From Desulfobacteraceae bacterium Eth-SRB1 (GTDB lineage Bacteria; Desulfobacterota; Desulfobacteria; Desulfobacterales; ETH-SRB1), in contig RPGP01000040.1 in the NCBI GenBank assembly GCA_004193555.1, positions 1,183,127 through 1,247,126 of the forward strand: a DNA stretch of 64,000 nucleotides. Direction: 5' to 3'. Below, piece after piece: positions 1 through 64,000 of this stretch; position 1 is the first letter of the stretch; the number at the start of each line of letters is the position of its first letter. Position numbers and translations under genes: made by a program. Below the pieces are notes generated by a model that saw only the letters and a list, made by a program, of their open reading frames with translations, did not search any database and was not told the origin of the DNA.

Positions 1-325
1 CTTCCAGCTTGACAGGGTAGGTGCGAATTGGCCTTGGCGATTTGAGCATTTTCCCCAGGGTTGTGAAGAACCCTGTTTCTTTTAGCCATTGGGCTACGTT
101 TCCATCAGTAACATCAAATTTTGAGCCATGTCTCGGGCAGGTCACCACGGCGCCATCAAGCATGCCACGTGATAGCTTTCCTCCCATGTGTGGGCAGCGG
201 TTGTCGGAAGCGTAGTAATTGTCACCAACCCTGACGAGAAGTATTTCTTGTCCTTTGATCAGGACTTCTTTCATGGCTCCTTTAACAAGATTCCCTGTCT
301 TGCCGACTTCGATCCAACTGCTCAT
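1..325 (-). CDS. Rieske [2Fe-2S] ferredoxin-like protein (3' end outside window)
   Basis: Partial gene running off the left edge; about 108 codons are visible. The protein starts MSSWIEVGKT and contains the two Rieske cluster boxes, C-P-H-M-G (about residues 45-49) and C-P-R-H-G-S (about 64-69), spaced as in soluble NirD-type and biphenyl-dioxygenase-type ferredoxins. It should be a small cytoplasmic electron carrier holding a [2Fe-2S] cluster on two Cys and two His. The ATG at 325 has a strong Shine-Dalgarno (TAGGAGGTGA) a few bases upstream, which fixes the start. No partner oxygenase or nitrite reductase is visible, so its redox partner cannot be named. The family assignment is firm, the specific role unknown. 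Confidence 0.85.
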   Translation of the reverse strand, partial: MSSWIEVGKTGNLVKGAMKEVLIKGQEILLVRVGDNYYASDNRCPHMGGKLSRGMLDGAVVTCPRHGSKFDVTDGNVAQWLKETGFFTTLGKMLKSPRPIRTYPVKLE

Positions 326-409
326 TTACTTCACCTCCTATGTTGAGACCAAGCTGTTTACGTCTGATTGCTCCAATGCTCATTACTAAGACGTGATAAA
401 TGAGAAAAA

Positions 410-634
410 TCAGTTCAGGGCCATGCCTATGACAAGGCCGACGGCAATTCCAAGGCCGATGAATATTGAACCGACTACGATTCCCACTGCAACATTTTTT
501 TCTGCCAACTGTTTTGATGTATTAAACGGGGTCATCCTGTCAAATATTTTATAACCTATCATCATAAACCCCAGGGTCAATAAAGCTCCGGCTATTGCAT
601 AACCAAGATTCAGCACTGTAATTGAGATTTCCAT
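410..634 (-). CDS. DUF350 family small membrane protein
   Basis: A 74-aa hydrophobic protein with two predicted membrane segments (about residues 7-28 and 49-72) separated by a polar loop containing FDRMTPFN and QLAEKN, the pattern of DUF350 (UPF0719/YjfL-like) proteins. The function of the family is unknown; members are inner-membrane proteins. Its start overlaps the stop of the upstream transglycosylase gene by one base (TAATG), so the two are almost certainly translationally coupled in one transcript, which suggests an envelope-related job. Confidence 0.75.
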   Translation of the reverse strand: MEISITVLNLGYAIAGALLTLGFMMIGYKIFDRMTPFNTSKQLAEKNVAVGIVVGSIFIGLGIAVGLVIGMALN

Positions 635-1224
635 TACCTTAACACCACCTTTATTTCATCGATTTTATTAATATAACCGATGGTCTCTTTACTTCTTTTT
701 CCTGTAACATCAGGCAAAGTTGATTGTATAGATTCCCATGTGTTAGGATTAAGCCCCTTATTCTTTGCTATTTTTTGGGCTTTAATAATGTTTCCCTTGC
801 CGGCATTGTAAGACCCAAACATGAAATTTATCCGATCAATATGTGAGCGTTCTGCCTTCCATAAATTCCATATCGCTCTGTCATAATAAATACCCGCTGC
901 TATGTTCCAGCGGGGCTGTTTTCTTGTGCCCTTGATGCCTGGGTTTTTCCTTGTAATTTCTGCAAAGGTTTTTGGCATTATCTGCATAACACCGAGTGCT
1001 CCCACTCTTGATCTGGCATCTGCCTGCAATCTTGATTCAGCTACAGCCTGAGCCTTGAAATAATGCCAGTCAAAATTTACGCCAAAATATCTCTTTGAAT
1101 ATTTTGAAAAATATTTGTCATATTTTACTACCCTGTTATATCGTTCAAAGGCATGGGCTGTTACAGGCATAAGAAGCAATAGCATTATCAGCACTTTTAG
1201 TATCGTCCAGAATCTTTTTTGCAT
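634..1224 (-). CDS. Lytic transglycosylase, SLT domain
   Basis: A 196-aa exported murein hydrolase. An N-terminal signal peptide (about residues 1-26, MQKRFWTILKVLIMLLLL) precedes a Slt70/MltC-type catalytic domain. The catalytic Glu lies in AVAESRL, followed by the glycine-rich GALGVMQIMP motif and NIAAGIYYD, then FMFGSYNAGKGNI, all hallmarks of family 1 lytic transglycosylases that cleave MurNAc-GlcNAc to 1,6-anhydro products in the periplasm. It lacks the amino-acid-binding module of MltF, so it is a minimal SLT-only enzyme. It overlaps the DUF350 gene by one base. A sigma70-like promoter lies about 125 bp upstream. Confidence 0.88.
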   Translation of the reverse strand: MQKRFWTILKVLIMLLLLMPVTAHAFERYNRVVKYDKYFSKYSKRYFGVNFDWHYFKAQAVAESRLQADARSRVGALGVMQIMPKTFAEITRKNPGIKGTRKQPRWNIAAGIYYDRAIWNLWKAERSHIDRINFMFGSYNAGKGNIIKAQKIAKNKGLNPNTWESIQSTLPDVTGKRSKETIGYINKIDEIKVVLR

Positions 1225-1347
1225 TTTATCTTATCATGCTCATTTGATTTTATGATTTAGTGTGTTTTAGATATTAACGATAAATTGGAACATTCATAGG
1301 CAAAGCCGAATTGGGAAATGTAGAAACATTGTAATATTATTTAATAT

Positions 1348-1376
1348 ATTTTATTGCAAAATTGCAATTTCGTCAA
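1348..1376 (-). promoter_or_regulatory. Sigma70-type promoter for the transglycosylase-DUF350 operon
   Basis: Minus strand -35 TTGACG (1371-1376), 17-bp spacer, -10 TAAAAT (1348-1353). The spacer contains a perfect palindrome TTGCAAAATTGCAA (1356-1369), a possible operator. Only sequence matching supports it. Confidence 0.5.
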
Positions 1377-1582
1377 GCAGTTGATTTACACTCTTGCAAA
1401 AAATTCTTTACACAAAAAACAGTGTTGGTATATAAACAATAGCTTAGCTACAAAGACACGAGCAACTTGGACATCATATAATCCTTCTGTCAAGCATAAA
1501 GTATGCGTTTTCAATAAACTAATTAAATCAATAAGATAGAAAAGCGGCTGATTTCTGTGCGTACTTCTCCTTACGGTTTGTT

Positions 1583-2274
1583 GTGTGCCGGGCACGGCAC
1601 ATGTTCTTAAAAGTGAGTCAAACGTATCATGTAGTAAATCGTTTGACAAGTCTTAGACCCAGCCAGATGGAGGCAAAGGGTGTAGCGGTATTACAACGGG
1701 GTATCGGTGACGGTGCTTCGGAAGGCAGTAGCCCAGCTGAGGCAGGGTACCGCGAAAGTACGGGGTGACGAACAGAAATCGAGTCAGGCGTGCATGAGTG
1801 GGACGAGCCTGCAACACAAGGCAAAGTCCTCTATCCATTATAAGCTCTGTCCGTATACTCGGCGCCCACGTATTGAAAGACATGTGTTTACCCCGGGAGA
1901 TCTCCCATGTGCCATGAAAACTGGCTGAGGGCAGGGTAACCTGTTTTGACCGCATGGAAGAAGTCAGCAGAAGGCATAGTAGCCGCAGGAGAAACGAGCC
2001 GTGAACACCACGGAGGACTCACCCCGGCGAAGGCCTGAACGGTGCCCGGACTGAACAGTACGGGTAAATGATAACGATAAGTAGGAGGTGTGTACTTATG
2101 AACATAGTGCCACAGCAGTTGGAAATGTTTGTAGCGTCACAGTTTGCCGAAAATCTGGGAGGCAGTTTCCTGCCTGGAAATTGAACCTTCTTGATCAGCC
2201 GAACCGCCGTATACGCGATCCGTATGTACGGTGCTGTGGGAGGGGCGCTTAGTGATGAGCGTCCCTATCCCTAT
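1583..2274 (+). mobile_element. ORF-less group II intron, class C (attC type)
   Basis: About 692 bp. The 5' end GTGTGCCGGGCACGG fits the GUGYG start of bacterial group II introns. The 3' part has a domain V-like hairpin (about 2200-2240; CCGTATACG pairing with CGTATGTACGG, followed by GTGCTGTGGGAGG), then a domain VI-like stem (2241-2266) and a CCCTAT end. The exon junction reads TTTGTT^GGGC, that is, the core of an integron attC reverse strand, which is the established target of group IIC-attC introns. The intron lies opposite to the adjacent higBA cassette, also as described for that class. Almost all of the reverse transcriptase/maturase is missing (see 2098-2184), so it could move only with help in trans. 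Exact ends are my reading of consensus motifs. Confidence 0.8.
2098..2184 (+). pseudogene. Remnant of the group II intron maturase reading frame
   Basis: A 28-codon frame inside the intron with a preserved Shine-Dalgarno (GTAGGAGGTG) starts MNIVPQQLEMF and ends LGGSFLPGN before a TGA just ahead of domain V. Intact intron-encoded proteins are about 400 residues, so the reverse transcriptase, X and any endonuclease domains are deleted. The position between the ribozyme 5' half and domain V is where domain IV normally carries the ORF. Confidence 0.6.
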
Positions 2275-2602
2275 GGGCACTGGATTCAATTGACGCTACT
2301 GTTTTAATTTTAGATAGCTCATCTTTCATCCTATATTCGGCATACCACAGATCATATGTTTGCTGCATGCGCAACCAGAGACCTGGCCCGTTGCCGGCAA
2401 ACTTGCCAATTCTCAGTGCCATATTCGTTGTAATTGGATGAGTACAGGCTAAAACGCGGTGTAACTGCTGCCGCGAAATACCGAGACGTTTTGATGCTTC
2501 ACTTACTGACAGACCTATAGTTGGAAGAACGTCTTCACGCAAAATCTCACCGGGATGAACCGGTGAACGTTTTAAAGGACGCTTAACAAAATATTCTCCC
2601 AT
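2249..2602 (-). CDS. higA: HigA-family antitoxin (XRE type), C-terminus altered by intron
   Basis: A 117-aa antitoxin with the HigA signature HPGEILREDVLP followed by a helix-turn-helix (LSVSEASKRLGISRQQLHRVL) and the GPGLWLRMQQTYDLW tail. It should neutralise the HigB toxin encoded just upstream and autorepress the pair. The last residues (about HRDRDAHH) and the stop are encoded by the inserted group II intron. Removing the intron leaves the frame open into the flanking DNA, so the original C-terminus was probably different. Antitoxin function is likely unaffected because the HTH and dimer regions are complete. Confidence 0.85.
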   Translation of the reverse strand: MGEYFVKRPLKRSPVHPGEILREDVLPTIGLSVSEASKRLGISRQQLHRVLACTHPITTNMALRIGKFAGNGPGLWLRMQQTYDLWYAEYRMKDELSKIKTVASIESSAHRDRDAHH

Positions 2603-2611
2603 AATTTCACC

Positions 2612-2887
2612 TCAATGATATTGTTCAAGATCAACCCTTAGCACCTCACCCTCTTCCCACTCAAAGGTAATACACCATGGGCCGTTAACATGGATACTAT
2701 AACGTTTAGGTATTCCCTGTAAACCGTGGAAATTAAAACCAGGTACCTTTAAATCCGTTAATGACTCTGCTTGATCCAAAGCTTCCAAACGTCGCAGGGA
2801 ACGTGATTGTAAATCATGTTTTACCCGACGGGAACTGCCTCGTTCGAACAGTTCAGTGAGTCCCTTGTGCTTAAAGCTTTTAAGCAT
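2612..2887 (-). CDS. higB: HigB-family toxin (RelE superfamily ribonuclease)
   Basis: A 91-aa protein matching plasmid-maintenance killer HigB: it begins MLKSFKHKGLTELFERG, has SLRRLEALDQAESL and the core GPWCITFEWEEGE, and ends VDLEQYH, equivalent to the usual YxDYH terminus. HigB toxins are ribosome-dependent mRNA interferases. Gene order toxin then antitoxin, with a 9-bp gap to higA, is the normal higBA order. The pair sits downstream (minus strand) of an attC site, consistent with carriage as an integron gene cassette. Confidence 0.88.
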   Translation of the reverse strand: MLKSFKHKGLTELFERGSSRRVKHDLQSRSLRRLEALDQAESLTDLKVPGFNFHGLQGIPKRYSIHVNGPWCITFEWEEGEVLRVDLEQYH

Positions 2888-2979
2888 TTTTATATTGTAT
2901 CATTTTTTGCTACAGTGTCAACTTTTTTGTTACATCTGCTTTGATAAAAATTAAGTGGAATTTTTTTATGAATGGCCAT

Positions 2980-3086
2980 GCCCAACGTCCGCAAATAAGC
3001 TGCGTGCTAAAAGCATTTTGAATCAGCACAGCCTTTACGGTAAACCGCTCGGCTTCTTCACGTCAGCTTCATTTGCATTGTTAGCT
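2980..3086 (-). repeat. Integron attC site
   Basis: Read on the minus strand, the site starts with AGCTAAC (close to RYYYAAC) and ends with GTTGGGC (a perfect GTTRRRY). The inner arms AATGCAAATGAAGCTG and CAGCTTATTTGCGGAC are complementary apart from single unpaired bases, which are the extrahelical bases typical of folded attC. An imperfectly paired variable segment lies between. Total length is 107 bp, inside the normal 57-141 bp range. It begins 13 bp after the relE stop codon and has the same orientation as that gene, exactly as in a gene cassette. Confidence 0.85.
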
Positions 3087-3098
3087 TTCTAATTTCAT

Positions 3099-3398
3099 TT
3101 ACAGGTTTAGAAGTTTTGCCCCATGAAATATTCTTAAAATAAAAACGGATCTTTCTACAATTCGGTAAACTATCCGATATTTTTTATAAATTAGATGGCG
3201 ATAGCCAGTACCAAAGAATTCATTCTCAGGTATAAATGGATTGCGATCGGGAAGATCTTCAAGTGAGTAAACTTTTTTTTCTATTTGAAGAACAAAATTT
3301 GCTGCGTTGTTAATGCTGTCGTTCGCAATATAATAAAAGATTTGTTCTAAATCATTTTGTGCTTGCTGAGTTAAATTAACCTGATATTTTTTTGCCAC
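3099..3398 (-). CDS. RelE/ParE-family toxin
   Basis: A 99-aa protein with the RelE/ParE fold signature: N-terminal VNLTQQAQNDLEQIFYYIA, central GYRHLIYKKYRIVYRI, and C-terminal RSVFILRIFHGAK. The last pattern (VxILRIxHGxR) is typical of ParE/RelE toxins acting on gyrase or on ribosome-bound mRNA; which applies cannot be told from sequence alone. It overlaps the upstream Phd/YefM antitoxin gene by 23 bp, so expression is coupled. It is immediately followed by an attC site, marking the pair as an integron cassette. Confidence 0.88.
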   Translation of the reverse strand: MAKKYQVNLTQQAQNDLEQIFYYIANDSINNAANFVLQIEKKVYSLEDLPDRNPFIPENEFFGTGYRHLIYKKYRIVYRIVERSVFILRIFHGAKLLNL

Positions 3399-3660
3399 GT
3401 TTAAATTCCTTGAAGAAAGTTCTCGCTTCTTTATAGCGGTTATTGCTTATATCTTCCTCTGCTGGGATAAGGAGCTTAAGCAAATTAAATGCATTTGCAA
3501 TTTTTTCATATTCCTTTGCGGCCAGAAGCACAGCTTTGGCTTTGCCATTCACTGTGAGAACGACTGGACGTTTGGTCTTATGAATTTGTTCAAGGACTGA
3601 GTTGGTATTTCTCTTTAAATCTGTAATTGAACGTATATCCTCAGTTATGCTTAATGTCAT
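3376..3660 (-). CDS. Phd/YefM-family antitoxin
   Basis: A 94-aa antitoxin. The N-terminal half shows the Phd/YefM DNA-binding fold (SITDLKRNTNSVLEQI then RPVVLTVNGKAKAVLL). The C-terminal half, about residues 60-94, is charged and would wrap the toxin. It precedes and overlaps the RelE/ParE toxin. The ATG at 3660 has a GAGGTGA ribosome-binding site. A promoter-like sequence lies just upstream, so the pair carries its own promoter, as toxin-antitoxin cassettes usually do. Confidence 0.87.
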   Translation of the reverse strand: MTLSITEDIRSITDLKRNTNSVLEQIHKTKRPVVLTVNGKAKAVLLAAKEYEKIANAFNLLKLLIPAEEDISNNRYKEARTFFKEFKRGKKISG

Positions 3661-3706
3661 TTTGTCACCTCATGAATGTGTTAAAGGCATTTTATATGAT
3701 GCTTTT

Positions 3707-3735
3707 AATATGCACTATTTAATGATAGAAGTCAA
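3707..3735 (-). promoter_or_regulatory. Probable promoter of the Phd-RelE pair
   Basis: Minus strand TTGACT (3730-3735), 17-bp spacer, CATATT (3707-3712), 47 bp before the antitoxin ATG. The -10 is imperfect. Confidence 0.4.
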
Positions 3736-3752
3736 GACAATTTTATGTGCTT

Positions 3753-3811
3753 TAGCTAACCCATAAACCCCGCAGTTAGCGCAATTTGTCTTTTATTAAT
3801 GGGCAGTTAAC
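3753..3811 (-). repeat. Degenerate attC-like inverted repeat
   Basis: Minus strand GTTAACTGCCCAT ... ATGGGTTAGCT, with short complementary arms and a central TTGCGCTAACTGCGG. The outer GTTAGCT is near GTTRRRY but the left box fits poorly. It lies where the upstream boundary of the phd-relE cassette would be expected, between that cassette and the divergent recombinase. It could also be an attI-like site or chance. Confidence 0.3.
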
Positions 3812-3850
3812 GATGAAGCATGATTTAATGGTCAAAAAGGAGGCGCCGTC

Positions 3851-4918
3851 ATGCTTCATCAACATATCAGCCCATTTCTGGATTATTGCCGATTGGCAGA
3901 TTTCTCGGTACGTTCCATACAGGCTTTAGCCATCCGGCTAAATGAATTTAAAACCTACATGAAATCTCTAAGAATCCAGTCTGTTAAAAAAATCACTTAC
4001 CTGCGTCTAATCGATTTTGTAGCCGACTATAAAGACCCCTCAATACACGTAAGAAAATCTCGTGTCTGGACCCTCAGACAATTTTACCACTTTTTGACAC
4101 TCCATCGGTATGTGCCGAAAAACATTGCCCTCAAACTCCCATATCCGAAAATTGAAAAGACAGTGCCGCAGTTTCTTACAATTGATGAATACAATCGCCT
4201 GATCCGCCACTTCAGCCGAAAGGCACAGGATATTTTGGAACTGAGGAACCTCATTATCATCATGCTTTTGGGCACACTGGGCCTGCGGACATCGACCCTG
4301 ATCGCTATAAATATTGAAGCTGTCGATTTAACCTGCGGGCTGATCTGGATCAGGGAAAAGGGCCGACGCCGGCGCAATCTGATTTTGCCTCACAGTCTTT
4401 GTAAAATTATCCACAAGTATTTGCAACTACAACAGCGTAAAAAAGGACCGTTTCTTATATCCAAACGTAAAAAACCACGAACCTTGTATATGAATGACGA
4501 GCTAATTGAAATCTTATGCCAATACATGGCTGTGCGCGAGCTGTTTTGTAACAGTTGGCTCACACCGGCGTTGTTTGTCTCAAAAAAGGGCAATCGCCTG
4601 GCCATCCGAACAATGGAAGATAATCTGAAAAATATACTGCTTCAAACCGACTTCCATGTGCCATTTAACGTTATCTGCCACACGTTGCGGCACAGCATGG
4701 CTTCTCACCTTAACGATAACGATGTGGATATTTTGATCATCCAGAGTATTCTTGGGCATTCTTCTACTCGAAGTACTGAACCCTATATCCACCCTTCTGC
4801 CGACAGAATCCGAAAGGCTATGGAGAAACTGCCCGGTCTTAAATTTGTCAAAGAACTGTTAAGAAAAGGAGAATTGAATTTGCGCTTCCAAAAACCATTT
4901 AGACCTAAAAGAGAATAG
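3851..4918 (+). CDS. Tyrosine recombinase, XerC/XerD-like
   Basis: A 355-aa site-specific recombinase. An N-terminal SAM-like DNA-binding domain (about 5-100) is followed by the catalytic domain (about 115-330). Visible catalytic residues are the first Arg in GTLGLRTSTL, the H-x-x-R box in ICHTLRHSMASHL, the His in ILGHSSTRSTEPY, and the nucleophile Tyr in EPYIHPS. It lacks the extra I2 helix segment that marks IntI integron integrases, so it is not a normal IntI. It is transcribed away from the minus-strand cassettes. The ATG has an AAGGAGG site 7 bp upstream. It may mobilise a genomic island or itself be a passenger; the target site is unknown. Confidence 0.85.
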   Translation: MLHQHISPFLDYCRLADFSVRSIQALAIRLNEFKTYMKSLRIQSVKKITYLRLIDFVADYKDPSIHVRKSRVWTLRQFYHFLTLHRYVPKNIALKLPYPKIEKTVPQFLTIDEYNRLIRHFSRKAQDILELRNLIIIMLLGTLGLRTSTLIAINIEAVDLTCGLIWIREKGRRRRNLILPHSLCKIIHKYLQLQQRKKGPFLISKRKKPRTLYMNDELIEILCQYMAVRELFCNSWLTPALFVSKKGNRLAIRTMEDNLKNILLQTDFHVPFNVICHTLRHSMASHLNDNDVDILIIQSILGHSSTRSTEPYIHPSADRIRKAMEKLPGLKFVKELLRKGELNLRFQKPFRPKRE

Positions 4919-5105
4919 TACTTCTTCTATATTACTTCCATTTGTTTTCTTATTAACTGTTTTCTATAACGGGACAGGAAAAGTGTTTGTAAATTATCTT
5001 TTACTATCATTACTGAAAATAATTTTCTTGAAATGTTCGTAATATTAATGCAGAATACAAAAAAAATAACTTCTTCTCGTCATGTTTTATCAAAAAACGC
5101 CATTC
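4919..5105. other. AT-rich spacer without recognisable gene
   Basis: About 190 bp of AT-rich DNA after the recombinase stop. I see no ORF, terminator or repeat in it. Confidence 0.5.
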
Positions 5106-5324
5106 CTAATTGCGCCTAACTTTGTATCTTACTGCGGGGTTCGTAAAGTCAGTGTTGCCTTCCCAACCAAGCCACGTGGTCGGCACCCGAGAGTTGGTGA
5201 TTTCGGAGCTCAATAGCCCGCCTGTGCTTCCCTCTGTCAACACTTCAGCCACTGCATTACTGCAATTGCCGCATGACTCGAGGCTGGTGTGATTTGCTAA
5301 ACCTTCACCATAAGACTCTTTCAT
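5106..5324 (-). pseudogene. Remnant resembling the leader ORF of group II intron elements
   Basis: A 72-codon frame beginning MKESYGEGLANHTSLESCG. Very similar MKESY-EG-A-H-PESC peptides are, from memory, commonly annotated next to group II intron maturases, where they lie over the ribozyme 5' region and may not be true proteins. No maturase or domain V follows here, so it would be a truncated leftover of a second intron. The identification rests on remembered similarity only. Confidence 0.35.
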
Positions 5325-5393
5325 TCTCTATCCTTTACCGGTTTTAATCGGCGCTTTCGACTTGACCCCATTTCGTCCATAGGTGAATTCACG

Positions 5394-5669
5394 TTATGCT
5401 ACTTCGACAAAAAGCGTCTTACCTAAGGCTTGGGCAAATCTATCTAAAGTTGATAATTTGATATCCTCAGCATGATTTTCAATGCGTGAAATCGCTGATT
5501 TTTTCGTTTTCAACTTTTGGGCAAGTTGCTCCTGTGTAAAACCGGATTCTTCTCTGGCAATTTTGAGCATTACCCCAATCTTGAAATCTTTATAGCCTTT
5601 ATCATAATCTTTGGCAAAGTCTGAGTCTCGAGCTTTACGTTTTGCAATATAATTTTGTAGATCACTCAT
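5394..5669 (-). CDS. XRE-family antitoxin (HigA-like)
   Basis: A 91-aa protein with an N-terminal linker and a C-terminal helix-turn-helix (about residues 30-85: [36 protein letters not shown]). It ends KTLFVEVA, the arrangement of XRE antitoxins paired with phage Gp49-like toxins. It starts inside the end of the toxin gene (8-bp overlap). It should bind the toxin and repress the shared promoter, which carries a GTTAACAT/ATGTTAAC palindrome. The DNA immediately after the stop (GCATAACGTGAATTC) could be a clipped attC 5' half. Confidence 0.85.
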
Positions 5670-6018
5670 TGCCTATCCTCCTTTTGAAATAGTCTCTTTT
5701 CCGTCCTTCAGCAGTCTTGATTGCGTTTTGAGGGGTTTTTTGTGTTTTCTTTTGAAAAGCATAGTCAAGGACTACTAAATTAGAGCCATCAAAAAAGCCC
5801 AACAAACGGTACGCTTCGCCTCCAGATTTTACACGAACTTCCCAAATATCATCAGTATTGACGAGTTTTTTGAAATATTGTTTTGGCACCATGAGAAGAT
5901 CTTCTATCAGACTCAGAACCCAAGACACTTTTTTAGAATGCTTGGATGGTAACAAATCCAAAAACTTTTCAACTGGGCAATAACCGGTTGAAGTCCGATA
6001 GAAAGTTATTTCTCTCAT
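5662..6018 (-). CDS. Phage Gp49-like HigB toxin (RelE superfamily)
   Basis: A 118-aa toxin of the phage-derived Gp49-like/HigB (DUF891) group: starts [19 protein letters not shown], core [20 protein letters not shown], then [16 protein letters not shown] and a basic tail ([15 protein letters not shown]). Such proteins are ribosome-dependent endoribonucleases. It is first in a two-gene operon with its XRE antitoxin. The upstream promoter is overlapped by a palindromic operator. It is encoded on the same strand as the other modules of the putative cassette array. Confidence 0.87.
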
Positions 6019-6025
6019 AATATGG

Positions 6026-6056
6026 ATTATGTTAACATGAATGTTAACAATGTCAA
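6026..6056 (-). promoter_or_regulatory. Toxin-antitoxin promoter with palindromic operator
   Basis: Minus strand -35 TTGACA (6051-6056) and -10 CATAAT (6026-6031) with a 19-bp spacer. The spacer holds an inverted repeat GTTAACAT-GA-ATGTTAAC (6031-6048), well placed for the XRE antitoxin to block RNA polymerase. Confidence 0.6.
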
Positions 6057-6176
6057 GGATAAAAAGGATAGGATAAGAATCGGTGTTTTAAGGAACAGCT
6101 AACAGTGTTAATAAATGTAGAATTTTTCAACTCTTTTATATATTATCAAATTTTCAATTTAACAACTCAAAAATAA

Positions 6177-6317
6177 GGGGTCAAGTCTACGTTTGACCCA
6201 TGAGCAATCTATTTTCTCTTATTTCAATAGGTCTTCTGATTTTTTATCTTTATTCTTAAGCTTCTATGCCCACTTGAATCTTGACTAATTAACAACAAGG
6301 GTCAAACGTAGACTTGA
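6177..6317. repeat. Inverted repeat element, 19-bp perfect arms
   Basis: TCAAGTCTACGTTTGACCC at 6181-6199 and its exact reverse complement at 6299-6317, about 100 bp apart, with no ORF between. This looks like a REP/MITE-type element or the two ends of a decayed transposon. Confidence 0.55.
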
Positions 6318-6393
6318 TAATCATATAAAGGGCTTAGTGTTGAGCTGGAGCAAAATCATCGCCAAGTGCTTTACTTTGTAGGTGCACGAGGCA

Positions 6394-6555
6394 TACTCGT
6401 CAAGCGTGACATTTTCCTACGGAACGCTTCGCTAAATGTCACTACAGCCTGACGAGTTTAAAATGAAATGACACCTCCCTAACCCTTAGCAAAAGGTGCT
6501 AAGGGTACCAGTACGTAAGTACGTAACATTAATTTTATGGTTTTAGGAGGTGTCA
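6394..6555 (+). promoter_or_regulatory. Structured 5' non-coding end of the IS110 element
   Basis: Contains a long hairpin with arms ACTCGTCA/TGACGAGT and GTGACATTT/AAATGTCAC (6394-6457), then CCCTTAGC/GCTAAGGG. A 10-bp inverted repeat TGACACCTCC (6469-6478) is exactly complementary to GGAGGTGTCA (6546-6555), the transposase Shine-Dalgarno. Folding would hide the ribosome-binding site. In IS110-family elements a non-coding end encodes a guide (bridge) RNA, so part of this structure may belong to such an RNA. Confidence 0.5.
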
Positions 6556-6556
6556 T

Positions 6557-7465
6557 ATGGAAACATACGCTGGAATCGATTTACATTCAAGTAATAATTA
6601 CATCGGTATTATCAATGAGCAAAATCAGAGACTTTATGGGAAACGGATACCAAACGAACTGGACAGAGTTTTGATGGCGCTGGAACCGTTTAAGGATACA
6701 CTGAAAGGTGTAGTCGTAGAATCAACATACAACTGGTACTGGCTGGTAGACGGTTTGCAGGAGCATGGATACAAATTGCATTTAGCTAATCCGGCAGCGA
6801 TTAAGCAATACGAAGGTCTGAAACATACAGATGACAAATGGGACGCGTTCTGGCTGGCCCACTTGAAGCGTTTGGATATTTTGCCCGAAGGTTATATATA
6901 TCCAAAAGAGGAACGTCCTGTAAGGGATTTGCTGCGCAGAAGGCTTTTGTTTGTTCAGCACAGCACATCCCACATTTTAAGTCTTCAAAGCATGATAACA
7001 AGGAATATTGGATTAAAGATGTCCGGCAATGCGATAAAGAAGCTTAAAGAAGAAGAAGTTGAAGGAATGTTTGATTCTTCCAATCTGGTCTTTATGGCCC
7101 AAAATAATACAGCGACCATTCAGTTTTTAAAGAAAATAGTTAAGGATATTGAAAAACAAGTAAAGTCCCAGGTAAAGCTTCGAAAAGAATTTAAGATGCT
7201 GCTGACGATCACGGGGATTGGGAATATTTTAGGACTTACCATAATGCTGGAAGTAGGAGACATAAACCGTTTTGCTGAAGTTGGAAACTATTCTTCATAT
7301 TGCCGGTGTGTGAAAAGCGAGAGACTTTCTAATGGCAAGAAAAAAGGAGAGAACAACAAAAAGAACGGAAATAAATATTTATCCTGGGCATATGTAGAAG
7401 CAGCGAACTTTGCGATCAGGCATAGTGTAAAAGCACATAGTTTTTATCAACGTAAAAAAGCCTAA
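6557..7465 (+). CDS. IS110-family transposase, interrupted by an in-frame TAA
   Basis: A 302-aa DEDD recombinase with Ser. The RuvC-like N-domain has D in YAGIDLHS, E in VVVESTYNW and the HTDDKWDAFWLAHL motif. The C-terminal Transposase_20 domain has LLTITGIGNILGLTIML, VGDINRF and a late GNKYLSWAYVEAA motif. A TAA at 7463-7465 ends the frame, but the same frame continues with RNGIVAIKALANKICRASYY and on to 7573 (35 more codons), the typical C-terminus of the family. The full protein would be about 338 aa. The second copy has the same stop. The protein is therefore truncated unless the stop is read through. The start ATG follows a perfect AGGAGGTG. Confidence 0.85.
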   Translation: METYAGIDLHSSNNYIGIINEQNQRLYGKRIPNELDRVLMALEPFKDTLKGVVVESTYNWYWLVDGLQEHGYKLHLANPAAIKQYEGLKHTDDKWDAFWLAHLKRLDILPEGYIYPKEERPVRDLLRRRLLFVQHSTSHILSLQSMITRNIGLKMSGNAIKKLKEEEVEGMFDSSNLVFMAQNNTATIQFLKKIVKDIEKQVKSQVKLRKEFKMLLTITGIGNILGLTIMLEVGDINRFAEVGNYSSYCRCVKSERLSNGKKKGENNKKNGNKYLSWAYVEAANFAIRHSVKAHSFYQRKKA

Positions 7466-7573
7466 AGAAACGGTATAGTTGCAATTAAAGCATTAGCCAA
7501 TAAGATTTGCAGGGCATCCTATTACATCATGCGTGATTGTGTGCCCTTTAATGAAGAGATGCTTTTTCGTTAA

Positions 7574-7841
7574 TCAGTTTGGGTGCGGCAGTGAACCGGT
7601 AATGGGCCGTGCTTTAAGCATTGCGCTTAAAATACAATTGCCTTGAACCTGATGGGTGACTGGTGCGGATCAGCTTGGGCTGACTGCTAACCTATGAAAA
7701 GAAATAACGGGTGCGAAAAAAGGTGATAAAGCGAGGCTGTGCTGTGGCGAAAGTAAGAGGACAAGCAAAAAAGGATGTATTTTTTTTAAGGGAGAGGTGT
7801 TTTTTTTCTTGACAGGCCCTTTAATGGGTGACCTCATTTCC
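7574..7841 (+). ncRNA. IS110 3' non-coding end, candidate guide RNA region
   Basis: A 268-bp region after the transposase frame, conserved almost base for base in the second copy although it codes for nothing. It contains short stems such as GCTTTAAGC facing GCGCTTAAAAT (around 7610-7632) and poly-purine/T tracts. In IS1111-group relatives a guide (seek/bridge) RNA is transcribed from the 3' end. The assignment is by family analogy and position only. Confidence 0.3.
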
Positions 7842-7931
7842 TGACTTGACCCCATTTCCTCCGAGAACGAACCAGCGTTTTCCGATAGCTCAACGAATTG
7901 TTATGAGATTAACCGTTCTGAGATCAGTAAT

Positions 7932-8387
7932 TCATAGACTTTTTAAAACCTTTTTTGATCGTTCAATAATACCTTCGTAAGTGCCAGGTCCAATAGCTGC
8001 TGATGACCCACCAGTACCTTTTTTCTGTTTTCTATGACATTCGATTAGTGAAAGCAATGCGCCCACTTCAAGATAAAAATTATATATTTCCATCCGGCTT
8101 TTGCTTCTTGATACAGAGATAAAGCGATCACGATCTTGGGAATAACTTTGTGTAATATGTTTTGCAAGGTGCTCGACAGTCCATGAATCCCAAAACTTTC
8201 TTTGAGCAGCGTTTTCGCATGCGCAAATGAAAGCCTCAATTTCGGCACGGATTAGATCAACAATCGCGGCCTTTTTTCTTTTATCCTTATTAAGGTTTAC
8301 GATTATATTGCCAGTGGTTCCAAGAAGGAAACCTAAAATGAGAATCAATATTTTGGTGAGTAGTTCATTCATTATTTTTAAAGCCAA
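7932..8387 (-). CDS. Hypothetical protein with N-terminal membrane anchor
   Basis: A 151-aa protein of unknown function. One hydrophobic segment (about residues 9-31, LLTKILILILGFLLGTTG) is followed by a basic KDKRKK stretch and an alpha-helical, probably cytoplasmic domain. No motif is recognised. It lies on the minus strand like the other small modules. Its 3' flank has TCATAACAATTCGTTGAGC, reminiscent of the 5' half of an attC site cut off by an IS-associated sequence, so it may be a cassette gene. Confidence 0.6.
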   Translation of the reverse strand: MALKIMNELLTKILILILGFLLGTTGNIIVNLNKDKRKKAAIVDLIRAEIEAFICACENAAQRKFWDSWTVEHLAKHITQSYSQDRDRFISVSRSKSRMEIYNFYLEVGALLSLIECHRKQKKGTGGSSAAIGPGTYEGIIERSKKVLKSL

Positions 8388-8395
8388 ATTAATGC

Positions 8396-8466
8396 GTTAA
8401 GAACCCTTTGTTTATATGTCAGCGTTTACCGGCGTCTGGCTGTACGTGCGCAACGCATATGTGTTG
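8396..8466 (-). repeat. Weak attC-like site between two hypothetical genes
   Basis: On the minus strand CTCCAACACATATGCGTTGCGC is followed by CGCTGACATATAAAC and GGGTTCTTAACGC; the two halves are partly complementary around CATATG-CGTT. Outer boxes fit RYYYAAC/GTTRRRY poorly. The position directly after a stop codon and the 70-bp length fit attC, but this is tentative. Confidence 0.3.
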
Positions 8467-8473
8467 GAGTTTT

Positions 8474-8911
8474 TTATGTATATCCTTGCGCAAGATCTGT
8501 CCAATACTTCGCAAACTCATCTTCAATCTCTTTCTCGGAATATCCCTTGTTAACAAGAACTTGCTTTAGCTTGAGGTGTTTTTCTCGGTCGTCAGCAACG
8601 GCGTCACACATTTCTTCGAATTCTGGTTCATTTCTGAGGCTGTAAGATTTCTTGACTTGCACATTAGGGTTACAACAGGCTGTTAAAATCTGTTTGATTT
8701 CATCGGAAATGTCAGGGTTGTTCTGAATGAGTGACCACGCGTTTTTGAAGTTGGGTTGATTGCAAAACCTGCTTAAATCGGCGGCCAGTTCCTTCTTTAT
8801 CACCGCACCCCCAAACGACTCCTTAAACATCTCGGCTGCGGTCTGGAAATTGCATTTCTTCAATTTGTCCTTCAGGTCGTTGTTGACCTGCTTCTTTCTG
8901 AAAAAGATCAT
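8474..8911 (-). CDS. Hypothetical cytoplasmic protein
   Basis: A 145-aa soluble, mostly alpha-helical protein of unknown function, starting MIFFRKKQVNNDLKDKLKKC and containing two Cys in ILTACCNPN. No family is recognised. The start has an AAGGAG-type site (GAAAAGGAGTATTC) upstream. It is on the same strand as the neighbouring hypothetical gene and the toxin-antitoxin modules and may be carried as a cassette. Confidence 0.6.
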   Translation of the reverse strand: MIFFRKKQVNNDLKDKLKKCNFQTAAEMFKESFGGAVIKKELAADLSRFCNQPNFKNAWSLIQNNPDISDEIKQILTACCNPNVQVKKSYSLRNEPEFEEMCDAVADDREKHLKLKQVLVNKGYSEKEIEDEFAKYWTDLAQGYT

Positions 8912-9114
8912 GAATACTCCTTTTCCTCAAGGTTGATTCTTGCTGAAATGCCGATAGAAATCAATATTATTATATGGGCACAGCACAAAAATTCAGCACA
9001 AGGGTATAACCATTAAGTGTAAAGAAATAAATCAATGATATTAGTTAGTGCTGACTTATTTTTTGATTTTAATCATATATTAATATCGCATATATTTATG
9101 GTACGTTCCTCAGT

Positions 9115-9213
9115 TTATAGTTTCAGATCCGGGCCTGTAAAACAAAAAGCCCCATTCTTTATATGGTTAAAGAAATGGGGCTTTATTTTTTTTGTAATAC
9201 TATTGCTGGTCAC
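9115..9213 (-). CDS. Small ORF (32 aa) in a short promoter-terminator unit
   Basis: A GTG-initiated frame MTSNSITKKIKPHFFNHIKN continuing to a TAA at 9115. It has an AGGAGGA Shine-Dalgarno with 5-bp spacing and sits about 50 bp downstream of a near-consensus promoter. A strong hairpin terminator lies inside the frame, so most transcripts should end before the stop codon. It may be a leader peptide, a true microprotein, or the transcript may instead be a small RNA. No homologue is known to me. Confidence 0.3.
   Translation of the reverse strand: MTSNSITKKIKPHFFNHIKNGAFCFTGPDLKL
9146..9190. terminator. Strong intrinsic terminator hairpin
   Basis: Stem AAAGCCCCATTCTTTA ... TAAAGAAATGGGGCTTTA with a short loop, followed by a T-run on the plus strand and flanked by A/T on the other side, so it could act in both directions. 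Confidence 0.75.
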
Positions 9214-9263
9214 CTGATCCTCCTGTTTGAGGTTCAAAAAACAGACCGAAATTAATTTAAAGC

Positions 9264-9292
9264 ACTATATATCAAATGAACATACAGGTCAA
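9264..9292 (-). promoter_or_regulatory. Near-consensus sigma70 promoter
   Basis: Minus strand TTGACC (9287-9292), 17-bp spacer, TATAGT (9264-9269). Transcription would begin near 9257 and meet the 9146-9190 terminator after roughly 110 nt. Confidence 0.55.
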
Positions 9293-9422
9293 TTTAATTT
9301 GTTATCTTTTCGATTGGTTATCAGTAAAACCTTTTCATATTATGGGAGGGATAGAAAGATAAAAATTGCTTTACAGTAGCATGAAGTCCGTGTCATCATA
9401 AATTTATGGTTCTATCGTTCAA

Positions 9423-9707
9423 TCGTTCAGGAACAAAGGAACAGAAGATATTTTCAACGGCAAGAACACCAAGAATGCTCGAAAGACCTGTCCACAGTCT
9501 TTATGGAAGATTGCTTCAAGAAAATTGGATTAAATTGACTCTGTCCGGTTTTTAGAAGAACTCAGAATTCCACATGGCAACAGTCTTGAGGCTTTGTCAG
9601 GGGATAGAATTGGAGAAAACAGCATTCATATAAATGATCAGTATCGAATTTGCTTCAAATGGGCAACGAATGGTCCTTATCAAGTTGAAATTGCAGATTA
9701 TCATTGA
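9423..9707 (+). pseudogene. HigB toxin pseudogene (in-frame stop, no start codon)
   Basis: The frame from about 9423 reads SFRNKGTEDIFNGKNTKN, then QSLWKIASRKLD, a TAA at 9531-9533, then IDSVRFLEELRIPHGNSLEA and INDQYRICFKWA, ending VEIADYH. This is a complete HigB sequence except for one nonsense codon (probably CAA to TAA) and no ATG/GTG in frame at the expected start. The higA antitoxin 16 bp downstream is intact, so the toxin has been inactivated while the antitoxin persists. Confidence 0.85.
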
Positions 9708-9723
9708 ATAAAGAGGAAAGAAA

Positions 9724-10047
9724 ATGGTTAGAATACCAAGTCATAGAGAGCCAACCCATCCAGGAGAGATGCTTCTTGAAGAATTCTTGATCCCTATGGG
9801 TATCACACAGAAAGAACTGGCCTATTCAATTCATGTTCCCTATCAGCGTGTTAATGAAATTGTAAACAAAAAAAGAGGGATAACTCCAAGCACTGCCTTA
9901 CGCCTTGCCAAGTTTTTCGGCATGTCAGAGGATTTCTGGATAAACCTTCAATTACGGTGCGATCTATATAAGACAAAAAGTAAAGAGTATAACGCACTGA
10001 GGGCAATAAAGCCGGCAAGTCTTCAACATGTATCACCCCAATTATGA
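9724..10047 (+). CDS. higA: HigA-family antitoxin (XRE type)
   Basis: A 107-aa protein: MVRIPSHREPTHPGEMLLEEFL, HTH (TQKELAYSIHVPYQRVNEIVNKKR), then GMSEDFWINLQLRCDLY and a short tail. This is the standard HigA architecture. It follows the broken higB at 9423-9707 with a GAGGAAAG ribosome-binding site. With no functional toxin next door it may act as an orphan repressor or protect against related HigB toxins elsewhere, for example those at 2612-2887. Confidence 0.87.
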   Translation: MVRIPSHREPTHPGEMLLEEFLIPMGITQKELAYSIHVPYQRVNEIVNKKRGITPSTALRLAKFFGMSEDFWINLQLRCDLYKTKSKEYNALRAIKPASLQHVSPQL

Positions 10048-10085
10048 AAAGTAGAGGTTGAGGGAGAAAGACCCCCCGGCTACCA

Positions 10086-10477
10086 ATAAGCGCTAAGTTA
10101 TTTTTACCCTGGAGGGACAAAAAAATGAACATCGAACGAGAAAAGAGATGAACATCGAACATCGAACGTCCAACATCGAATTTTGAATAAGGTATTCTGC
10201 CAATTTGTAAACTGGCGGAGCGCTTCGGTCACTCAGCATAAACCCAGCGATTTCATCCACGCCAAGGCGTGGTTCGATGTTGGACGTTCGTCTTTTAATA
10301 TGTTCGGTATTGGGTGTTTGTTTTTTTTATTCGATTTTAAAATAATTTGAAGAGCGGAGCGACATCATTATTCGACGTTCGATGTTCAATGTTGGACGTT
10401 GGACGTTCATCTTTCAAAACAACACCGTATGGCATAAATGCAACCTGTGATCGTTTAAAAAATAACTTAGCGCTTAT
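10086..10477. repeat. MITE-like element with 20-bp perfect terminal inverted repeats
   Basis: ATAAGCGCTAAGTTATTTTT at 10086-10105 is exactly inverted at 10458-10477. A 9-bp direct repeat CCCCGGCTA lies just outside each end (10074-10082 and 10479-10487; 3 and 1 bp from the arms), resembling a target-site duplication. The interior has no gene but is packed with 7-bp periodic AACATCG/AACGTCC units (10128-10184) and their inverted counterparts (10271-10320, 10371-10415). Confidence 0.6.
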
Positions 10478-10559
10478 GCCCCGGCTATCCGATTCTACCT
10501 TTCTCTTTCTTCTCGAACGATATCTACTATTTCTTGATTTTGTAACCGGGAACCTGGGT

Positions 10560-12470
10560 TTATTTGTTCCTTAATTTCCGGCTGTCACCCACGCGAAGAG
10601 TCACTTTTGTTGAATCAAAATATTCTATCAGCGGTATCAAAAATTTGCGTGATACCAATGCCATATCCTTAAACTGCGGAGTTGTAATTTCTTTGTTTAA
10701 TTTTAAATAATCAATTAGCCTGCTTTTTAAATCAATTACAGCCTCTGCATGGAAATATAGATCCTCTTTTATCTTGAGTATAAGCCCTTCCTCAACAAGA
10801 AGCATCAGCACATCTCTGGCTCGCGCGGCATCAATATCAAGAGTTTTGCTCAGCTCTTTGAAATACGGAGGCGTTAGTTTGCTTTTTGCATAAGCATTTA
10901 AGATTTTTTTCTTTATGACAGCCTGATCATCTCCAAGTGAAACAGCATGTGAAGAAAGATGGATGGAATCTTCTTTCTGGACGATTTCTTTGTCATTTAT
11001 CATTTGGCTGAGCATCAGATGAAACAGTTTTGAATGCAGGACAGAAGGAAACTTGGACTTGAGTTCCTCTTTTGGCATGCCGGCTTTAAGAGGATTGGCT
11101 TTATGGTATTTATCAAGATAATCAAAGGATTCCTTTTTGAGTTTCTCAAGATTATTATTATGAATGTAAAACCGGTTTTCTTTGTCAAAGCAAATAATTG
11201 TCTTTTTTGACATAAGACCCTGCATGGCATTGTTAAGCTGCTTTTCAGACAGATTTGTCATTATTTTAAGGTCGGAAAAGGAAACACCCGGATAACCGGA
11301 TTCATTAACATGATAGGAGATTATTTCTTCAGGCATATTGCCATCAATAGCTTGCAGTCCCCTGACAAGTTCGGGTTTAAAACCTTTATGTTTTTGTGGA
11401 ATCGGATTTAATATATGTCCGCCGCCGATAGTATAAACCGGTGAGTAGCTTCTTATGACGAACCTGTCGTCTTTAACAACGGAAACGGGTGAATCTAACC
11501 GCAGTTGCGCCACGGTTGTTTTGCCTGGCGCAAGCTCGTCCCTGTCAAGGAGTACAAGGATTCCTAACACTTCACTGGTTCCTGCATGAAACCGGATACG
11601 GGTACGGATTTTTACAGGTTTTTTATTGCTGTCAAGCAGGTGGATGGATACATCTAACATATAGCTGGGTTTTAAGTCTCCCGGAGTTGATAAAACATCG
11701 CCCCGGTTTACGGCAGTCTTTTCAAGGCCCTGGAAATTTACAGCAGTACGCATGCCGGCTTCAGCCATGCTGACCGTTTGGTTATGAACCTGGATCCCGC
11801 GGATTTTTGATGTAATGCCGGAAGGATATACCATGATAATATCTCCCGTATGAATAGATCCTGATATCAATGTTCCGGTAATAACCGTGCCGAACCCCTT
11901 CATGCTGAACACCCTGTCAACCGGAAGACGAAAAAGACCTGTTAAAGGCCGCACAGGAATTGCAGCGCTGATTTCATCAAGGGTTTTAATAAATTCCGGA
12001 ATGCCGGAACCAGTTACGGATGATACAGGTATAATGGGTGAATTCTCAAGAAATGTGCCTTTGAGAAATTCCTTGACGTCATCCTGCACCAGTTCCAGCC
12101 ATTCTTCGTCAACCATGTCTGTCTTTGTCAGTACGACAAAACCGTGTTTTATGCCAAGGAGAGAACATATCTCCATATGTTCTCTGGTCTGGGGCATTAC
12201 ACCTTCATCAGCGGCAATAACCATGGCGACGATATCAATCCCTGTGGCCCCGGCAACCATATGTTTTACAAATTTTTCATGACCGGGCACATCAACAATT
12301 CCAAGATGCTGGCCGCTCGGAAGGTCCATCGACGCAAAGCCTAATTCGATTGTTATGCCCCGAAGCTTTTCTTCCTTTAATCTATCTGTATTTATACCGG
12401 TAACCGCCTTGATAAGAGCGGTTTTTCCATGATCTATATGACCGGCAGTGCCTAAAATAATCTGTTTCAA
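10560..12470 (-). CDS. selB: Selenocysteine-specific translation elongation factor SelB
   Basis: A 636-aa GTPase that delivers Sec-tRNA to UGA codons followed by a SECIS hairpin. The N-terminal EF-Tu-like G domain shows G1 [12 protein letters not shown]3 DVPGHE and G4 TKTD; the Arg-Gly-Ile-Thr switch (RGITIELGF) is typical of SelB rather than EF-Tu. Beta-barrel domains follow to about residue 350, then winged-helix domains (about 370-630) that bind SECIS RNA. Its presence means the organism decodes UGA as selenocysteine. It lies 28 bp after the acyl-CoA dehydrogenase gene on the same strand and may be co-transcribed. No selA, selC or selD is in the window. Confidence 0.95.
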
Positions 12471-12498
12471 GTGGGATGTGTTCCTTTCGACTCCTGTG

Positions 12499-13653
12499 TC
12501 AGGGGCCGCGCTTATCTTTTAAAATATGGTTTGAGATAACTATTCTTTGTATTTCTGATGTTCCTTCGTAAATTGTAAAAACCCGTGCGTCCCTGAAAAA
12601 GCGTTCTACCGGATATTCCTTTATATAGCCGTAACCACCGTGAATTTGAAGCGCTTTTGCGGTAATCCGGTTTACCATTTCAGAGGCAAAAAGTTTTGCC
12701 ATTGAAGCCTGGGCTGTATATTTTTCGCCCCTGTCCTTCATCGCAGCGGCAGAAAACATTAACTGCCTCGCAGCCTCAATTTCTGTGGCCATATCCGCAA
12801 TCATCCATCGCAGCCCCTGGAATTTGCAAATCGGCCTGCCGAACTGCTCCCTTTCTTTTGAATATTGCACAGCGGCATCTAAGGCGGCCTGGGCTACTCC
12901 GACAGACTGGGCGGCAATTCCTATGCGCCCGCCGTCAAGACCTGTCATGGATATCATAAAACCCTCTCCTTCTTCACCAAGCATGTCTTCAGCAGGCACC
13001 CGGCAATCTTCGAATATAAGATCGGTTGTATCAGAAGCGCGCAGCCCCATTTTGTTTTCCGTGTTGCCGACAATGAATCCAGGCGATTCTTTTTTTACCA
13101 GGAATGCGCTTATCCCCTTGTGGCGTTTACTTTCGTCTGTAACCGCCGTGACAATAACAACTCCGGCATTCTTGCCGGAAGTAATAAAACGTTTGGTTCC
13201 GTTTAAAATATAATAATCGCCGTCACGCACAGCGCTGGTTTTCTGGCTGACAGGATCTGAGCCCGCATTTGGTTCGGTCAGGGCAAAGGCGCCTATGATT
13301 TCTCCTGCTGCAAGAGGCTTTAGAAACCTTTCTTTCTGATCTTCAGAGCCGTATTTATAAATGCTTTCACAGACAATGGAGTTTTGCACAGACATCACAA
13401 CTGCTGTTGAGGCGCATGAATAGGCTATCTCTGAAAGAGCCAGCACATAAGCCACGGTGTCTGTGCCTGCGCCGTTATATTCAGGTGGAATCATCATTCC
13501 CATAAGCCCTAATTCAGCCATCTGTTTCAGATTTTCAGCAGGAAACTCCCTGGTTTGATCCCGTTTCATGGCTGTAGGGGCTATTACATTTCTTGAAAAG
13601 TCCCTGACCATAGTCTGAATCATTAGTTGGTCTTCTGTGAGTTGAAATGACAT
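12499..13653 (-). CDS. Acyl-CoA dehydrogenase (short-chain/butyryl-CoA type)
   Basis: A 384-aa FAD enzyme oxidising an acyl-CoA to the 2-enoyl-CoA. It shows the full family fold: N-terminal helices, the substrate/FAD signature FALTEPNAGSDPVSQ and FITSGKNAGV, then RIGIAAQSVGVAQAALD, QIHGGYGYIKEYP and the catalytic base region FTIYEGTSEIQR, where the Glu after Tyr is in the short-chain/butyryl position. Electrons would go to EtfAB, which is not in this window. Neighbouring thiolase, 3-hydroxybutyryl-CoA dehydrogenase and IcmF point to butyryl- or isobutyryl-CoA as substrate. Confidence 0.93.
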   Translation of the reverse strand: MSFQLTEDQLMIQTMVRDFSRNVIAPTAMKRDQTREFPAENLKQMAELGLMGMMIPPEYNGAGTDTVAYVLALSEIAYSCASTAVVMSVQNSIVCESIYKYGSEDQKERFLKPLAAGEIIGAFALTEPNAGSDPVSQKTSAVRDGDYYILNGTKRFITSGKNAGVVIVTAVTDESKRHKGISAFLVKKESPGFIVGNTENKMGLRASDTTDLIFEDCRVPAEDMLGEEGEGFMISMTGLDGGRIGIAAQSVGVAQAALDAAVQYSKEREQFGRPICKFQGLRWMIADMATEIEAARQLMFSAAAMKDRGEKYTAQASMAKLFASEMVNRITAKALQIHGGYGYIKEYPVERFFRDARVFTIYEGTSEIQRIVISNHILKDKRGP

Positions 13654-13742
13654 AGAATGTTCCTTTCGTCTGTATGCTGGATAGTGAATCCGTTTGATGT
13701 CCGGTGAGCAGAATTCAGTTAGCGCAACTTCGGCGCGAACAT

Positions 13743-13956
13743 AAGTGCCTAAAGTATATTAAAGTGCCTAAAATGCCTAAAGTCATGGTACGCCTTCGGC
13801 GTGCTAATTGATAACCCAAAGCTACAAGGATTTGCAATCACTCTCTTGTCAGTGCATTGAGGGCATAGAAGAACCCAACTGCCTGCAGGCAGTTATAAAA
13901 TGGCAGGATTCCTTAACTTTAGGCATTTTAATATACTTTAGCTCACTTTAGGCACT
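13743..13956. repeat. Large inverted repeat element, AAGTGCCT-type arms
   Basis: Left arm (13743-13788) has iterated AAAGTGCCT/AAAATGCCT units; the right arm (13915-13956) has ACTTTAGGCA units in reverse. The core contains GGTACGCCTTCGGCGTG and CAGTTATAAAATGGCAGGATTCC, motifs also seen in other dispersed elements of the window. It fills the gap between the acyl-CoA dehydrogenase and XRE-cupin genes; no gene here. Confidence 0.7.
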
Positions 13957-13958
13957 TT

Positions 13959-14510
13959 TTATTGTCCGTAGATAACAACTATAAGCTCCGCCTCTTTCTT
14001 CCCGACATTTCTTAACATATGTTTTATTCCTGAATTAAAATGAAGGGAATCATTTTTACTGAGTGTGTTGACATTATCTCCGACTATAACTTCGATTTTA
14101 CCTGACAGCACATAAACAAACTCTTCCCCCTCATGCTGATACCCGACTCCCTTGTGGTTTTGCATCGCATCAATGGTAACACGAAAAGCTTTCAGATGCT
14201 TATTTTCAGCGCCGGGTGTCAGGGTCGTATAGGCATAATTATCTGTGCGTTTAGTATATGCCTTTATGCGTTTGTTAAGATCGGCTTCCTGTTCCTTTAA
14301 GAAAAGCGTCGAGTCGATCTGCAAAGTCCTTGCGATCTGCAAAATTGTGCCAACAGGCGGGATAACCTTTCCGGCTTCCAGTTTTTTCAGGTAATCGATA
14401 GAACAGCCGGTTTCGTTGGCTATCTGTTTAAGAGAAAATTTTTTCTCCACTCTGATTTTCTTTATTTTCTTCCCAACAGGGACAACTTTATCGGCCTTCT
14501 TTTTTAGCAT
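13959..14510 (-). CDS. XRE-cupin transcriptional regulator
   Basis: A 183-aa regulator with an N-terminal helix-turn-helix (about 17-70: IRVEKKFSLKQIANETGCSI and DYLKKLEAGK) and a C-terminal cupin_2 sensor domain (about 110-183: VGYQHEGEEFVYVLSGKIEV, then DSLHFNSGIKHMLRN). This MmsR/PuuR-like architecture senses small acids or amino-acid derivatives. It sits 9 bp after the 3-hydroxybutyryl-CoA dehydrogenase gene inside the butyrate gene run, so control of that pathway by an organic acid or acyl derivative is a reasonable inference. Confidence 0.88.
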   Translation of the reverse strand: MLKKKADKVVPVGKKIKKIRVEKKFSLKQIANETGCSIDYLKKLEAGKVIPPVGTILQIARTLQIDSTLFLKEQEADLNKRIKAYTKRTDNYAYTTLTPGAENKHLKAFRVTIDAMQNHKGVGYQHEGEEFVYVLSGKIEVIVGDNVNTLSKNDSLHFNSGIKHMLRNVGKKEAELIVVIYGQ

Positions 14511-14519
14511 AATATCTCC

Positions 14520-15371
14520 TTATTTGTATTCGTAGAACCCTTGCCCGGTTTTTCTGCCAAGCCATCCGGCCTCAACATATTTTCTGAGCAGCGGGCAGGG
14601 ACGGTATTTTGAATCTTGAAATCCATTATAAAGCGTTTCCATTATGGCAAGGCATGTATCCAGCCCTATAAGATCGGCCAGAGTTAGAGGCCCCATTGGA
14701 TGATTCATCCCAAGTTTCATTACAGTGTCAATATCTTCCCTGGTTCCAACCCCATGATACAGGCAGAAGACAGCTTCATTAATCATCGGCATAAGAATTC
14801 TGTTGGCGATAAAACCAGGATAATCGTTTGACTCGGCCGGAGTCTTCCCGAATTCCACAGATAGATCCCGGGTAGTATTAAATGTTTCTTCAGAAGTCGC
14901 CAGCCCCCGTATAATCTCAACCAGTTTCATAATCGGCACTGGATTCATAAAATGCATGCCTATTATTTTTTCCGGCCGTTTTGTCTGCGCAGCAATCCGG
15001 CCTATTGGAATGGAAGAGGTGTTGGTTGCGAGGATAACATCAGGCGCACAAATTTTATCCAGATCCTGAAAAATTTTAAACTTAAGCTGTTCATTTTCGG
15101 TGGCGGCCTCAACAATAAAATCTGAAGGCTCCATTTCCTTTAACTCCACGCAGGTTTTGATACGTCCTAAAACAGCTTCCTTCTCATCTGCGGTCATTCG
15201 CCCCTTGTCAACATTCCGGTTTAAAATCTTTGTAATAGCTGCAAGTCCGCGATCAATAAATTCAATTTTAATGTCATTCATAATGACATTAAACCCCTTC
15301 ATAGCCGCAACCTGGGCAATGCCTATACCCATTTGACCTGCGCCGATAACGCCGATAGTTTTAATATTCAT
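14520..15371 (-). CDS. hbd: 3-hydroxybutyryl-CoA dehydrogenase
   Basis: A 283-aa NAD(P)-dependent enzyme interconverting 3-hydroxybutyryl-CoA and acetoacetyl-CoA. The Rossmann motif GVIGAGQMGIGIAQVAA is at residues 6-22, the dinucleotide-binding acidic residue at MNDIKIE, the catalytic region IGMHFMNPVPIMKLVEIIRG, then GFIANRILMPMINEA and the C-terminal MNHPMGPLTLADLIGLDT. Length and motifs match clostridial Hbd. It is encoded between thiolase and the XRE-cupin regulator and completes, with acyl-CoA dehydrogenase and thiolase, most of a butyrate beta-oxidation route; a crotonase gene is not present locally. Confidence 0.94.
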   Translation of the reverse strand: MNIKTIGVIGAGQMGIGIAQVAAMKGFNVIMNDIKIEFIDRGLAAITKILNRNVDKGRMTADEKEAVLGRIKTCVELKEMEPSDFIVEAATENEQLKFKIFQDLDKICAPDVILATNTSSIPIGRIAAQTKRPEKIIGMHFMNPVPIMKLVEIIRGLATSEETFNTTRDLSVEFGKTPAESNDYPGFIANRILMPMINEAVFCLYHGVGTREDIDTVMKLGMNHPMGPLTLADLIGLDTCLAIMETLYNGFQDSKYRPCPLLRKYVEAGWLGRKTGQGFYEYK

Positions 15372-15393
15372 AGTCAGCTCCTTTATCTGTAAT

Positions 15394-15463
15394 CGTTCAC
15401 GGTTGTCGGTTCACAGTTCACAGTTTTTTCAACCGTGAACCGATAACTGTAAACCGTGAACGG
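15394..15463. repeat. Inverted repeat with 7-bp period (CCGTGAA family), inside an operon
   Basis: GTTCACGGTTGTCGGTTCAC ... and its inverted partner AACCGTGAACCGATAACTG ... AACCGTGAACGG form a roughly 33-bp-arm hairpin between thiolase and hbd. The same family occurs at 49007-49035 and 62069-62172. As RNA it would be a long stem between two co-directional genes. Confidence 0.75.
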
Positions 15464-16639
15464 CTATCTTTTAACAATCATTGCTACGGCTTCTCCTCCT
15501 CCAAGACAGAGAGAAGCAAGCCCGATTTTTTTGTCCTGTTTTATCATTTCATATAACAGGGTTACAAGAACACGGCATCCACTGGCACCGATGGGGTGAC
15601 CCAATGCGACGCTGCCGCCATTTACGTTTACGATGGCTGGATCAAGGTCAAGTTCACGCAATATCGCCACCGTGGAGCCGCTGAATGCTTCGTTGACTTC
15701 ATAAAGGTCAATATCATTTTTATCAAGGCCTTCTTTTTTCAGACATTTCGGGATTGCCCAGATCGGAGCAACCAGAACATATTTCATGTCCAGAGCAAAA
15801 GATGCCTGGGCGCCTATTGTTGCGATTATTTCGCATCCAAGCTCCTTTGCCCTGTCTTTTGACATTACTACAACCGCTGCCGCTCCGTCGCTTATGACCG
15901 ATGCATTTCCGGCCGTGCCAACCCCGTCTTTTTTAAAAGCGCCTCTCATCTTTGACAGCGCTTCATAACTTGTTTCTCTTGGGCATTCATCCTCGCTGAA
16001 TATAACAGGATCGTCCTTTCGCCTGGGGATTTCTACAGGAACGATCTCGTCTTTGAATCTGCCGGAATTTATGGCGGCAAGAGCCTTTTGGTACGATTCG
16101 ACAGCGTATCTATCCTGGTCTTCACGGCTGACATTATATTTTTCTGAACAAAGTTCATTTGAAATGCCCATATGAAAATCATTTACAATATCCCATAGAC
16201 CATCGTGGATCATATGATCCTGCAGTATGCCGGGACCCATGCGATATCCGGAACGAGCCTTTTCAAGGTAATATGGCGCCATGGTCATGCTTTCCATGCC
16301 TCCCGCAACAATAACATCCGCGTCGCCTGTCTGAATTGCCTGGGCTGCAAGCATTACAGATTTCAAAGCCGATCCGCAGACCTTGTTTATGGTAAAACAT
16401 TCCACTTCCCACGGCATGCCCGCCAGAACCGCCGCCTGTTTAGCCGGATTCTGGCCGTAGCCGCATGGAAGCACCAGCCCCATAATAACCTCATCAACTT
16501 CATCTTTTTTAATTCCGGCTCTATTGACAGCTTCTTCGATAGCAATAGCGCCAAGCTTTGTTGCTCCAATGTTCTTCAATGCGCCATTAAAGTTGCCCAA
16601 CGGCGTGCGCACAGCGCTTACAATAACTGCTTCTTTCAT
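15464..16639 (-). CDS. Acetyl-CoA C-acetyltransferase (thiolase)
   Basis: A 391-aa biosynthetic/degradative thiolase acting on acetoacetyl-CoA. The nucleophilic Cys is in [12 protein letters not shown] (about residue 88); the second catalytic set is in [19 protein letters not shown] and the C-terminal [12 protein letters not shown]. Length is typical of the AtoB/PhaA class. It lies between IcmF and hbd. An unusual hairpin-forming repeat separates it from hbd (15394-15463) and repeat clusters separate it from icmF, so co-transcription across these is uncertain. Confidence 0.94.
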
Positions 16640-17074
16640 AGGTTTTATTCTCCTTTTTTACAAAACGTGTTAGGTGTCAGGTGTTAAGTATTAAGAGCTT
16701 GATAAGACAGATAATTGCTTTAACCTAACACCTAACACTTAACACCTTTATTTAGTCTTGAAAAACCTGGTCCTCTGGGCCAGGTCAGAGATAGATGGCT
16801 CTGCCGTGGATTTTTTCTCTAAAAAACGAACGTTCAACATCGAACATTCAACATCCAACGTCGAATTATGGTACGCCTTCGGCTTTTCGATTTAATTAAA
16901 AAAGAAAGAGCGAAGCGACATCCACATTCGATGTTCGATGTTGAGCGTTCGATGTTCGGCGTTCATCTTTTTCCTGTTTGATAATTGGGATTTCAATAAG
17001 TCAATGAACGTCCAGCAAAGCAAATCCCCTCTGGGGATAACCAAAGCCTGGTCCTCTGGGCCAGGATTTTTATT
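16640..17074. repeat. Repeat cluster between thiolase and icmF
   Basis: No gene. It holds a GTTAGGT/GTTAAGT-type inverted repeat (16667-16747), an AACATCG-type inverted repeat with the GTACGCCTTCGG core (16827-16968), and two direct copies of the palindrome CCTGGTCCTCTGGGCCAGG (16767-16785 and 17048-17066) flanking the latter. Confidence 0.75.
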
Positions 17075-20000
17075 TCACATATTTCTCCTGTACTGCCCCC
17101 CGACATCATACAATGCCTGTGTTATCTGTCCAAGGCTGCATACCCTGGCCGCATTCATCAGTTCATCAAACACATTATCTCCGGACAGGGCTGTTTTTTG
17201 AAGCTGTTTAAGCGCTGCCGGAGCCTTTTTGCTGCTTAGTTTTTTAAATTCCGCAAGACGCGCAAGCTGTGATTCCTTTTCCTGTCTCGTTGCCCTGGTC
17301 AATTCAACACAGGATGTCAATTCTTCCAGGCCGGAATCTTTTTCCCGGAATGTGTTAACGCCGATTATGGGAAGTTTTCCGGTATGTTTCAACATCTCAT
17401 AGTAAATTGACTCATCTTGAATTTTGCTTCGCTGGTAGCCTGTCTCCATTGCGCCAAGCACACCTCCACGCTTGGTAATACTTTCAAACTCAGCAAGAAC
17501 TGCATCTTCAACCAGTCTTGTCAGTTCTTCCACTATGAAACTGCCCTGGTTTGTGTTTTCGTTCCTGGAAAGGCCCCATTCCCTGTTAATTATAAGCTGG
17601 ATAGCAATAGCGCGCCTGACCGACTCGCCGCTCGGGGTGGTAATTGCTTCATCAAATGCGTTTGTATGAAGGCTGTTGCAGTTATCATAAACAGCGCAGA
17701 GAGCCTGGAGAGTTGTTCTGATATCGTTAAACTGGATATCCTGGCTGTGCAAAGAGCGGCCTGATGTCTGTATGTGGTATTTCAGCATCTGGGACCGTTC
17801 TGATGCGCCGTACTTTTCCCTCATGGCAATAGACCAGATCCGCCTTGCCACTCTGCCGATTACTGTATATTCAGGATCCATTCCGTTTGAAAAAAAGAAC
17901 GACAGATTTGGCGCAAAACTGTCAATCGGCATCCCCCTGGACAGGTAATACTCGACATATGTAAACCCGTTGGCAAGCGTTAAGGCAAGCTGTGTTATCG
18001 GGTTTGCCCCCGCTTCTGCAATATGATAGCCGGATATGGAAACAGAGTAGAAATTTTTAACATTGTTTTTTATGAAGAATTCCTGGATATCTCCCATCAT
18101 CTTCAGGGCGAACTCTATGGATAATATGCAGGTGTTCTGGCCCTGGTCTTCCTTTAAAATATCGGCCTGTACCGTTCCGCGGATGCAGGACAATACATCT
18201 TCGCGAATTTTATCCATTTGCTTCTTTGTCGGTTTTTTCCCCTTTTCGGCTTTGAACTTATCAGCCTGCTGGTCTATGGCTGCATTTAAAAACATGGCGA
18301 GAATAATGGGGGCAGGCCCGTTAATAGTCATTGAGACTGATGTATTCGGTGCGCACAGATCAAAACCTTTATAAAGGATCTTTATATCGTCCATGGTGCA
18401 GATGCTTACGCCGGAAGTGCCTACTTTGCCGTAGATATCAGGGCGCCTGTCAGGATCGTATCCGTATAGCGTGACGGAATCAAAGGCGGTGGATAAACGT
18501 TTTGCGTCATAGCCTGCGGACAGAAGCTTGAACCTGGTGTTAGTCCTGGCCGGATCACCCTCTCCGGCAAACATGCGTGTCGGCTCTTCGTCAGTCCGTT
18601 TAAGAGGAAATACGCCGGCGGCATATGGGAAATAGCCCGGCAGATTTTCTTCCCTGAGCCATGAGTATATTTCTCCGGGATCTTTGAACTTCGGCAGGGC
18701 AATTTTGGGAATCCTGGTATGGGCTAAAGAATCAAAAAAAAGGGGAACCCTGAACTCATGGTTGCGGACATGATATTTAAATTCATTTTTGCTGTAAACT
18801 TTTTTTATGTTTTCCCATCCACTAATCTGCTTTACCGTGTCTTTGTCTAACGTCTTTCTCGTTTTTGAAATTTCTTTCTTAAGGCGGGATATCAGCTTTG
18901 AAGTATCCTGATCCGGTTTGCCGGCGGATATCTTCTTTGATGTTTCTTCGAGATGCCAGATCTTTCTCAAAGTATCTGCCTGCTCAATTGTTTTACTTCG
19001 ATACATTTTGACAGTATCGGCGATTTCCGACAGATAGCGTGTCCGCCCGGTCGGGATAATAATCGTTTTAGAGCTTGATGTTTTTGTTTTGGGTTTCTTG
19101 AGGCCGGAGTTAAATTTTATGCCGGTTTTGTCCGCTGTTGTTTGAAGAATTGAGTGATAAAGGGCCGTGACTCCATCATCATTGAACCTGGAAGCTATTG
19201 TTCCAAAGACAGGCATATCTTCGGGCAATTTGTCCCAGGCGTTCCGATTGCGCTGCAATTGCTTTCGAACGTCACGCACAGCATCTTCACCGCCCATTTT
19301 TTCATATTTATTAACGACAACAAGATCGGCATAATCGAGCATATCGATCTTTTCAAGCTGGGAAGCCGCGCCGAACTCACTGGTCATTACATATATGGAT
19401 ATATCGACAAGATCGGTAATTTTTGAATCCCCCTGTCCGATACCCGCTGTTTCCACTATTATAAGGTCAAAACCGGCTGCTTTTACAACACTGATAGCGT
19501 CAGGCAGGGCATCCGGAATTTCTTCATTTGATCGTCGGGTAGCAAAGGAGCGCATATAAACCCTTTGAGTGTTGATGGCGTTCATGCGTATTCTATCTCC
19601 GAGAAGAGCTCCTCCGGTTTTTCTGCGTGAAGGATCGCAGCTTAAAATTGCCACCCGCACTTTTGTCAGGTCATGGAGAATGCGGAGAATCAGTTCATCT
19701 GTCAGGGAAGATTTTCCGGACCCGCCTGTTCCTGTAATGCCGATTACAGCAGTTTTGTGCCTGCCCGCATTATCAGCAAGCCATGATTTTAACCCTGCAA
19801 GCTTCCTGTTGCCCCGTGGTTTTGCCTGTTCAATGAATGTAATCAGGTTTGCGATCATCCGGACATTGTCGGAAGACAGCTCGCTAACGTCAAAATCATC
19901 TCTCGTTGTCGAAAAATCCATACTCTTGACCATATGGTTAATCATACCCTGAAGCCCCATGGATGCGCCGTCTTCAGGAGAATATATCTTAGCAACACCA

Positions 20001-20350
20001 TATGCCTCAAGTTCTCTGATCTCTTCCGGCACTATTACTCCGCCGCCGCCTCCAAAGATCCTGATATGCGAAGACCCGTTTTCTTTTAAAAGATCCACCA
20101 TATATTTGAAGTATTCCACATGGCCGCCCTGATAGCTTGAGATGGCTATCCCCTGTACATCTTCGGCAATTGCGGCATCAACAACTTCACGAACAGACCT
20201 GTTATGCCCAAGATGTATAACTTCAACTTCTGTGTTCAGGAGTATTCTGCGTATTATGTTTATTGATGCGTCATGACCATCAAAAAGCGCTGTGGCAGTT
20301 ATCATCCTTATATTGTGTTTGGGCCTGTAAGCTTTAACTTCAGCGGTCAT
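17075..20350 (-). CDS. icmF: Fused isobutyryl-CoA mutase IcmF (B12 domain, GTPase chaperone, mutase)
   Basis: About 1,091 aa, the usual length of IcmF, an adenosylcobalamin enzyme that interconverts isobutyryl-CoA and n-butyryl-CoA (some act on pivalyl/isovaleryl-CoA). Domain order: cobalamin-binding domain (about 10-145) with the family form of DxHxxG ([10 protein letters not shown]), MeaB-like GTPase chaperone (about 180-440; P-loop [14 protein letters not shown]), then the TIM-barrel mutase (about 560-1,085; [37 protein letters not shown]). I chose the ATG at 20350 because it follows AGGAGGAAG; the longer frame would overlap tetR. It probably feeds isobutyrate carbon into the neighbouring butyryl-CoA oxidation genes. 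Confidence 0.92.
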
Positions 20351-20375
20351 GCTTCCTCCTGTGCTTTGATACAGG

Positions 20376-21017
20376 TTATGTTTTTTGCGTAAATATCCCA
20401 ATGATAAATTTTGTTTGAAGCTCAATATAATCTTCAATGCTGTAGTGATTTGCAAGAAACCAGCGCCGGAAAGTCCACATATGCCCTAAAACACAGATAT
20501 TATGAGCGACAAGTTCAATCGAGCGTCCATCTATGTGAGGCAAATCGCCGGAAGAAATAAGGCTTCCTAATACTTTTATAAAAAGACCGGTGATGCGGAG
20601 TTCGTTTTCAAGCACTTTTTTTTGCCACTGTGACGGCAGTGATTGTGTTTCCTGGTATATAAGGAGGATAAAATCACTCATCCTGTGACAGACCATAAAA
20701 TATTCACGGATAACCTCTGCCAGGGCATTTTTTCCTCCTGTAGTTCTATCCAAAGCATCAGACATGCCGCGTTCAACTTCGGCATGTATTGAATCGCATA
20801 CAAGGTAGAGCACATCCTCTTTGGAAGCTACATATTCATATAATGAGCCTATGGACAGCCCTGCGGCCCTCGCCATCTGCCTGGTCGTAGTTTTGTGAAA
20901 ACCGTTTTCAATAAAAAGTTGCACAGATGCATCTATAATCTGGCGTCGCCGACGTCTGACAAGATCGGGATTCTTGATCTGGGTTGGAATATCGTGTGAT
21001 TTTTGCAGGTTATACAT
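20376..21017 (-). CDS. TetR/AcrR-family transcriptional regulator
   Basis: A 213-aa regulator. The N-terminal TetR HTH (about residues 22-70) shows [20 protein letters not shown] and [18 protein letters not shown]. The C-terminal ligand domain resembles FadR/PsrA-type fatty-acyl-CoA sensors in general shape only. It is the first gene of the minus-strand run tetR-icmF (25-bp gap), with its own promoter and palindrome just upstream, so autoregulation and control of icmF by an acyl-CoA is a sensible inference. Confidence 0.9.
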
Positions 21018-21051
21018 GATGACAACTATTCTGATTAACAGAAATCCTTTC

Positions 21052-21101
21052 TGAACGCTCGCTCATCAATTTTAATACCATGTATCTGTTTTTTTTGTCA
21101 A
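21052..21101 (-). promoter_or_regulatory. tetR-icmF promoter with candidate TetR operator
   Basis: Minus strand -35 TTGACA (21096-21101), 18-bp spacer, -10 TATTAA (21072-21077). Overlapping the likely start region is the imperfect palindrome TGAGCGAGCGTTCA (21052-21065), the type of site TetR regulators of acyl-CoA catabolism bind. Confidence 0.55.
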
Positions 21102-21502
21102 GATGTAAGCGTTTACAGGTTCAAGGTTACCTTGCAAGTTATTGCCTGGGTCAAATTCCGTGCCTCGATATGCTATCAAACGGCGATTATTCTATTTTAA
21201 TTGCTCCAGCATACCAGTGGCTGTCGCTCTTGCCGTAGAAAGTATCTTTGAGTACGCTTAACGACTCTTGTCAAGAGTCATTGATATTTCTTGCTATTTT
21301 TAATTTACAGGCCTATATATCACCAAAAAAGATAATGAAATTAAAACTTTTCGAAAGAGACATCTCACCCGACTGGCGATATGTGATAGAAACAGCCGAT
21401 AAACACAAGAAGGCCCTAATGATGGCAGATAATTACAAAACTCCGTATCTTTAAAGACAAAGGCTGGGTTTTTTATTTTTCAAATGTTATAAAGAGTAAA
21501 TT
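21102..21502. other. Intergenic region without convincing gene
   Basis: About 400 bp. A 38-codon frame (MKLKLFERDISPDWRYVIET from about 21335) has no ribosome-binding site and no recognised family. I see no terminator or repeat of the kinds found elsewhere. Confidence 0.4.
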
Positions 21503-21847
21503 ATGGCATTCACAGAAATAGAGATACACAAGATTAATAAATTTGTCGGTGCACTATGTAAGAAAAGATCGCCTGGGCATATCAGAGACAAATTGCGATA
21601 TGAATATAAAATAGAAAATCAGGACGTAATTCTTTTTGAAATCCGTCCTCGATGGAATGCGCCGGATGAACAAACCCGGTTACCTGCTGCAAAACTCAAG
21701 TTTGTCAGGAGCCAAAATATCTGGAAGCTATTCTGGCAAAAAGCCGATATGAAGTGGCACAAATACGGCCCATTTGAGCCGTCTCGAGATCTTGCTGAGT
21801 TGATTGCGGAGATAGATACAGATCCATATGGTTGTTTCTTCGGATGA
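21503..21847 (+). CDS. DUF3024 family protein
   Basis: A 114-aa cytoplasmic protein that matches DUF3024 along its whole length: INKFVGALCKKRSPGHIRDK, FEIRPRWNAPDE, the tryptophan-rich IWKLFWQKADMKWHKYGP and the C-terminal ELIAEIDTDPYGCFFG. The family has no known function and often occurs as a stand-alone gene in mobile or accessory regions. No operon partner is apparent. Confidence 0.85.
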   Translation: MAFTEIEIHKINKFVGALCKKRSPGHIRDKLRYEYKIENQDVILFEIRPRWNAPDEQTRLPAAKLKFVRSQNIWKLFWQKADMKWHKYGPFEPSRDLAELIAEIDTDPYGCFFG

Positions 21848-21880
21848 GGAAATTATGATATAACAGTCCACCTGGTTAGT

Positions 21881-22141
21881 GTGCTGCCTCGCTCTACACC
21901 AACCGGTGACTTCCACGCTATAATACGACAGGAAAAGCCAGATGATTACCGACACAACTTTTTTACAAATGAATCAGCAGGCTATGCATTGCTTGATCGA
22001 TTCAAAAAGACATTGAAGCACGTCCAAAAAAGAAAAAAGGCTCTGGAACAGAAACTTCACAAAAATACTCGACAAATTAGACAAATACTGAACTATACGG
22101 CTATCTCGCAGCGCAGGCGCTTGCGCAGCGTGTGGCGGTGA
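21881..22141 (+). CDS. Hypothetical basic protein, possibly not real
   Basis: An 86-codon frame rich in Lys/Arg with a helical stretch FKKTLKHVQKRKKALEQKLH. No recognisable family and no clear ribosome-binding site. It lies between DUF3024 and a palindromic element. It could be a decayed gene fragment; low confidence that it is expressed. Confidence 0.25.
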   Translation: MLPRSTPTGDFHAIIRQEKPDDYRHNFFTNESAGYALLDRFKKTLKHVQKRKKALEQKLHKNTRQIRQILNYTAISQRRRLRSVWR

Positions 22142-22168
22142 AAAAATCGCAAAAGCAAATCAATATTT

Positions 22169-22272
22169 ACCCTGTTAGAAAGCCCCTCCATTTATGGCAG
22201 GGATGAAATAAATAAAGATTTAATTCCTTATAGAAAGGACGGGGCTTTATACCCTGCCCTTTCTAACGGGGT
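22169..22272. repeat. Palindromic element with ACCCYGTTAGAAAG ends
   Basis: ACCCTGTTAGAAAG (22169-22182) and CTTTCTAACGGGGT (22259-22272) are inverted ends. Inside, AAAGCCCC and GGGGCTTT make a second nested stem. It resembles a non-autonomous element or the structured end of an IS; no transposase accompanies it. Confidence 0.5.
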
Positions 22273-22339
22273 TTACTTCTTGACAATATAAACTTATAAA
22301 CTGAGGATATCCCATAGATTTTCCAACAAAGGGGCATTC

Positions 22340-22912
22340 ATGAGTGAAAATGGAGTCATTCCAGTTGGTAGAATTGAAAACATTATCCTTGTCATACGAG
22401 AACAGAAGGTAATATTGGATCGAGATCTGGCACAGCTTTATAATGTAACTACGAAACGGCTTAATGAACAAGTAAGGCGCAATCGCAGTCGTTTTCCAGA
22501 CGATTTTATCTTCCGGCTTACTACCAAAGAAAAAGCAAAGGTGGTCGCAAATTGCGACCACCTTTCCACGCTCAAATTTTCACCGTCACTTCCCTATGCC
22601 TTTACGGAACATGGAGCAATTATGGCAGCCAGCGTCATCAATTCACCACGAGCCATAGAGGCCAGTATCTTTGTAGTACGCGCATTTGTCAGACTCCGCA
22701 AAATGGTGGAAACACACACTGAATTATTACAAAAAGTTGGAGAGCTGGAGCATCGACTAGAAGGTCATGATGAACAGATTCAGGCTATTTTTGAGGCGAT
22801 TCGTGCCTTAATGGCGCCGCCTGAAAAGCCACGCAAGAAGATTGGGTTTGTGGTAAAGGAAAAGAAGGCTGCCTATGGCAAAAGGACAAAGGGAAGTAGA
22901 AAAAAGAAATGA
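22340..22912 (+). CDS. ORF6N domain-containing protein
   Basis: A 190-aa protein with an N-terminal ORF6N (KilA/phage antirepressor-related) domain: IILVIREQKVILDRDLAQLY, RNRSRFPDDFIFRLT, then FSPSLPYAFTEHGAIMAASV and FVVRAFVRLRKM. The C-terminal part (about 125-190) is a short coiled coil (LLQKVGELEHRLEGHDEQIQ) and a very basic tail. Such proteins are common on mobile elements and in accessory regions and probably bind DNA; the exact role is unknown. It is followed directly by an IS110 fragment. Confidence 0.85.
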   Translation: MSENGVIPVGRIENIILVIREQKVILDRDLAQLYNVTTKRLNEQVRRNRSRFPDDFIFRLTTKEKAKVVANCDHLSTLKFSPSLPYAFTEHGAIMAASVINSPRAIEASIFVVRAFVRLRKMVETHTELLQKVGELEHRLEGHDEQIQAIFEAIRALMAPPEKPRKKIGFVVKEKKAAYGKRTKGSRKKK

Positions 22913-22962
22913 TACCGGTTTTGTGTACGTTCTGCACGAATGTTCCGTAGGTACATTTGCAT

Positions 22963-23569
22963 CTTACCATAATGCTGGAAGTAGGAGACATAAACCGTTT
23001 TGCTGAAGTTGGAAACTATTCTTCATATTGCCGGTGTGTGAAAAGCGAGAGACTTTCTAATGGCAAGAAAAAAGGAGAGAACAACAAAAAGAACGGAAAT
23101 AAATATTTATCCTGGGCATATGTAGAAGCAGCGAACTTTGCGATCAGGCATAGTGTAAAAGCACATAGTTTTTATCAACGTAAAAAAGCCTAAAGAAACG
23201 GTATAGTTGCAATTAAAGCATTAGCCAATAAGATTTGCAGGGCATCCTATTACATCATGCGTGATTGTGTGCCTTTTAATGAAGAGATGCTTTTTCGTTA
23301 ATCAGTTTGGGTGCGGCAGTGAACCGGTAATGGGCCGTGCTTTAAGCATTGCGCTTAAAATACAATTGCCTTGAACCTGATGGGTGACTGGTGCGGATCA
23401 GCTTGGGCTGACTGCTAACCTATGAAAAGAAATAACGGGTGCGAAAAAAGGTGATAAAGCGAGGCTGTGCTGTGGCGAAAGTAAGAGGACAAGCAAAAAA
23501 GGATGTATTTTTTTTAAGGGAGAGGTGTTTTTTTTCTTGACAGGCCCTTTAATGGGTGACCCCATTTCC
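22963..23569 (+). mobile_element. 3' fragment of the IS110-family element (second copy)
   Basis: Matches 7235-7841 over 607 bp with only a few substitutions seen by eye (for example near the end, GACCCC against GACCTC). It contains the last part of the transposase (from IMLEVGDINRF), the same in-frame TAA (23191-23193), the C-terminal extension and the whole 3' non-coding end. The 5' two thirds are absent, so it cannot transpose alone. It ends at the same base as copy 1, supporting the right boundary of the element. Confidence 0.9.
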
Positions 23570-23790
23570 ATTTCAGATATTTCAGTGAAGCCTGCCCGTC
23601 AAAACCTTTTGATATCCGAATGAAATCAATGCTACTTTTTCTCGGCCAGCCCAATCGTGTGAATCGTCCGCGACGATTAGCCGTCGGCTGCATCCGATTG
23701 AAACAATTTTTTCCGGTGTTGTAGATATTTATGTTCTTTAGCGAGCTTTTCCCTAACAGTCTTCAGCCTATCCACCTGAGTAGTTGCTAT
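23570..23790. other. Degenerate intergenic DNA
   Basis: About 220 bp with no intact frame. The minus strand has a short readable stretch (LKTVREKLAKEHKYLQHRKK) that may be a gene fragment, family not recognised. Confidence 0.35.
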
Positions 23791-24312
23791 TTATGAAGTC
23801 TTTAGAGAAGGAGACGGTTTTTTCTGCAGTATCTTGAGCTGTTTTTTGGTCTTAACCAGTTCTTCGTTTAATAAACGCAACCTGACTGACATATATTCCG
23901 CAAATACCTTGTACAACAATAACAAAAAATTTGTTGTTTCATTCTCAGAAGAAAATTTCTCTTTAGCGTCAGTGTTAAAGGCCAGGCAGATGGTTTTGCC
24001 TTCTGCATATACTGATGCCGACCTGCTTAACCTATCCAGGATTCTCATTTCGCCAAAAATTTCACCACTCTTGCTTATCGTGCAAATGTTTATTCCGTCT
24101 TTTTTCACTCGCACCTTGCCTGAGAGAAGAAAATAGAGCCATAAGTCCATATCGCCTTCTTTGATAATAGGTTCTCCGTCTTCGTATTGTCTTATCTTGC
24201 TCAGCCTGAGCATTTTTCCAAGATTCTCTATTTCGAAATTCTTCAAGCCAGGAATTGAAAGAAGTTGCTGTATATTATGCATATCATCTTTCAGATATTT
24301 TGATTCAATCAT
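23791..24312 (-). CDS. Cyclic-nucleotide-binding domain protein
   Basis: A 173-aa protein consisting of one cNMP-binding (CRP-type) beta-roll (about residues 15-135: EPIIKEGDMDLWLYFLLSGKVRV, SKSGEIFGEMRILDRLSRSA) and a helical C-terminal tail (about 140-173), without the DNA-binding HTH of CRP. The phosphate-binding cassette GEMRILDRLSRSASV has the Glu and Arg expected for cNMP binding. It may act as a cytoplasmic sensor or scaffold protein. It stands alone on the minus strand. Confidence 0.85.
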   Translation of the reverse strand: MIESKYLKDDMHNIQQLLSIPGLKNFEIENLGKMLRLSKIRQYEDGEPIIKEGDMDLWLYFLLSGKVRVKKDGINICTISKSGEIFGEMRILDRLSRSASVYAEGKTICLAFNTDAKEKFSSENETTNFLLLLYKVFAEYMSVRLRLLNEELVKTKKQLKILQKKPSPSLKTS

Positions 24313-24413
24313 ATTTAGCTCACAAGTGTCTTGTTTTTTTATTTATAATCTTTAATGCAACTCAAATTAAAATTCAAGCTTTAGTTCCATCTTTGCCGTT
24401 AGTTTTGTTTTTC

Positions 24414-25640
24414 TTAAAGACATGTCAAAAAACCTGCCAGATACAGGGGGATGGAACTTTCAAAACCGATTTCTATGCCATCTTTAAAAACATAGGCGTC
24501 TTTTAGATTTCTTATCTGTTTTCTTTTCTTGCTTTTCCCTCCAACCTCTATTTCAATTCGTCTTTCACCGTCAATCAGTATAAAATCGGTTTTCATGGAA
24601 GAAAACAAGGGATAAGCGCCCTCAATCTGGGATGCAAAAAATGATTCCCGTATGTTTCCCCTGTCAACATCGTTTTTCCATGATTCAAACGCAACAGCAT
24701 AGTAGATGTTGGGGCTCTTAAAGAGGATTTTTGAATTCTTAAACACCCGTGGAGACCTGGATTTGGTTCTGATGATCTTAACTATTTCCGCTCTGTCCAA
24801 TAGATTAAAGTATTCATACAACGTGTCCTTTGATACACCAATTTCGACCTTAAGCGATTCAATATTAAAGAGAGGTATTTTGCTCATGGCTATAAAGGCC
24901 AACAATTTCTTTAACTTTAGGCTTGAAAAGGATTTTAGAGATTTTAACGTCGAAATATCCTCATAGATAACTTTGTCAAGGACATTAGATAATATGTCAA
25001 AATATTCATTTTGGGAAAAATTGAGAAAAAAGGGATAGCTGCCGCTCATCAAAAAATTGTTGAAATCTCCAAGTATGGTTTTGAATTGGGAGATAAGTTT
25101 ACCGCATATACTGGTATGGTCGGACAGGATTTGAGAAAAAGAGAATCCATGGAGTTGTTTTTGATATTTCAGTTCAAGATATTCTCTAAAGGAGAGCGGT
25201 TGAAGTGAGTATTTGACGCATCTCCGTGAAAGATCACCTTTTTCATATAAAATATTCAAGGTTGAACTGCCGAGAATAATGAATTTTTTGTCAGGATAAG
25301 CGTCATACAGCGCTTTTACTTCAAGGCTCCAATCCTTTTGCTTATGAACCTCATCGATTATCAAACAGTCACCATGATACTTAAAGTATTCACTGGCCGT
25401 GTTATAGATGCCTGTTTTCAGCACTAAAGGGTTATCCGCTGAAATATAGAGGCACTTTTTAATATCATTGTAAGTTTCAAGGTAATGCTGCAAGACCAAT
25501 GTGGTTTTTCCGGTTCCTCTTGCACCGGTAATAATTATCATTCTTTGGTCCCAGTTTATTATTTCGTAAAGATGCCTTTTGAAATTCAACGAAATCTTTG
25601 AAATCATTCTGGCATGAATGCTAAAAAACTCATTTAGCAT
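24414..25640 (-). CDS. AAA family ATPase with DUF4143 domain
   Basis: About 408 aa. The N-terminal AAA_14 ATPase module has Walker A GARGTGKTTLVLQH and Walker B CLIIDEVHKQKDW, sensor LGSSTLNILYEKGDLSRR, then the QPLSFREYLELK motif. The C-terminal DUF4143 part contains a winged helix and a nuclease-like region (FILIDGERRIEIEVGGKSK). This large family is found in anaerobes and archaea with unknown physiological role, sometimes linked to mobile DNA. I start it at the ATG with GGGAGGGG upstream rather than the GTG eight codons earlier. A consensus promoter precedes it. Confidence 0.87.
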   Translation of the reverse strand: MLNEFFSIHARMISKISLNFKRHLYEIINWDQRMIIITGARGTGKTTLVLQHYLETYNDIKKCLYISADNPLVLKTGIYNTASEYFKYHGDCLIIDEVHKQKDWSLEVKALYDAYPDKKFIILGSSTLNILYEKGDLSRRCVKYSLQPLSFREYLELKYQKQLHGFSFSQILSDHTSICGKLISQFKTILGDFNNFLMSGSYPFFLNFSQNEYFDILSNVLDKVIYEDISTLKSLKSFSSLKLKKLLAFIAMSKIPLFNIESLKVEIGVSKDTLYEYFNLLDRAEIVKIIRTKSRSPRVFKNSKILFKSPNIYYAVAFESWKNDVDRGNIRESFFASQIEGAYPLFSSMKTDFILIDGERRIEIEVGGKSKKRKQIRNLKDAYVFKDGIEIGFESSIPLYLAGFLTCL

Positions 25641-25690
25641 AACCCCTCCCTTTGTCGACAACACACGACAAAACAGTTAAGATAATGACT

Positions 25691-25719
25691 ACTATACTCG
25701 ACAAAATAAGGGTTGTCAA
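25691..25719 (-). promoter_or_regulatory. Consensus sigma70 promoter of the AAA/DUF4143 gene
   Basis: Minus strand TTGACA (25714-25719), 17-bp spacer, TATAGT (25691-25696). Downstream, the leader contains repeated TTGTCG and the palindrome TTGTCGACAA near the ribosome-binding site, a possible operator. Confidence 0.65.
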
Positions 25720-25813
25720 GAAAAACATCACCCATTATTGTTAACAAACAGATTTGTCCTCTTTCCCTGAGCAGGTGGCGAGCCAACGGGGGGACATCCA
25801 CGAGCCCTTAGAT

Positions 25814-27223
25814 TTATGATGCAGTAAGATTTTTCAGATGTGAAATTGATGCCCACGAAAAGGATTCTTGTTGACACGGCAGTATCGAGTTGTTTGTAAA
25901 TACAGGGTCTGATTCGAGTTTGTAGCGTGAAGAGGCAACAGCTTTTTTCCACATGGCTGTGTGAGGAATCGGTGAATAATAGGCGATGACAGGTGTTATA
26001 TTGTTTTGTTTGACGGTTTTGATGGAATCTTCAATGGAGCTTATCGTTTGTCCGGGCAGTCCAGCTAACAGATATGCGCCGACCTGATCTTTATTAAAGC
26101 CTGCATTCTTCAGACAGGCGACAGCCTGCGTAAATTCATGCGCGGTTACCTTGTTGTCAAAATCCTTCCTTTTTTCAAAGGATGCGGTCTCAAGCCCAAG
26201 ACGCAGAGTTTTAAAGCCCGCTTTATACATCAGATCTGCTGTTTGATTTGAAATGCAGCGGACATGGACAGCGTTTGGGGTGTGAAAACGCAGATTCATG
26301 CCGGCCTGAATTATTTTTTCAAGGATTGGGATGGCATGCTTTTCAGCGTCCACAAGGAGCGCATCATCGTAAAAAACAAAGTCTATTACATCATATTTTT
26401 CATGCCAGTAGCATATTTCTTCCACCACAGATTCCGGGGTTCGCAAAGCTCTTTCTGGATTTAAAAAATGTGATGCGCAGTAGGCGCAGGAAAAGGGGCA
26501 TCCTGTTGATGTGAGAATAGGGATATAGGAGATTTTTCTCTGCAGGTCAAAAGCAGGATAAGGATATGTATCAGGATTATCCGGGTTATATTTCAGACTG
26601 ACCGCAAAGCCTGTATGTTGTCCGGCAAGCTTTAGGATATATTGTTCGCCAGGGCCTGTTACGATCCTGTCCGCGCCCGAATGATCATTTGCGTGATCAC
26701 TGCACAGGTTTGCATAAATACCCCCAAGAATAACCGGAGTGTCCGGAAAAGTTTCTTTGATAATACTTATGGTTTCGTGAACCCCGGGGTACCAGTATGT
26801 CATAAGGGAGGTAACAAGAACAAGATCCGGTTTTGGTGTGAATAAAATGTCCTCTTTAAACCATTCCGGCTTGATTCCGTATCTGGAATAATTCCTGGGG
26901 AGGTTCTCAAGACCGTCCGGCATGGGAATCCCGGTTTTTAAATACGGACCACGGCCGTATCTTGCATGGGGATCGGTTTTTGGGGCTTTTTTATGAAACC
27001 TGTCAAGACAGTCAATATAGGAAACATTATATCCGTGACAGCGAAGGATGGAGGCAAGACTGAGAAGTCCCATCGGCTTTGCCCAGAAGTCATAAGCCGC
27101 AAAGTCGCAGATCCAGGGATTTACCAGCAGAATGTTTGGGGTGTCGTGATTTATGGATTGATGATTGTCGATTGATGATTGTCGATTGATGGAATCGCTT
27201 CGCTCTATCTTTTCAATCAACAA
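25814..27223 (-). CDS. B12-binding-type radical SAM protein
   Basis: A 469-aa enzyme with an N-terminal cobalamin-binding-like domain (about 30-190, NILLVNPWICDFAAYDFWAK, LILVTSLMTYW-like core) and a radical SAM domain with the cluster motif CPFSCAYC at about residues 243-250, followed by FYDDALLVDAEKH and GLETASFEKR. It resembles the BchE/YgiQ superfamily; the substrate is unknown. The neighbouring siroheme-decarboxylase-like gene suggests tetrapyrrole chemistry, as inference only. The first 28 residues (SINRQSSIDNHQSINH) are encoded by a 7-bp repeat element and the only start upstream is TTG, so the native N-terminus was probably altered by the repeat. Confidence 0.85.
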   Translation of the reverse strand: MLIEKIERSDSINRQSSIDNHQSINHDTPNILLVNPWICDFAAYDFWAKPMGLLSLASILRCHGYNVSYIDCLDRFHKKAPKTDPHARYGRGPYLKTGIPMPDGLENLPRNYSRYGIKPEWFKEDILFTPKPDLVLVTSLMTYWYPGVHETISIIKETFPDTPVILGGIYANLCSDHANDHSGADRIVTGPGEQYILKLAGQHTGFAVSLKYNPDNPDTYPYPAFDLQRKISYIPILTSTGCPFSCAYCASHFLNPERALRTPESVVEEICYWHEKYDVIDFVFYDDALLVDAEKHAIPILEKIIQAGMNLRFHTPNAVHVRCISNQTADLMYKAGFKTLRLGLETASFEKRKDFDNKVTAHEFTQAVACLKNAGFNKDQVGAYLLAGLPGQTISSIEDSIKTVKQNNITPVIAYYSPIPHTAMWKKAVASSRYKLESDPVFTNNSILPCQQESFSWASISHLKNLTAS

Positions 27224-27226
27224 TCC
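27157..27226. repeat. 7-bp repeat element (ATTGATG/ATTGTCG) forming a gene N-terminus
   Basis: Five tandem 7-mers ATTGATG-ATTGTCG-ATTGATG-ATTGTCG-ATTGATG (27157-27191), a short GGAATCGCTTCGCT core and the inverted arm TCAATCAACAATCC (27213-27226). It overlaps the 5' end of the radical SAM gene, with the start codon in the right arm. Confidence 0.8.
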
Positions 27227-27703
27227 TTAATCCTCGTGTGGAAAATACTGCATTGAGGTTTTTTTTAATTCTTCGCGGCTGAAAAGAAGTAAATATGTAT
27301 TGACCGAAGCTGCTTCCGAAATCTTGCGCGCTGTTTTCCTGCACGCTTCTTCATCTCTGGCGTGAATCATGGTGTAGAGATTGTATGGCCAATCGCCATT
27401 GGGGTTTCTTCTGTAACAGTGTGAAACCTCTCTGAAAGACGCCATCTTTTTCCCAACCTCAATTATCCGTTTTTCGTCAACCTTCCAGGCTACCATGGCA
27501 TTTGCCTTAAACCCTGATTTCTGATGCCGTATGGTTGCGCCAAAACGCCGTATTACACCCCTGTCGCAAAGATCTTTCAGATTTTTTAGAAAAGTATCTT
27601 CTGAAATGCCTAATTGCTCTGCGATTTCAAGATACGGCCGCTCTGTGATGGGAATGTCGCCCTGGATTGAGGCCAGGATTTTTTTTTCAAGTTTTGTCAG
27701 CAT
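27227..27703 (-). CDS. AsnC/Lrp-like siroheme decarboxylase subunit (AhbA/AhbB family)
   Basis: A 158-aa protein with an N-terminal winged helix (about 1-60: YLEIAEQLGISEDTFLKNLK) and an AsnC-type ferredoxin fold. The signatures GVIRRFGATIRHQKSGFKAN, VSHCYRRNPNGDWPYNLYTM and IHARDEEA are those of the NirD/H/L/G and AhbA/B proteins that decarboxylate siroheme on the way to heme b or d1. In sulfate reducers AhbA and AhbB form a heterodimer; which subunit this is cannot be settled, and the partner is not in this window. It lies 3 bp upstream of the radical SAM gene in the same operon. Confidence 0.83.
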   Translation of the reverse strand: MLTKLEKKILASIQGDIPITERPYLEIAEQLGISEDTFLKNLKDLCDRGVIRRFGATIRHQKSGFKANAMVAWKVDEKRIIEVGKKMASFREVSHCYRRNPNGDWPYNLYTMIHARDEEACRKTARKISEAASVNTYLLLFSREELKKTSMQYFPHED

Positions 27704-27748
27704 TTGTTTAGATTTTTCGAAAATATTTATGGTAGCCGTTCACGGCTT

Positions 27749-27860
27749 GAAACTGGAAATTGGAAAGTAGAAATTGGGGAGAGATTAAAACCGATTTTCG
27801 CGGCTGAAAGCCGCTCCCACTCACCCACTCTAATTTCTAATTTCCAGTTTCTATTTTCCA
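27749..27860. repeat. Inverted repeat element, GGAAATT family
   Basis: AAACTGGAAATTGGAAAGTAG (left; 7-bp period) faces TCTAATTTCTAATTTCCAG and TTTCTATTTTCC on the right, around a CGCGGCTGAAAGCCGCTCCC stem. Related arms occur at 41143-41205. It occupies the gap between mtnA and the Ahb-like gene. Confidence 0.7.
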
Positions 27861-27870
27861 ACAGCAAATG

Positions 27871-28980
27871 TCAAGGCGTTTCACGATCAGGAAACAGCCT
27901 CATTATATCCTGCTCTGTTGCCCTGCATATGCCGTTTTCGGTAATAAAACCTGTTACAAGTCTTGCAGGGGTGACATCAAAAGCAAAGTTTGCGGCAGGG
28001 CTGTTTTCCGGAGGAATGAGAACGCTTCTTATCGCTCCCTCGTCAAAACCCTGCACATACCTTATTTCATCAGGATCACGCATTTCTATGGGTATTTCCT
28101 TTAAGCCGTCTTTTAAGCTCCAGTCAAAAGTGCTGGATGGAAGGGCCACATAAAAAGGTATGTTGTTGTCCATGGCTGCCAGAGCTTTAAGATATGTTCC
28201 GATTTTATTGGCAACATCGCCTGTGCGGGTAGTCCTGTCAGAGCCGACTATTACAATGTCAACCATCCCGTCTTGCATCAGGTGGCCGCCTGCGTTGTCT
28301 GTTATTACGGTGTGTTTGACGCCGTGTTTGCCCAGCTCCCATGCAGTCAGTCTTGCGCCCTGGTTAAGGGGCCTTGTCTCGTCCACCCAGACATGAATAT
28401 CTATGCTGTTTTCAAATGCCGCATATATCGGAGCGGTTGCTGTTCCATATTCTATGCAGGCAAGCCATCCTGCATTGCAGTGGGTAAGTATATTGACGGT
28501 TTTGTTTTTCTTTTTCTCGCTGATATTCTTTATGAGAGTTAAACCGTTTTTGCCTATCTTTCTGCAGCGACAAACCTCATCTTCGACAATTTTATCAGCC
28601 TGTTTTTTTGCAACCTCAATTTTTGTTAAGGAATTATCAATTTTCAAAATTTTAGACAAAACCTTATCGACCGCCCAGGCAAGATTGATCGCGGTCGGCC
28701 TTGAAGATTTTATCCTGTTGGATTCTTTAATCAGGTAATTATTGTTTATTGTTTTGTCCGGAGAATTAACGGTCGCAAGATATACGCCGTATGCCGCTGT
28801 TGCGCCGATCAACGGAGCCCCTCTTACATACATTTCTTTTAAGGCCGTTATAATGTCATCCACATTTTTAAGATCAACAACGACAAATTTATGTGGAAGA
28901 AGCCTCTGGTCTATGACCTTAACAACCTTTGAATCCTTTTCCAGCCATATGGGCCGTATGTTTTTGCCATCTACTTTCAT
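27871..28980 (-). CDS. mtnA: Methylthioribose-1-phosphate isomerase
   Basis: A 369-aa member of the eIF2B-alpha/MtnA family that isomerises 5-methylthioribose 1-phosphate to methylthioribulose 1-phosphate in methionine salvage. Family motifs: EMYVRGAPLIGATAAYGVYL, the catalytic Cys in NILTHCNAGWLAC, the catalytic Asp region DIVIVGSDRTTRTGDVANKI and VALPSSTFDWSL. Length is typical. It is monocistronic here, followed by a repeat element. No SAM riboswitch was recognised upstream. Confidence 0.95.
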   Translation of the reverse strand: MKVDGKNIRPIWLEKDSKVVKVIDQRLLPHKFVVVDLKNVDDIITALKEMYVRGAPLIGATAAYGVYLATVNSPDKTINNNYLIKESNRIKSSRPTAINLAWAVDKVLSKILKIDNSLTKIEVAKKQADKIVEDEVCRCRKIGKNGLTLIKNISEKKKNKTVNILTHCNAGWLACIEYGTATAPIYAAFENSIDIHVWVDETRPLNQGARLTAWELGKHGVKHTVITDNAGGHLMQDGMVDIVIVGSDRTTRTGDVANKIGTYLKALAAMDNNIPFYVALPSSTFDWSLKDGLKEIPIEMRDPDEIRYVQGFDEGAIRSVLIPPENSPAANFAFDVTPARLVTGFITENGICRATEQDIMRLFPDRETP

Positions 28981-29448
28981 GGTTACCCTGTGTGTAAGTT
29001 TTTATTTTTAAAGTTGCCTCCTGTATGAATTGTATAATTATCAAGTACAGATTTATTTTATAACCGGTTCGATTTCAATCAAAAACTTTTATTATAAGGA
29101 ACATCTGATTATATTGTATTGATTAATTTGTATATATGCATTATTAATAATATACACACCCTATGAATTTACCCTATAGTTGCATAAATAACATGGCAAA
29201 ATGGGTTTAAAAGTAATAATTACAAGTCATTCAACCTTTTTTAACTGTTCTGCTGGAATGAACTCCGGATGGCATCCTGAAATCACTAAAAAGTAGCCAT
29301 GTTATTTACCCTACGGGAAAGCCGATGGCACTGCATCTTCTGCGTTGTCAAGGGCTTGCGGTAAATTACTACAGCTGCACCCTTGACGCCTTGGATCTGC
29401 AGCACCCTCGACTTTTGCAACGTTAAGGTTTACTATGCGGTCTATCAG
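28981..29448. repeat. Intergenic region with nested palindromic repeats
   Basis: No gene. AATAACATGGCA (about 29185-29197) and GCCATGTTATTT (about 29297-29308) are inverted around about 100 bp. A second hairpin region (29333-29403) pairs CTGCATCT...AGATC-type and GTCAAGGGC/GCACCCTTGAC arms. A promoter for the AmmeMemoRadiSam operon should be here but I cannot point to a convincing one. Confidence 0.5.
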
Positions 29449-30954
29449 ATGAAACAGCTATTAAATATAATTTTTGCGACTATCATTGCATGTCTGGCGT
29501 GTATCCAGCATGTCGGACCGGCCTGTGCTGATAATATCCGGGAGCCTGTATGGGCAGGCCGTTTTTATCCTGCTTCTCAATCCGAACTGGTGCAGGTCAT
29601 TGATAATTTTACCAGACAGGCAAAACAGACAAAGATTCAAATTCCCCGCAAAGGGTCGCTTAAGGCCCTGATTCTTCCACACGCAGGATATATCTATTCC
29701 GGACTTACAGCAGCGCATTCCTCGCTTGTGCTTAAGGAAAATCAATTTGAAAAGGTGATTTTGATTGGGCCGGATCACAGGATAGGTTTTAATAACAGCG
29801 CCATCAGCGATGTAGGGGCTTATCAAACTCCCCTCGGCCCTGTAAAGCTGAGCAAAGATGCGGCAACATTGCGCAGCCGGTCGAACCTGTTTCGATCTGT
29901 TCCTGATTCAGACATGCTTGAGCATTCAGTGGAAGTGGTATTGCCGTTTTTACAGCATTACATTAAAAAGTTCGAATTGATACCGGTTGTAACAGGCAGG
30001 GCCGATGCCAAATCGCTGGCACACGCAATTGAGCCGTTGATTGATGAAAAAACACTCCTGGTTGCAAGTTCGGATCTGTCTCACTACCTTTCATATTCGG
30101 AAGCTAAAGATAGAGACAAAGAAACAATTAATATGATATTAAACCTGAAATCTGATAAGCTGTTGAAAAGCAACAATAGCGCATGCGGCAAGATACCGAT
30201 TGGCATTATACTTAATATGGCCGGAAAATATGGCTGGCAGCCGGTTCTTCTTCATTATTCAAACAGCGGTGACATTGCAGGCGGACGGGCAAGGGTCGTC
30301 GGCTATGCGGCCATCGCATTTTATGGAGATTTATCTATGGAAAAAGATAATAATTCAGGTAAACAAATCAGCAATCAGCACGGTCAGGCGCTGATTAAGC
30401 TGGCAAGGCAGACAATTCTGAAAAAACTCGGCAGGGGAATTGATATGCCTGAATCCGACTCCCTGTCGGAGATACTGCCGGAACTCTTGATGGATGACGA
30501 TCTTCAGGCTAAGCGCGGGACATTTGTTACTTTAAAGATTGATGACCAGCTGCGCGGATGTATAGGAAGTTTATCCTCTGATGAACCTGTTGTAGAGGGG
30601 GTCAGGCGCAATGCGATAAATGCCGCTTTTCATGATCCCCGTTTTTCTCCGCTGACTGTTGAAGAAGTTGACAACGTTGATGTAGAGATCAGCATTCTTA
30701 CTGAGCCGCAGCTTCTTGAATATACAGATGGCGCTGATTTGATTTCAAAGCTGAGAGTTGATGTTGATGGCGTTATTATCAGAAAAGGACCGGCTTCCGC
30801 CACTTTTTTACCCCAGGTCTGGAAGCAGCTTCCACGGCCGGAGATGTTTCTATCCCAACTATGCCTGAAAGCAGGCCTGTCTGCCGATATATGGCGAAAA
30901 GCCGGGCTGGAAGTTAAGACCTACCAGGTACAGTATTTTGAAGAAAACAGGTGA
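29449..30954 (+). CDS. Exported Memo-AMMECR1 fusion (AmmeMemoRadiSam system proteins B and A)
   Basis: About 501 aa. A signal peptide (about 1-27, MKQLLNIIFATIIACLACIQ, cleavage near CA-DN) precedes a Memo domain (about 30-295) with LILPHAGYIYSG, VILIGPDHRIGF, EHSVEVVLPFL and NNSACGKIPIG, which hold the His and Cys ligands/active residues known in Memo. An AMMECR1 domain follows (about 315-500) with the diagnostic LRGCIGSLSSDEPVVEG and NAAFHDPRFSPL. In most genomes A and B are separate. The system is named from its co-occurrence with a radical SAM enzyme; its reaction is unknown. The earlier TTG at 29383 would bury the signal peptide, so I prefer the ATG at 29449. Confidence 0.88.
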   Translation: MKQLLNIIFATIIACLACIQHVGPACADNIREPVWAGRFYPASQSELVQVIDNFTRQAKQTKIQIPRKGSLKALILPHAGYIYSGLTAAHSSLVLKENQFEKVILIGPDHRIGFNNSAISDVGAYQTPLGPVKLSKDAATLRSRSNLFRSVPDSDMLEHSVEVVLPFLQHYIKKFELIPVVTGRADAKSLAHAIEPLIDEKTLLVASSDLSHYLSYSEAKDRDKETINMILNLKSDKLLKSNNSACGKIPIGIILNMAGKYGWQPVLLHYSNSGDIAGGRARVVGYAAIAFYGDLSMEKDNNSGKQISNQHGQALIKLARQTILKKLGRGIDMPESDSLSEILPELLMDDDLQAKRGTFVTLKIDDQLRGCIGSLSSDEPVVEGVRRNAINAAFHDPRFSPLTVEEVDNVDVEISILTEPQLLEYTDGADLISKLRVDVDGVIIRKGPASATFLPQVWKQLPRPEMFLSQLCLKAGLSADIWRKAGLEVKTYQVQYFEENR

Positions 30955-33049
30955 AAAAGCCGTAATTCTGGTGGTCATCGCCACAGGCATTTCCTCTGTG
31001 GTGACTCAATTATTGATCATCCGCGAATTTCTGGCCCAATTACAGGGCAATGAATTTGTAATAGCCCTGATACTGTTCAGCTGGTTGATTACAGGTGGGA
31101 TCGGCACATTGCTGGCCCGGCTTGTAGCCAGACGGTTGTGGCGTCCCACAGCCTGCAGGCTCGGCTGGCTGTCGTTTTGCCTGGCCTTCCTTCCTGCCCT
31201 GCAAATCCTGGTTATTCGCAGGCTTCGTGATATTTTATTCATCCATGGAAGTTCAATTGGATTTTATCCTGTCCTGGGATATATTTTTTTCACTGTCGCG
31301 CCATATTGCCTGCTTGTAGGTTTTGTGCTTCCTTACAGCCTGTTTCTCTTCAGGGTTGAAGATCCGGATTATCCCGGAACCCGCATCTATATGACGGATA
31401 ATCTTGGGGATGTGGCAGGGGGCGCCCTGTTTTCCTTTATCCTGGTTTACCTGTTTTCCCCTTTACAAGCTGTATTCCTGGGCAATCTGCCGCTTGTCGC
31501 GGCTTCATGTTTTCTGTTTGTTTCTATTCGACGGATGCATCCGGCTGCTTTTATCGGAGCGGGTCTGGCGCTTGTTATCCTTCTATCGGGCATTTATTTC
31601 GAACCCGCAACCCTTGTCCCGAGAGAAGGAGAACTTGTCCATTATAAAGAATCCCGTTATGGCCGCATCTCTGTTCATAAAGACAGGGAACAATACACAC
31701 TGTTTATAGACGGAACCCCTGTGTTCAGCAGCCAGAATTTAAACATGGCCGAAGAGGCGATACATTATCCCTTATCGCAGGTAAGCGATCCGGAAAATAT
31801 TTTGTTGATTTCCGCTGAAGGCGGGATGATGACTGAGCTGCAAAAGTACAGGCCGGCAGGTGTGGATTATGTGGAACTGGACCCTGAAGTCAGCCATGTT
31901 CTATTCCGGTTCGGCCTGATAAAAAATATCCCTGGTTTAAACGTTATCAATCAGGATGCACGGGCATATCTGGCGGGTTCTGATAAAATATATGATGCAA
32001 TAATTGTAAATCTGCCTGAGCCTGAGACCTTTCAAATCAACCGGTTTTTTACCGGCCGTTTTTTTGAACTGGCAAGGACCCATCTTGCCTTGCACGGTGT
32101 GTTTGGTTTTTCCGTGCAGGGATTTGACAACTATCTCGCCGAACCCCAGCGCCGGAAAATTTCTTCTCTTTATAATACCGTGTCTGATCACTTTAAACAT
32201 GTTTTGCTGCTGCCCGGAGAAAGGATATTTTTTCTGTGCAGTGATAATCCAATAAATATTGATATTCCCGCATGTCTTGAGAAAAAGGGCATTCCTACCA
32301 GTTACATCAGCGGTTTTTTTTATGGCAATCTTACACATGAAAGAATCGTTGGTTTAAATAATATGATTGATCCGTCAACCCCTGAAAACATAGATGAATT
32401 TCCACAGTTGATCCGGCTGATGTTTTTGCAGTGGTTCGCCAAATTTTCCACCTCTCCCTATGGATTCATTGCCGGTCTAACCGTGCTGCTTATCATCTAT
32501 CTTGTGCGTATTGCGCGGGAGGAGTTTGTTCTCTTTTCCACCGGCTTTATGGCCATGGGCAGCGAAATTCTGGTTATTTTTGCTTTTCAGATCTTTTTCG
32601 GTTATATTTATTTTCAGATAGGATTGATTGTAACGGTTTTTTTAGCCGGCCTGCTGCCAGGCGCCTGGTTTGGTGAAAGAATGCGGGGCAGGGGAAGGCT
32701 GATGCTGGCGCTTACCGACGGTCTGCTTATTATCCTGATTGCGCTGTTTATGATAGCCGTAAAGCAGTACGGGGACAGGCTGCCTGTCGCTGTTTTTCTT
32801 ATTTTCGGATTTGTGGTTTCTCTGACTTGCGGCTGTCAATTCCCGGTAGCGCTCAGATTGCGGGGGGGCGACAATCCGGCGGCGACACGGGCATTTTCTG
32901 CTGATCTGATCGGCGCGGCATTTGGAACCTTAATCACCAGCGTGGCGCTTATCCCCTGTTTCGGCATTATATGGACTGCGGCAGGATTGATCGGCTTGAA
33001 ACTAACAAGTATTATTGTTATTGCAACAGGATATGAGAAAAATAAATAG
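30938..33049 (+). CDS. Polytopic membrane protein with spermidine-synthase-like domain
   Basis: A 703-aa protein: about seven N-terminal membrane segments (residues 8-220), a soluble spermidine synthase/methyltransferase-like domain (about 225-470: ILLISAEGGMMTELQKY, VDYVELDPEVS, INQDARAYL, YDAIIVNLPEPE), then about six more membrane segments to the end. The canonical GGGDG is SAEGG and the aminopropyltransferase Asp position is altered (VNLPEP), so spermidine synthesis is doubtful. With a cytoplasmic N-terminus, an odd number of helices puts the soluble domain outside. It overlaps the Memo-AMMECR1 gene by 17 bp and the radical SAM gene by 17 bp, so the three are tightly coupled. The start is TTG. 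Confidence 0.82.
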   Translation: MKKTGEKAVILVVIATGISSVVTQLLIIREFLAQLQGNEFVIALILFSWLITGGIGTLLARLVARRLWRPTACRLGWLSFCLAFLPALQILVIRRLRDILFIHGSSIGFYPVLGYIFFTVAPYCLLVGFVLPYSLFLFRVEDPDYPGTRIYMTDNLGDVAGGALFSFILVYLFSPLQAVFLGNLPLVAASCFLFVSIRRMHPAAFIGAGLALVILLSGIYFEPATLVPREGELVHYKESRYGRISVHKDREQYTLFIDGTPVFSSQNLNMAEEAIHYPLSQVSDPENILLISAEGGMMTELQKYRPAGVDYVELDPEVSHVLFRFGLIKNIPGLNVINQDARAYLAGSDKIYDAIIVNLPEPETFQINRFFTGRFFELARTHLALHGVFGFSVQGFDNYLAEPQRRKISSLYNTVSDHFKHVLLLPGERIFFLCSDNPINIDIPACLEKKGIPTSYISGFFYGNLTHERIVGLNNMIDPSTPENIDEFPQLIRLMFLQWFAKFSTSPYGFIAGLTVLLIIYLVRIAREEFVLFSTGFMAMGSEILVIFAFQIFFGYIYFQIGLIVTVFLAGLLPGAWFGERMRGRGRLMLALTDGLLIILIALFMIAVKQYGDRLPVAVFLIFGFVVSLTCGCQFPVALRLRGGDNPAATRAFSADLIGAAFGTLITSVALIPCFGIIWTAAGLIGLKLTSIIVIATGYEKNK

Positions 33050-34214
33050 GCGAAAATTTTTATATTGCAGCGCGGCTGTTCTTTCAAGTGCTATGCCTTT
33101 TTGTTCCTTCTGGCCTTTTGCGGGAACAGACAGCGAGGCCTCTGGATCTGTTGATATCCGCGGCAGGATTTTTAAAGGAGGGGCGCCCGCAAAACTATGG
33201 AAATGGTCTCATGAAGGTTTTTTTTATACAAAGTTAAAAGATAACAAAGTTGTATGCGGCATTTGCCCCAACAGATGCATTCTGGCGCCGGGTGATTTAA
33301 GCGTCTGCCGCAGTAAAGTTAATATTGGCGGAACATTATACAGCCTTACATACGGAAACCCATGCAGTTTACATGTCGATCCTATAGAGAAAAAGCCGCT
33401 TTTTCATTTTAAACCACGCACAACCGCCTTTTCCATTGCCACCACCGGATGCAATTTTCGATGTTTAAATTGCCAGAACTGGGAAATTTCCCAGGTAAAA
33501 CCTCACCAGGTGCGCCATTATGAACTTTTTCCCCGGGATGTGGTTGTTAAGGCGCAAAGCGCCGGGGCGAAATCGATTGCCTATACCTATTCAGAACCAA
33601 CAACCTTTTTTGAGTACATGATAGACATAGCGCGCATTGCCAGGGAAGAGGGTATATATAATTTGTGGATATCGAACGGTTACATTAACCGGAAGCCCCT
33701 GCTGGAGCTATGCAAAGTTCTTGATGCGGCTAATGTCAACCTGAAGTCATACAGTGATGCCATATACAGGAAATTAAACGGCGGCAGGCTGGAGCCGGTG
33801 TTAAATACTTTTAAGACCCTGCGTGAACAGGGGGTACATTTTGAGATGACGAATCTCGTTGTTCCCGGATATGTTGATGATCCTGACATGGTAAAAAAAA
33901 TGTGCGGATGGATACTCGATAACCTTGGAACCGATTATCCCCTGCACTTTTTGCGTTTTTTTCCGAAATACAAACTTGACAGGCTGGCCCCGACTCCGGT
34001 TTCAACCTTGACCCGCTTTCGCAAGCTGGCCATGCAGGAGGGAATCCGTTATGTATATGTGGGCAATGTGCCAGGCCATGAAGGCAATAATACCTATTGC
34101 CATAATTGCGGAAAGTTATTGGTTGAAAGAAAAGGGTATTTAATTCCCACTTATAATCTTGTTGGAAATAAATGCAAGTTTTGCAATAGCATTATCCCGG
34201 GCGTATGGGCATAA
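33033..34214 (+). CDS. AmmeMemoRadiSam system radical SAM enzyme with Tat signal
   Basis: About 393 aa. The N-terminus MRKINRRKFLYCSAAVLSS is a twin-arginine signal (RRKFL plus hydrophobic stretch). A Cys-rich N-domain (CGICPNRCILAPGDLSVC) precedes the radical SAM core with CNFRCLNCQNWEIS (cluster CxxxCxxC), IAYTYSEPTTFFEYM and LWISNGYI. The C-terminal zinc ribbon has CHNCGKLL and CKFCNSIIPGVW. This matches the pyruvate-formate-lyase-activase-like enzyme of AmmeMemoRadiSam. Export of a radical SAM enzyme would be exceptional since SAM and reductant are cytoplasmic. The upstream ATG at 33015 would give six extra residues; I chose 33033 because it places the Tat motif normally. Confidence 0.88.
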   Translation: MRKINRRKFLYCSAAVLSSAMPFCSFWPFAGTDSEASGSVDIRGRIFKGGAPAKLWKWSHEGFFYTKLKDNKVVCGICPNRCILAPGDLSVCRSKVNIGGTLYSLTYGNPCSLHVDPIEKKPLFHFKPRTTAFSIATTGCNFRCLNCQNWEISQVKPHQVRHYELFPRDVVVKAQSAGAKSIAYTYSEPTTFFEYMIDIARIAREEGIYNLWISNGYINRKPLLELCKVLDAANVNLKSYSDAIYRKLNGGRLEPVLNTFKTLREQGVHFEMTNLVVPGYVDDPDMVKKMCGWILDNLGTDYPLHFLRFFPKYKLDRLAPTPVSTLTRFRKLAMQEGIRYVYVGNVPGHEGNNTYCHNCGKLLVERKGYLIPTYNLVGNKCKFCNSIIPGVWA

Positions 34215-34227
34215 ACGCTGAAAAAGA

Positions 34228-34393
34228 TGAACATCGAACATATTAAAAGATGAACGTCCAACATCGAAGATTGAACATCGAACGTCGAATAATGATGTCG
34301 CTTCGCTCCGCCAGTTTATAAATTGGCAGAATTCCTTATTCATCATTCGATGTTGGATGTTCAATCTTCATTTCTTTTCCCGTTGGACGTTTA
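34228..34393. repeat. 7-bp periodic inverted repeat element (AACATCG family)
   Basis: Left arm of AACATCG/AACGTCC units (34228-34292), core GATGTCGCTTCGCTCCGCC and CAGTTTATAAATTGGCAG, right arm TCGATGTTGGATGTTCAAT and onward. Nearly the same element occurs at 43662-43788. It lies between convergent genes and could serve as a terminator. Confidence 0.8.
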
Positions 34394-34411
34394 CTTTTTT
34401 CAGTTTTGAAA

Positions 34412-35128
34412 TTATTTTATAACATCGCTTAACCTGTCTCTGTTATGATCATAAATGGAATTTGCCAGAGAGGTCAGTTTATCATGAGCAGCTTCGGGTT
34501 TGGGGAGGTTCGGCGGAGGGATAATTTTGAATTTTTCCAAACGGACAGGTGAGAAATGAAGACTTTTTTCAACAGTCCCTATTTCTTCCGGAGTAAAATT
34601 GTCTCCCATAAAATGTTTTTTTTTAATTCCATCAACATCCATGCCTTTCAAAAAGTTCAGAATGGTTAGCAGGTCGTGGTTGGCCTCAAATTTTTTTATG
34701 TTATGATTTACTGCACTGCATTCATCTTCCAGGTTTTCATAATTTTCTCTGTATTTGTCATTCCATGTGCAAAGCCTTCGATATGACTCCATAAGAAGCT
34801 TTTTGAATTTTGACCGGTCGGTGAGGCCATGCACCTTTATAAGCCGGAGCTCTTTTTTGTATTTTGATTCCGTGCCTATCCGGTCTTTGAAAGGGGCCTC
34901 TTTTAACCTAAGCAAACTGATAAATTCATTTATGAACTCAGTCTCACAAAGGAGATCATATGTGCGGGCAAAGCGTCCGTAGAGCCTTTCCTGGAGCTGG
35001 ACCGTATGATCTGCGAGTTCATTCAAATAGTTGATCTGTTCTTCGATCAACCGTCGTTCATAAAGATAATTTTGTACAACCTCCTCTTTGACCTCCTGGG
35101 TCAGGGCGGCGATAAAGTCATCCCGCAT
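34412..35128 (-). CDS. Hypothetical coiled-coil-rich protein
   Basis: A 238-aa soluble protein of unknown function, predicted almost wholly helical (YLYERRLIEEQINYLNELAD; ENYENLEDECSAVNHNIKKF), charged, with a proline-rich patch near the end (KIIPPPNLPKPE). No signal peptide, membrane segment or catalytic motif. It follows the aldehyde oxidoreductase on the same strand but a strong hairpin at 35152-35192 separates them, so it may be expressed separately or by read-through. Confidence 0.65.
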   Translation of the reverse strand: MRDDFIAALTQEVKEEVVQNYLYERRLIEEQINYLNELADHTVQLQERLYGRFARTYDLLCETEFINEFISLLRLKEAPFKDRIGTESKYKKELRLIKVHGLTDRSKFKKLLMESYRRLCTWNDKYRENYENLEDECSAVNHNIKKFEANHDLLTILNFLKGMDVDGIKKKHFMGDNFTPEEIGTVEKSLHFSPVRLEKFKIIPPPNLPKPEAAHDKLTSLANSIYDHNRDRLSDVIK

Positions 35129-35151
35129 GGGTTTTCCTTATATTTTTTACG

Positions 35152-35192
35152 AATTAAACGGGGAAAGATCTCAATCTTCCCCCGTTTAATTA
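35152..35192 (-). terminator. Hairpin terminator after the aldehyde oxidoreductase gene
   Basis: Inverted repeat AATTAAACGGGGAAAGAT / ATCTTCCCCCGTTTAATT with a 4-base loop and A/T flanks, about 20 bp after the AOR stop codon. Confidence 0.65.
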
Positions 35193-35211
35193 AGCTTTAA
35201 CGTTTGCTATA

Positions 35212-36942
35212 CTAAAAATTATAAACCGTGTCCAGTTCTTCGTCTGAAATGTCGAACACCTCGTTGTGTGGCGGGAGCTTTTCCAGCTTAAAGAACTCAG
35301 GCAGCCGGTCATCAACCGATGTGAAGCCTGCTCCCTTGTTAAAATCTCTTTCCATTTTAAGTACCCGTTGCCCCAGAGAAGCGATATCATCACCGGTCAA
35401 TGAAAGACCATATTTTGCGTTGAGCATATCCACAATGGCATTGAATGCATCCGGTATATCCAGAACCGGAAAGGCCACGAACAGGCAAAGACCTGCCGTG
35501 TCAATGGCAGCGGTTGCTATCTGGAGATCCCTGGACAATTTAACCTGCCCTTCCGCTTTCAAAGGATCTACATCGCCACCTACTTTCATTATGTTGGTTG
35601 CTACAGCATACCCTGCAGTATGGTCGGCCCCCATTGTTGAAGTGGCATAGGTTACGCCAACACCCTTAACAGCCCTGGGGTCATAGGCCGGGAGGGCCTG
35701 GTTTTTAACGACAGGAACCCGCCTTACTCCAAATGCCTTTCCAACCACTGCCGCTCCTGATCCTAAAATTCGCCCCAGGGGTGTTCCCTTGCCGATTTGC
35801 GCCATGAGTTCCTCGGCTCCGGCCGCGTCCCCGAATTCTTTGACCCCGCCTTCCATGGCTACTGCAATTGCATTGCCTGTTTCAATGGTATCAATTCCGA
35901 TGTCGTCGCAGGCACGGTCCATTCGCGCAATAGCTTCTAAATCATCGATCTCGCAATTGGGACCCAATGCCCAGACCGTCTCATACTCAGGCCATTTGGA
36001 CAGATATTCGCCGTTTTTATCGAGGTAAGTGCCTGAACACTTAATAATGCAGCCGGTCATACACCCCTGGGTGGGCTCACCTTTTCGCTCAAGTGTAATC
36101 CTGTTTAAAGTTTCTCCTCCTACTTTGTCGGCGGTTTCAAAGCGCCCTGATCTGAAATTTCGCGTGGGAAGACCGCCAGCCTCGTTGATAATGTTTATAA
36201 GCACATCTGTTCCATAGGTCGGAAGACCCTGGCCTGTTACAGCGTGTTCTGTCAAGGCCTTTGCAAACCGTTTTGCGGCTTCACTGAACGCCTCTTTGTC
36301 AGCGAGTGGCGCCATTTCAGTATCTGACGGATCGATAATAATTGCTTTGAGACCCTTGGAACCCATAACAGCGCCCAGGCCTCCTCGACCCGCATGACGC
36401 GTGGGGCGAACTTCCTTGTCTGTAAAGGCTACGCTTGCAGCCCCTAATTTCCATTCGCCTGCCTGGCCGATACTCACAAAGCCCGTTTTTTCACCAAATT
36501 CATTTTTCAGCTTATCTATTGTTGCATAGTTTCCCATGCCTTTGAGATCGTCAGCAGGGGATAATTCCTGTTTTTCTTTGCTGACAAACAGCTTATACAA
36601 TTTCCCATCTTCAGGCAGGCCCTCAATTACTACGGCTGAAATCCCAAGCCTGGATAGATACCCGCCTGCCTGGCCGCCTGAATTGGCCTCCTTGATGCCT
36701 CCGGTCAGGGGACTCTTAGCCCCTACGGAAATTCTGCCGGAGTTGGCGCATTTGGTGCCTCCTAACAAGCCGGGGGCAAAAATAAGTTTGTTGTTCGGCC
36801 CGATAGGGGAGCAGGTCGGCTCCACCTCGTTTAACAGGATTGCGGAAGTTAATCCTCTTCCTCCAAGACCTTGATAAGCGTCAGGGACGTCTTCTTTTTT
36901 GACCGAAAGGTCAGACATGTTTACCCGAATAATCTTAAACAT
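35212..36942 (-). CDS. Aldehyde:ferredoxin oxidoreductase, tungsten-pterin
   Basis: A 576-aa AOR-family enzyme that interconverts aldehydes and carboxylic acids using a bis-molybdopterin tungsten centre and one [4Fe-4S] cluster. N-domain features: GGRGLTSAILLNEVEP, LIFAPGLLGGTKCANSGRIS, RPTRHAGRGGLGAVMGSKGL (pterin contacts). Cluster Cys are in GCMTGCIIKCSG and TAGLCLFVAF. Slightly shorter than the 605-aa Pyrococcus enzyme but within family range. The divergent MoaD-MoaD-ThiF genes probably help make or tailor its pterin cofactor. The start has a strong AAAGGAGG site. The aldehyde substrate cannot be read from sequence. Confidence 0.92.
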   Translation of the reverse strand: MFKIIRVNMSDLSVKKEDVPDAYQGLGGRGLTSAILLNEVEPTCSPIGPNNKLIFAPGLLGGTKCANSGRISVGAKSPLTGGIKEANSGGQAGGYLSRLGISAVVIEGLPEDGKLYKLFVSKEKQELSPADDLKGMGNYATIDKLKNEFGEKTGFVSIGQAGEWKLGAASVAFTDKEVRPTRHAGRGGLGAVMGSKGLKAIIIDPSDTEMAPLADKEAFSEAAKRFAKALTEHAVTGQGLPTYGTDVLINIINEAGGLPTRNFRSGRFETADKVGGETLNRITLERKGEPTQGCMTGCIIKCSGTYLDKNGEYLSKWPEYETVWALGPNCEIDDLEAIARMDRACDDIGIDTIETGNAIAVAMEGGVKEFGDAAGAEELMAQIGKGTPLGRILGSGAAVVGKAFGVRRVPVVKNQALPAYDPRAVKGVGVTYATSTMGADHTAGYAVATNIMKVGGDVDPLKAEGQVKLSRDLQIATAAIDTAGLCLFVAFPVLDIPDAFNAIVDMLNAKYGLSLTGDDIASLGQRVLKMERDFNKGAGFTSVDDRLPEFFKLEKLPPHNEVFDISDEELDTVYNF

Positions 36943-37376
36943 AGCAACCTCCTTTCTTTTAGAAGTAAAGTATTAGAGATATTTTTTAAACATGTCATAA
37001 AAAAAGTATTATCGCAAGGTAAAACAATAAAAAATCAAAGAGATAGTTCAACCTTGACATAATAATTTATCTTTATGATAATTTAGATATGATGAATTCG
37101 TAAAAGTCGAATTCATCAAGTGTTAGGTGTTAAGTGTTAGGTGTTAAGATAAAACATTTAATTGTCATATCAAATACTTAACATCTAACACTTAACACAT
37201 TTCGCAAATAGCAATTTTTTGACTTTCAAATAACTAAATCATAATCTTTTGATATGACAAGTTATTTTCGATTACAGTGTCGCAAAGCGGTATAACTTAG
37301 CTTTTTACGAGACCATCATTGTTAACTTTTTTATTTCCGAGCCTGCTTTTATAAAAATTTATCAGGATAGATACAA
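36943..37376. repeat. Divergent intergenic region with GTTAGGT-family inverted repeat
   Basis: No gene. It contains a promoter-like sequence and a GTTAGGTGTTAAGT/ACTTAACATCTAACAC inverted repeat with 7-bp period (37119-37199), preceded by the motif TTCGTAAAAGTCGAATTC that also accompanies this family at 43587 and 48108. Confidence 0.75.
37054..37082 (+). promoter_or_regulatory. Promoter-like sequence upstream of the MoaD-ThiF genes
   Basis: TTGACA (37054-37059), 17-bp spacer, GATAAT (37077-37082). It is nearly 300 bp before the first gene, with the repeat element between, so the link is tentative. Confidence 0.45.
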
Positions 37377-37616
37377 ATGTCATTGAAAATTCTTCTAAGT
37401 TCAAGTCTGCGGAAATATATCTCAGGCTATGACCCGGCAAAAGGGATGAGTTTTTCCGTGGATGAGGAAATAACAGTGGAAGAGTTATGCGAACGGATAA
37501 ACATTCCGTGTGATAAAATAAAAATAATTATGGTGAACGGGAAGAGTAAACCCATGGATCATGTGTTAAAAGGCGATGAGCGGGTGGGGCTTTTCCCGCC
37601 CATAGGAGGGGGTTAA
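37377..37616 (+). CDS. MoaD/ThiS-family ubiquitin-like sulfur carrier
   Basis: A 79-aa beta-grasp protein ending VGLFPPIGGG; the terminal Gly-Gly is what an E1-like enzyme adenylates and thiocarboxylates in molybdopterin or thiamine synthesis. The motif DHVLKGDERVGLFPP is typical of MoaD-like carriers. The ThiF/MoeB-type E1 is encoded two genes downstream, and the tungsten enzyme AOR is divergently encoded, so tungstopterin synthesis is the likely role. Confidence 0.82.
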   Translation: MSLKILLSSSLRKYISGYDPAKGMSFSVDEEITVEELCERINIPCDKIKIIMVNGKSKPMDHVLKGDERVGLFPPIGGG

Positions 37617-37617
37617 T

Positions 37618-37962
37618 ATGACAACCGCTAACAAACCGCACAGCATAAGTATTCGCGTATTTGGTTTCCTCCGTCGCTACATGGATGAGCAGGGACTTTC
37701 ATATGCCTTTGATAAAGATATCAAGCCCAAAGGCGAGACAGCGTATGATATTGCTGTGGAACTTCATATCCCTCCGGAAGAAATCGAAGGGGTCTTCTTG
37801 AACGGAAGCGTAAAAAATATCTACGATTCCGTGTTCCCCGGCGACCGCGTGGCTTTTATTCCTTATGGGACACCAGGGCCATACCGTGTTTTTCTGGGCA
37901 TGGTTAGGGAAAATGTTAAGCGTGCGCGCCGTGAGAAAAGTATGGCAAACATAGAGGCTTAA
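37618..37962 (+). CDS. Second MoaD/ThiS-like protein with extended, non-GG C-terminus
   Basis: A 114-aa protein sharing the beta-grasp pattern (VFLNGSVKNIYDSVFPGDRV) with the preceding carrier. Where the family normally stops with Gly-Gly it continues IPYGTPGPYRVFLGMVREN and ends MANIEA. It therefore lacks the usual activation tail and might be a structural or regulatory partner, or need processing. It begins one base after the stop of the first carrier gene and ends two bases before the E1 gene. Confidence 0.72.
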   Translation: MTTANKPHSISIRVFGFLRRYMDEQGLSYAFDKDIKPKGETAYDIAVELHIPPEEIEGVFLNGSVKNIYDSVFPGDRVAFIPYGTPGPYRVFLGMVRENVKRARREKSMANIEA

Positions 37963-37964
37963 AA

Positions 37965-38849
37965 GTGAGCGCCAAAAAGCAGATAAATATACAAAAACTT
38001 ATTCGCTCAAAGTCTAAAAAAGCCGGGGATGCGGCAGGCCGTGAGGCGCTGGTTTTAGAGGATGCGCATGCCCTGAAAATCGCAAAGGAATGTGGCTGCA
38101 AAGTATATGACGTTTATGTAAACGCTCTGAAAGAGGGAATTTGTCCGTACCGATACCTCCGTAACAGGGAGACCATATCGCTTAAGGAACAACTCAGGTT
38201 GGCAGAGTCCAGGGTGGCTGTGATCGGCGCCGGCGGGCTGGGCGGACAGGTTATTTTATTGCTGGCCAGGATAGGGATCGGACATCTGGTAATTGTTGAT
38301 AGAGACGTATTTGAAGAAACAAATCTGAATCGCCAGGCCCTGTGCAGTAATAATACTTTAGGCAAATCAAAAGCCAAAGAAGCGCTTGCCGCTGTGGGAG
38401 CTGTTAATCCAAGCGTTAAGGTGTCAGCCTATCCGGTAAAGCTGGACTTCTCCAATGCATTTGAAATGCTGTCCGGTTCGGATGTGATTGTAGATGGTCT
38501 GGACAACATATCTGATCGGTTTGTCCTGGAAGAAGTATGCAAGAAGTTGGGTATTCCTCTAATACACGGAGCATTAGCGGGTTTCGAGGGCAGGGTAATG
38601 ACCATTTTTCCTGATGATCCTGGTCTGAAGAATCTCTATGGCAATAAAAAGGCAAATAAAAACAGCTCAAAAAGTCCTGAGGCTGTTCTTGGTATTCCTG
38701 CCCTAACCCCTTGCCTGATTGCAACCCTGCAGGCCATGGAGGTTCTCAAGATCATTCTCAAGCGAGGGGAAATTTTCAAAAATGCAATGCTTTATGTGGA
38801 CTTAGAGACCGGACTGATGAATGATTTTGTCTTTGAAAAGAATGAATAA
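37965..38849 (+). CDS. ThiF/MoeB/HesA-family E1-like adenylyltransferase
   Basis: A 294-aa E1-like enzyme. After an N-terminal extension (about 1-75) comes the Rossmann ATP-binding loop VIGAGGLGGQVILLLARIGIG, VDRDVFEETNLNRQALC (with the catalytic Asn/Arg/Gln set) and DGLDNISDRFVLEEVC, the standard ThiF/MoeB core. I do not see the two CxxC zinc motifs of MoeB near the C-terminus. It should adenylate the C-terminal Gly of the carrier protein encoded upstream. GTG start. Together the three genes form a tight operon. Confidence 0.87.
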   Translation: MSAKKQINIQKLIRSKSKKAGDAAGREALVLEDAHALKIAKECGCKVYDVYVNALKEGICPYRYLRNRETISLKEQLRLAESRVAVIGAGGLGGQVILLLARIGIGHLVIVDRDVFEETNLNRQALCSNNTLGKSKAKEALAAVGAVNPSVKVSAYPVKLDFSNAFEMLSGSDVIVDGLDNISDRFVLEEVCKKLGIPLIHGALAGFEGRVMTIFPDDPGLKNLYGNKKANKNSSKSPEAVLGIPALTPCLIATLQAMEVLKIILKRGEIFKNAMLYVDLETGLMNDFVFEKNE

Positions 38850-38934
38850 TAGGATTAAAGGATTGGATGATTGGATGAACAAAATGTTTACACAATCTGC
38901 GGGAATCGGCGTAATCTGTGGATGGGATTGAGAA

Positions 38935-39837
38935 TTGGAAAACTTTATTATTACTATATGTTATTTAATTATCGGCATGGGCTTGCGACGGGTGTCAAAA
39001 TTTCCCAAAGAATCTGCCAACGTCCTGAACCTGTTTGTTATTTATGTTTCACTTCCGGCTCTCATACTTTTAGAGGTTCCGGAACTGACGTTTTCGAAAC
39101 AATTGTTAGTGCCAACCTTGATGCCCTGGGGAATTCTGCTGTTTTCCGCCGTATTGGTTCTTATTTTAGCCCGTATAATGGGCTGGGATAAAAGTGTTAC
39201 AGGCTCACTGTTATTGCTTGTGCCGCTGGGCAATACATCCTTTCTCGGCATCCCGATGGTAAAGGCATTCTTTGGTGAATCCGGCATTCCTTATGCGATT
39301 TTCTATGACCAGTTTGGTTCCTTTCTTGCTCTTGCAACTTACGGCACAGTAATCCTGGCTTATTATGGTGGGAACGAAAAGCCTAAACTCAAAAGTGTTG
39401 TCTGGCGCACTATAACTTTTCCGCCGTTTATTGCTTTACTGTTGGCCATACTGGCGCTAAAAGGTTTTTCCTATCCGACACCGGCAAAAACACTGCTTAT
39501 ATCTTTAGCGGCAACCCTCGTGCCGGTAGTTATGGTTGCTGTTGGATTTCATCTGCGTTTAAAACTTAGTGCAAGCGTGATAAAGCCTTTGGGCGCGGGA
39601 TTGTTGATAAAACTTGTTATTGCGCCGGCAGCCGCATTGCTTATGTGTACTATGTTAAATCTTGATGGCCAGGCTGCAAGAGTGTCAATCTTCGAGGCTG
39701 GAATGCCGCCAATGGTATCCGCAGGCGCTTTAGCCATTATTGGAGGCTTGTCGCCGCGCTTGACAGCCGCTTTAGTGGGGTTTGGCGTGCTGATGTCTTT
39801 TATAACTCTTCCTATCTTGTATGGTTTTTTGGGATAA
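38935..39837 (+). CDS. AEC (auxin efflux carrier) family transporter
   Basis: A 300-aa integral membrane protein with about ten hydrophobic segments in the two 5-TM halves of the AEC/MleP family. Recognisable pieces are LLVPLGNTSFLGIPMVKAFFG near the end of the first half and SIFEAGMPPMVSAGALA in the second half. Members export or import organic anions such as malate; the substrate is unknown here. It starts with TTG and lies 85 bp after the E1-like gene. An alternative start within the first helix cannot be excluded. Confidence 0.85.
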   Translation: MENFIITICYLIIGMGLRRVSKFPKESANVLNLFVIYVSLPALILLEVPELTFSKQLLVPTLMPWGILLFSAVLVLILARIMGWDKSVTGSLLLLVPLGNTSFLGIPMVKAFFGESGIPYAIFYDQFGSFLALATYGTVILAYYGGNEKPKLKSVVWRTITFPPFIALLLAILALKGFSYPTPAKTLLISLAATLVPVVMVAVGFHLRLKLSASVIKPLGAGLLIKLVIAPAAALLMCTMLNLDGQAARVSIFEAGMPPMVSAGALAIIGGLSPRLTAALVGFGVLMSFITLPILYGFLG

Positions 39838-39907
39838 AAGGATGTTTCCTGTATGGTCCGAACACCCAAATAACTCACGACCAGATATCGCCACAGGGAA
39901 TAAAATT

Positions 39908-40249
39908 ATGAAACCAATACACCCGGGACGTATTCTTAAGCGTGAAATTACAGCGCGCGGGCTTTCGGCCAATAAGCTCGCTCTATCATTGCGTGTGCCT
40001 TCAGGACGCATTACTCAAATACTTAATGCCAAGCGTGGTATTACTGCGGAAACAGCGTTGCGGTTTTCCCGTTATTTTGGTAACAGCGCCCGTTTTTGGA
40101 TGAACCTTCAAACCAGATACGAGTTGGCTGTGACTGAACGTGAGATTGGCAAGAAACTCAATATCGAAGTCGAACAGGCGCCTGCGTTTCCGCTTTCGGC
40201 GGGGCTGCAGCGAGATTACAATTCATTAATATCAAACAGCCTGCAATAA
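39908..40249 (+). CDS. HigA-family antitoxin-like regulator without toxin
   Basis: About 113 aa with the HigA layout: MKPIHPGRILKREITARGLS, HTH (ANKLALSLRVPSGRITQILN), AKRGITAETALRFSRYFG and FWMNLQTRYELA. No HigB gene is adjacent on either side, so it is an orphan antitoxin or repressor. I start it at the internal ATG preceding the family N-terminus; the longer frame overlaps the transporter gene. Its 3' end overlaps the convergent MBL-fold gene by 34 bp. Confidence 0.85.
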   Translation: MKPIHPGRILKREITARGLSANKLALSLRVPSGRITQILNAKRGITAETALRFSRYFGNSARFWMNLQTRYELAVTEREIGKKLNIEVEQAPAFPLSAGLQRDYNSLISNSLQ

Positions 40250-40944
40250 CCGTGTCCGGGATAGATGTGCTTTATGCCCTGCATGTTTTTTATTTTAATA
40301 ATCGAATCTTTCTGATCCTTCCTGCTTGCCACAAAGGTGTTGTTTACCAGTTTATCTTTTATCACCACAATAAAATCTCCGGTAACAAGTATGCCGCTGT
40401 CCTGCTCAAAAAAGGAAACCGAATCAGGCCTGTGCCCCGGAGTAGGTATTGTAAGAAAGCCCGGCAGAACCTCTTCTTTGCCGGAGAAGAATATTAACCG
40501 ATCTAAAGGAAACCCCTTTTTAAATGGCGTTCCATAAAGTCCACCTTGATATAGGTCCCTGAAATATGGAACATAGCCGTATTCTTTCATGCAAGGTAGG
40601 AGTATTGCAATATAATCGGCAAGGGAAGGATACGGAATGCGCTTTTTTCCCGTAACAAAGGGCTTAGCCTTTTCATGCATCCGGATTTGACAATCTTTAA
40701 AAACACTCCTTAGATTTATCCATCCTGAAACATGATCCACATGAAAATGGGTGCAGACAATGCGCTTTAAAGGTTGTAACGGGTGCAGGATATCAATAAG
40801 GGCTTTGCTGTCAGACGGCATGCCGCAGTCAATAAGAAATGTTGCATTTTGTCTTTTATCTTCGATTATATAAATATTGCTGGTTTTTCCCCGGTACTGG
40901 TGTATAACCCGATCATGTGTCAGTTTCTGACTTTTTGTAATCAT
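40216..40944 (-). CDS. MBL-fold metallo-hydrolase
   Basis: A 242-aa metallo-beta-lactamase-fold protein. The zinc-binding motif THFHVDHVSGW (HxHxDH), the second His in TPGHRPDSVSFF, the Asp in VTGDFIVV and the final His in IYPGHGY are all present, so a binuclear metal site is expected. It is glyoxalase-II/quorum-hydrolase-like in general shape; substrate unknown. It is convergent with and overlaps the HigA-like gene. Confidence 0.88.
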   Translation of the reverse strand: MITKSQKLTHDRVIHQYRGKTSNIYIIEDKRQNATFLIDCGMPSDSKALIDILHPLQPLKRIVCTHFHVDHVSGWINLRSVFKDCQIRMHEKAKPFVTGKKRIPYPSLADYIAILLPCMKEYGYVPYFRDLYQGGLYGTPFKKGFPLDRLIFFSGKEEVLPGFLTIPTPGHRPDSVSFFEQDSGILVTGDFIVVIKDKLVNNTFVASRKDQKDSIIKIKNMQGIKHIYPGHGYCRLFDINEL

Positions 40945-41266
40945 TTTTACTCCATTACAGGTCGGGAGAGCTTAAACTTTGGCTTCATCTATCCCGATGG
41001 AATGATATAATTCTTGCGTTTTTATTAAAAATGATGCTTTATTAATATTCGACAGAAATCAAGAAATAATTGGCGTCCTTCATTCACAAGTTTACATTTT
41101 TTTCCGGAATGGGATGTATTATCGAGTTGAAAGCCGGATGCCAAAACTGGAAATTTGAAATTAGATAATGCATCTATATACTTCTATTTTTCCCAATTTC
41201 AAGTTTTCCTGCCAAAATTCCTGCCTGCGGGGCAGGCAAAAACTAATATTTTTCAAAGGTTTTATA
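40945..41266. repeat. Intergenic region with dispersed repeats
   Basis: No gene. GGCGTCCTTCATTCACAAG (about 41070-41090) is an inverted copy of a sequence at about 52932-52962. A GGAAATT-type repeat pair (AACTGGAAATTTGAAATTAG and CCCAATTTCAAGTTTTCC) spans about 41143-41205, followed by the small palindrome CCTGCCTGCGGGGCAGGC. Confidence 0.6.
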
Positions 41267-42241
41267 ATGATTATAGATGAAGCTATTGAGGTTCTCAAGA
41301 TAGAGGCCGAAGGTATACTTAAGCTGGCAGATCGAATTGATGACAGTTTCCAGAAGATGATAGATCTTATTTTTAATGCCAAAGGACGCGTGATTGTTGG
41401 TGGAATAGGGAAATCCGGAATAGTGGGTCGTAAAATTGTTGCTACTTTGAACAGCACCGGAACAAGGTCATTGTTTTTACATCCTGTTGAAGCCATGCAT
41501 GGAGATCTCGGCATTGTCAGCAGGAATGATATCTTTCTTCCTCTTTCAAACAGCGGTGAAACCGATGAACTTAATATTCTTGTCTCGAGTATCAGAAGGA
41601 TAGGGTGCATTGTTATAGCCTTTACAGGTGATAAGAATTCAACACTGGCAAAGAATAGTGACATAGTTATCGATGTAGGCGTAGAAAGGGAAGCATGCCC
41701 TTTTGGCCTTGCCCCAACTGCAAGCACTACCGCTCTTCTGGCCATGGGTGATGCTCTTGCCGTTGTGCTTATCAACAAGAAACAGTTTAAACCAAGCGAT
41801 TTTAAAAAGATCCACCCTGGCGGCATGTTGGGTCAGCGGCTTTCCAGCAAAGTTAAGGACATAATGTTAACCGGAGAATCGGTTCCTCTTGTTTCTGTTG
41901 GAGCATACATGAATGAGGCAATAAAGATAATTGATCGCTTTGAGTTAGGTACGGTGATTGTCGTAAGGGATGATAATATCCTTGCAGGCATAATTACAGA
42001 TGGCGACATAAGGCGTTGTGTTGCAAAGAAAAGGCCTGTTTATGAGTTGCCTGTAAAAGATGTCATGTCAAAGAAACCCCGGACCGTTGGCCCGGATTCC
42101 CCGGCCTATGACGCTCTTAACATAATGGAACGACATGAGATTACAATACTTCCCATAACCGATTTATCAGGGAAGGTTGTGGGGATTTTGCATTTGCATG
42201 ATATATTGGGGAAGGGTGATTTCAAGTTTAATGGGGTATAA
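41267..42241 (+). CDS. kdsD: D-arabinose 5-phosphate isomerase (KdsD/KpsF family)
   Basis: About 324 aa. The SIS domain (about 30-180: VGGIGKSGIVGRKIVATLNSTG, LSNSGETDELNIL, PTASTTALLAMGDALA) converts ribulose 5-phosphate to arabinose 5-phosphate, the first step to Kdo for lipopolysaccharide. Two CBS domains (about 205-265 and 270-324; AGIITDGDIRRCV, VVGILHLHDIL) follow. The family length is 320-330 aa, which supports the internal ATG at 41267 rather than the longer frame. A Kdo transferase gene (waaA) lies nearby, consistent with LPS assembly. Confidence 0.92.
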   Translation: MIIDEAIEVLKIEAEGILKLADRIDDSFQKMIDLIFNAKGRVIVGGIGKSGIVGRKIVATLNSTGTRSLFLHPVEAMHGDLGIVSRNDIFLPLSNSGETDELNILVSSIRRIGCIVIAFTGDKNSTLAKNSDIVIDVGVEREACPFGLAPTASTTALLAMGDALAVVLINKKQFKPSDFKKIHPGGMLGQRLSSKVKDIMLTGESVPLVSVGAYMNEAIKIIDRFELGTVIVVRDDNILAGIITDGDIRRCVAKKRPVYELPVKDVMSKKPRTVGPDSPAYDALNIMERHEITILPITDLSGKVVGILHLHDILGKGDFKFNGV

Positions 42242-42253
42242 AAAGAGGATATC

Positions 42254-43579
42254 ATGAATTATGATACGTTAGATACGAAAATATCTGTTCTTGGCAAGGC
42301 AAGGATTCAAACGCCGTTGCAAGGGCAGGGTAGATTTCACAATGACAAGAATTTTATATCCGATAACATCAGGGTTGTAATTGATGTCAATGTAAATAGT
42401 CTTGTTAAGGCTGTTAAAAAGGGAAAGGAGCCGCCTTCCTTTGAATTGGCCGGGCCAAGAAAAAAAATATACTTTGATCCGAGCAAGCTAAGGTGCGCTC
42501 TTGTGGCTTGCGGTGGGCTTTGCCCTGGCCTGAACGGTATTATACGGGCAGTTGTGCTGGAACTTTATTATGGATATGGTGTGCATAATATATATGGCCT
42601 TCAGTATGGCCTTCAAGGGTTTATTCCTAAATATGGTCATGATATTTTGTCGCTGACACCGGGCGTTGTCGGTAACATAATTAGAAAAGGGGGGTCATTT
42701 CTTGGTTCTTCAAGGGGTCCCCAGGATATTGAGGAAATTGTTGATTGCCTGGAAAGAATGAACATCGGAGCGCTTTTTATGCTTGGTGGCGACGGAACCC
42801 TTATGGCTGCTGCGAAAATAGTAGATGTGATATCAAAAAGGGGCTTAAAGATAAGCGTCATAGGGATACCAAAGACAATTGATAACGATATATTTATGGT
42901 ATCCAAATCTTTTGGCTTTGATACGGCTGTTGACGTGGCTACCCAATCGATCAGGGCGGCTCATAACGAAGCAATGGGATTCCCAAACGGAATAGGTCTG
43001 ATAAAGCTGATGGGCAGGCATTCCGGCTTCATAGCGGCAACAGCTTCACTCGCTCAGCAGGATGTTAATTTTGTGCTGGTACCCGAAGTCGATGTTGATT
43101 TGCATGGGCCGGGCGGGTTTCTGTCTGCTCTTGAAAAACGGCTGGAACTCAGGGGGCATGCGGTGATAGTAGTGGCGGAAGGAGCGGGCCAGAGTTTGTT
43201 TGAAGAAAAAAAAGAACTGCGTGATCCGTCAGGGAATATAAAACTGCAGGATATCGGCCCGTTTCTGAAAAATGAGATATTATCCTATTTTGAGGCAAAA
43301 AACATTAGAATTACACTTAAATATATAGATCCAAGCTACATAATAAGGAGCCTTCCAGCCAATTCCAACGATCATGTGTTTTGCAGCTTCCTTGGACGCG
43401 ATGCTGTTCATGCGGCTATGGCCGGGAAAACAGGGATGCTGATCGGCCACTGGAATAATCATTTTGTGCATATTCCCATTAAAGCATCCGCGGGAAAACG
43501 GAAAAGTATTGATCCTGACGGGAAGTTGTGGCTCAGCGTTCTTGAAGCAACAGGGCAGGGTTCATTGAGGAATGAATGA
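42254..43579 (+). CDS. 6-phosphofructokinase (PfkA family, GGDG/PKTIDND type)
   Basis: A 441-aa phosphofructokinase phosphorylating fructose 6-phosphate. The phosphoryl-donor motif is MLGGDGTLMAAA (Gly at the position where PPi enzymes have Asp) while the catalytic loop is IPKTIDND (Lys, as in PPi-type and trypanosomal enzymes). This mixed signature usually marks ATP-dependent enzymes of the long/trypanosomal-like group. Other motifs: VACGGLCPGLNGIIRAVV, GSSRGP, MGRHSGFIAATASLA. It is 12 bp after kdsD, likely the same operon. The donor (ATP or PPi) is inferred, not shown. Confidence 0.9.
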   Translation: MNYDTLDTKISVLGKARIQTPLQGQGRFHNDKNFISDNIRVVIDVNVNSLVKAVKKGKEPPSFELAGPRKKIYFDPSKLRCALVACGGLCPGLNGIIRAVVLELYYGYGVHNIYGLQYGLQGFIPKYGHDILSLTPGVVGNIIRKGGSFLGSSRGPQDIEEIVDCLERMNIGALFMLGGDGTLMAAAKIVDVISKRGLKISVIGIPKTIDNDIFMVSKSFGFDTAVDVATQSIRAAHNEAMGFPNGIGLIKLMGRHSGFIAATASLAQQDVNFVLVPEVDVDLHGPGGFLSALEKRLELRGHAVIVVAEGAGQSLFEEKKELRDPSGNIKLQDIGPFLKNEILSYFEAKNIRITLKYIDPSYIIRSLPANSNDHVFCSFLGRDAVHAAMAGKTGMLIGHWNNHFVHIPIKASAGKRKSIDPDGKLWLSVLEATGQGSLRNE

Positions 43580-43586
43580 TTGATAG

Positions 43587-43788
43587 CTTCGTAAAAAGTC
43601 AAAAAAACCACTTTTTACGAAACGTGTTAAGTGTTAGGTGTTAAGATGAAACAATTCTTTTGAACATCGAACATCGAACGCCGAACGTTGAACATCGAAT
43701 GATGAAATCGCTTTGCTCTGCCAGTTTATAAATTGGCAGAATTCCTTATTCAAAATTCGATGTTGGACGTTCGATGTTGGACGTTCAT
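43587..43788. repeat. Composite repeat: GTAAAAAGT hairpin, GTTAAGT arm and AACATCG-type inverted repeat
   Basis: A hairpin CTTCGTAAAAAGT / ACTTTTTACGAA (43587-43622) abuts a single GTGTTAAGTGTTAGGTG arm (43624-43650), followed by the AACATCG-family inverted repeat (43662-43788) with core CAGTTTATAAATTGGCAG, nearly the same as at 34228-34393. It sits between convergent pfk and waaA and could terminate both. Confidence 0.8.
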
Positions 43789-43831
43789 AGCCTTTTAGCT
43801 TGATAGTATAGGAATTAAAACAAAATCTTGT

Positions 43832-45181
43832 TTATCCTGTTATCCTGTCAGAATTTTTTTCAAAGGTTTCTTTAAGTAAGCGGTATATTACCAATGCATG
43901 TTTATCGGCTGCTCCCCTGTGTGACATCACGGCATTTCTTGCCTGATGGCCGATAATATCAGCCTGGTGTGGATTGGTAAAATAGTATAGCGCTTTTTCA
44001 GTTAGTTCGTTGCCGTCCTTTACCTGAATGCCGCCGCCTGTTTTATCGAGAAGATCCTTTGCGTCAAGAAAGTCATCCATTGAAGGGCCATAGAGCACCG
44101 GTTTGCCCCAGACTGCTGCTTCAAGAATGTTTTGACCGCCCAACGGCGCCAGACTTCCCCCGCAAAATACTATTGAAGCAATACTGTAAACGGCTTGCAG
44201 CTCTCCGATCGTATCCATGATAACCACAGGGGCTGTCCGTAAACGATCTTTGTTGTCAAGGTCGCTTCTAAGCTGGCATGAAAAACCATGTTTCTTAACC
44301 AGAGCTTCTATCTGCCGGGTTCTTTCTACATGCCTTGGCGCAAGAATCAATACGGTTTTGGGAAATGATTGAATAATCCGGCGATAAACATCGAGAATGA
44401 TTTCTTCTTCTGAACTTCGAGTGCTTCCGGCTATAAAAACCGGATCATCTCCATTTAAGTTATATAAAGCCATATATTTAGCTTTAAGAGTTTCATCGGT
44501 TGTATTTAATAAAAGGTCGTATTTTGCATTTCCGTTAACTACTATTCTGTCCTGAGAAGCGCCGATTTCTCTTATCCTGCGCGCATCTGCATCGTGAATC
44601 ATGCTGAATGCATCGACATGCTTTAAGGTTTCTTTTATTAATGGCCGTATTTTTAAGTACCTGTTTACAGATCGAACAGAAATTCTGCCATTTATAATTG
44701 CTGTTTTTATACCTGTTCTGTGAGCCTCAACAAGCCAGTTTGGCCAGATTTCGGTCTCAAGGCATACAAGGATGTCAGGTTTTAATGTGGACAGGGCTTT
44801 ACGTGCGGAAAGAATAAAATCAAACGGTGCAAAAATTGGAGTCACCATTGAGCGGAATTTACAGGCACGGAGCCTGGTTGTTGCAAAGTCCTGCCCGTGC
44901 CGGGTTGTGGTTGAAAGAATAATTGAGCAATCCGGCATTAAAGAGGCCAGGGATTCAATAATTGCCACAGCAGCGCTAACCTCTCCTACAGATACAGCAT
45001 GGATCCATATTCGCGGTGAACCTGTAATGTTGTTGCCAAGATTGTCAGGGTATATTCCGAGACGCTGGCTTATGCTTTTGCGATGCCTGCCGGTTATGTA
45101 TGAATAAAGCCAGAATGGAGGGAAAAGTAATAGAAAAAAGGCTGAGCTGAGATATTTGTATGATAGATAGGCGATATGCAT
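43832..45181 (-). CDS. waaA: 3-deoxy-D-manno-octulosonic acid (Kdo) transferase
   Basis: A 449-aa GT30 glycosyltransferase that adds Kdo from CMP-Kdo to lipid IVA on the inner face of the cytoplasmic membrane. It has an N-terminal membrane anchor (about 8-28), the acceptor-site motif IWIHAVSVGEVSAA with the catalytic Glu, STTTRHGQDFA, LETEIWPNWL, FIAGSTRSSEEE (CMP site), LAPRHVERT and FCGGSLAPLGGQNILEAAVWG. Length is typical. It indicates an LPS-bearing outer membrane and pairs functionally with kdsD across the convergent repeat region. Confidence 0.94.
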   Translation of the reverse strand: MHIAYLSYKYLSSAFFLLLFPPFWLYSYITGRHRKSISQRLGIYPDNLGNNITGSPRIWIHAVSVGEVSAAVAIIESLASLMPDCSIILSTTTRHGQDFATTRLRACKFRSMVTPIFAPFDFILSARKALSTLKPDILVCLETEIWPNWLVEAHRTGIKTAIINGRISVRSVNRYLKIRPLIKETLKHVDAFSMIHDADARRIREIGASQDRIVVNGNAKYDLLLNTTDETLKAKYMALYNLNGDDPVFIAGSTRSSEEEIILDVYRRIIQSFPKTVLILAPRHVERTRQIEALVKKHGFSCQLRSDLDNKDRLRTAPVVIMDTIGELQAVYSIASIVFCGGSLAPLGGQNILEAAVWGKPVLYGPSMDDFLDAKDLLDKTGGGIQVKDGNELTEKALYYFTNPHQADIIGHQARNAVMSHRGAADKHALVIYRLLKETFEKNSDRITG

Positions 45182-45203
45182 TAGGTGTTAACTGATGAGT
45201 TCA

Positions 45204-47171
45204 TCAATGTTCAAGTTCAACAAATTTATCCCCTTTTATTCGAAGAAGATAAAGTTTCTTCCGGACGTCACCGTTATTGTCAAATGAAGTGAGTCCTGTT
45301 ACGCCTTGAAAGTTGCGAAGGTTTATAAGCTCATTTTTCAGTTCGCTTCTGTATTGGATGTCGGGCCGGCTTGCCAGTTGAAATAATATTATGGCTGTGT
45401 CATAAGCTACGGCTTCAATAAATCCCGGTTTTTCCCCGAAGGTTTTTTCAAAATTTTCTACAAAAGATCTGACTTTTCTTGAAGAGCTTTCATCAAAGAA
45501 AACATCCGGCATTACGGAATTTTGCATATAGCGTCGTGCCATACTGATTAAAGAGTCGGAGTGCCAGAGATTTGTGCCGAAAAGATATACATCCCTGATA
45601 TCATAATATGCTAACTGAGGAATAATAAGCCCTGCCCGCTCCGGTGCATCGGGAATGAAGATGGCATCAAAATCTACAATGGCTTCAGGTTTTTCTTCAA
45701 CCTTGTCCTGTGCTTCGTCTTCTTCAATTTCTTTTTGTGTTTCATCCTCATTTTCGAGATCTTCTCCTTCTTTAATTTCAATTAATATGCCGGCATTTTT
45801 CAGGTCTTCGGGCACTTCATAGTAAAGTCCAACAAGCTTTTTAATAGGGTCTGCGAAATCCGTATCATCGACATTATATGATTCAACCCCTACAACCTTT
45901 CCTTCATAAGCTATAACATCATCCCAGAATAGATTCATAAAGGTTTTCCCATATTTGTCATCCGGATACAGAATTGCAATTCTGTTTATGCCAAGGCGTT
46001 CAAAAGCGTATGCCGCTATAGTTTGAACCTGCATCTTAGGGGTAAAGAAATTCCTGAAAACATAATCACCGATATCTGTAATATTACTCTTCTGGGTAAT
46101 AGTAATTATCGGTATCTTTTTGTTTTGCGCCTCAAAAGCCGCCGGCTCAGCAGTAAAAATCGGGCCAATAATCGCGGCAACCTGCTTTTCAAATAATTCA
46201 TTAACAGCTATGACAGCCTTTTCCGGATCGGAACATGTATCCTTTATTATTATTTTTACAGGTGATTGTATGTCATGAGAACTGAATTGATTTAGCGCAA
46301 GTTCGATACCTTTTAAAGCCTTTCTTCCGATATTGCCGGAAGGGCCGCTAAGGGGAAGCAAACATCCTATGGTATATCCGGCTTTCTTGCCGAGTTTCTC
46401 GATCAGGCTTTTTGCCTGCTTTGCATTTTCGTGCAATGGAAATTTTTCTACAAACTCGGCTAATATTTTTACTGCATCATCATACTGTTCTTCTCCTGCT
46501 TTACTAAGCCCTGATCGGTACATAAGATAGCCGGTTATCAGCCTGTCTTCCTTTCTGCTTAACAGGGATGTAATATCTGCCGTGTCAAGCAGGTTCACAG
46601 CTTTTTTCAGCTTTGCGAATACGCTTTGTTTCACCGGTTCTTTTGCCTTGTTATAAGCCAGAATGTAGTTGCCGGCGGCATCCATCGGAAAACCGGTTGC
46701 CATATATGTATCCCCGATCAGCGCGTATATTCTTAGAAGGTGAATCCTGGAAAGATCGTATTTCAGCGTGTTTTCCGAATGTTTTATCACTTCGCCGTAC
46801 CGGCCTTCGTTGTAAAAGGTGATAAGTATTTCAACCCTGGCATAAGCCACAAAGGGGCTTTTCGGATATTCTGCAATCAGCCGTTTATAGTTAGTGCGCG
46901 CGTTTTCATTTTTGCCAAGCTTTGTAAAGATTGCGCCTGTCTTTATTAACGCAGCATCGGCCAGACGGCCATCAGGAAATTGGGAAAGATATTCGTTGTA
47001 TGTTGTAAGGGCTTTTTCATACGATTTTGACTGGAACATTTTTTCAGCGCTTGAATAGAGGGCGTCCCCTGGTTCGAGATGCACAGGCCTGGAGGGAATA
47101 ATCTGTTTTGCCGCACATGCCTGGAGAAAGAAGACAGCGGCAATTAATATCATCTGGTATTTTGGTTTCAT
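45204..47171 (-). CDS. Lipoprotein with TPR repeats and substrate-binding fold (LpoA/LppC-like)
   Basis: A 655-aa predicted outer-membrane lipoprotein: signal MKPKYQMILIAAVFFLQACA with lipobox LQAC, TPR-like helices (about 35-260: SAEKMFQSKSYEKALTTYNE, ILITFYNEGRYGEVIKH), then a type I periplasmic binding fold (about 270-650: IGCLLPLSGPSGNIGRKALK, AAIIGPIFTAEPAAFEAQN, RIAILYPDDKYGKTFMNLFW). An acidic insert of about 35 residues (GEDLENEDETQKEIEEDEAQ and onward) is specific. The architecture matches LpoA-type penicillin-binding-protein activators; an alternative is an amino-acid-type receptor. It lies between waaA and a PilZ gene on the same strand. Confidence 0.85.
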   Translation of the reverse strand: MKPKYQMILIAAVFFLQACAAKQIIPSRPVHLEPGDALYSSAEKMFQSKSYEKALTTYNEYLSQFPDGRLADAALIKTGAIFTKLGKNENARTNYKRLIAEYPKSPFVAYARVEILITFYNEGRYGEVIKHSENTLKYDLSRIHLLRIYALIGDTYMATGFPMDAAGNYILAYNKAKEPVKQSVFAKLKKAVNLLDTADITSLLSRKEDRLITGYLMYRSGLSKAGEEQYDDAVKILAEFVEKFPLHENAKQAKSLIEKLGKKAGYTIGCLLPLSGPSGNIGRKALKGIELALNQFSSHDIQSPVKIIIKDTCSDPEKAVIAVNELFEKQVAAIIGPIFTAEPAAFEAQNKKIPIITITQKSNITDIGDYVFRNFFTPKMQVQTIAAYAFERLGINRIAILYPDDKYGKTFMNLFWDDVIAYEGKVVGVESYNVDDTDFADPIKKLVGLYYEVPEDLKNAGILIEIKEGEDLENEDETQKEIEEDEAQDKVEEKPEAIVDFDAIFIPDAPERAGLIIPQLAYYDIRDVYLFGTNLWHSDSLISMARRYMQNSVMPDVFFDESSSRKVRSFVENFEKTFGEKPGFIEAVAYDTAIILFQLASRPDIQYRSELKNELINLRNFQGVTGLTSFDNNGDVRKKLYLLRIKGDKFVELEH

Positions 47172-47174
47172 ATC

Positions 47175-47525
47175 TTAATCGGAACTCCGGTTTATTGATA
47201 AGCCGACGAAATAATGCTCCTTAAACAGTCCTTGATCGTCTTTTGTGATATGTCTGATTTCTGTTTTTAAGAATTCTTCCTGGTTGGAAAGGCCATCTTT
47301 AAAGTATTTCATGTTCAATATATCCCCGACCTCTAAATGGTTCAATATGTCGGAATTTTCTTTAACCAGAATACACACTCCATGTCGGGACATATTCCAT
47401 ATTTTGAATTGATAAGCATAGTCAAGGCCGGTTTTTGAAATTTCTACCCGATAAAATTCATCGATTTTCGTTCTGGGTTCGGATCTTTTCTGTTCCCGTT
47501 TACTAATTACAGTATCATCCTGCAT
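47175..47525 (-). CDS. PilZ domain protein
   Basis: A 116-aa protein with a PilZ-type domain: basic N-terminus (KREQKRSEPRTKIDEFYRVE) with a partial RxxxR c-di-GMP motif, the D/NxSxxG equivalent IWNMSRHGVCILV and a C-terminal YFVGLSINRSSD. The second motif reads NMSRHG, which fits the consensus. It probably binds cyclic di-GMP and controls an envelope process. It is 3 bp upstream of the LpoA-like gene with a strong AAGGAGG site. Confidence 0.75.
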   Translation of the reverse strand: MQDDTVISKREQKRSEPRTKIDEFYRVEISKTGLDYAYQFKIWNMSRHGVCILVKENSDILNHLEVGDILNMKYFKDGLSNQEEFLKTEIRHITKDDQGLFKEHYFVGLSINRSSD

Positions 47526-48287
47526 GGTTTAACCTCCTTGCCAATTATTTTACGAAAACTTTGTAAAATTTAGACTATTACCGGCAAAATTCAAAGGTCT
47601 CAAAAAGTCAAATTTATCCTGTTTTAAATAACTCCTTTTAATTTTTTTAACAATATAAAAAAAGTTCATGTAAAATCAAGGTTTGAAGTCGTTGTGACTA
47701 TTGCGTACCTTTTTGCTTTATTTTGTCATAAAAGATGCAGAACATATAGTGCTTCTAAAATATTCTCCGGACAACCCAAAAGCATGAGAAACAGCATGTT
47801 CTATAAATTCACTAAGTTAGGACGATCAGCCCGAATAAGGAAGCGATTTTGAGAATACATAGGATATGCTGGAATAGAAAAATTTGATATTTTTTTTAAA
47901 AAAAGGCATAATAACATAATAATTAATTAGGTGGATAGGTTAAGGTTGAAAAGCTCAAAGGGAAAGAGCATAGAGCGGAGAGCACAGAGGAAAGGGTTAG
48001 AGCAGAGAGTATAAAGGCAGGCCAGAGATTGGTGCAGCGTCAGGTGTTGAGCATTAAGTACCTGATATAGCATTATCTTAACACTTATTACTTAATACTT
48101 GATGAACTCGTAAAAAGTCGATTTCATCAAGTGTTAAGTGTTAGGTGTTAAGATAAAACAATTTAATTGTTATATCAGGTTCTTAACACTTAACAACTGA
48201 CACTTAACACGTTTTGTAAAAAGTGGTTTTTCGACTTTTTACGAATTCATCAATACTTAATGCCTAATTTGATTCAGGGGGGATAAT
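47526..48287. repeat. Long intergenic region with GTTAAGT-family repeat cluster
   Basis: No gene in about 760 bp. The left 500 bp is AT-rich and featureless to me. From 48039 to 48265 there are two nested sets of GTGTTAAGTGTTAGGTG arms and their inverses, with the TCGTAAAAAGTCGATTTCATC motif on one side and GTAAAAAGTGGTTTTTCGAC on the other, forming a long potential stem just upstream of the DJ-1 gene. Confidence 0.75.
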
Positions 48288-48839
48288 ATGTCTAAAAAAG
48301 TGTTGGTTCCGATAGCGCACGGCATCGAAGAAATAGAGGCAGCATGCATCATTGATGTGTTGAGAAGGGCGGGCGCTTCTGTGACTGTTGCATCCGTGGA
48401 CAAATTACAGGTTACCGCAGCACATGGAGTAAAACTTGTTGCAGACAAACTTATTTCTGACTGCACGGAGATCGTGTATGACTTAATTGCTTTACCGGGC
48501 GGTATGCCCGGAGCTGAGCGGTTGCGTGACTCAAAAAAACTGAAGCTGATGTTAAAACGCCAGCAGCGCGAAGAAAGATTGTATGCGGCTATTTGCGCCT
48601 CTCCTGCGGTTGTTTTTCAGCGTCATGGATTAATAGGCCGGAGAAAAGCGACCTGTTATCCGAGTTTTGCGAAGGAACTTGATAATATCGATGCAGTTCA
48701 GTCCCGGGTAGTAGTGGATGATAAATGTATTACAAGTCAGGGGCCGGGCACTGCTCTGGAGTTTACAATAAAGTTGGTAGAACTGCTTTATGGCAAGCAA
48801 AAAGCAAAAGAGGTGGCCTTGCCAATGCTGGCCGGATAG
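48288..48839 (+). CDS. DJ-1/PfpI family protein
   Basis: A 183-aa DJ-1/ThiJ-type protein: MSKKVLVPIAHGIEEIEAAC with the conserved acidic residue, DLIALPGGMPGAERLRDSKK, and the nucleophile-elbow Cys in YAAICASPAVVF, then ITSQGPGTALEFTIKLVELL. The family includes glyoxalase III/deglycase-like and chaperone activities. The reactive Cys is present, supporting an enzymatic or redox-sensor role in the cytoplasm. Preceded by GGGGG(A)TAATATG. Confidence 0.92.
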   Translation: MSKKVLVPIAHGIEEIEAACIIDVLRRAGASVTVASVDKLQVTAAHGVKLVADKLISDCTEIVYDLIALPGGMPGAERLRDSKKLKLMLKRQQREERLYAAICASPAVVFQRHGLIGRRKATCYPSFAKELDNIDAVQSRVVVDDKCITSQGPGTALEFTIKLVELLYGKQKAKEVALPMLAG

Positions 48840-48841
48840 TT

Positions 48842-48986
48842 AGTGTCCATCCACAAATGGCATCTTTCGGCCACTGGCGGCGTTCTCGCTTTTTTGCAAT
48901 CCTCGGAATAGGCGCACTATGCCTGCGGTTGCAAAAACGCTCGAGCCTTGCCATGAACCAAAATCTACCACTTGTGGACGGACACC
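48842..48986. repeat. MITE-like palindromic element (145 bp)
   Basis: Ends AGTGTCCATCCACAAATGG (48842-48860) and CCACTTGTGGACGGACACC (48968-48986) are inverted with 16 of 19 matches. The interior has an inverted CGCTTTTTTGCAA/TTGCAAAAACG pair and no gene. It starts 2 bp after the DJ-1 stop codon and could act as its terminator. Confidence 0.65.
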
Positions 48987-49006
48987 ATTTGGTTCATTTG
49001 AAAAAA

Positions 49007-49035
49007 CTGTAAATCGACAACCGTGAACTGTTACA
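49007..49035. repeat. Single arm of the CCGTGAA 7-bp repeat family
   Basis: AACTGTAAATCGACAACCGTG with further AACTGTT, the same family as 15394-15463 and 62069-62172, lying just before the ribosome-binding site of the first sensor kinase. Confidence 0.5.
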
Positions 49036-49052
49036 TAAATGAGGTGAGATCT

Positions 49053-52000
49053 GTGAAAATTAAACATTTTTATAAGTTCTCAGTATTTAATGTCTGCTTG
49101 ACCATTATCTTATTCTTTACTTTGGTGACCGCATGTATTGCTCTGGCAAATGACGATCAAGTCAAAATCGGTGTTCTTGCTATAAGAGGACATGAGTTGT
49201 GCACGCAAAAATGGTCGCTTAGCGCTGAATATCTTACATCTAAGATTCCGGGCAAGACTTTTGTGATTAAACTGCTTGATTATGACCAAATTTACTCTTC
49301 TGTTGAAAAAGGAGAAGTCGATTTTATTCTGGCCAACTCATCCTTCTATGTGGAGCTTGAACACTGGTATGGGGCAAACCGTATTGCTACATTTAAAAAC
49401 CGATGTCTCGACAGCTTTTGTACAAAATTTTGCGGGGTGATTTTCTGGAAGGCGGATCGGAGCGACATGCGGCAGATGAATGATCTCAAAGGAAAGACCT
49501 TCATGGCCACAGCAGAAGGCTCTTTGGGGGGCTGGAGGATGGCATGGCGGGAATTGAAAGAAAGAGATATTGATCCGTATAGCGACTTCAAAGATCTTAA
49601 ATTTGGCGGCACACAGGACGTTGTCGTTTATGCGGTCAGAGACGGCAAGGTAGATGCTGGAACAGTAAGAGCCGATACATTCATGCAAATGCATACCGAA
49701 GGAAAGATCGATATTCAAAACTTTTATGTGCTGCCTTATGAACTTGTTCGAGAAGACACTGGCTGCCCGGATTGCGCGCCATTTTCTCACTCAACCCGAG
49801 CATATCCGGAATGGCCGATGGCAAAAGTCAAACACACGCAGGATGAATTAGCGGAAAAAGTTGCCATAGCCCTGATCGAAATGCCTGAGACCTCACCTGC
49901 GGCCATAGCGGCAGAATGCGGCGGATGGACCATACCAATGAACTACCAGTCTGTGCATGAGTGTTTGAAGTATCTGCAGGTCGGCCCTTACAAGGATTTG
50001 GGTAAAATAACCCTGACAGATGTTGTGAAAAACTATTGGCATCTGATTTTACTTATCATATTATCATTTCTAATAATGTCTGTTTTTATCTTTGTGATCC
50101 AAAAACTAAACAGAAAACTTAAAGCATCTCATGTCAAATTGCAAGAAGAGGCCGACGTTACAAACCGGATGGCTGCAGAGTTAGAGGATGCAAGAGCCTA
50201 TACCCGTGGACTTATCGAAAGCAGCCCCGATGCGCTTGTCACTTTCGACGAAAGAGGCATTATTACCGATGTGAACGAACAGACGATCAAACTTGCCGGA
50301 TGCGCCCGTGAAGAATTGATCGGCAGTCAATTTTGTAAATACTTTACGGATCAGGAAAAAGCTTGTCTGGGGGTAAAAAAGGCTTTTGAGGAAGGAAAAG
50401 TAACAGACTACGAGCTTGTGATAAAATCGAAGACAGGCGATAAGACAGAGCTTTCTTATAATGCCATAGTATATAGGTATGAGAAAGGACAGGTCAGAGG
50501 GGTCTTCGCAGCAGCGAGAGATATAAGTGAAAGTAAGCTGGTTGAAAATGAGTTAAAAGAGGCCAAGGAAGCTGCCGAGACCGCGACCCATGCCAAGAGC
50601 GAGTTTTTAGCCAACATGAGCCACGAAATCCGGACACCAATGAACGGCGTCATTGCCGCCACAGACCTTGCTCTCTCCGAGGAACTCTCTCCAAAAGTGA
50701 AACATTACATGAAAATAATTCACTCCTCGGCCTATTCACTCCTCGGAATAATTAACGATATCCTCGACTTCTCAAAGATCGAGGCCGACAAACTCCAACT
50801 GGAAAAACGCTCCTTCTGGTTAGACGATGTGTTGTGTAGTGTAATGGACGTTTTTTTCCACAAGGCCATCGAGAAGAAAATCGAAATCGTTGTGGATATC
50901 GACCCTGATACGCCCAAGGCCCTGATCGGCGATTCCCTGCGCCTTCAGCAAATTCTCAAGAATCTAATAGATAACGCGATTAAATTTACGGACAGAGGAG
51001 GAGTCATCGTTCTTGGGGTGAAAATTTCGGAGCAATTCTCAGCCCAGGTAATACTAAAATTTTTTGTAAAAGATACAGGCGTGGGAATAGCTCCTGAACA
51101 CCTCTCCAAACTCTTTAAACCTTTTTGCCAGGCTGATTCATCCACAACGCGGAAATACGAGGGTACCGGACTTGGATTATGTATTTGTAAACAATTAGTC
51201 AATATGCTGGACGGCAATATCTGGGTTGAAAGTGAATTGGGAAAAGGGACTGTTTTCACCTTCACAGCGAGTTTCGGCCGGCAAATCACGCAGCGGCAAA
51301 GAGAACTAATCGTCCCTCCGGATATTAAAGCTTTAAATGTGCTGGTCATAGACGATTGCGCGGTCAGCAGAGACATCGTGCAAAAAATGTTAGAATCTTT
51401 CGGTTTTCGGGCGGAATCGGTCTCCTCCGGAGAGGAATCGCTGAACATACTGAAAGAAAATCAGACTCGTAAAGAACCGTTTGAACTAATCGTGATAGAT
51501 TGGTTAATGCCCGGGCTGGATGGAATCGAAACTTCAAGAAGAATCAGAATGGAATTGAAGCTAAGCATCCCTATAATACTGATGACCGCTTTTGGAAAAG
51601 AGAATGAAAAGCTGGACGCCGAAAGAGTCGGAATCAATTGTTTTCTTACAAAACCGATATACCAGTCAGAGTTTTTTAACGCTATTATGGATGCCTTTGG
51701 AAAAGAGGCGAGGGTAGCTACAAGACCGGAAACACCTATCATCACCAAGACATCTATTTACAAAAAGCGCCTGCAGGGAATCCGGATTCTTGTGGCTGAA
51801 GACAATCCCACTAACCAGGAAATAGCATTGGCGATACTTGAAGGAGCGGGAATTGTCGCCGAAATTGCCGATAATGGAAAAAAGGCGGTCGAGGCTGTCC
51901 GAAAAGGTCGATTTGACGCCGTGCTAATGGACATCCAGATGCCGGAAATGGACGGATATGAGGCAACCAAAATGATTCGGAAAGACCCGAAATTTAAATC

Positions 52001-52838
52001 CCTTCCGATCATCGCCATGACCGCCCATGCCATGGAAGGTGATGAGGAAAAGTGCCTGGGAGCCGGAATGGACGGATACGTCTCCAAACCGATCAATCAG
52101 GACAGATTGTTTCACGCTATATGGAAATCCTTAAAACACACAGGAAGACTGCCGCATACCGGAGAACCGGAAGATATACCTGAAAAACCGGCAATGGAGA
52201 CCGGAGATCTGCTTCCGGCAACACTACCGGGAATCAACATTCAAGATTCCTTAAAGGCGCTGAATATCGGCGCCGATGTCTTTAAGCAGATACTGATAGG
52301 ATTCCTTACTAACAATAAGGATACCGCAGACAATATAAAGGATCTATTTGAAAAAAAAGATTGGGAATCACTTATGCATGTAGCTCACAGCCTCAAAGGG
52401 AGCGCCGGCAATATTGGAGCCAATGATTTGCAAGACGCGGCCTTTCAGCTTGAAAAAGCAAGCAGGAAAGAATCTGCAAATCCACCGGAAAAAAATCTGG
52501 CCGACAATGTAGTGACGGCGCTGAGCCAGGCGCTGGAATCTTTACATGCTCTTGCTGATACTGAAAAAGGCCCTGTCTGCGTGCGACGCACAGGCAGGGA
52601 GCCGTTAGACGTTAAAGCGGAGACAGTTGATCCGGCACAGGTCATCATACCCTTATTAAAACAGCTTGCCGATGCCCTCGATCTTGCCGATCCGGTGGAG
52701 ATTACAAAGCATATGGATGCGGTCAGGGGACATCTTAACAGATCGATCCTGCAGAATCTTGAAAAACAGATAAACGAATATAATTACGACAGGGCTCTGA
52801 AAACCATTAAAGGGATCAGGGAAAATATAGAAATTTAG
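49053..52838 (+). CDS. Hybrid sensor histidine kinase with PhnD-like sensor, PAS, two REC and Hpt
   Basis: About 1,261 aa, GTG start after GAGGTGAG. Order: signal/TM (about 5-28), periplasmic PhnD-like solute-binding domain (about 35-310; [36 protein letters not shown]-type core), TM (about 330-352), PAS (about 385-490), HisKA with phospho-His in [11 protein letters not shown] (about 523), HATPase ([10 protein letters not shown], about 636), REC1 ([11 protein letters not shown], Asp about 816), REC2 ([10 protein letters not shown], about 959), Hpt ([10 protein letters not shown], His about 1,111) and a C-terminal helical tail. A complete internal phosphorelay. The sensor likely binds an oxyanion or organic ligand; conserved Cys ([11 protein letters not shown]) are unusual. 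It is a tandem paralogue of the next gene. Confidence 0.92.
52572..52599. repeat. Palindrome inside the first kinase gene
   Basis: CCTGTCTGCGTGCG followed by ACGCACAGGCAGGG, a near-perfect hairpin read in frame as [13 protein letters not shown] between the Hpt domain and the C-terminal tail. An identical copy is at the same place in the second kinase gene. Confidence 0.7.
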
Positions 52839-53039
52839 GCATCATTCATCAAGATTAGAAAGCAGTTTACACTTTTTTAAAAAAGAAAAATCTCACGCAA
52901 AGCTTGGCGCCTTTGCGTGAGGTTCTTGAAAAGTGTAAATTTGTGAATGAAGGATGCCAAAATTCAGTTGGATTATGCAGATAAAAAAACAAAAGAGGTG
53001 CCATGTCCAGGCTAATGGCCAGGTAATATGAGGTGAAAA
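52839..53039. terminator. Hairpin region between the two kinase genes
   Basis: AATCTCACGCAAAGC / GCCTTTGCGTGAGG (about 52889-52922) nested within TTTACACTTTTT / AAAAGTGTAAA (about 52866-52940), so a long stem. The outer sequence recurs inverted at about 41070-41100. It could reduce read-through to the second kinase gene. Confidence 0.5.
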
Positions 53040-56000
53040 ATGATAATCAAAAAAACCTGTATAACCGGTTTAATTGCCATATTGTTTTTGTTGTTTGCTG
53101 TCGGCATTTCTTTTGCTGAGAATGCTAAGGATACTAAGGATGTTAATGGTGATGATAAAGTAAAGATCGGGGTTCTGGCAAAAAGAGGATCTGAGCGATG
53201 TCTGAAAGAATGGACGCCTACGGCTGAATATCTTACATCTAAGATTCCGGGCAAGACTTTTGTTATTATACCGCTGGGTTATGAGCAAATTTATTCTTCT
53301 GTTGAAAATGAAGAAGTTGATTTTATTCTGGCTAATTCATCCTTCTATGTGGAACTGGAATACCGGTTTGGAGTAAACCGTATCGCCACATTGAGAAATC
53401 GATGTCTCGATAGTTTTTATACCAAATACTGCGGGGTGATTTTCTGGAAGGCGGATCGGAGCGACATACGACAGATGAAGGATCTCAAAGGCAAAACCTT
53501 TATGGCCATATCGGAAGAATCTTTTGGGGGCTGGAGGATGGCATGGCGGGAATTGAAAGAGAATGGGATTGATCCGTACCGCGATTTCAAAGACCTTAAA
53601 TTTGGCGGCGCCACACAAGACGATGTCGTTTATGCCGTTAGAGACGGCAAGGTAGATGCCGGAACAGTAAGGACTGATACATTAATAAAAATGCAAGCCG
53701 AAGGAAAGATCGATATTCGAAACTTTGGTATAGTTGAGCACCACGGCGAGTGTGATATGACAAGTGATCACTCAACCCGAGCATATCCAGAGTGGCCTTT
53801 TGCTGAAACAAAACTGACTTCCAATGATCTGTCCAAAAAAGTTGCAATAGCTCTGCTTGAAATGCCTGAGACCTCACCTGCGGCCATAGCGGCAAAATGC
53901 GGCGGATGGACCATACCACTGAACTACCAGTCGGTGCATGAATGTTTAAAATATCTGAAAGTCGGTCCTTACAAGGATCTTGGCAAAATAACCCTGGCAG
54001 ATGTTTTTAAAAACTACTGGTACTGGTTTTTATCCGCAGCGATTATATTTGTTGTGATGACCGGTTTTATAATTGAAATCCTGAATCTAAACAGGGGTCT
54101 TTCAGCTTCCCGGATCAGATTAGAGGAAGAATTTACCATTCGTGAGCGGGCGGAGAAAGACCTTGTTAAAGCAACAAAAGCGGCACAATCGGCCACTAAA
54201 GCCAAGAGCTCGTTTCTGGCCAACATGAGCCATGAGATCAGGACTCCGATGAACGGAGTAATCGCCGCCACAGACCTGGCGCTGAGTGAAGATTTGTCTC
54301 CCAATGTAAGGCATTATCTGGAGATCATACAATCTTCAGCCTATTCTTTGCTGGAACTGATTAATGATATTCTTGATTTTTCAAAGGTTGAAGCCGGCAG
54401 GATTGAGCTGGAATCACGGCCTTTTATGCTTGACGTGGTTCTGGATAGAGTAACCGACATGTTTATCAAAAAGAGTTCTGAGAAAAACATCGAACTTCTT
54501 GTTGATATCGATCTGGAAACGCCAAGGGCTTTTACCGGTGATTCGCTGCGTCTCCAGCAAATTATCAAGAATCTGGTGGACAACGCAATTAAATTCACCA
54601 AAAAAGGCGGCATTATCCTTGTGGGAGTGAAGGCTTTGGAGAAAACATCTGACCAGGCAACACTTGCATTTTTTGTAAAGGATACAGGTATCGGGATAGC
54701 GCCTGAATATGTCTGCAAACTTTTTAAACCTTTCAGCCAGGCCGATGTGTCCACTACACGGAAATATGCCGGAACCGGATTGGGGCTTAGTATCTGCAAA
54801 CAGCTTGTGGAGTTGATGCACGGCGACATCTGGGTCGAAAGTGAGTTGGGCAAGGGAAGTGCTTTCCATTTTACAGCAACTTTTAAACGCCGGGCCAAGG
54901 AACGCGAACGCAAGTTAATACCGCCGCTTGATATTCAGGATTTAAAAATACTGGTTGTTGACGATTGCCCTGACAGCAGCATTATTTTGCAAAGGATACT
55001 GGAATCTTTTGGTTTCAAACCGAGAGAGGCTTCTTCAAGCAAGGAAGGGTTGATTATATTGAAAGAACACCTGGCAGGCAAAGAACCGTTTGATCTGGTG
55101 ATTATTGACTGGCGCATGCCGGAGATGGATGGAATTGAGGCTTCAAAAATAATCAGGGAAGATTTGAAGCTGAATATTCCAATTATCCTGCTGACCGCCT
55201 TTGGAAGAGAAGCAGAAAAATTAGAGGCCAAAAAGGTGGGGATCAACGCTTTTCTGACCAAACCGATATTCCAATCAACCCTTTTTAATGCTATAATGGA
55301 TGCATTTGGAAAGGAATCGAGGGAAACAAGACCCGGCAAAGAAATCACAACCAGGGCATCAATATACAAGAAGCGTCTGAAAGGGGTCAGGATCCTTGTG
55401 GCGGAAGACAATCCTACCAATCAGGAGATTGCAAAGGCAATACTGGAGGGGGCGGGAATTACTGTCGAAGTCGTCGATAATGGTGAGGAGGCGGTGGAGG
55501 TTCTAAGAAGAGACCGTTTTGATGCCGTACTAATGGATGTCCAGATGCCGAAAATGGATGGGTATGAAGCGACGGCAAGTATTCGAAACATCCCTGAATT
55601 GAAATCACTTCCGATAATTGCAATGACAGCTCATGCTATGAAAGGTGATGAGGAAAAGTGCCTAAAAGCCGGAATGGATGCCTACGTCAGCAAACCTATA
55701 AATCAGGACAGATTATTCCAGGCAATATGGAGAACGATAAAGTCGGAAAAAGGGCTGCCGGACGACAAAAAAACGGAAACGGTTATTCTGGAAAAGGCTG
55801 TGGATACTCCGGTTATTGCGACCGAGGAGCTTCCGGATAAACTTCCGGGGATAAACATACAGGATGCCCTGAAAGCGCTGAATATAGGGACAGATGTTTT
55901 TAAACGCATACTGATAGGATTTTTCAGGAACAATAAGGATGTTGCAAACACAATAAATGAGGCTTTTAAAGAAAAGGATTGGGAATCACTTGTGTATCTG

Positions 56001-56456
56001 GCTCACAGCCTCAAAGGGAGCGCAGGCAATATCGGAGCTGTCAATTTGCAAGAGGCAGCCTTTCAGCTTGAAAAAGCAAGCAGAAAAGGATCTGCAAATC
56101 CACCGGAAAAAAATCTGGTCGATAATGTAGTGACGGCGCTGAGTCAGGCGCTGGAATCTTTACAGACTCTTACTGACAAGGAAAAAGGCCCTGTCTGCGT
56201 GCGACGCACAGGCAGGGAGCCGTTAGACGTTAAAGCGGAGACTGTTGATCCGGCACAGGTCATACCCTTGTTGAAACAGCTTGCCGATGCCCTTGAACTC
56301 GCCGATCCAGAAGAGATTGATATTCATTTTAAAGCTGTTAAGGAATGTCTTGATTTCTCAACATTCAAGAAGCTTGAAAACCGGTTAAATAATTATGACT
56401 ACGACAACGCACTGAAAACACTCAAAGGAATTATGGAAGAGGTGGAGAAAAGGTGA
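53040..56456 (+). CDS. Hybrid sensor histidine kinase, PAS-less paralogue with PhnD-like sensor
   Basis: A 1,138-aa paralogue of the preceding kinase. Signal peptide (about 1-22), PhnD-like periplasmic domain (about 40-315; [44 protein letters not shown]), TM (about 327-350), then directly HisKA ([11 protein letters not shown], His about 396), HATPase (NLVDNAIKFT, about 511), REC1 (IIDWRMPEMDG, about 690), REC2 (MDVQMPKMDG, about 832), Hpt ([10 protein letters not shown], about 989) and the same tail. The PAS module of the first copy is absent. The last 4 bp overlap the next gene's earliest start, linking it to the phosphatase gene. Confidence 0.92.
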   Translation: MIIKKTCITGLIAILFLLFAVGISFAENAKDTKDVNGDDKVKIGVLAKRGSERCLKEWTPTAEYLTSKIPGKTFVIIPLGYEQIYSSVENEEVDFILANSSFYVELEYRFGVNRIATLRNRCLDSFYTKYCGVIFWKADRSDIRQMKDLKGKTFMAISEESFGGWRMAWRELKENGIDPYRDFKDLKFGGATQDDVVYAVRDGKVDAGTVRTDTLIKMQAEGKIDIRNFGIVEHHGECDMTSDHSTRAYPEWPFAETKLTSNDLSKKVAIALLEMPETSPAAIAAKCGGWTIPLNYQSVHECLKYLKVGPYKDLGKITLADVFKNYWYWFLSAAIIFVVMTGFIIEILNLNRGLSASRIRLEEEFTIRERAEKDLVKATKAAQSATKAKSSFLANMSHEIRTPMNGVIAATDLALSEDLSPNVRHYLEIIQSSAYSLLELINDILDFSKVEAGRIELESRPFMLDVVLDRVTDMFIKKSSEKNIELLVDIDLETPRAFTGDSLRLQQIIKNLVDNAIKFTKKGGIILVGVKALEKTSDQATLAFFVKDTGIGIAPEYVCKLFKPFSQADVSTTRKYAGTGLGLSICKQLVELMHGDIWVESELGKGSAFHFTATFKRRAKERERKLIPPLDIQDLKILVVDDCPDSSIILQRILESFGFKPREASSSKEGLIILKEHLAGKEPFDLVIIDWRMPEMDGIEASKIIREDLKLNIPIILLTAFGREAEKLEAKKVGINAFLTKPIFQSTLFNAIMDAFGKESRETRPGKEITTRASIYKKRLKGVRILVAEDNPTNQEIAKAILEGAGITVEVVDNGEEAVEVLRRDRFDAVLMDVQMPKMDGYEATASIRNIPELKSLPIIAMTAHAMKGDEEKCLKAGMDAYVSKPINQDRLFQAIWRTIKSEKGLPDDKKTETVILEKAVDTPVIATEELPDKLPGINIQDALKALNIGTDVFKRILIGFFRNNKDVANTINEAFKEKDWESLVYLAHSLKGSAGNIGAVNLQEAAFQLEKASRKGSANPPEKNLVDNVVTALSQALESLQTLTDKEKGPVCVRRTGREPLDVKAETVDPAQVIPLLKQLADALELADPEEIDIHFKAVKECLDFSTFKKLENRLNNYDYDNALKTLKGIMEEVEKR
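56190..56216. repeat. Palindrome inside the second kinase gene
   Basis: Same hairpin sequence and reading frame as 52572-52599. The surrounding 58 bp or so are also identical between the two genes while flanking codons differ, which points to recent duplication, gene conversion or selection on this segment. Confidence 0.7.
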
Positions 56457-56461
56457 CAACC

Positions 56462-58033
56462 ATGAAAAAATCTAAGCCTCTGATTTTGATTGTCGATGAT
56501 AATTCAATTAATATCGACTTGCTGGTGAACACGTTGAAAAGTGACTACCGGCTGGGCATAGCCAAAAACGGGCCAAAAGCTCTTGAATATGCAGACAAAC
56601 ACCTGCCGGGCTTGATACTTCTGGATATAATGATGCCGGGGATGAATGGATATGAGGTGTGTACCCGATTGAAAGCCTCCTCCAAAACAAAAGAAATTCC
56701 TGTGATTTTCATTACCGCAATGACTGAATCAGGGCACAAAACACGGGGATTTGAAGTGGGGGCTCTTGATTACATTACCAAGCCGTTTCATGCTGCGGAG
56801 GTGAAAGCGAGGGTTAAGACTCATCTGGCCCTCAAAGAAGTGCATGACCGTGAAATATATATTGCTTCCAAAATACAAAAGACGCTTTTATTAGGCCGAC
56901 CGCCCGGAGATATTCCAGGAATACAGATTTTTCAACTTACCGTTGCTTCACAGAAAGTAGATGGCGATTTCTACGATTTCTTTAAATTTGACGACCAGTG
57001 TTTTGACCTTATGGTTGGGGATGTTATGGGCAAGGGAGTCCCCGCGGCTCTTCTCGGAGCAGCCATGAAGAGCCATTTTTTGCGTGTTTTGAATGAGCAG
57101 CTTCGTTTGTCCTGTAAAAAAGAATTGCCTGAGCCAGCACAAATTGTCTCGTCTGTGCATTCAGGCATGATTGATCATCTGGAGGATCTCGAAACATTTG
57201 TTACCCTGTGTTACGCTCGATTCGATATGCTAAAATATATATTCAGTTTTGTTGATTGCGGCCACATGCGAACTATTCATTTTCATGATGGTTCTAATAG
57301 GTGCAGCCTGCTTCAGGGGGTAAACATGCCGCTCGGTTTTCCGGAGAAGGAACCATTCAGACAGATTTCCGTCCATTTTGAACCAGGAGATTTTTTTGTT
57401 TTTTATTCAGACGGGGTGACTGAATCTAAAAATAAGGATGGCGATTTATATGGCGAGAAACGTCTGTTAGATTTTGTCCAGGCAAACGGAAGAATTGAAC
57501 CTGAAAATCTTATAAAAAAAATCTGGAATGATATTGTAGCATTTTCACATTCCGAAATTTTTGACGATGATGTTACATGCGTTTTGGTCAAGATTGATAA
57601 GGATTTGTCACTGCCAGCGCTGACAACCGAGTCGGAACTTGAGATAACAAGCGATCTGAAAGAATTGGAGCGGGTCAGAGCCTTTATTAGAGGGTTTTGC
57701 GCTGGTGTAAAGGATTATCCGCTGGATGAAAAGCGTATAAGCACGATTGAACTGGCTGTTACCGAAATTACGGCAAATATAATTAAGCACGCATATCAAA
57801 GCCGCAGTGGTGAAACAATTCAGATCAATGCTGAAGTGTTGGCCGACGAAATTGCAATCCGGTTTTACGACCGCGGCGAACAGTTCGACCAGGAGTCGGT
57901 TCCACAGCCTGTATTTGACGGATCACGTGAAGGAGGATTCGGTCTTCATATAATTGCTCATACTGTGGATGAAGTGTTATATTCTCGGGATGAACAGGGT
58001 AGAAATTGCGCCTGTTTGAAAATTAAACTATAG
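56462..58033 (+). CDS. Response regulator with PP2C (SpoIIE/RsbU) phosphatase and HATPase domains
   Basis: About 523 aa. REC domain (about 5-125; LILLDIMMPGMNGYE, phospho-Asp near 55), PP2C/SpoIIE phosphatase (about 165-375; KVDGDFYDFFKFD, VGDVMGKGVPAALLG, FYSDGVTESKN, DDVTCVLVK) and a C-terminal RsbW-like ATPase (about 390-520; ELAVTEITANIIKHAYQ, FYDRGEQFDQ, GGFGLHIIAHTVDE). It can in principle both dephosphorylate and phosphorylate a STAS protein, the product of the next gene. The two upstream kinases are the obvious donors for its REC domain. I prefer the ATG at 56462 over the GTG at 56453, which overlaps the kinase stop. Confidence 0.92.
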   Translation: MKKSKPLILIVDDNSINIDLLVNTLKSDYRLGIAKNGPKALEYADKHLPGLILLDIMMPGMNGYEVCTRLKASSKTKEIPVIFITAMTESGHKTRGFEVGALDYITKPFHAAEVKARVKTHLALKEVHDREIYIASKIQKTLLLGRPPGDIPGIQIFQLTVASQKVDGDFYDFFKFDDQCFDLMVGDVMGKGVPAALLGAAMKSHFLRVLNEQLRLSCKKELPEPAQIVSSVHSGMIDHLEDLETFVTLCYARFDMLKYIFSFVDCGHMRTIHFHDGSNRCSLLQGVNMPLGFPEKEPFRQISVHFEPGDFFVFYSDGVTESKNKDGDLYGEKRLLDFVQANGRIEPENLIKKIWNDIVAFSHSEIFDDDVTCVLVKIDKDLSLPALTTESELEITSDLKELERVRAFIRGFCAGVKDYPLDEKRISTIELAVTEITANIIKHAYQSRSGETIQINAEVLADEIAIRFYDRGEQFDQESVPQPVFDGSREGGFGLHIIAHTVDEVLYSRDEQGRNCACLKIKL

Positions 58034-58153
58034 ACTTTCAGATAAATAATTTCACTGCGTTATCGGTCGGACTTCTCGACGACGTACTAACATGTACGCC
58101 TTACTCGAAGTCCTCCCTTTAGCCTTGTGAAATGAATTATCTGAAAGTCTATA
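58029..58153. repeat. Palindromic element between phosphatase and STAS genes
   Basis: TATAGACTTTCAGATAAATA and onward (58029-58054) is inverted at 58127-58153 with about 24 of 27 matches. The interior has a second palindrome GACTTCTCGACGACGTAC / GTACGCCTTACTCGAAGTC. The element starts inside the last codons of the phosphatase gene (its TAG is in the arm) and ends 17 bp before the STAS start. Confidence 0.75.
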
Positions 58154-58169
58154 ACTGGAGGCAATTGAG

Positions 58170-58511
58170 ATGGAATTAAGCACGGAAAAAATTGGTGATG
58201 TTACTGTTGTAGGGGTGCTGACAGAAGTTCTTGACGCCGGTAATACTGAAGAATTCAAGACAGGCTTTGCTTCTATACTTAATGAAAGCAACAAAGTGGT
58301 ATTTGAGCTGGGCCGTGTAAAATTTATCGACAGTTCCGGGTGCGGAACGCTGCTGTTTTGCCAAAAACAGTTAAGTAAGCTGGGTGGAGATCTGAAACTG
58401 TGCGGAGTGCAGGAATCGGTCCATTCGCTGTTTGAGCTTGTCCGGATGGATCGTATATTAGGTATGTTTGATACAAAAGAAGATGCAGTAGATTCTTTTA
58501 AAAAAAAATAA
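58170..58511 (+). CDS. STAS-domain anti-sigma factor antagonist (RsbV/SpoIIAA-like)
   Basis: A 113-aa single-domain STAS protein. The phosphorylatable Ser is in VKFIDSSGCGTLLFC, preceded by VVGVLTEVLDAGNTEEF and followed by LKLCGVQESVHSLFELVRMD. In partner switching the dephosphorylated form binds an anti-sigma kinase or another target. It lies directly after the PP2C/ATPase gene, its likely modifier. No sigma factor is encoded nearby, so the output target is unknown. Ribosome-binding site TGGAGG. Confidence 0.92.
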   Translation: MELSTEKIGDVTVVGVLTEVLDAGNTEEFKTGFASILNESNKVVFELGRVKFIDSSGCGTLLFCQKQLSKLGGDLKLCGVQESVHSLFELVRMDRILGMFDTKEDAVDSFKKK

Positions 58512-58534
58512 TGAGCGAATGACCAAAATAGTTC

Positions 58535-58580
58535 TTGACATGTGGTCTAAGGATCATTATGGTTATAGTCAAATGATCAT
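58535..58580 (+). promoter_or_regulatory. Promoter and palindrome upstream of the DUF134 gene
   Basis: TTGACA (58535-58540), 17-bp spacer, TATGGT (58558-58563). An inverted repeat GATCATT ... AATGATC (about 58552-58580) spans the -10 and may be an operator, possibly for the DUF134 protein itself. Confidence 0.5.
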
Positions 58581-58596
58581 AAATGGTGACTAAACA

Positions 58597-58923
58597 ATGC
58601 CCAGGCCCAAAAAACCAAGATTTGTATCAGCCTATCCGACAATGACCGCATTTATTCCAGAGGGAATGCCTGTATCAGGTGAAATTTTGCTGTCGGTTGA
58701 GGGAATTGAAGCGATAAGGCTTAGTGATTTTGAGGGTCTTGATCAGGATACTGCGGCAAGGTTGATGGCAGTGTCCCGCCAGACATATGGAAGAATACTG
58801 TCTGAGGCGCGAAGTGTTGTTGCAAATGCGCTTGTTACCGGAAAGGCATTGAGAATAAAAGGCGGAATGTATGCATTTCGAGGTCAGCCTGGGCGTCGTT
58901 TCCGAAGAAGAGGCGGCAGATAA
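58597..58923 (+). CDS. DUF134 family DNA-binding protein
   Basis: A 108-aa protein of the DUF134 (UPF0251) family: MPRPKKPRFVSAYPTMTAFI, ILLSVEGIEAIRLSDFEGLD, and a sigma70-region-4-like helix-turn-helix QDTAARLMAVSRQTYGRIL, ending with an Arg/Gly-rich tail (GQPGRRFRRRGGR). The family is a predicted regulator often encoded beside DUF5320 glycine-rich proteins and NifX/NifB-like or Mrp-type proteins in anaerobes. The glycine-rich genes follow here; the iron-molybdenum cofactor-like genes do not. Confidence 0.9.
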   Translation: MPRPKKPRFVSAYPTMTAFIPEGMPVSGEILLSVEGIEAIRLSDFEGLDQDTAARLMAVSRQTYGRILSEARSVVANALVTGKALRIKGGMYAFRGQPGRRFRRRGGR

Positions 58924-58994
58924 TTTGTCAAGACAGAGTTTATGGGCTTTTTATGGCTCATCAATTATGAAATTTAATCGAGGAGGTGAATAAT

Positions 58995-59222
58995 ATGCCA
59001 AGAGGAGATGGAACAGGCCCACAGGGTCAAGGTCCAAGGACCGGCAGAGGCCAGGGTCAAGGCGCAGACAGAGGCCAGGGTCAAGGCGCAGACAGAGGCC
59101 AGGGTCAAGGCGCAGACAGAGGCCAGGGTCAAGGCGCAGGCAGAGGCCAGGGTCAAGGCGCAGGCAGGGGTTCTGGACAAGGTCAAGGTAGAGGCGCTGG
59201 AAAAGGTGGCAGAGGCCGATAA
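58995..59222 (+). CDS. Glycine/glutamine-rich repetitive protein (DUF5320-like N-terminus)
   Basis: A 75-aa low-complexity protein. The N-terminus MPRGDGTGPQGQGPRTGRG resembles the M-P-x-G-D-x-T-G-P-x-G start of DUF5320 proteins. The rest is tandem RGQGQGAD/RGQGQGAG units. The ATG at 58995 follows a perfect AGGAGGTGA. It is highly basic and probably unstructured. Function unknown; the strong ribosome-binding site and conserved N-terminus argue that it is translated. Confidence 0.7.
   Translation: MPRGDGTGPQGQGPRTGRGQGQGADRGQGQGADRGQGQGADRGQGQGAGRGQGQGAGRGSGQGQGRGAGKGGRGR
59046..59167. repeat. 24-bp minisatellite, five copies
   Basis: Unit AGAGGCCAGGGTCAAGGCGC plus AGAC or AGGC, five almost identical copies in phase with codons, encoding RGQGQGAD/G. 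Near-identity indicates recent slippage expansion, so copy number may vary between strains. Confidence 0.9.
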
Positions 59223-59387
59223 TAAGTTTTATATACCTTAAAAAAAGTAACATTTTAGCCTTTTGAAAAAAAAATCAGACAGGATGAACAGGATAAACAA
59301 GATTTTGTTTCAAGAGAATAAACAAAGTTATTTCTCATTTTGACTATCCAGTAAATCATAAAAAATCATAGTCTGAGGAATACGCAA

Positions 59388-59483
59388 ATGAAATACAGAG
59401 AATTGACCGAGAAAATCGTTGGTTGTGCATACAAAGTTTACAACCGAAAGGATTTTGATGAGGATTTACAGGATGAGTTTTGA
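59388..59483 (+). pseudogene. Truncated GxxExxY-family fragment
   Basis: A 31-codon frame starting MKYRELTEKIVGCAYKVYN, the N-terminus of GxxExxY proteins (LTEKIIGCAxxVYNxLGxGF). The conserved continuation is replaced by GATTTACAGGATGA-type repeat sequence, which also occurs at about 59269-59310 and 43812-43845, so the gene was cut by repeat DNA. Confidence 0.65.
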
Positions 59484-59574
59484 TATTTTAATCCGGAATA
59501 TCCTGTTAATCTTGTCAAAAAAGTCTTTTTGAAAGACCTAAATTGTTACGAAAAAAAAGGGGGAGGTGAAAGTT

Positions 59575-59910
59575 ATGCCGGGTTTTGATAGAACAGGACC
59601 TCAAGGAGCAGGTCCGATGACAGGAGGCGCAAGAGGTTTATGTGGTCCCGGAGCAACAAGCTATGGTCCTCAATTTGGCAGAGGATTTGGTTATGGCCGG
59701 GGATTTGGCAGAGGATTAGGCTATAGAAGAGGTTTTGGCCGTGGAATGGGTTATGGACGGGGTTTTGGATTGTATCCCGCTGAATACAGCCCAGGATATC
59801 CGCCGAAATCAGCAGATGAAACAGCCCAGCTAAAGGCTGAAGCAGATTATATGAAGAGTTCACTGGATGCTATTAATAAGCGTATTGAAGAGCTGGAAAA
59901 GATGGCATGA
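59575..59910 (+). CDS. DUF5320 family glycine-rich protein
   Basis: A 111-aa protein with the DUF5320 N-terminus MPGFDRTGPQGAGPMTGGAR, followed by a Gly/Phe/Tyr/Arg-rich stretch (RGFGYGRGFGRGLGYRRGFG) and a C-terminal coiled coil (AQLKAEADYMKSSLDAINKR). Members are found beside NifX/NifB-like (MTH1175) and Mrp ATPase genes in anaerobes; the function is unknown. Start chosen at 59575 because GGGGGAGGTG precedes it with good spacing. Confidence 0.87.
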   Translation: MPGFDRTGPQGAGPMTGGARGLCGPGATSYGPQFGRGFGYGRGFGRGLGYRRGFGRGMGYGRGFGLYPAEYSPGYPPKSADETAQLKAEADYMKSSLDAINKRIEELEKMA

Positions 59911-60316
59911 TCTCAATTGAGCTTTTAGCAGTTAGCACAATAATTTCAATATATTGCTAAAGGTGAACATTTTACCCAATAGGTGAAAATCGAATCGCTG
60001 GTAACCACCCGAAATAATAAGAGTTAATCGCTAATTGCCAAGATCTGATCGCTCATCTTAGGTGTTAATACGCTGACATAAGCGTCAATATTTTTTTAAG
60101 GATTGGTATATGAATATACCAATCCTTTTTTGTTGATTATCGTGTTGATAGGTGATATAAAAAAAATAATTGATAATGATAACTAATGGTTTTTAATACT
60201 GGATAGCGCTAAAGCTTCACTACGTGCCCCGTTTGCACGGGAATGACTATTTAGATTATTTATGGCAAAATTCAAAGGTCTCATATTTTAAACGCATTAA
60301 TGGATTAGTCTGTATT
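59911..60316. other. Intergenic region containing a strong terminator
   Basis: About 400 bp. Besides the terminator at 60098-60131 I see only AT-rich sequence and a short CGCTGACATAAGCGTC stem. Confidence 0.5.
60098..60131 (+). terminator. Intrinsic terminator
   Basis: AAGGATTGGTATAT / ATATACCAATCCTT stem with tiny loop followed by a T-run; fits the end of the DUF5320 transcript. Confidence 0.85.
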
Positions 60317-60877
60317 ATGAAACATACCGGTTTGAATAAAAAAATGGCAAGCAAGATTGAAAATGCAGAGCAAAAGAAAAATCGAAAATTCAAAGTAGGC
60401 GATCTTGCTGTTTACCCTGCGCATGGTGTTGGGCGGATTGAAGCAATTGAAAGCAGGGTTGTAAATGAAGAGAAACACGATTTTTATATCATGAAGGTTC
60501 TTGAAAACGGCATGGTTATTATGATTCCTACATGGAATGTCGAATCGGTCAGGCTTAGAAATGTAATAAGCAAGAAGGAGATTCCAAAGGTATATGAGGT
60601 AATAAAAAAAGATCAAGAATCACATATCGACAACCAGACGTGGAACCGGCGTTATAGAGAGTATATGGACAAAATTAAAACAGGATCAATTTATGACGTC
60701 GCAGAAGTATTTAGAGATCTTTATTACCTGAAATTTACAAAGGATCTTTCCTTTGGAGAACGCAAGCTTTTTGATACCGCCACTTCACTGTTATTAAGTG
60801 AGCTATCTACCGCCAGGAATACTGACGAAAAGACAATCATGTCAGAGATCGAGTCTCTATTCGAAAACCCCGAATAA
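60317..60877 (+). CDS. CarD-family transcriptional regulator
   Basis: About 186 aa. The N-terminal CarD/TRCF RNA-polymerase-interaction domain (about 28-90: FKVGDLAVYPAHGVGRIEAI, FYIMKVLENGMVIMIPTWNV) and the helical C-terminal DNA-binding part (about 95-180: WNRRYREYMDKIKTGSIYDV, LSFGERKLFDTATSLLLSEL) match CarD, which binds the RNA polymerase beta subunit and stabilises open complexes at promoters. Two starts are possible (60317, 60344); neither has a strong ribosome-binding site. Confidence 0.92.
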   Translation: MKHTGLNKKMASKIENAEQKKNRKFKVGDLAVYPAHGVGRIEAIESRVVNEEKHDFYIMKVLENGMVIMIPTWNVESVRLRNVISKKEIPKVYEVIKKDQESHIDNQTWNRRYREYMDKIKTGSIYDVAEVFRDLYYLKFTKDLSFGERKLFDTATSLLLSELSTARNTDEKTIMSEIESLFENPE

Positions 60878-61003
60878 ATATTTTCCCCACAGTCCTACAT
60901 AGAGACCTTTTAAAAATGATCAATTTTGCTCAAGTACGAGGAAGGCGATCCGCCTCAGGCGGATTAACCCGAGGAATATATTGAATATTTCGAGGATAAA
61001 AAT

Positions 61004-62047
61004 TTGAGACCGACCCCAGTACCATCTGCTGGAGCTACGGGGCAGGCGCAGAAATCGGGCAAAAGGGGGTGTTTTTCAAAGATCTTGCCCAGAGGCGCTT
61101 TTACCATTCATGTCAATGAACAAGAATCCGGCAGCCGCTTAGATGTAGTAATAGCGTCCCACATTTCTGATTGTTCGCGATCCCTTTCAGCAAGTCTGAT
61201 CCGCAAAGGAAAAATACTGGTTCATGGCGGTGTTAAGAAAGCCGGATACCATGTCAAGACAGGTGATGAGATCAGCGGTACTATTTTGTCTCCTGAGCCG
61301 GTTTTGTCTGAACCGGAGCCTATTGAAATCGATATAATATATGAAGATAAGTATTTGATTGTGATAAATAAACAGCCCGGTCTCGTTGTTCATCCAGCGC
61401 CGGGCCACTATACTGGGACCCTGGTAAATGCGCTGCTTTATCATTGCAAAGAGCTTGATTGTCCGTTTGATTATCCGGGGGAGAAATTAAGGCCTGGAAT
61501 CGTACACAGGCTTGATAAAGATACTTCAGGAACCATGGTCATTGCAAAAAATGAAGCTGTTCATAATAATCTTGCCACTCAATTCAAGGATAGAAGGATA
61601 AAAAAGGAGTATTTAGCTCTTGTTTGGGGAGAAATGAAATCCGAATCAGGAACAATTTTACTTCCAGTTGGAAGGCATCCTGTTGAGAGAAAGAAAATGT
61701 CAACGATCAGCCGAAAAGGGCGTTCAGCCGAGACTTTGTGGAGGGTAAAGGAACGTTTCAAAAATATTACATTGCTTGAGATTTGTTTAAAGACAGGCCG
61801 CACCCACCAGATTCGTGTACATTGCGCTGCGATAAATCATCCTGTTTTAGGTGATTTGCTATATTGCGGCCGAAGGGCGTGGAAAATATCAGATGCCGTA
61901 TCCGATCTTATTAAGGAGGTTCCAAGACAGATGCTTCATGCATGGCGGCTGGAGCTGATTCATCCTGTTACAGAAAAAATAATGTCATTTGTGTCTCCTG
62001 TGCCGGAGGATATGGAAAATGTAATGAAAAAATTAAGGGATTTCTAA
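61004..62047 (+). CDS. rluD: RluD-family 23S rRNA pseudouridine synthase
   Basis: A 347-aa RluA-family enzyme: S4 RNA-binding domain (about 35-90: SGSRLDVVIASHI, SLIRKGKILVHGG), then the catalytic domain with the active Asp in GIVHRLDKDTSGTMVIAK and KTGRTHQIRVHCAAINHPVLGD. It converts uridines in helix 69 of 23S rRNA, if the RluD subgroup assignment is right. The TTG start at 61004 leads into a 30-residue non-family N-terminus (RPTPVPSAGATGQAQ) derived from a dispersed-repeat-like sequence; the native start may lie downstream near 61100, but no in-frame ATG occurs there. Confidence 0.88.
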   Translation: MRPTPVPSAGATGQAQKSGKRGCFSKILPRGAFTIHVNEQESGSRLDVVIASHISDCSRSLSASLIRKGKILVHGGVKKAGYHVKTGDEISGTILSPEPVLSEPEPIEIDIIYEDKYLIVINKQPGLVVHPAPGHYTGTLVNALLYHCKELDCPFDYPGEKLRPGIVHRLDKDTSGTMVIAKNEAVHNNLATQFKDRRIKKEYLALVWGEMKSESGTILLPVGRHPVERKKMSTISRKGRSAETLWRVKERFKNITLLEICLKTGRTHQIRVHCAAINHPVLGDLLYCGRRAWKISDAVSDLIKEVPRQMLHAWRLELIHPVTEKIMSFVSPVPEDMENVMKKLRDF

Positions 62048-62068
62048 ATCCTTTCCTTTTTCGTAATT

Positions 62069-62172
62069 GTTCACGGTTTGCAGTTTACAGTTAACGGTTG
62101 ATCAAAACATACAAGCAATCAGTTGTTGTGTAGTTCATTAAAAAACCGTGAACTGTAAACCGTAAACCGTTA
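62069..62172. repeat. 7-bp periodic inverted repeat (CCGTGAA family) between convergent genes
   Basis: GTTCACGGTTTGCAGTTTAC and onward (62069-62100) faces AACCGTGAACTGTAAACCGT and onward (62144-62172). Lying between the rluD and radical SAM stop codons it could terminate both transcripts. Confidence 0.75.
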
Positions 62173-63900
62173 CCCTTTTTCACATACCCCGCATATATCG
62201 CATGAGTCCATTGGGCACGGAGAAGAAATTTTGGCATGTAAAGCTCTTTTGTATTCTCGCACTAAAAAAGTTTTTTTTATTCCGTGATCTATAAAGTCCC
62301 ATGGAAGCAGTTCATCAAAAGAGCGTTCCCTTAAAACATAGAAATTATGGTTTAAATCGGTTTCTTTCAAGGTTTTAGCCCAGTTCCCGTTATTTAAACA
62401 GGCTGAAGATAATATCCTGGCAACCCTGCGATCACCGCGGGATAAGAGATCCTGGATATAAGCCTGGCGGGGGACATCTGCTTTTACACGGACATTTGGA
62501 ACATTTTTCAATCCCTTCCTTATTAACAGTATCTTTTTCTTTAGTGTTGGAACATCATCCATTGCCACCCATTGAAAAGGAGTAAAAGGTTTTGGAACAA
62601 ACGAATTAAGGCTAACCGTTATTTCTCCAATATGTTTTTTAATCCTGCTCGACTTAAGGAAATTGTTTTTTATCTGTTTACACAATTTCACAACAGCTTC
62701 GACATCATCCATGGTTTCTGTAGGCAGACCTATCATAAAATAAAGTTTCAGGTTTGGAATGCCGTTTAAAACAAGGATTTCAGTGGCATTAAGTACATTT
62801 TCTTCTGTTATACCCTTGTTGATCACCTTGCGCATCCGCTCTGATCCCGCATCAGGCGCAATAGTTGCGGTTTTGACTTTGCTTTGCCTGAGCACGGATA
62901 TTAGTTCCGGAGTAAGAGCGTCTGCTCTAAAGGAGCTGAAGGATATCCTGATATCCATGTTATGAACCTGAGAGCATAGTTCTACGATATCAGGGAAATC
63001 CGAAACAGCGGCTCCCACAAGGCCGATCCTGTCGGTTAGCAAAGAACCCTGTTCTATACATTTTTTGAGGAGAGAAAGGGATCTGAATCTTGGGGGTCTG
63101 TAAATATATCCGGCGGTGCAAAATCTGCACCCGTGTGGACATCCCCTGCCTACTTCGATTAAAAATGTTTGTTCGAATGTTGTATGAGGAGTTAATATAG
63201 AACTGCAGGTGGCAACATTGGAGATGTCTTTTACGTAAATCCGCTTTATTTTATCCGGCACATCACATACAGGTTTAAAGGAGCAAATAGTGCCGTCCGG
63301 ATTGTAGGTCGCACGATAAAAGGAGGGAACATAGACGCCGGGGATTTCCCTGGCCAGGATTTTTAAAAGCGATTCTTTGTCTCTATTCAACAACTCAGGC
63401 GGCAGCGTACTGAAAAAAGCTGGTAAAATTCCTTCTGCTTCTCCTATCAGAAAACAATCTATAAATGGAGCAACAGGTTCCGGATTTAAAAAGCAGGCGA
63501 CACCACCCGCAATAACAAGTGGGTGATGATCTTTTCTATCGCAGGAGTGCGTAGGAAGTCCCGCTTTTGACAGGATTGTCAGAAGATTGAGGTAGTCGTT
63601 TTCAAATGAAATTGAAAAAGCGATTATGTCAAAGTCGGAAATGGGTCTGCCCGACTCTATTGTGGTTATATTGGCCGATGCCCGCCGGTTTTTTTCAGGC
63701 AGGAAGGACCTTTCGCACAGGACATGATTTATATCGTTTAACAGATGATATACTGTTTGGAAACCGAGATTGGACATTCCGACATGATATGTGTTGGGAT
63801 ATACAAGAGCTATCTTAATATGCCCTGCCCAGTCTTTTCTTATTGCTCCGATTTCTGATTCAGCAAATTTTTTATGTGCTTTGTCGGTTTTCCATGCCAT
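62170..63900 (-). CDS. TIGR03960-like B12-binding/radical SAM protein
   Basis: A 576-aa radical SAM protein: N-terminal B12-binding-like region (about 30-170: IKIALVYPNTYHVGMSNLGF, IIAFSISFENDYLNL), radical SAM core (about 245-480) with the cluster motif GCPHGCRFCTAGY, IAPDAGSERMRKVINKGIT and LYFMIGLPTETMDD. It ends with a Cys-rich tail (CPMDSCDICGVCEKG) typical of TIGR03960 proteins, which elsewhere are fused to or followed by a DUF2344 module and RNase G. Neither is seen here, so the second part may be missing or outside the window. The exact modification it catalyses is unknown. Confidence 0.9.
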   Translation of the reverse strand: MAWKTDKAHKKFAESEIGAIRKDWAGHIKIALVYPNTYHVGMSNLGFQTVYHLLNDINHVLCERSFLPEKNRRASANITTIESGRPISDFDIIAFSISFENDYLNLLTILSKAGLPTHSCDRKDHHPLVIAGGVACFLNPEPVAPFIDCFLIGEAEGILPAFFSTLPPELLNRDKESLLKILAREIPGVYVPSFYRATYNPDGTICSFKPVCDVPDKIKRIYVKDISNVATCSSILTPHTTFEQTFLIEVGRGCPHGCRFCTAGYIYRPPRFRSLSLLKKCIEQGSLLTDRIGLVGAAVSDFPDIVELCSQVHNMDIRISFSSFRADALTPELISVLRQSKVKTATIAPDAGSERMRKVINKGITEENVLNATEILVLNGIPNLKLYFMIGLPTETMDDVEAVVKLCKQIKNNFLKSSRIKKHIGEITVSLNSFVPKPFTPFQWVAMDDVPTLKKKILLIRKGLKNVPNVRVKADVPRQAYIQDLLSRGDRRVARILSSACLNNGNWAKTLKETDLNHNFYVLRERSFDELLPWDFIDHGIKKTFLVREYKRALHAKISSPCPMDSCDICGVCEKG

Positions 63901-64000
63901 TTGTTTTACGCAGTATTCATTTTATTCCTTTTATTCTATCTGTTTTGATAACTGTAGTGCAAGAATTTAATCCGCTTTTTTCCTTAAAAATGTAGGAATA
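63901..64000. other. Right edge of window, non-coding
   Basis: About 100 bp of AT-rich DNA upstream of the radical SAM gene; no feature recognised. Confidence 0.4.

Follow-up and report, generated by a model that had tools for sequence, protein, structure and literature searches.

A putative extracytoplasmic AmmeMemoRadiSam branch accompanied by an MFS-fold protein with a spermidine synthase-like domain

The gene trio and its export signals

The window analysed here is a stretch of 64,000 nucleotides from Desulfobacteraceae bacterium Eth-SRB1 (contig RPGP01000040.1), whose genome is represented by 3.3 Mb in 52 contigs. Three genes lie side by side at 29449-34214 on the + strand and encode a Memo-AMMECR1 fusion, a membrane protein with an MFS fold and a SpeE-like domain (MFS-SpeE), and the AmmeMemoRadiSam radical SAM enzyme AmrS. 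The features are as follows:

29449..30954, + strand: Memo-AMMECR1 fusion gene, ATG start, 501 aa
about 29449-29532, + strand: predicted Sec signal peptide of Memo-AMMECR1, N-terminal MKQLLNIIFATIIACLACIQHVGPACA, then DNIREP
30325..30328, + strand: Shine-Dalgarno-like GGAG of the putative internal AMMECR1 start, where the junction Gly codon is biased
30337..30954, + strand: predicted internal product, AMMECR1 without signal peptide, 205 aa, from an in-frame ATG at 30337
30938..33049, + strand: gene for the MFS-fold/SpeE-like membrane protein, TTG start, 703 aa
31619..32452, + strand: SpeE-like (SAM-type Rossmann) domain, residues about 228-505, between TM7 and TM8, predicted extracytoplasmic
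33033..34214, + strand: AmrS gene, ATG start, 393 aa
about 33033-33140, + strand: predicted Tat signal of AmrS, N-terminal MRKINRRKFLYCSAAVLSSAMPF, a twin-arginine motif followed by a hydrophobic segment

The membrane gene overlaps each of its neighbours by 17 nt. In the window proteins all three AmmeMemoRadiSam components exceed the curated NCBIfam cut-offs: the Memo domain scores 238 bits against a cut-off of 26 (TIGR04336), the AMMECR1 domain 194 against 99 (TIGR04335) and AmrS 339 against 220 (TIGR04337). As in other AmmeMemoRadiSam systems, the Memo metal ligands, the AMMECR1 RGCxG motif and all AmrS cysteines are kept; the trio differs in its export signals (Tat on AmrS, Sec or a lipobox on Memo-AMMECR1), in its linkage to MFS-SpeE, and in that the source genome additionally encodes a cytoplasmic AmrS and Memo. 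This second AmrS has no signal (C1:98709-99719, beginning MEACLYESLKENKVKC) and the second Memo is likewise unsignalled (C1:196661-197500), while a search of the source genome for further AMMECR1 found none besides the fusion copy. TatC is also encoded (249.5 bits, cut-off 25.1).

A preliminary description of the locus, made without database searches, had proposed that Memo and AMMECR1 are fused behind an N-terminal signal peptide, that the radical SAM enzyme begins with a twin-arginine signal, and that a polytopic membrane protein lies between them and overlaps both neighbours. All of this held, with the first signal being of the Sec type and the second resting on sequence motifs and their conservation. 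The signals extend to homologues, which carry Tat signals on AmrS and signal peptides or lipoboxes on Memo-AMMECR1. A signal peptide was found in 57 of the 58 Memo fusions adjoining the membrane gene versus only 1 of 26 isolated stand-alone Memo proteins, and seven Memo-AMMECR1 fusions have a lipobox, several Bacteroidota proteins among them. In AmrS, an RR/KR/RK motif with a hydrophobic run is conserved in more than 100 homologues, and nearly all unsignalled AmrS proteins have an N-terminus of just 12-16 residues ahead of the first Cys. It should be kept in mind that our Tat assignments are based on motif plus hydrophobic run and not on SignalP or TatP; the NCBIfam Tat model TIGR01409 matched 6 of 18 AmrS proteins in one alignment (A2), and the window AmrS was not among the listed matches. 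Judged by such motifs and by predicted topology, none of the observations that the preliminary description had named as refuting it (cytoplasmic N-termini, homologues lacking the extensions, or the SAM-like domain placed inside) was encountered. We infer from sequence alone, without any experimental location, that AmrS and Memo-AMMECR1 very likely reside outside the cytoplasm. AmrS resembles known Tat-exported Fe-S enzymes as a folded metalloenzyme with a twin-arginine signal and differs from them in being a radical SAM enzyme.

The arrangement is not uniform. Because AMMECR1 is a separate and unsignalled protein at five loci (L026, L029, L103, L169 and L173), it need not be external everywhere; the Memo domain is absent from the operon at about a dozen loci; and one Desulfobacterota sub-branch has no Memo in the operon and an AMMECR1 with its own signal peptide. 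The possibility that the fusion itself is a hallmark of the exported branch was rejected, as unsignalled fusions exist (e.g. L288 and L296).

With regard to chemistry, all eleven family cysteines are 100% conserved in exported AmrS, including the radical SAM CxxxCxxC (C140, C144 and C147), and the motif Glu E188 (TYSEPT) is kept; 43 of the 58 columns that are invariant in cytoplasmic AmrS remain at least 95% conserved in the exported proteins. It is inferred from this conservation of cysteines and motif residues that exported AmrS keeps radical SAM chemistry, SAM cleavage itself being untested. The Memo metal ligands H78, H110 and C246 are 100% conserved in exported homologues. In human Memo, H49, H81 and C244 form an iron site (PMC11081632), and the exported residues matching these and D189/H192, with correspondence assigned by motif, are kept in 100% of cases. 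Some AMMECR1 positions are lost in the exported branch, in a comparison with only 8 cytoplasmic sequences.

The fusion gene also carries a putative internal start. In most fusions from Desulfobacterota an in-frame ATG, preceded by TAYGGAG, lies 8-13 codons ahead of the AMMECR1 domain, and an ATG with a Shine-Dalgarno sequence occurs at the Memo/AMMECR1 junction in 51% of all fusions versus 7% of random windows from the same genes. Of 28 homologues, 27 use GGA for the junction Gly where about 6 would be expected from codon use, and four other conserved glycines, taken as a control, use mixed codons. L026 and L029 have Memo and AMMECR1 as two genes, and there the same Shine-Dalgarno sequence and ATG form the start of the AMMECR1 gene; signalled stand-alone AMMECR1 genes have the internal pair as well. 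Genomes with the internal start had a single AMMECR1 in 8 of 8 examined, while a second copy accompanied exported AMMECR1 without an internal start in 7 of 9, a contrast that is partly a clade effect. A conserved internal start, together with the lack of any other AMMECR1 found in the source genome, suggests that exported and cytoplasmic copies come from one gene. We therefore infer, in the absence of expression data, that two products may be made from the fusion gene, the exported fusion protein and an AMMECR1 that stays in the cytoplasm to serve the AmrS and Memo located there.

Fold and topology of the membrane protein

The structural model of the membrane protein (pLDDT 88.5, pTM 0.88) consists of seven helices, a SpeE fold and seven further helices, 14 TM in all. 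The membrane helices superpose over their full length on MFS transporters, with G6PT1 giving Z 30.0 over 353 residues at an rmsd of 3.3 A and with VMAT2, NorA and the 14-TM PepTSt among the other high structural matches. The inserted domain superposes on spermidine synthase 1uir (Z 27.1), and the protein scores 36.3 bits against a cut-off of 22.9 for Spermine_synth (PF01564). By predicted fold, then, this is an MFS-type transporter, although the fold does not show transport of any substrate, SAM included.

In 14-TM MFS proteins an extra hairpin lies between two six-helix bundles. The insert occupies the outer-loop position of this hairpin and there is therefore a simple reason for it to be external. 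Across 25 homologues the mean number of K+R was 18.3 in the eight loops and termini on the N-terminal side versus 4.6 in the six loops on the domain side. The TM count, the positive-inside charges and the MFS fold model thus agree in predicting that the SpeE-like domain lies outside, as the preliminary description had it.

Two known groups also join membrane helices to a SpeE-like domain, namely the fused MFS/spermidine synthase NF037959 and the membrane SpeE NF002956/PRK03612. The window protein falls below the cut-offs of both (29.1 versus 40 and 105.7 versus 472, respectively), while a distant homologue (L125) scores 78.8 bits to NF037959. It differs from both groups in that its domain is inserted midway in a 14-TM MFS fold and in that it lacks the catalytic and decarboxylated-SAM aspartates.

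The ribose-binding Glu of the inserted domain (VELDP) and the Asp of QDARxYL are nearly invariant, with the ELD Glu and the DGR Asp kept. The GGGDG Asp, which contacts the decarboxylated-SAM amino group, is replaced in every homologue inspected, and the catalytic Asp pair DxxDP is largely lost, reading xLPEP or similar in homologues and NLPEP in the window protein; NRF and EExxHYPL motifs are strongly conserved. As the GGGDG Asp and the catalytic pair have been lost, we rejected the reading of the domain as a spermidine synthase. In a plant spermidine synthase, an Asp-to-Ile change at the first Asp abolishes or lowers aminopropyl transfer and allows SAM to be used (PMC3725402). Given the lost Asp residues and this precedent, binding of a SAM-type ligand is likelier than spermidine synthesis; the domain may bind SAM or a SAM-derived nucleoside without aminopropyl transfer, an inference drawn from sequence and by analogy, with no binding data. 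The domain resembles SpeE and plant putrescine N-methyltransferase (PMT) in its fold, in its nucleoside-binding acids and, with respect to PMT, in lacking the GGGDG Asp, and differs in its predicted extracytoplasmic location, its fusion within a transporter and its lack of the catalytic Asp pair. The external SAM-fold domain that was initially proposed is in this way refined to an insert in an MFS-type transporter without those aspartates.

Co-occurrence of export signals and membrane protein

Scanning species genomes with AmrS gave 80 related loci. The membrane gene accompanies the radical SAM gene in about 70 of these and Memo-AMMECR1 (or AMMECR1) in about 63, and many of those without the full trio are truncated by contig ends. 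No conserved fourth gene was found in the 80 loci, as no additional gene recurs in more than 6. The trio is present in Desulfobacterota, Bacteroidota and Ignavibacteria, and in contigs from bins of Woesearchaeota and Theionarchaea, with the membrane gene missing from the piece covered in the Theionarchaea contig. Gene order varies between loci, which argues for association beyond the inheritance of a single arrangement.

To examine co-variation, 148 Desulfobacterota genomes were drawn, AmrS and the membrane protein were located, and the regions were compared. Every one of the 47 AmrS proteins classified as Tat-type came from a genome with a full-length membrane protein, and none of the 43 from genomes without the membrane protein had a Tat signal. 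Tat-AmrS was present in 49 of the 54 genomes carrying the membrane protein, across 30 GTDB families, and the top 46 matches to a profile built from mostly exported AmrS were all in membrane-protein genomes. Forty unsignalled AmrS proteins sit in genomes with the membrane protein; most are a second, cytoplasmic paralogue, and some (L088, L108, L120, L121 and L128) have Tat signals that are evident by eye and were overlooked by our rule. In three genomes the distance between the membrane gene and a cytoplasmic AmrS is 1.3-1.5 kb. The membrane protein occurs without a recognised Tat-AmrS in G008, G045, G019, G021 and G058, of which G019 is fragmentary and the last two carry another Tat-signalled radical SAM protein instead.

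These counts have limits: (i) the AmrS set was limited to about 150 entries; (ii) sequence-level reading covered about half of the genomes without the membrane protein; (iii) part of the set was chosen for presence of the membrane gene and (iv) signal and membrane gene are clustered on the tree, with 7 changes and only 3 supported pairs in an independent-pair test. Raw p-values overstate the co-variation because of this clustering. A distinct exported branch, as first proposed, is nonetheless supported in that the signals co-vary with the membrane gene in Desulfobacterota.

G021 and G058 each have another radical SAM gene that overlaps the membrane gene, and its Tat-signalled product (LTRRDFLRR...) scores 25-26 bits to the AmrS model, far under the cut-off. 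Members of this second family come in two forms, a common one of about 310 residues that has no signal and one that is signalled. In the 30 loci read, 15 of 15 Tat-signalled members were in genomes with the membrane protein, compared with 5 of 15 unsignalled ones; three members adjoin the MFS-SpeE gene, and several members of the family adjoin Tat-AmrS or the membrane gene. Since the signalled forms of both this family and AmrS track the membrane protein, we infer that two exported radical SAM families accompany MFS-SpeE, a further refinement of the original proposal.

A working model and its alternatives

In our working model, AmrS would be exported by Tat after cytoplasmic folding and insertion of its Fe-S cluster(s). 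Memo-AMMECR1 would be exported by Sec, as a lipoprotein in some Bacteroidota, and would probably work with AmrS in the periplasm or on the outer face of the inner membrane. The SpeE-derived domain in the external TM7-TM8 loop of MFS-SpeE may bind SAM or a SAM-derived nucleoside, and the most likely job of the protein would be to provide SAM to exported AmrS, or to exchange SAM for 5'-deoxyadenosine and methionine. The internally started AMMECR1 would serve the cytoplasmic AmrS and Memo of the same genome. Whether this explanation as a whole, an extracytoplasmic AmmeMemoRadiSam branch with an MFS partner that supplies SAM or clears by-products, will prove correct we regard as evenly balanced. 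The same holds for SAM supply by MFS-SpeE, for which the arguments are indirect (transporter fold, domain residues and co-occurrence with two exported radical SAM families) and could fall either way. A supply of SAM or of low-potential electrons outside the cytoplasm is not known in these organisms. Sulfate reducers possess periplasmic low-potential cytochromes; Bacteroidota would need some other electron donor. The earlier suggestion that a periplasmic substrate or a maturing redox protein is modified remains a proposal only.

Alternative explanations must be considered. It is possible, though unlikely, that the SpeE-like domain of the exported trio is an extracytoplasmic SAM-dependent transferase, e.g. 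an N-methyltransferase, which shares a single envelope substrate with AmrS, the two acting in sequence, and that the MFS part is an anchor or a channel for the substrate. Spermidine synthase was the ancestor of plant putrescine methyltransferase, the absence of the decarboxylated-SAM Asp recalls the change that accompanied this transition, and the strong conservation of NRF and EExxHYPL suggests a role beyond holding a ligand. However, conservation does not extend to the catalytic Asp pair, the idea does not explain where external SAM would come from, and a membrane protein that accompanies two radical SAM families fits cofactor handling better than a single substrate. We also consider it improbable that MFS-SpeE merely clears by-products, with the domain capturing 5'-deoxyadenosine (or MTA) and methionine for import by the MFS part while SAM arrives by another route. 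Consistent with this idea, MTA is a known ligand of SpeE folds (as in the complex 3anx), radical SAM enzymes are inhibited by 5'-deoxyadenosine (PMC8102628), and two genomes have a Gate 'nucleoside recognition' gene upstream of the membrane gene; this linkage was seen in one family only (f26), however, and the origin of external SAM is again unaccounted for.

Much less likely is that exported AmrS and Memo-AMMECR1 form a SAM-independent Fe-S/metal redox or binding module. To our knowledge no periplasmic source of SAM or reductant has been identified, which would favor such a module, but retention of CxxxCxxC, E188 and 43 of 58 family-invariant columns at 95% or above in exported AmrS argues against it, as does the fact that a SAM-type domain travels with the exported proteins. 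That the signals have been misread and all of the proteins are cytoplasmic can be all but excluded. The Tat calls were indeed made without a dedicated predictor, and TIGR01409 was recorded in only 6 of 18 homologues and not for the window protein, but the twin-basic motif with its hydrophobic run recurs in over 100 homologues, as against the short N-terminus of unsignalled AmrS, and the partner Memo-AMMECR1 independently has Sec signals and lipoboxes.

Our preferred reading remains the extracytoplasmic branch with an MFS partner. A bolder form of it is that bacteria, and possibly certain archaea, carry out radical SAM chemistry outside the cytoplasm; one MFS family that has an external SAM-binding domain would feed two or more Tat-exported families, and AMMECR1 would be shared between compartments through an internal start. 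As a joint claim we lean slightly against this, and if true it would be the first dedicated supply of SAM to the envelope. Radical SAM enzymes are regarded as cytoplasmic because SAM and a strong reductant are found there, and we know of no extracytoplasmic example. Our search of the open-access literature found no description of an exported AmmeMemoRadiSam system, an external SAM supply or an extracytoplasmic radical SAM enzyme. Burroughs et al. 2019 (J Biol Chem; cited in PMC7159879) reportedly analysed Memo/AMMECR1/radical SAM neighbourhoods and proposed links to isoprenoid and nucleobase modification; the loci described here resemble their Memo-clade contexts in this combination of genes.

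The strict co-occurrence of the signals with the membrane protein offers clear tests of the extracytoplasmic branch. If it is real, a class of envelope chemistry and a transporter for SAM, or for its by-products, would still await discovery. Memo and AMMECR1, an enigmatic pair conserved up to humans, would gain a setting in which their substrate must be an envelope molecule, and the space to be searched for that substrate would therefore be much smaller.

A second radical SAM family beside MFS-SpeE

The gene for MFS-SpeE, the membrane protein of the trio, is overlapped or adjoined at three loci by a Tat-signalled branch of a second radical SAM family:

L125:7405-8487, (-), Tat-signalled radical SAM gene
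L129:7096-8208, (-), Tat-signalled radical SAM gene
L107:3279-4364, (+), Tat-signalled radical SAM gene

The commonest form of this family lacks a signal and is widespread; Eth-SRB1 itself carries a copy (C1:140753-141700). At L125 and L129, genes for a Gate-domain (nucleoside recognition) protein and a FadL/TodX-type outer membrane protein lie upstream of the paired MFS-SpeE and Tat-signalled radical SAM genes (L125:10757-12794; L129:10449-12489).

Variant Memo, AMMECR1 and AmrS genes

Within the Memo-AMMECR1 gene there is a conserved internal Shine-Dalgarno sequence and ATG:

window 30325-30954, internal start

From this, a second product, AMMECR1 without the signal, is likely. In one genome (G053, C330:7446-8246), a TAG lies in frame inside the Memo match; its relatives G083 and G107 have Memo and AMMECR1 in separate frames. 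The TAG may reflect a frameshift, a split or recoding. In two other genomes, G045 (L145 / L244) and G008 (L150 / L246), AmrS without a recognisable signal adjoins a Memo having an N-terminal membrane anchor, and the MFS-SpeE gene is present elsewhere in the genome, away from this pair.

Gene neighbourhoods of the trio and of cytoplasmic AmrS

Upstream of the trio is a divergent gene:

window 27871-28980, (-), MtnA-like gene (by eye)

We take its product to resemble MtnA, methylthioribose-1-phosphate isomerase, a salvage enzyme for a SAM by-product; no conservation of this gene as a trio neighbour was seen. Intergenic window 34230-34400 consists of short repeated and inverted units (AACATCGAACATC / GATGTTGGATGTTC). 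At window 35212-38849, a gene (-) resembling aldehyde ferredoxin oxidoreductase is followed downstream by genes (+) resembling MoaD/ThiS and MoeB/ThiF, all likenesses read by eye; these could represent a tungsten enzyme cluster.

At L001:606-3951 (C1 near 98.7 kb), the cytoplasmic AmrS of the same genome is flanked, again as read by eye, by a class I methyltransferase gene and UbiA-like and UbiX-like genes. These neighbours hint at a quinone or isoprenoid link for the cytoplasmic AmmeMemoRadiSam system.
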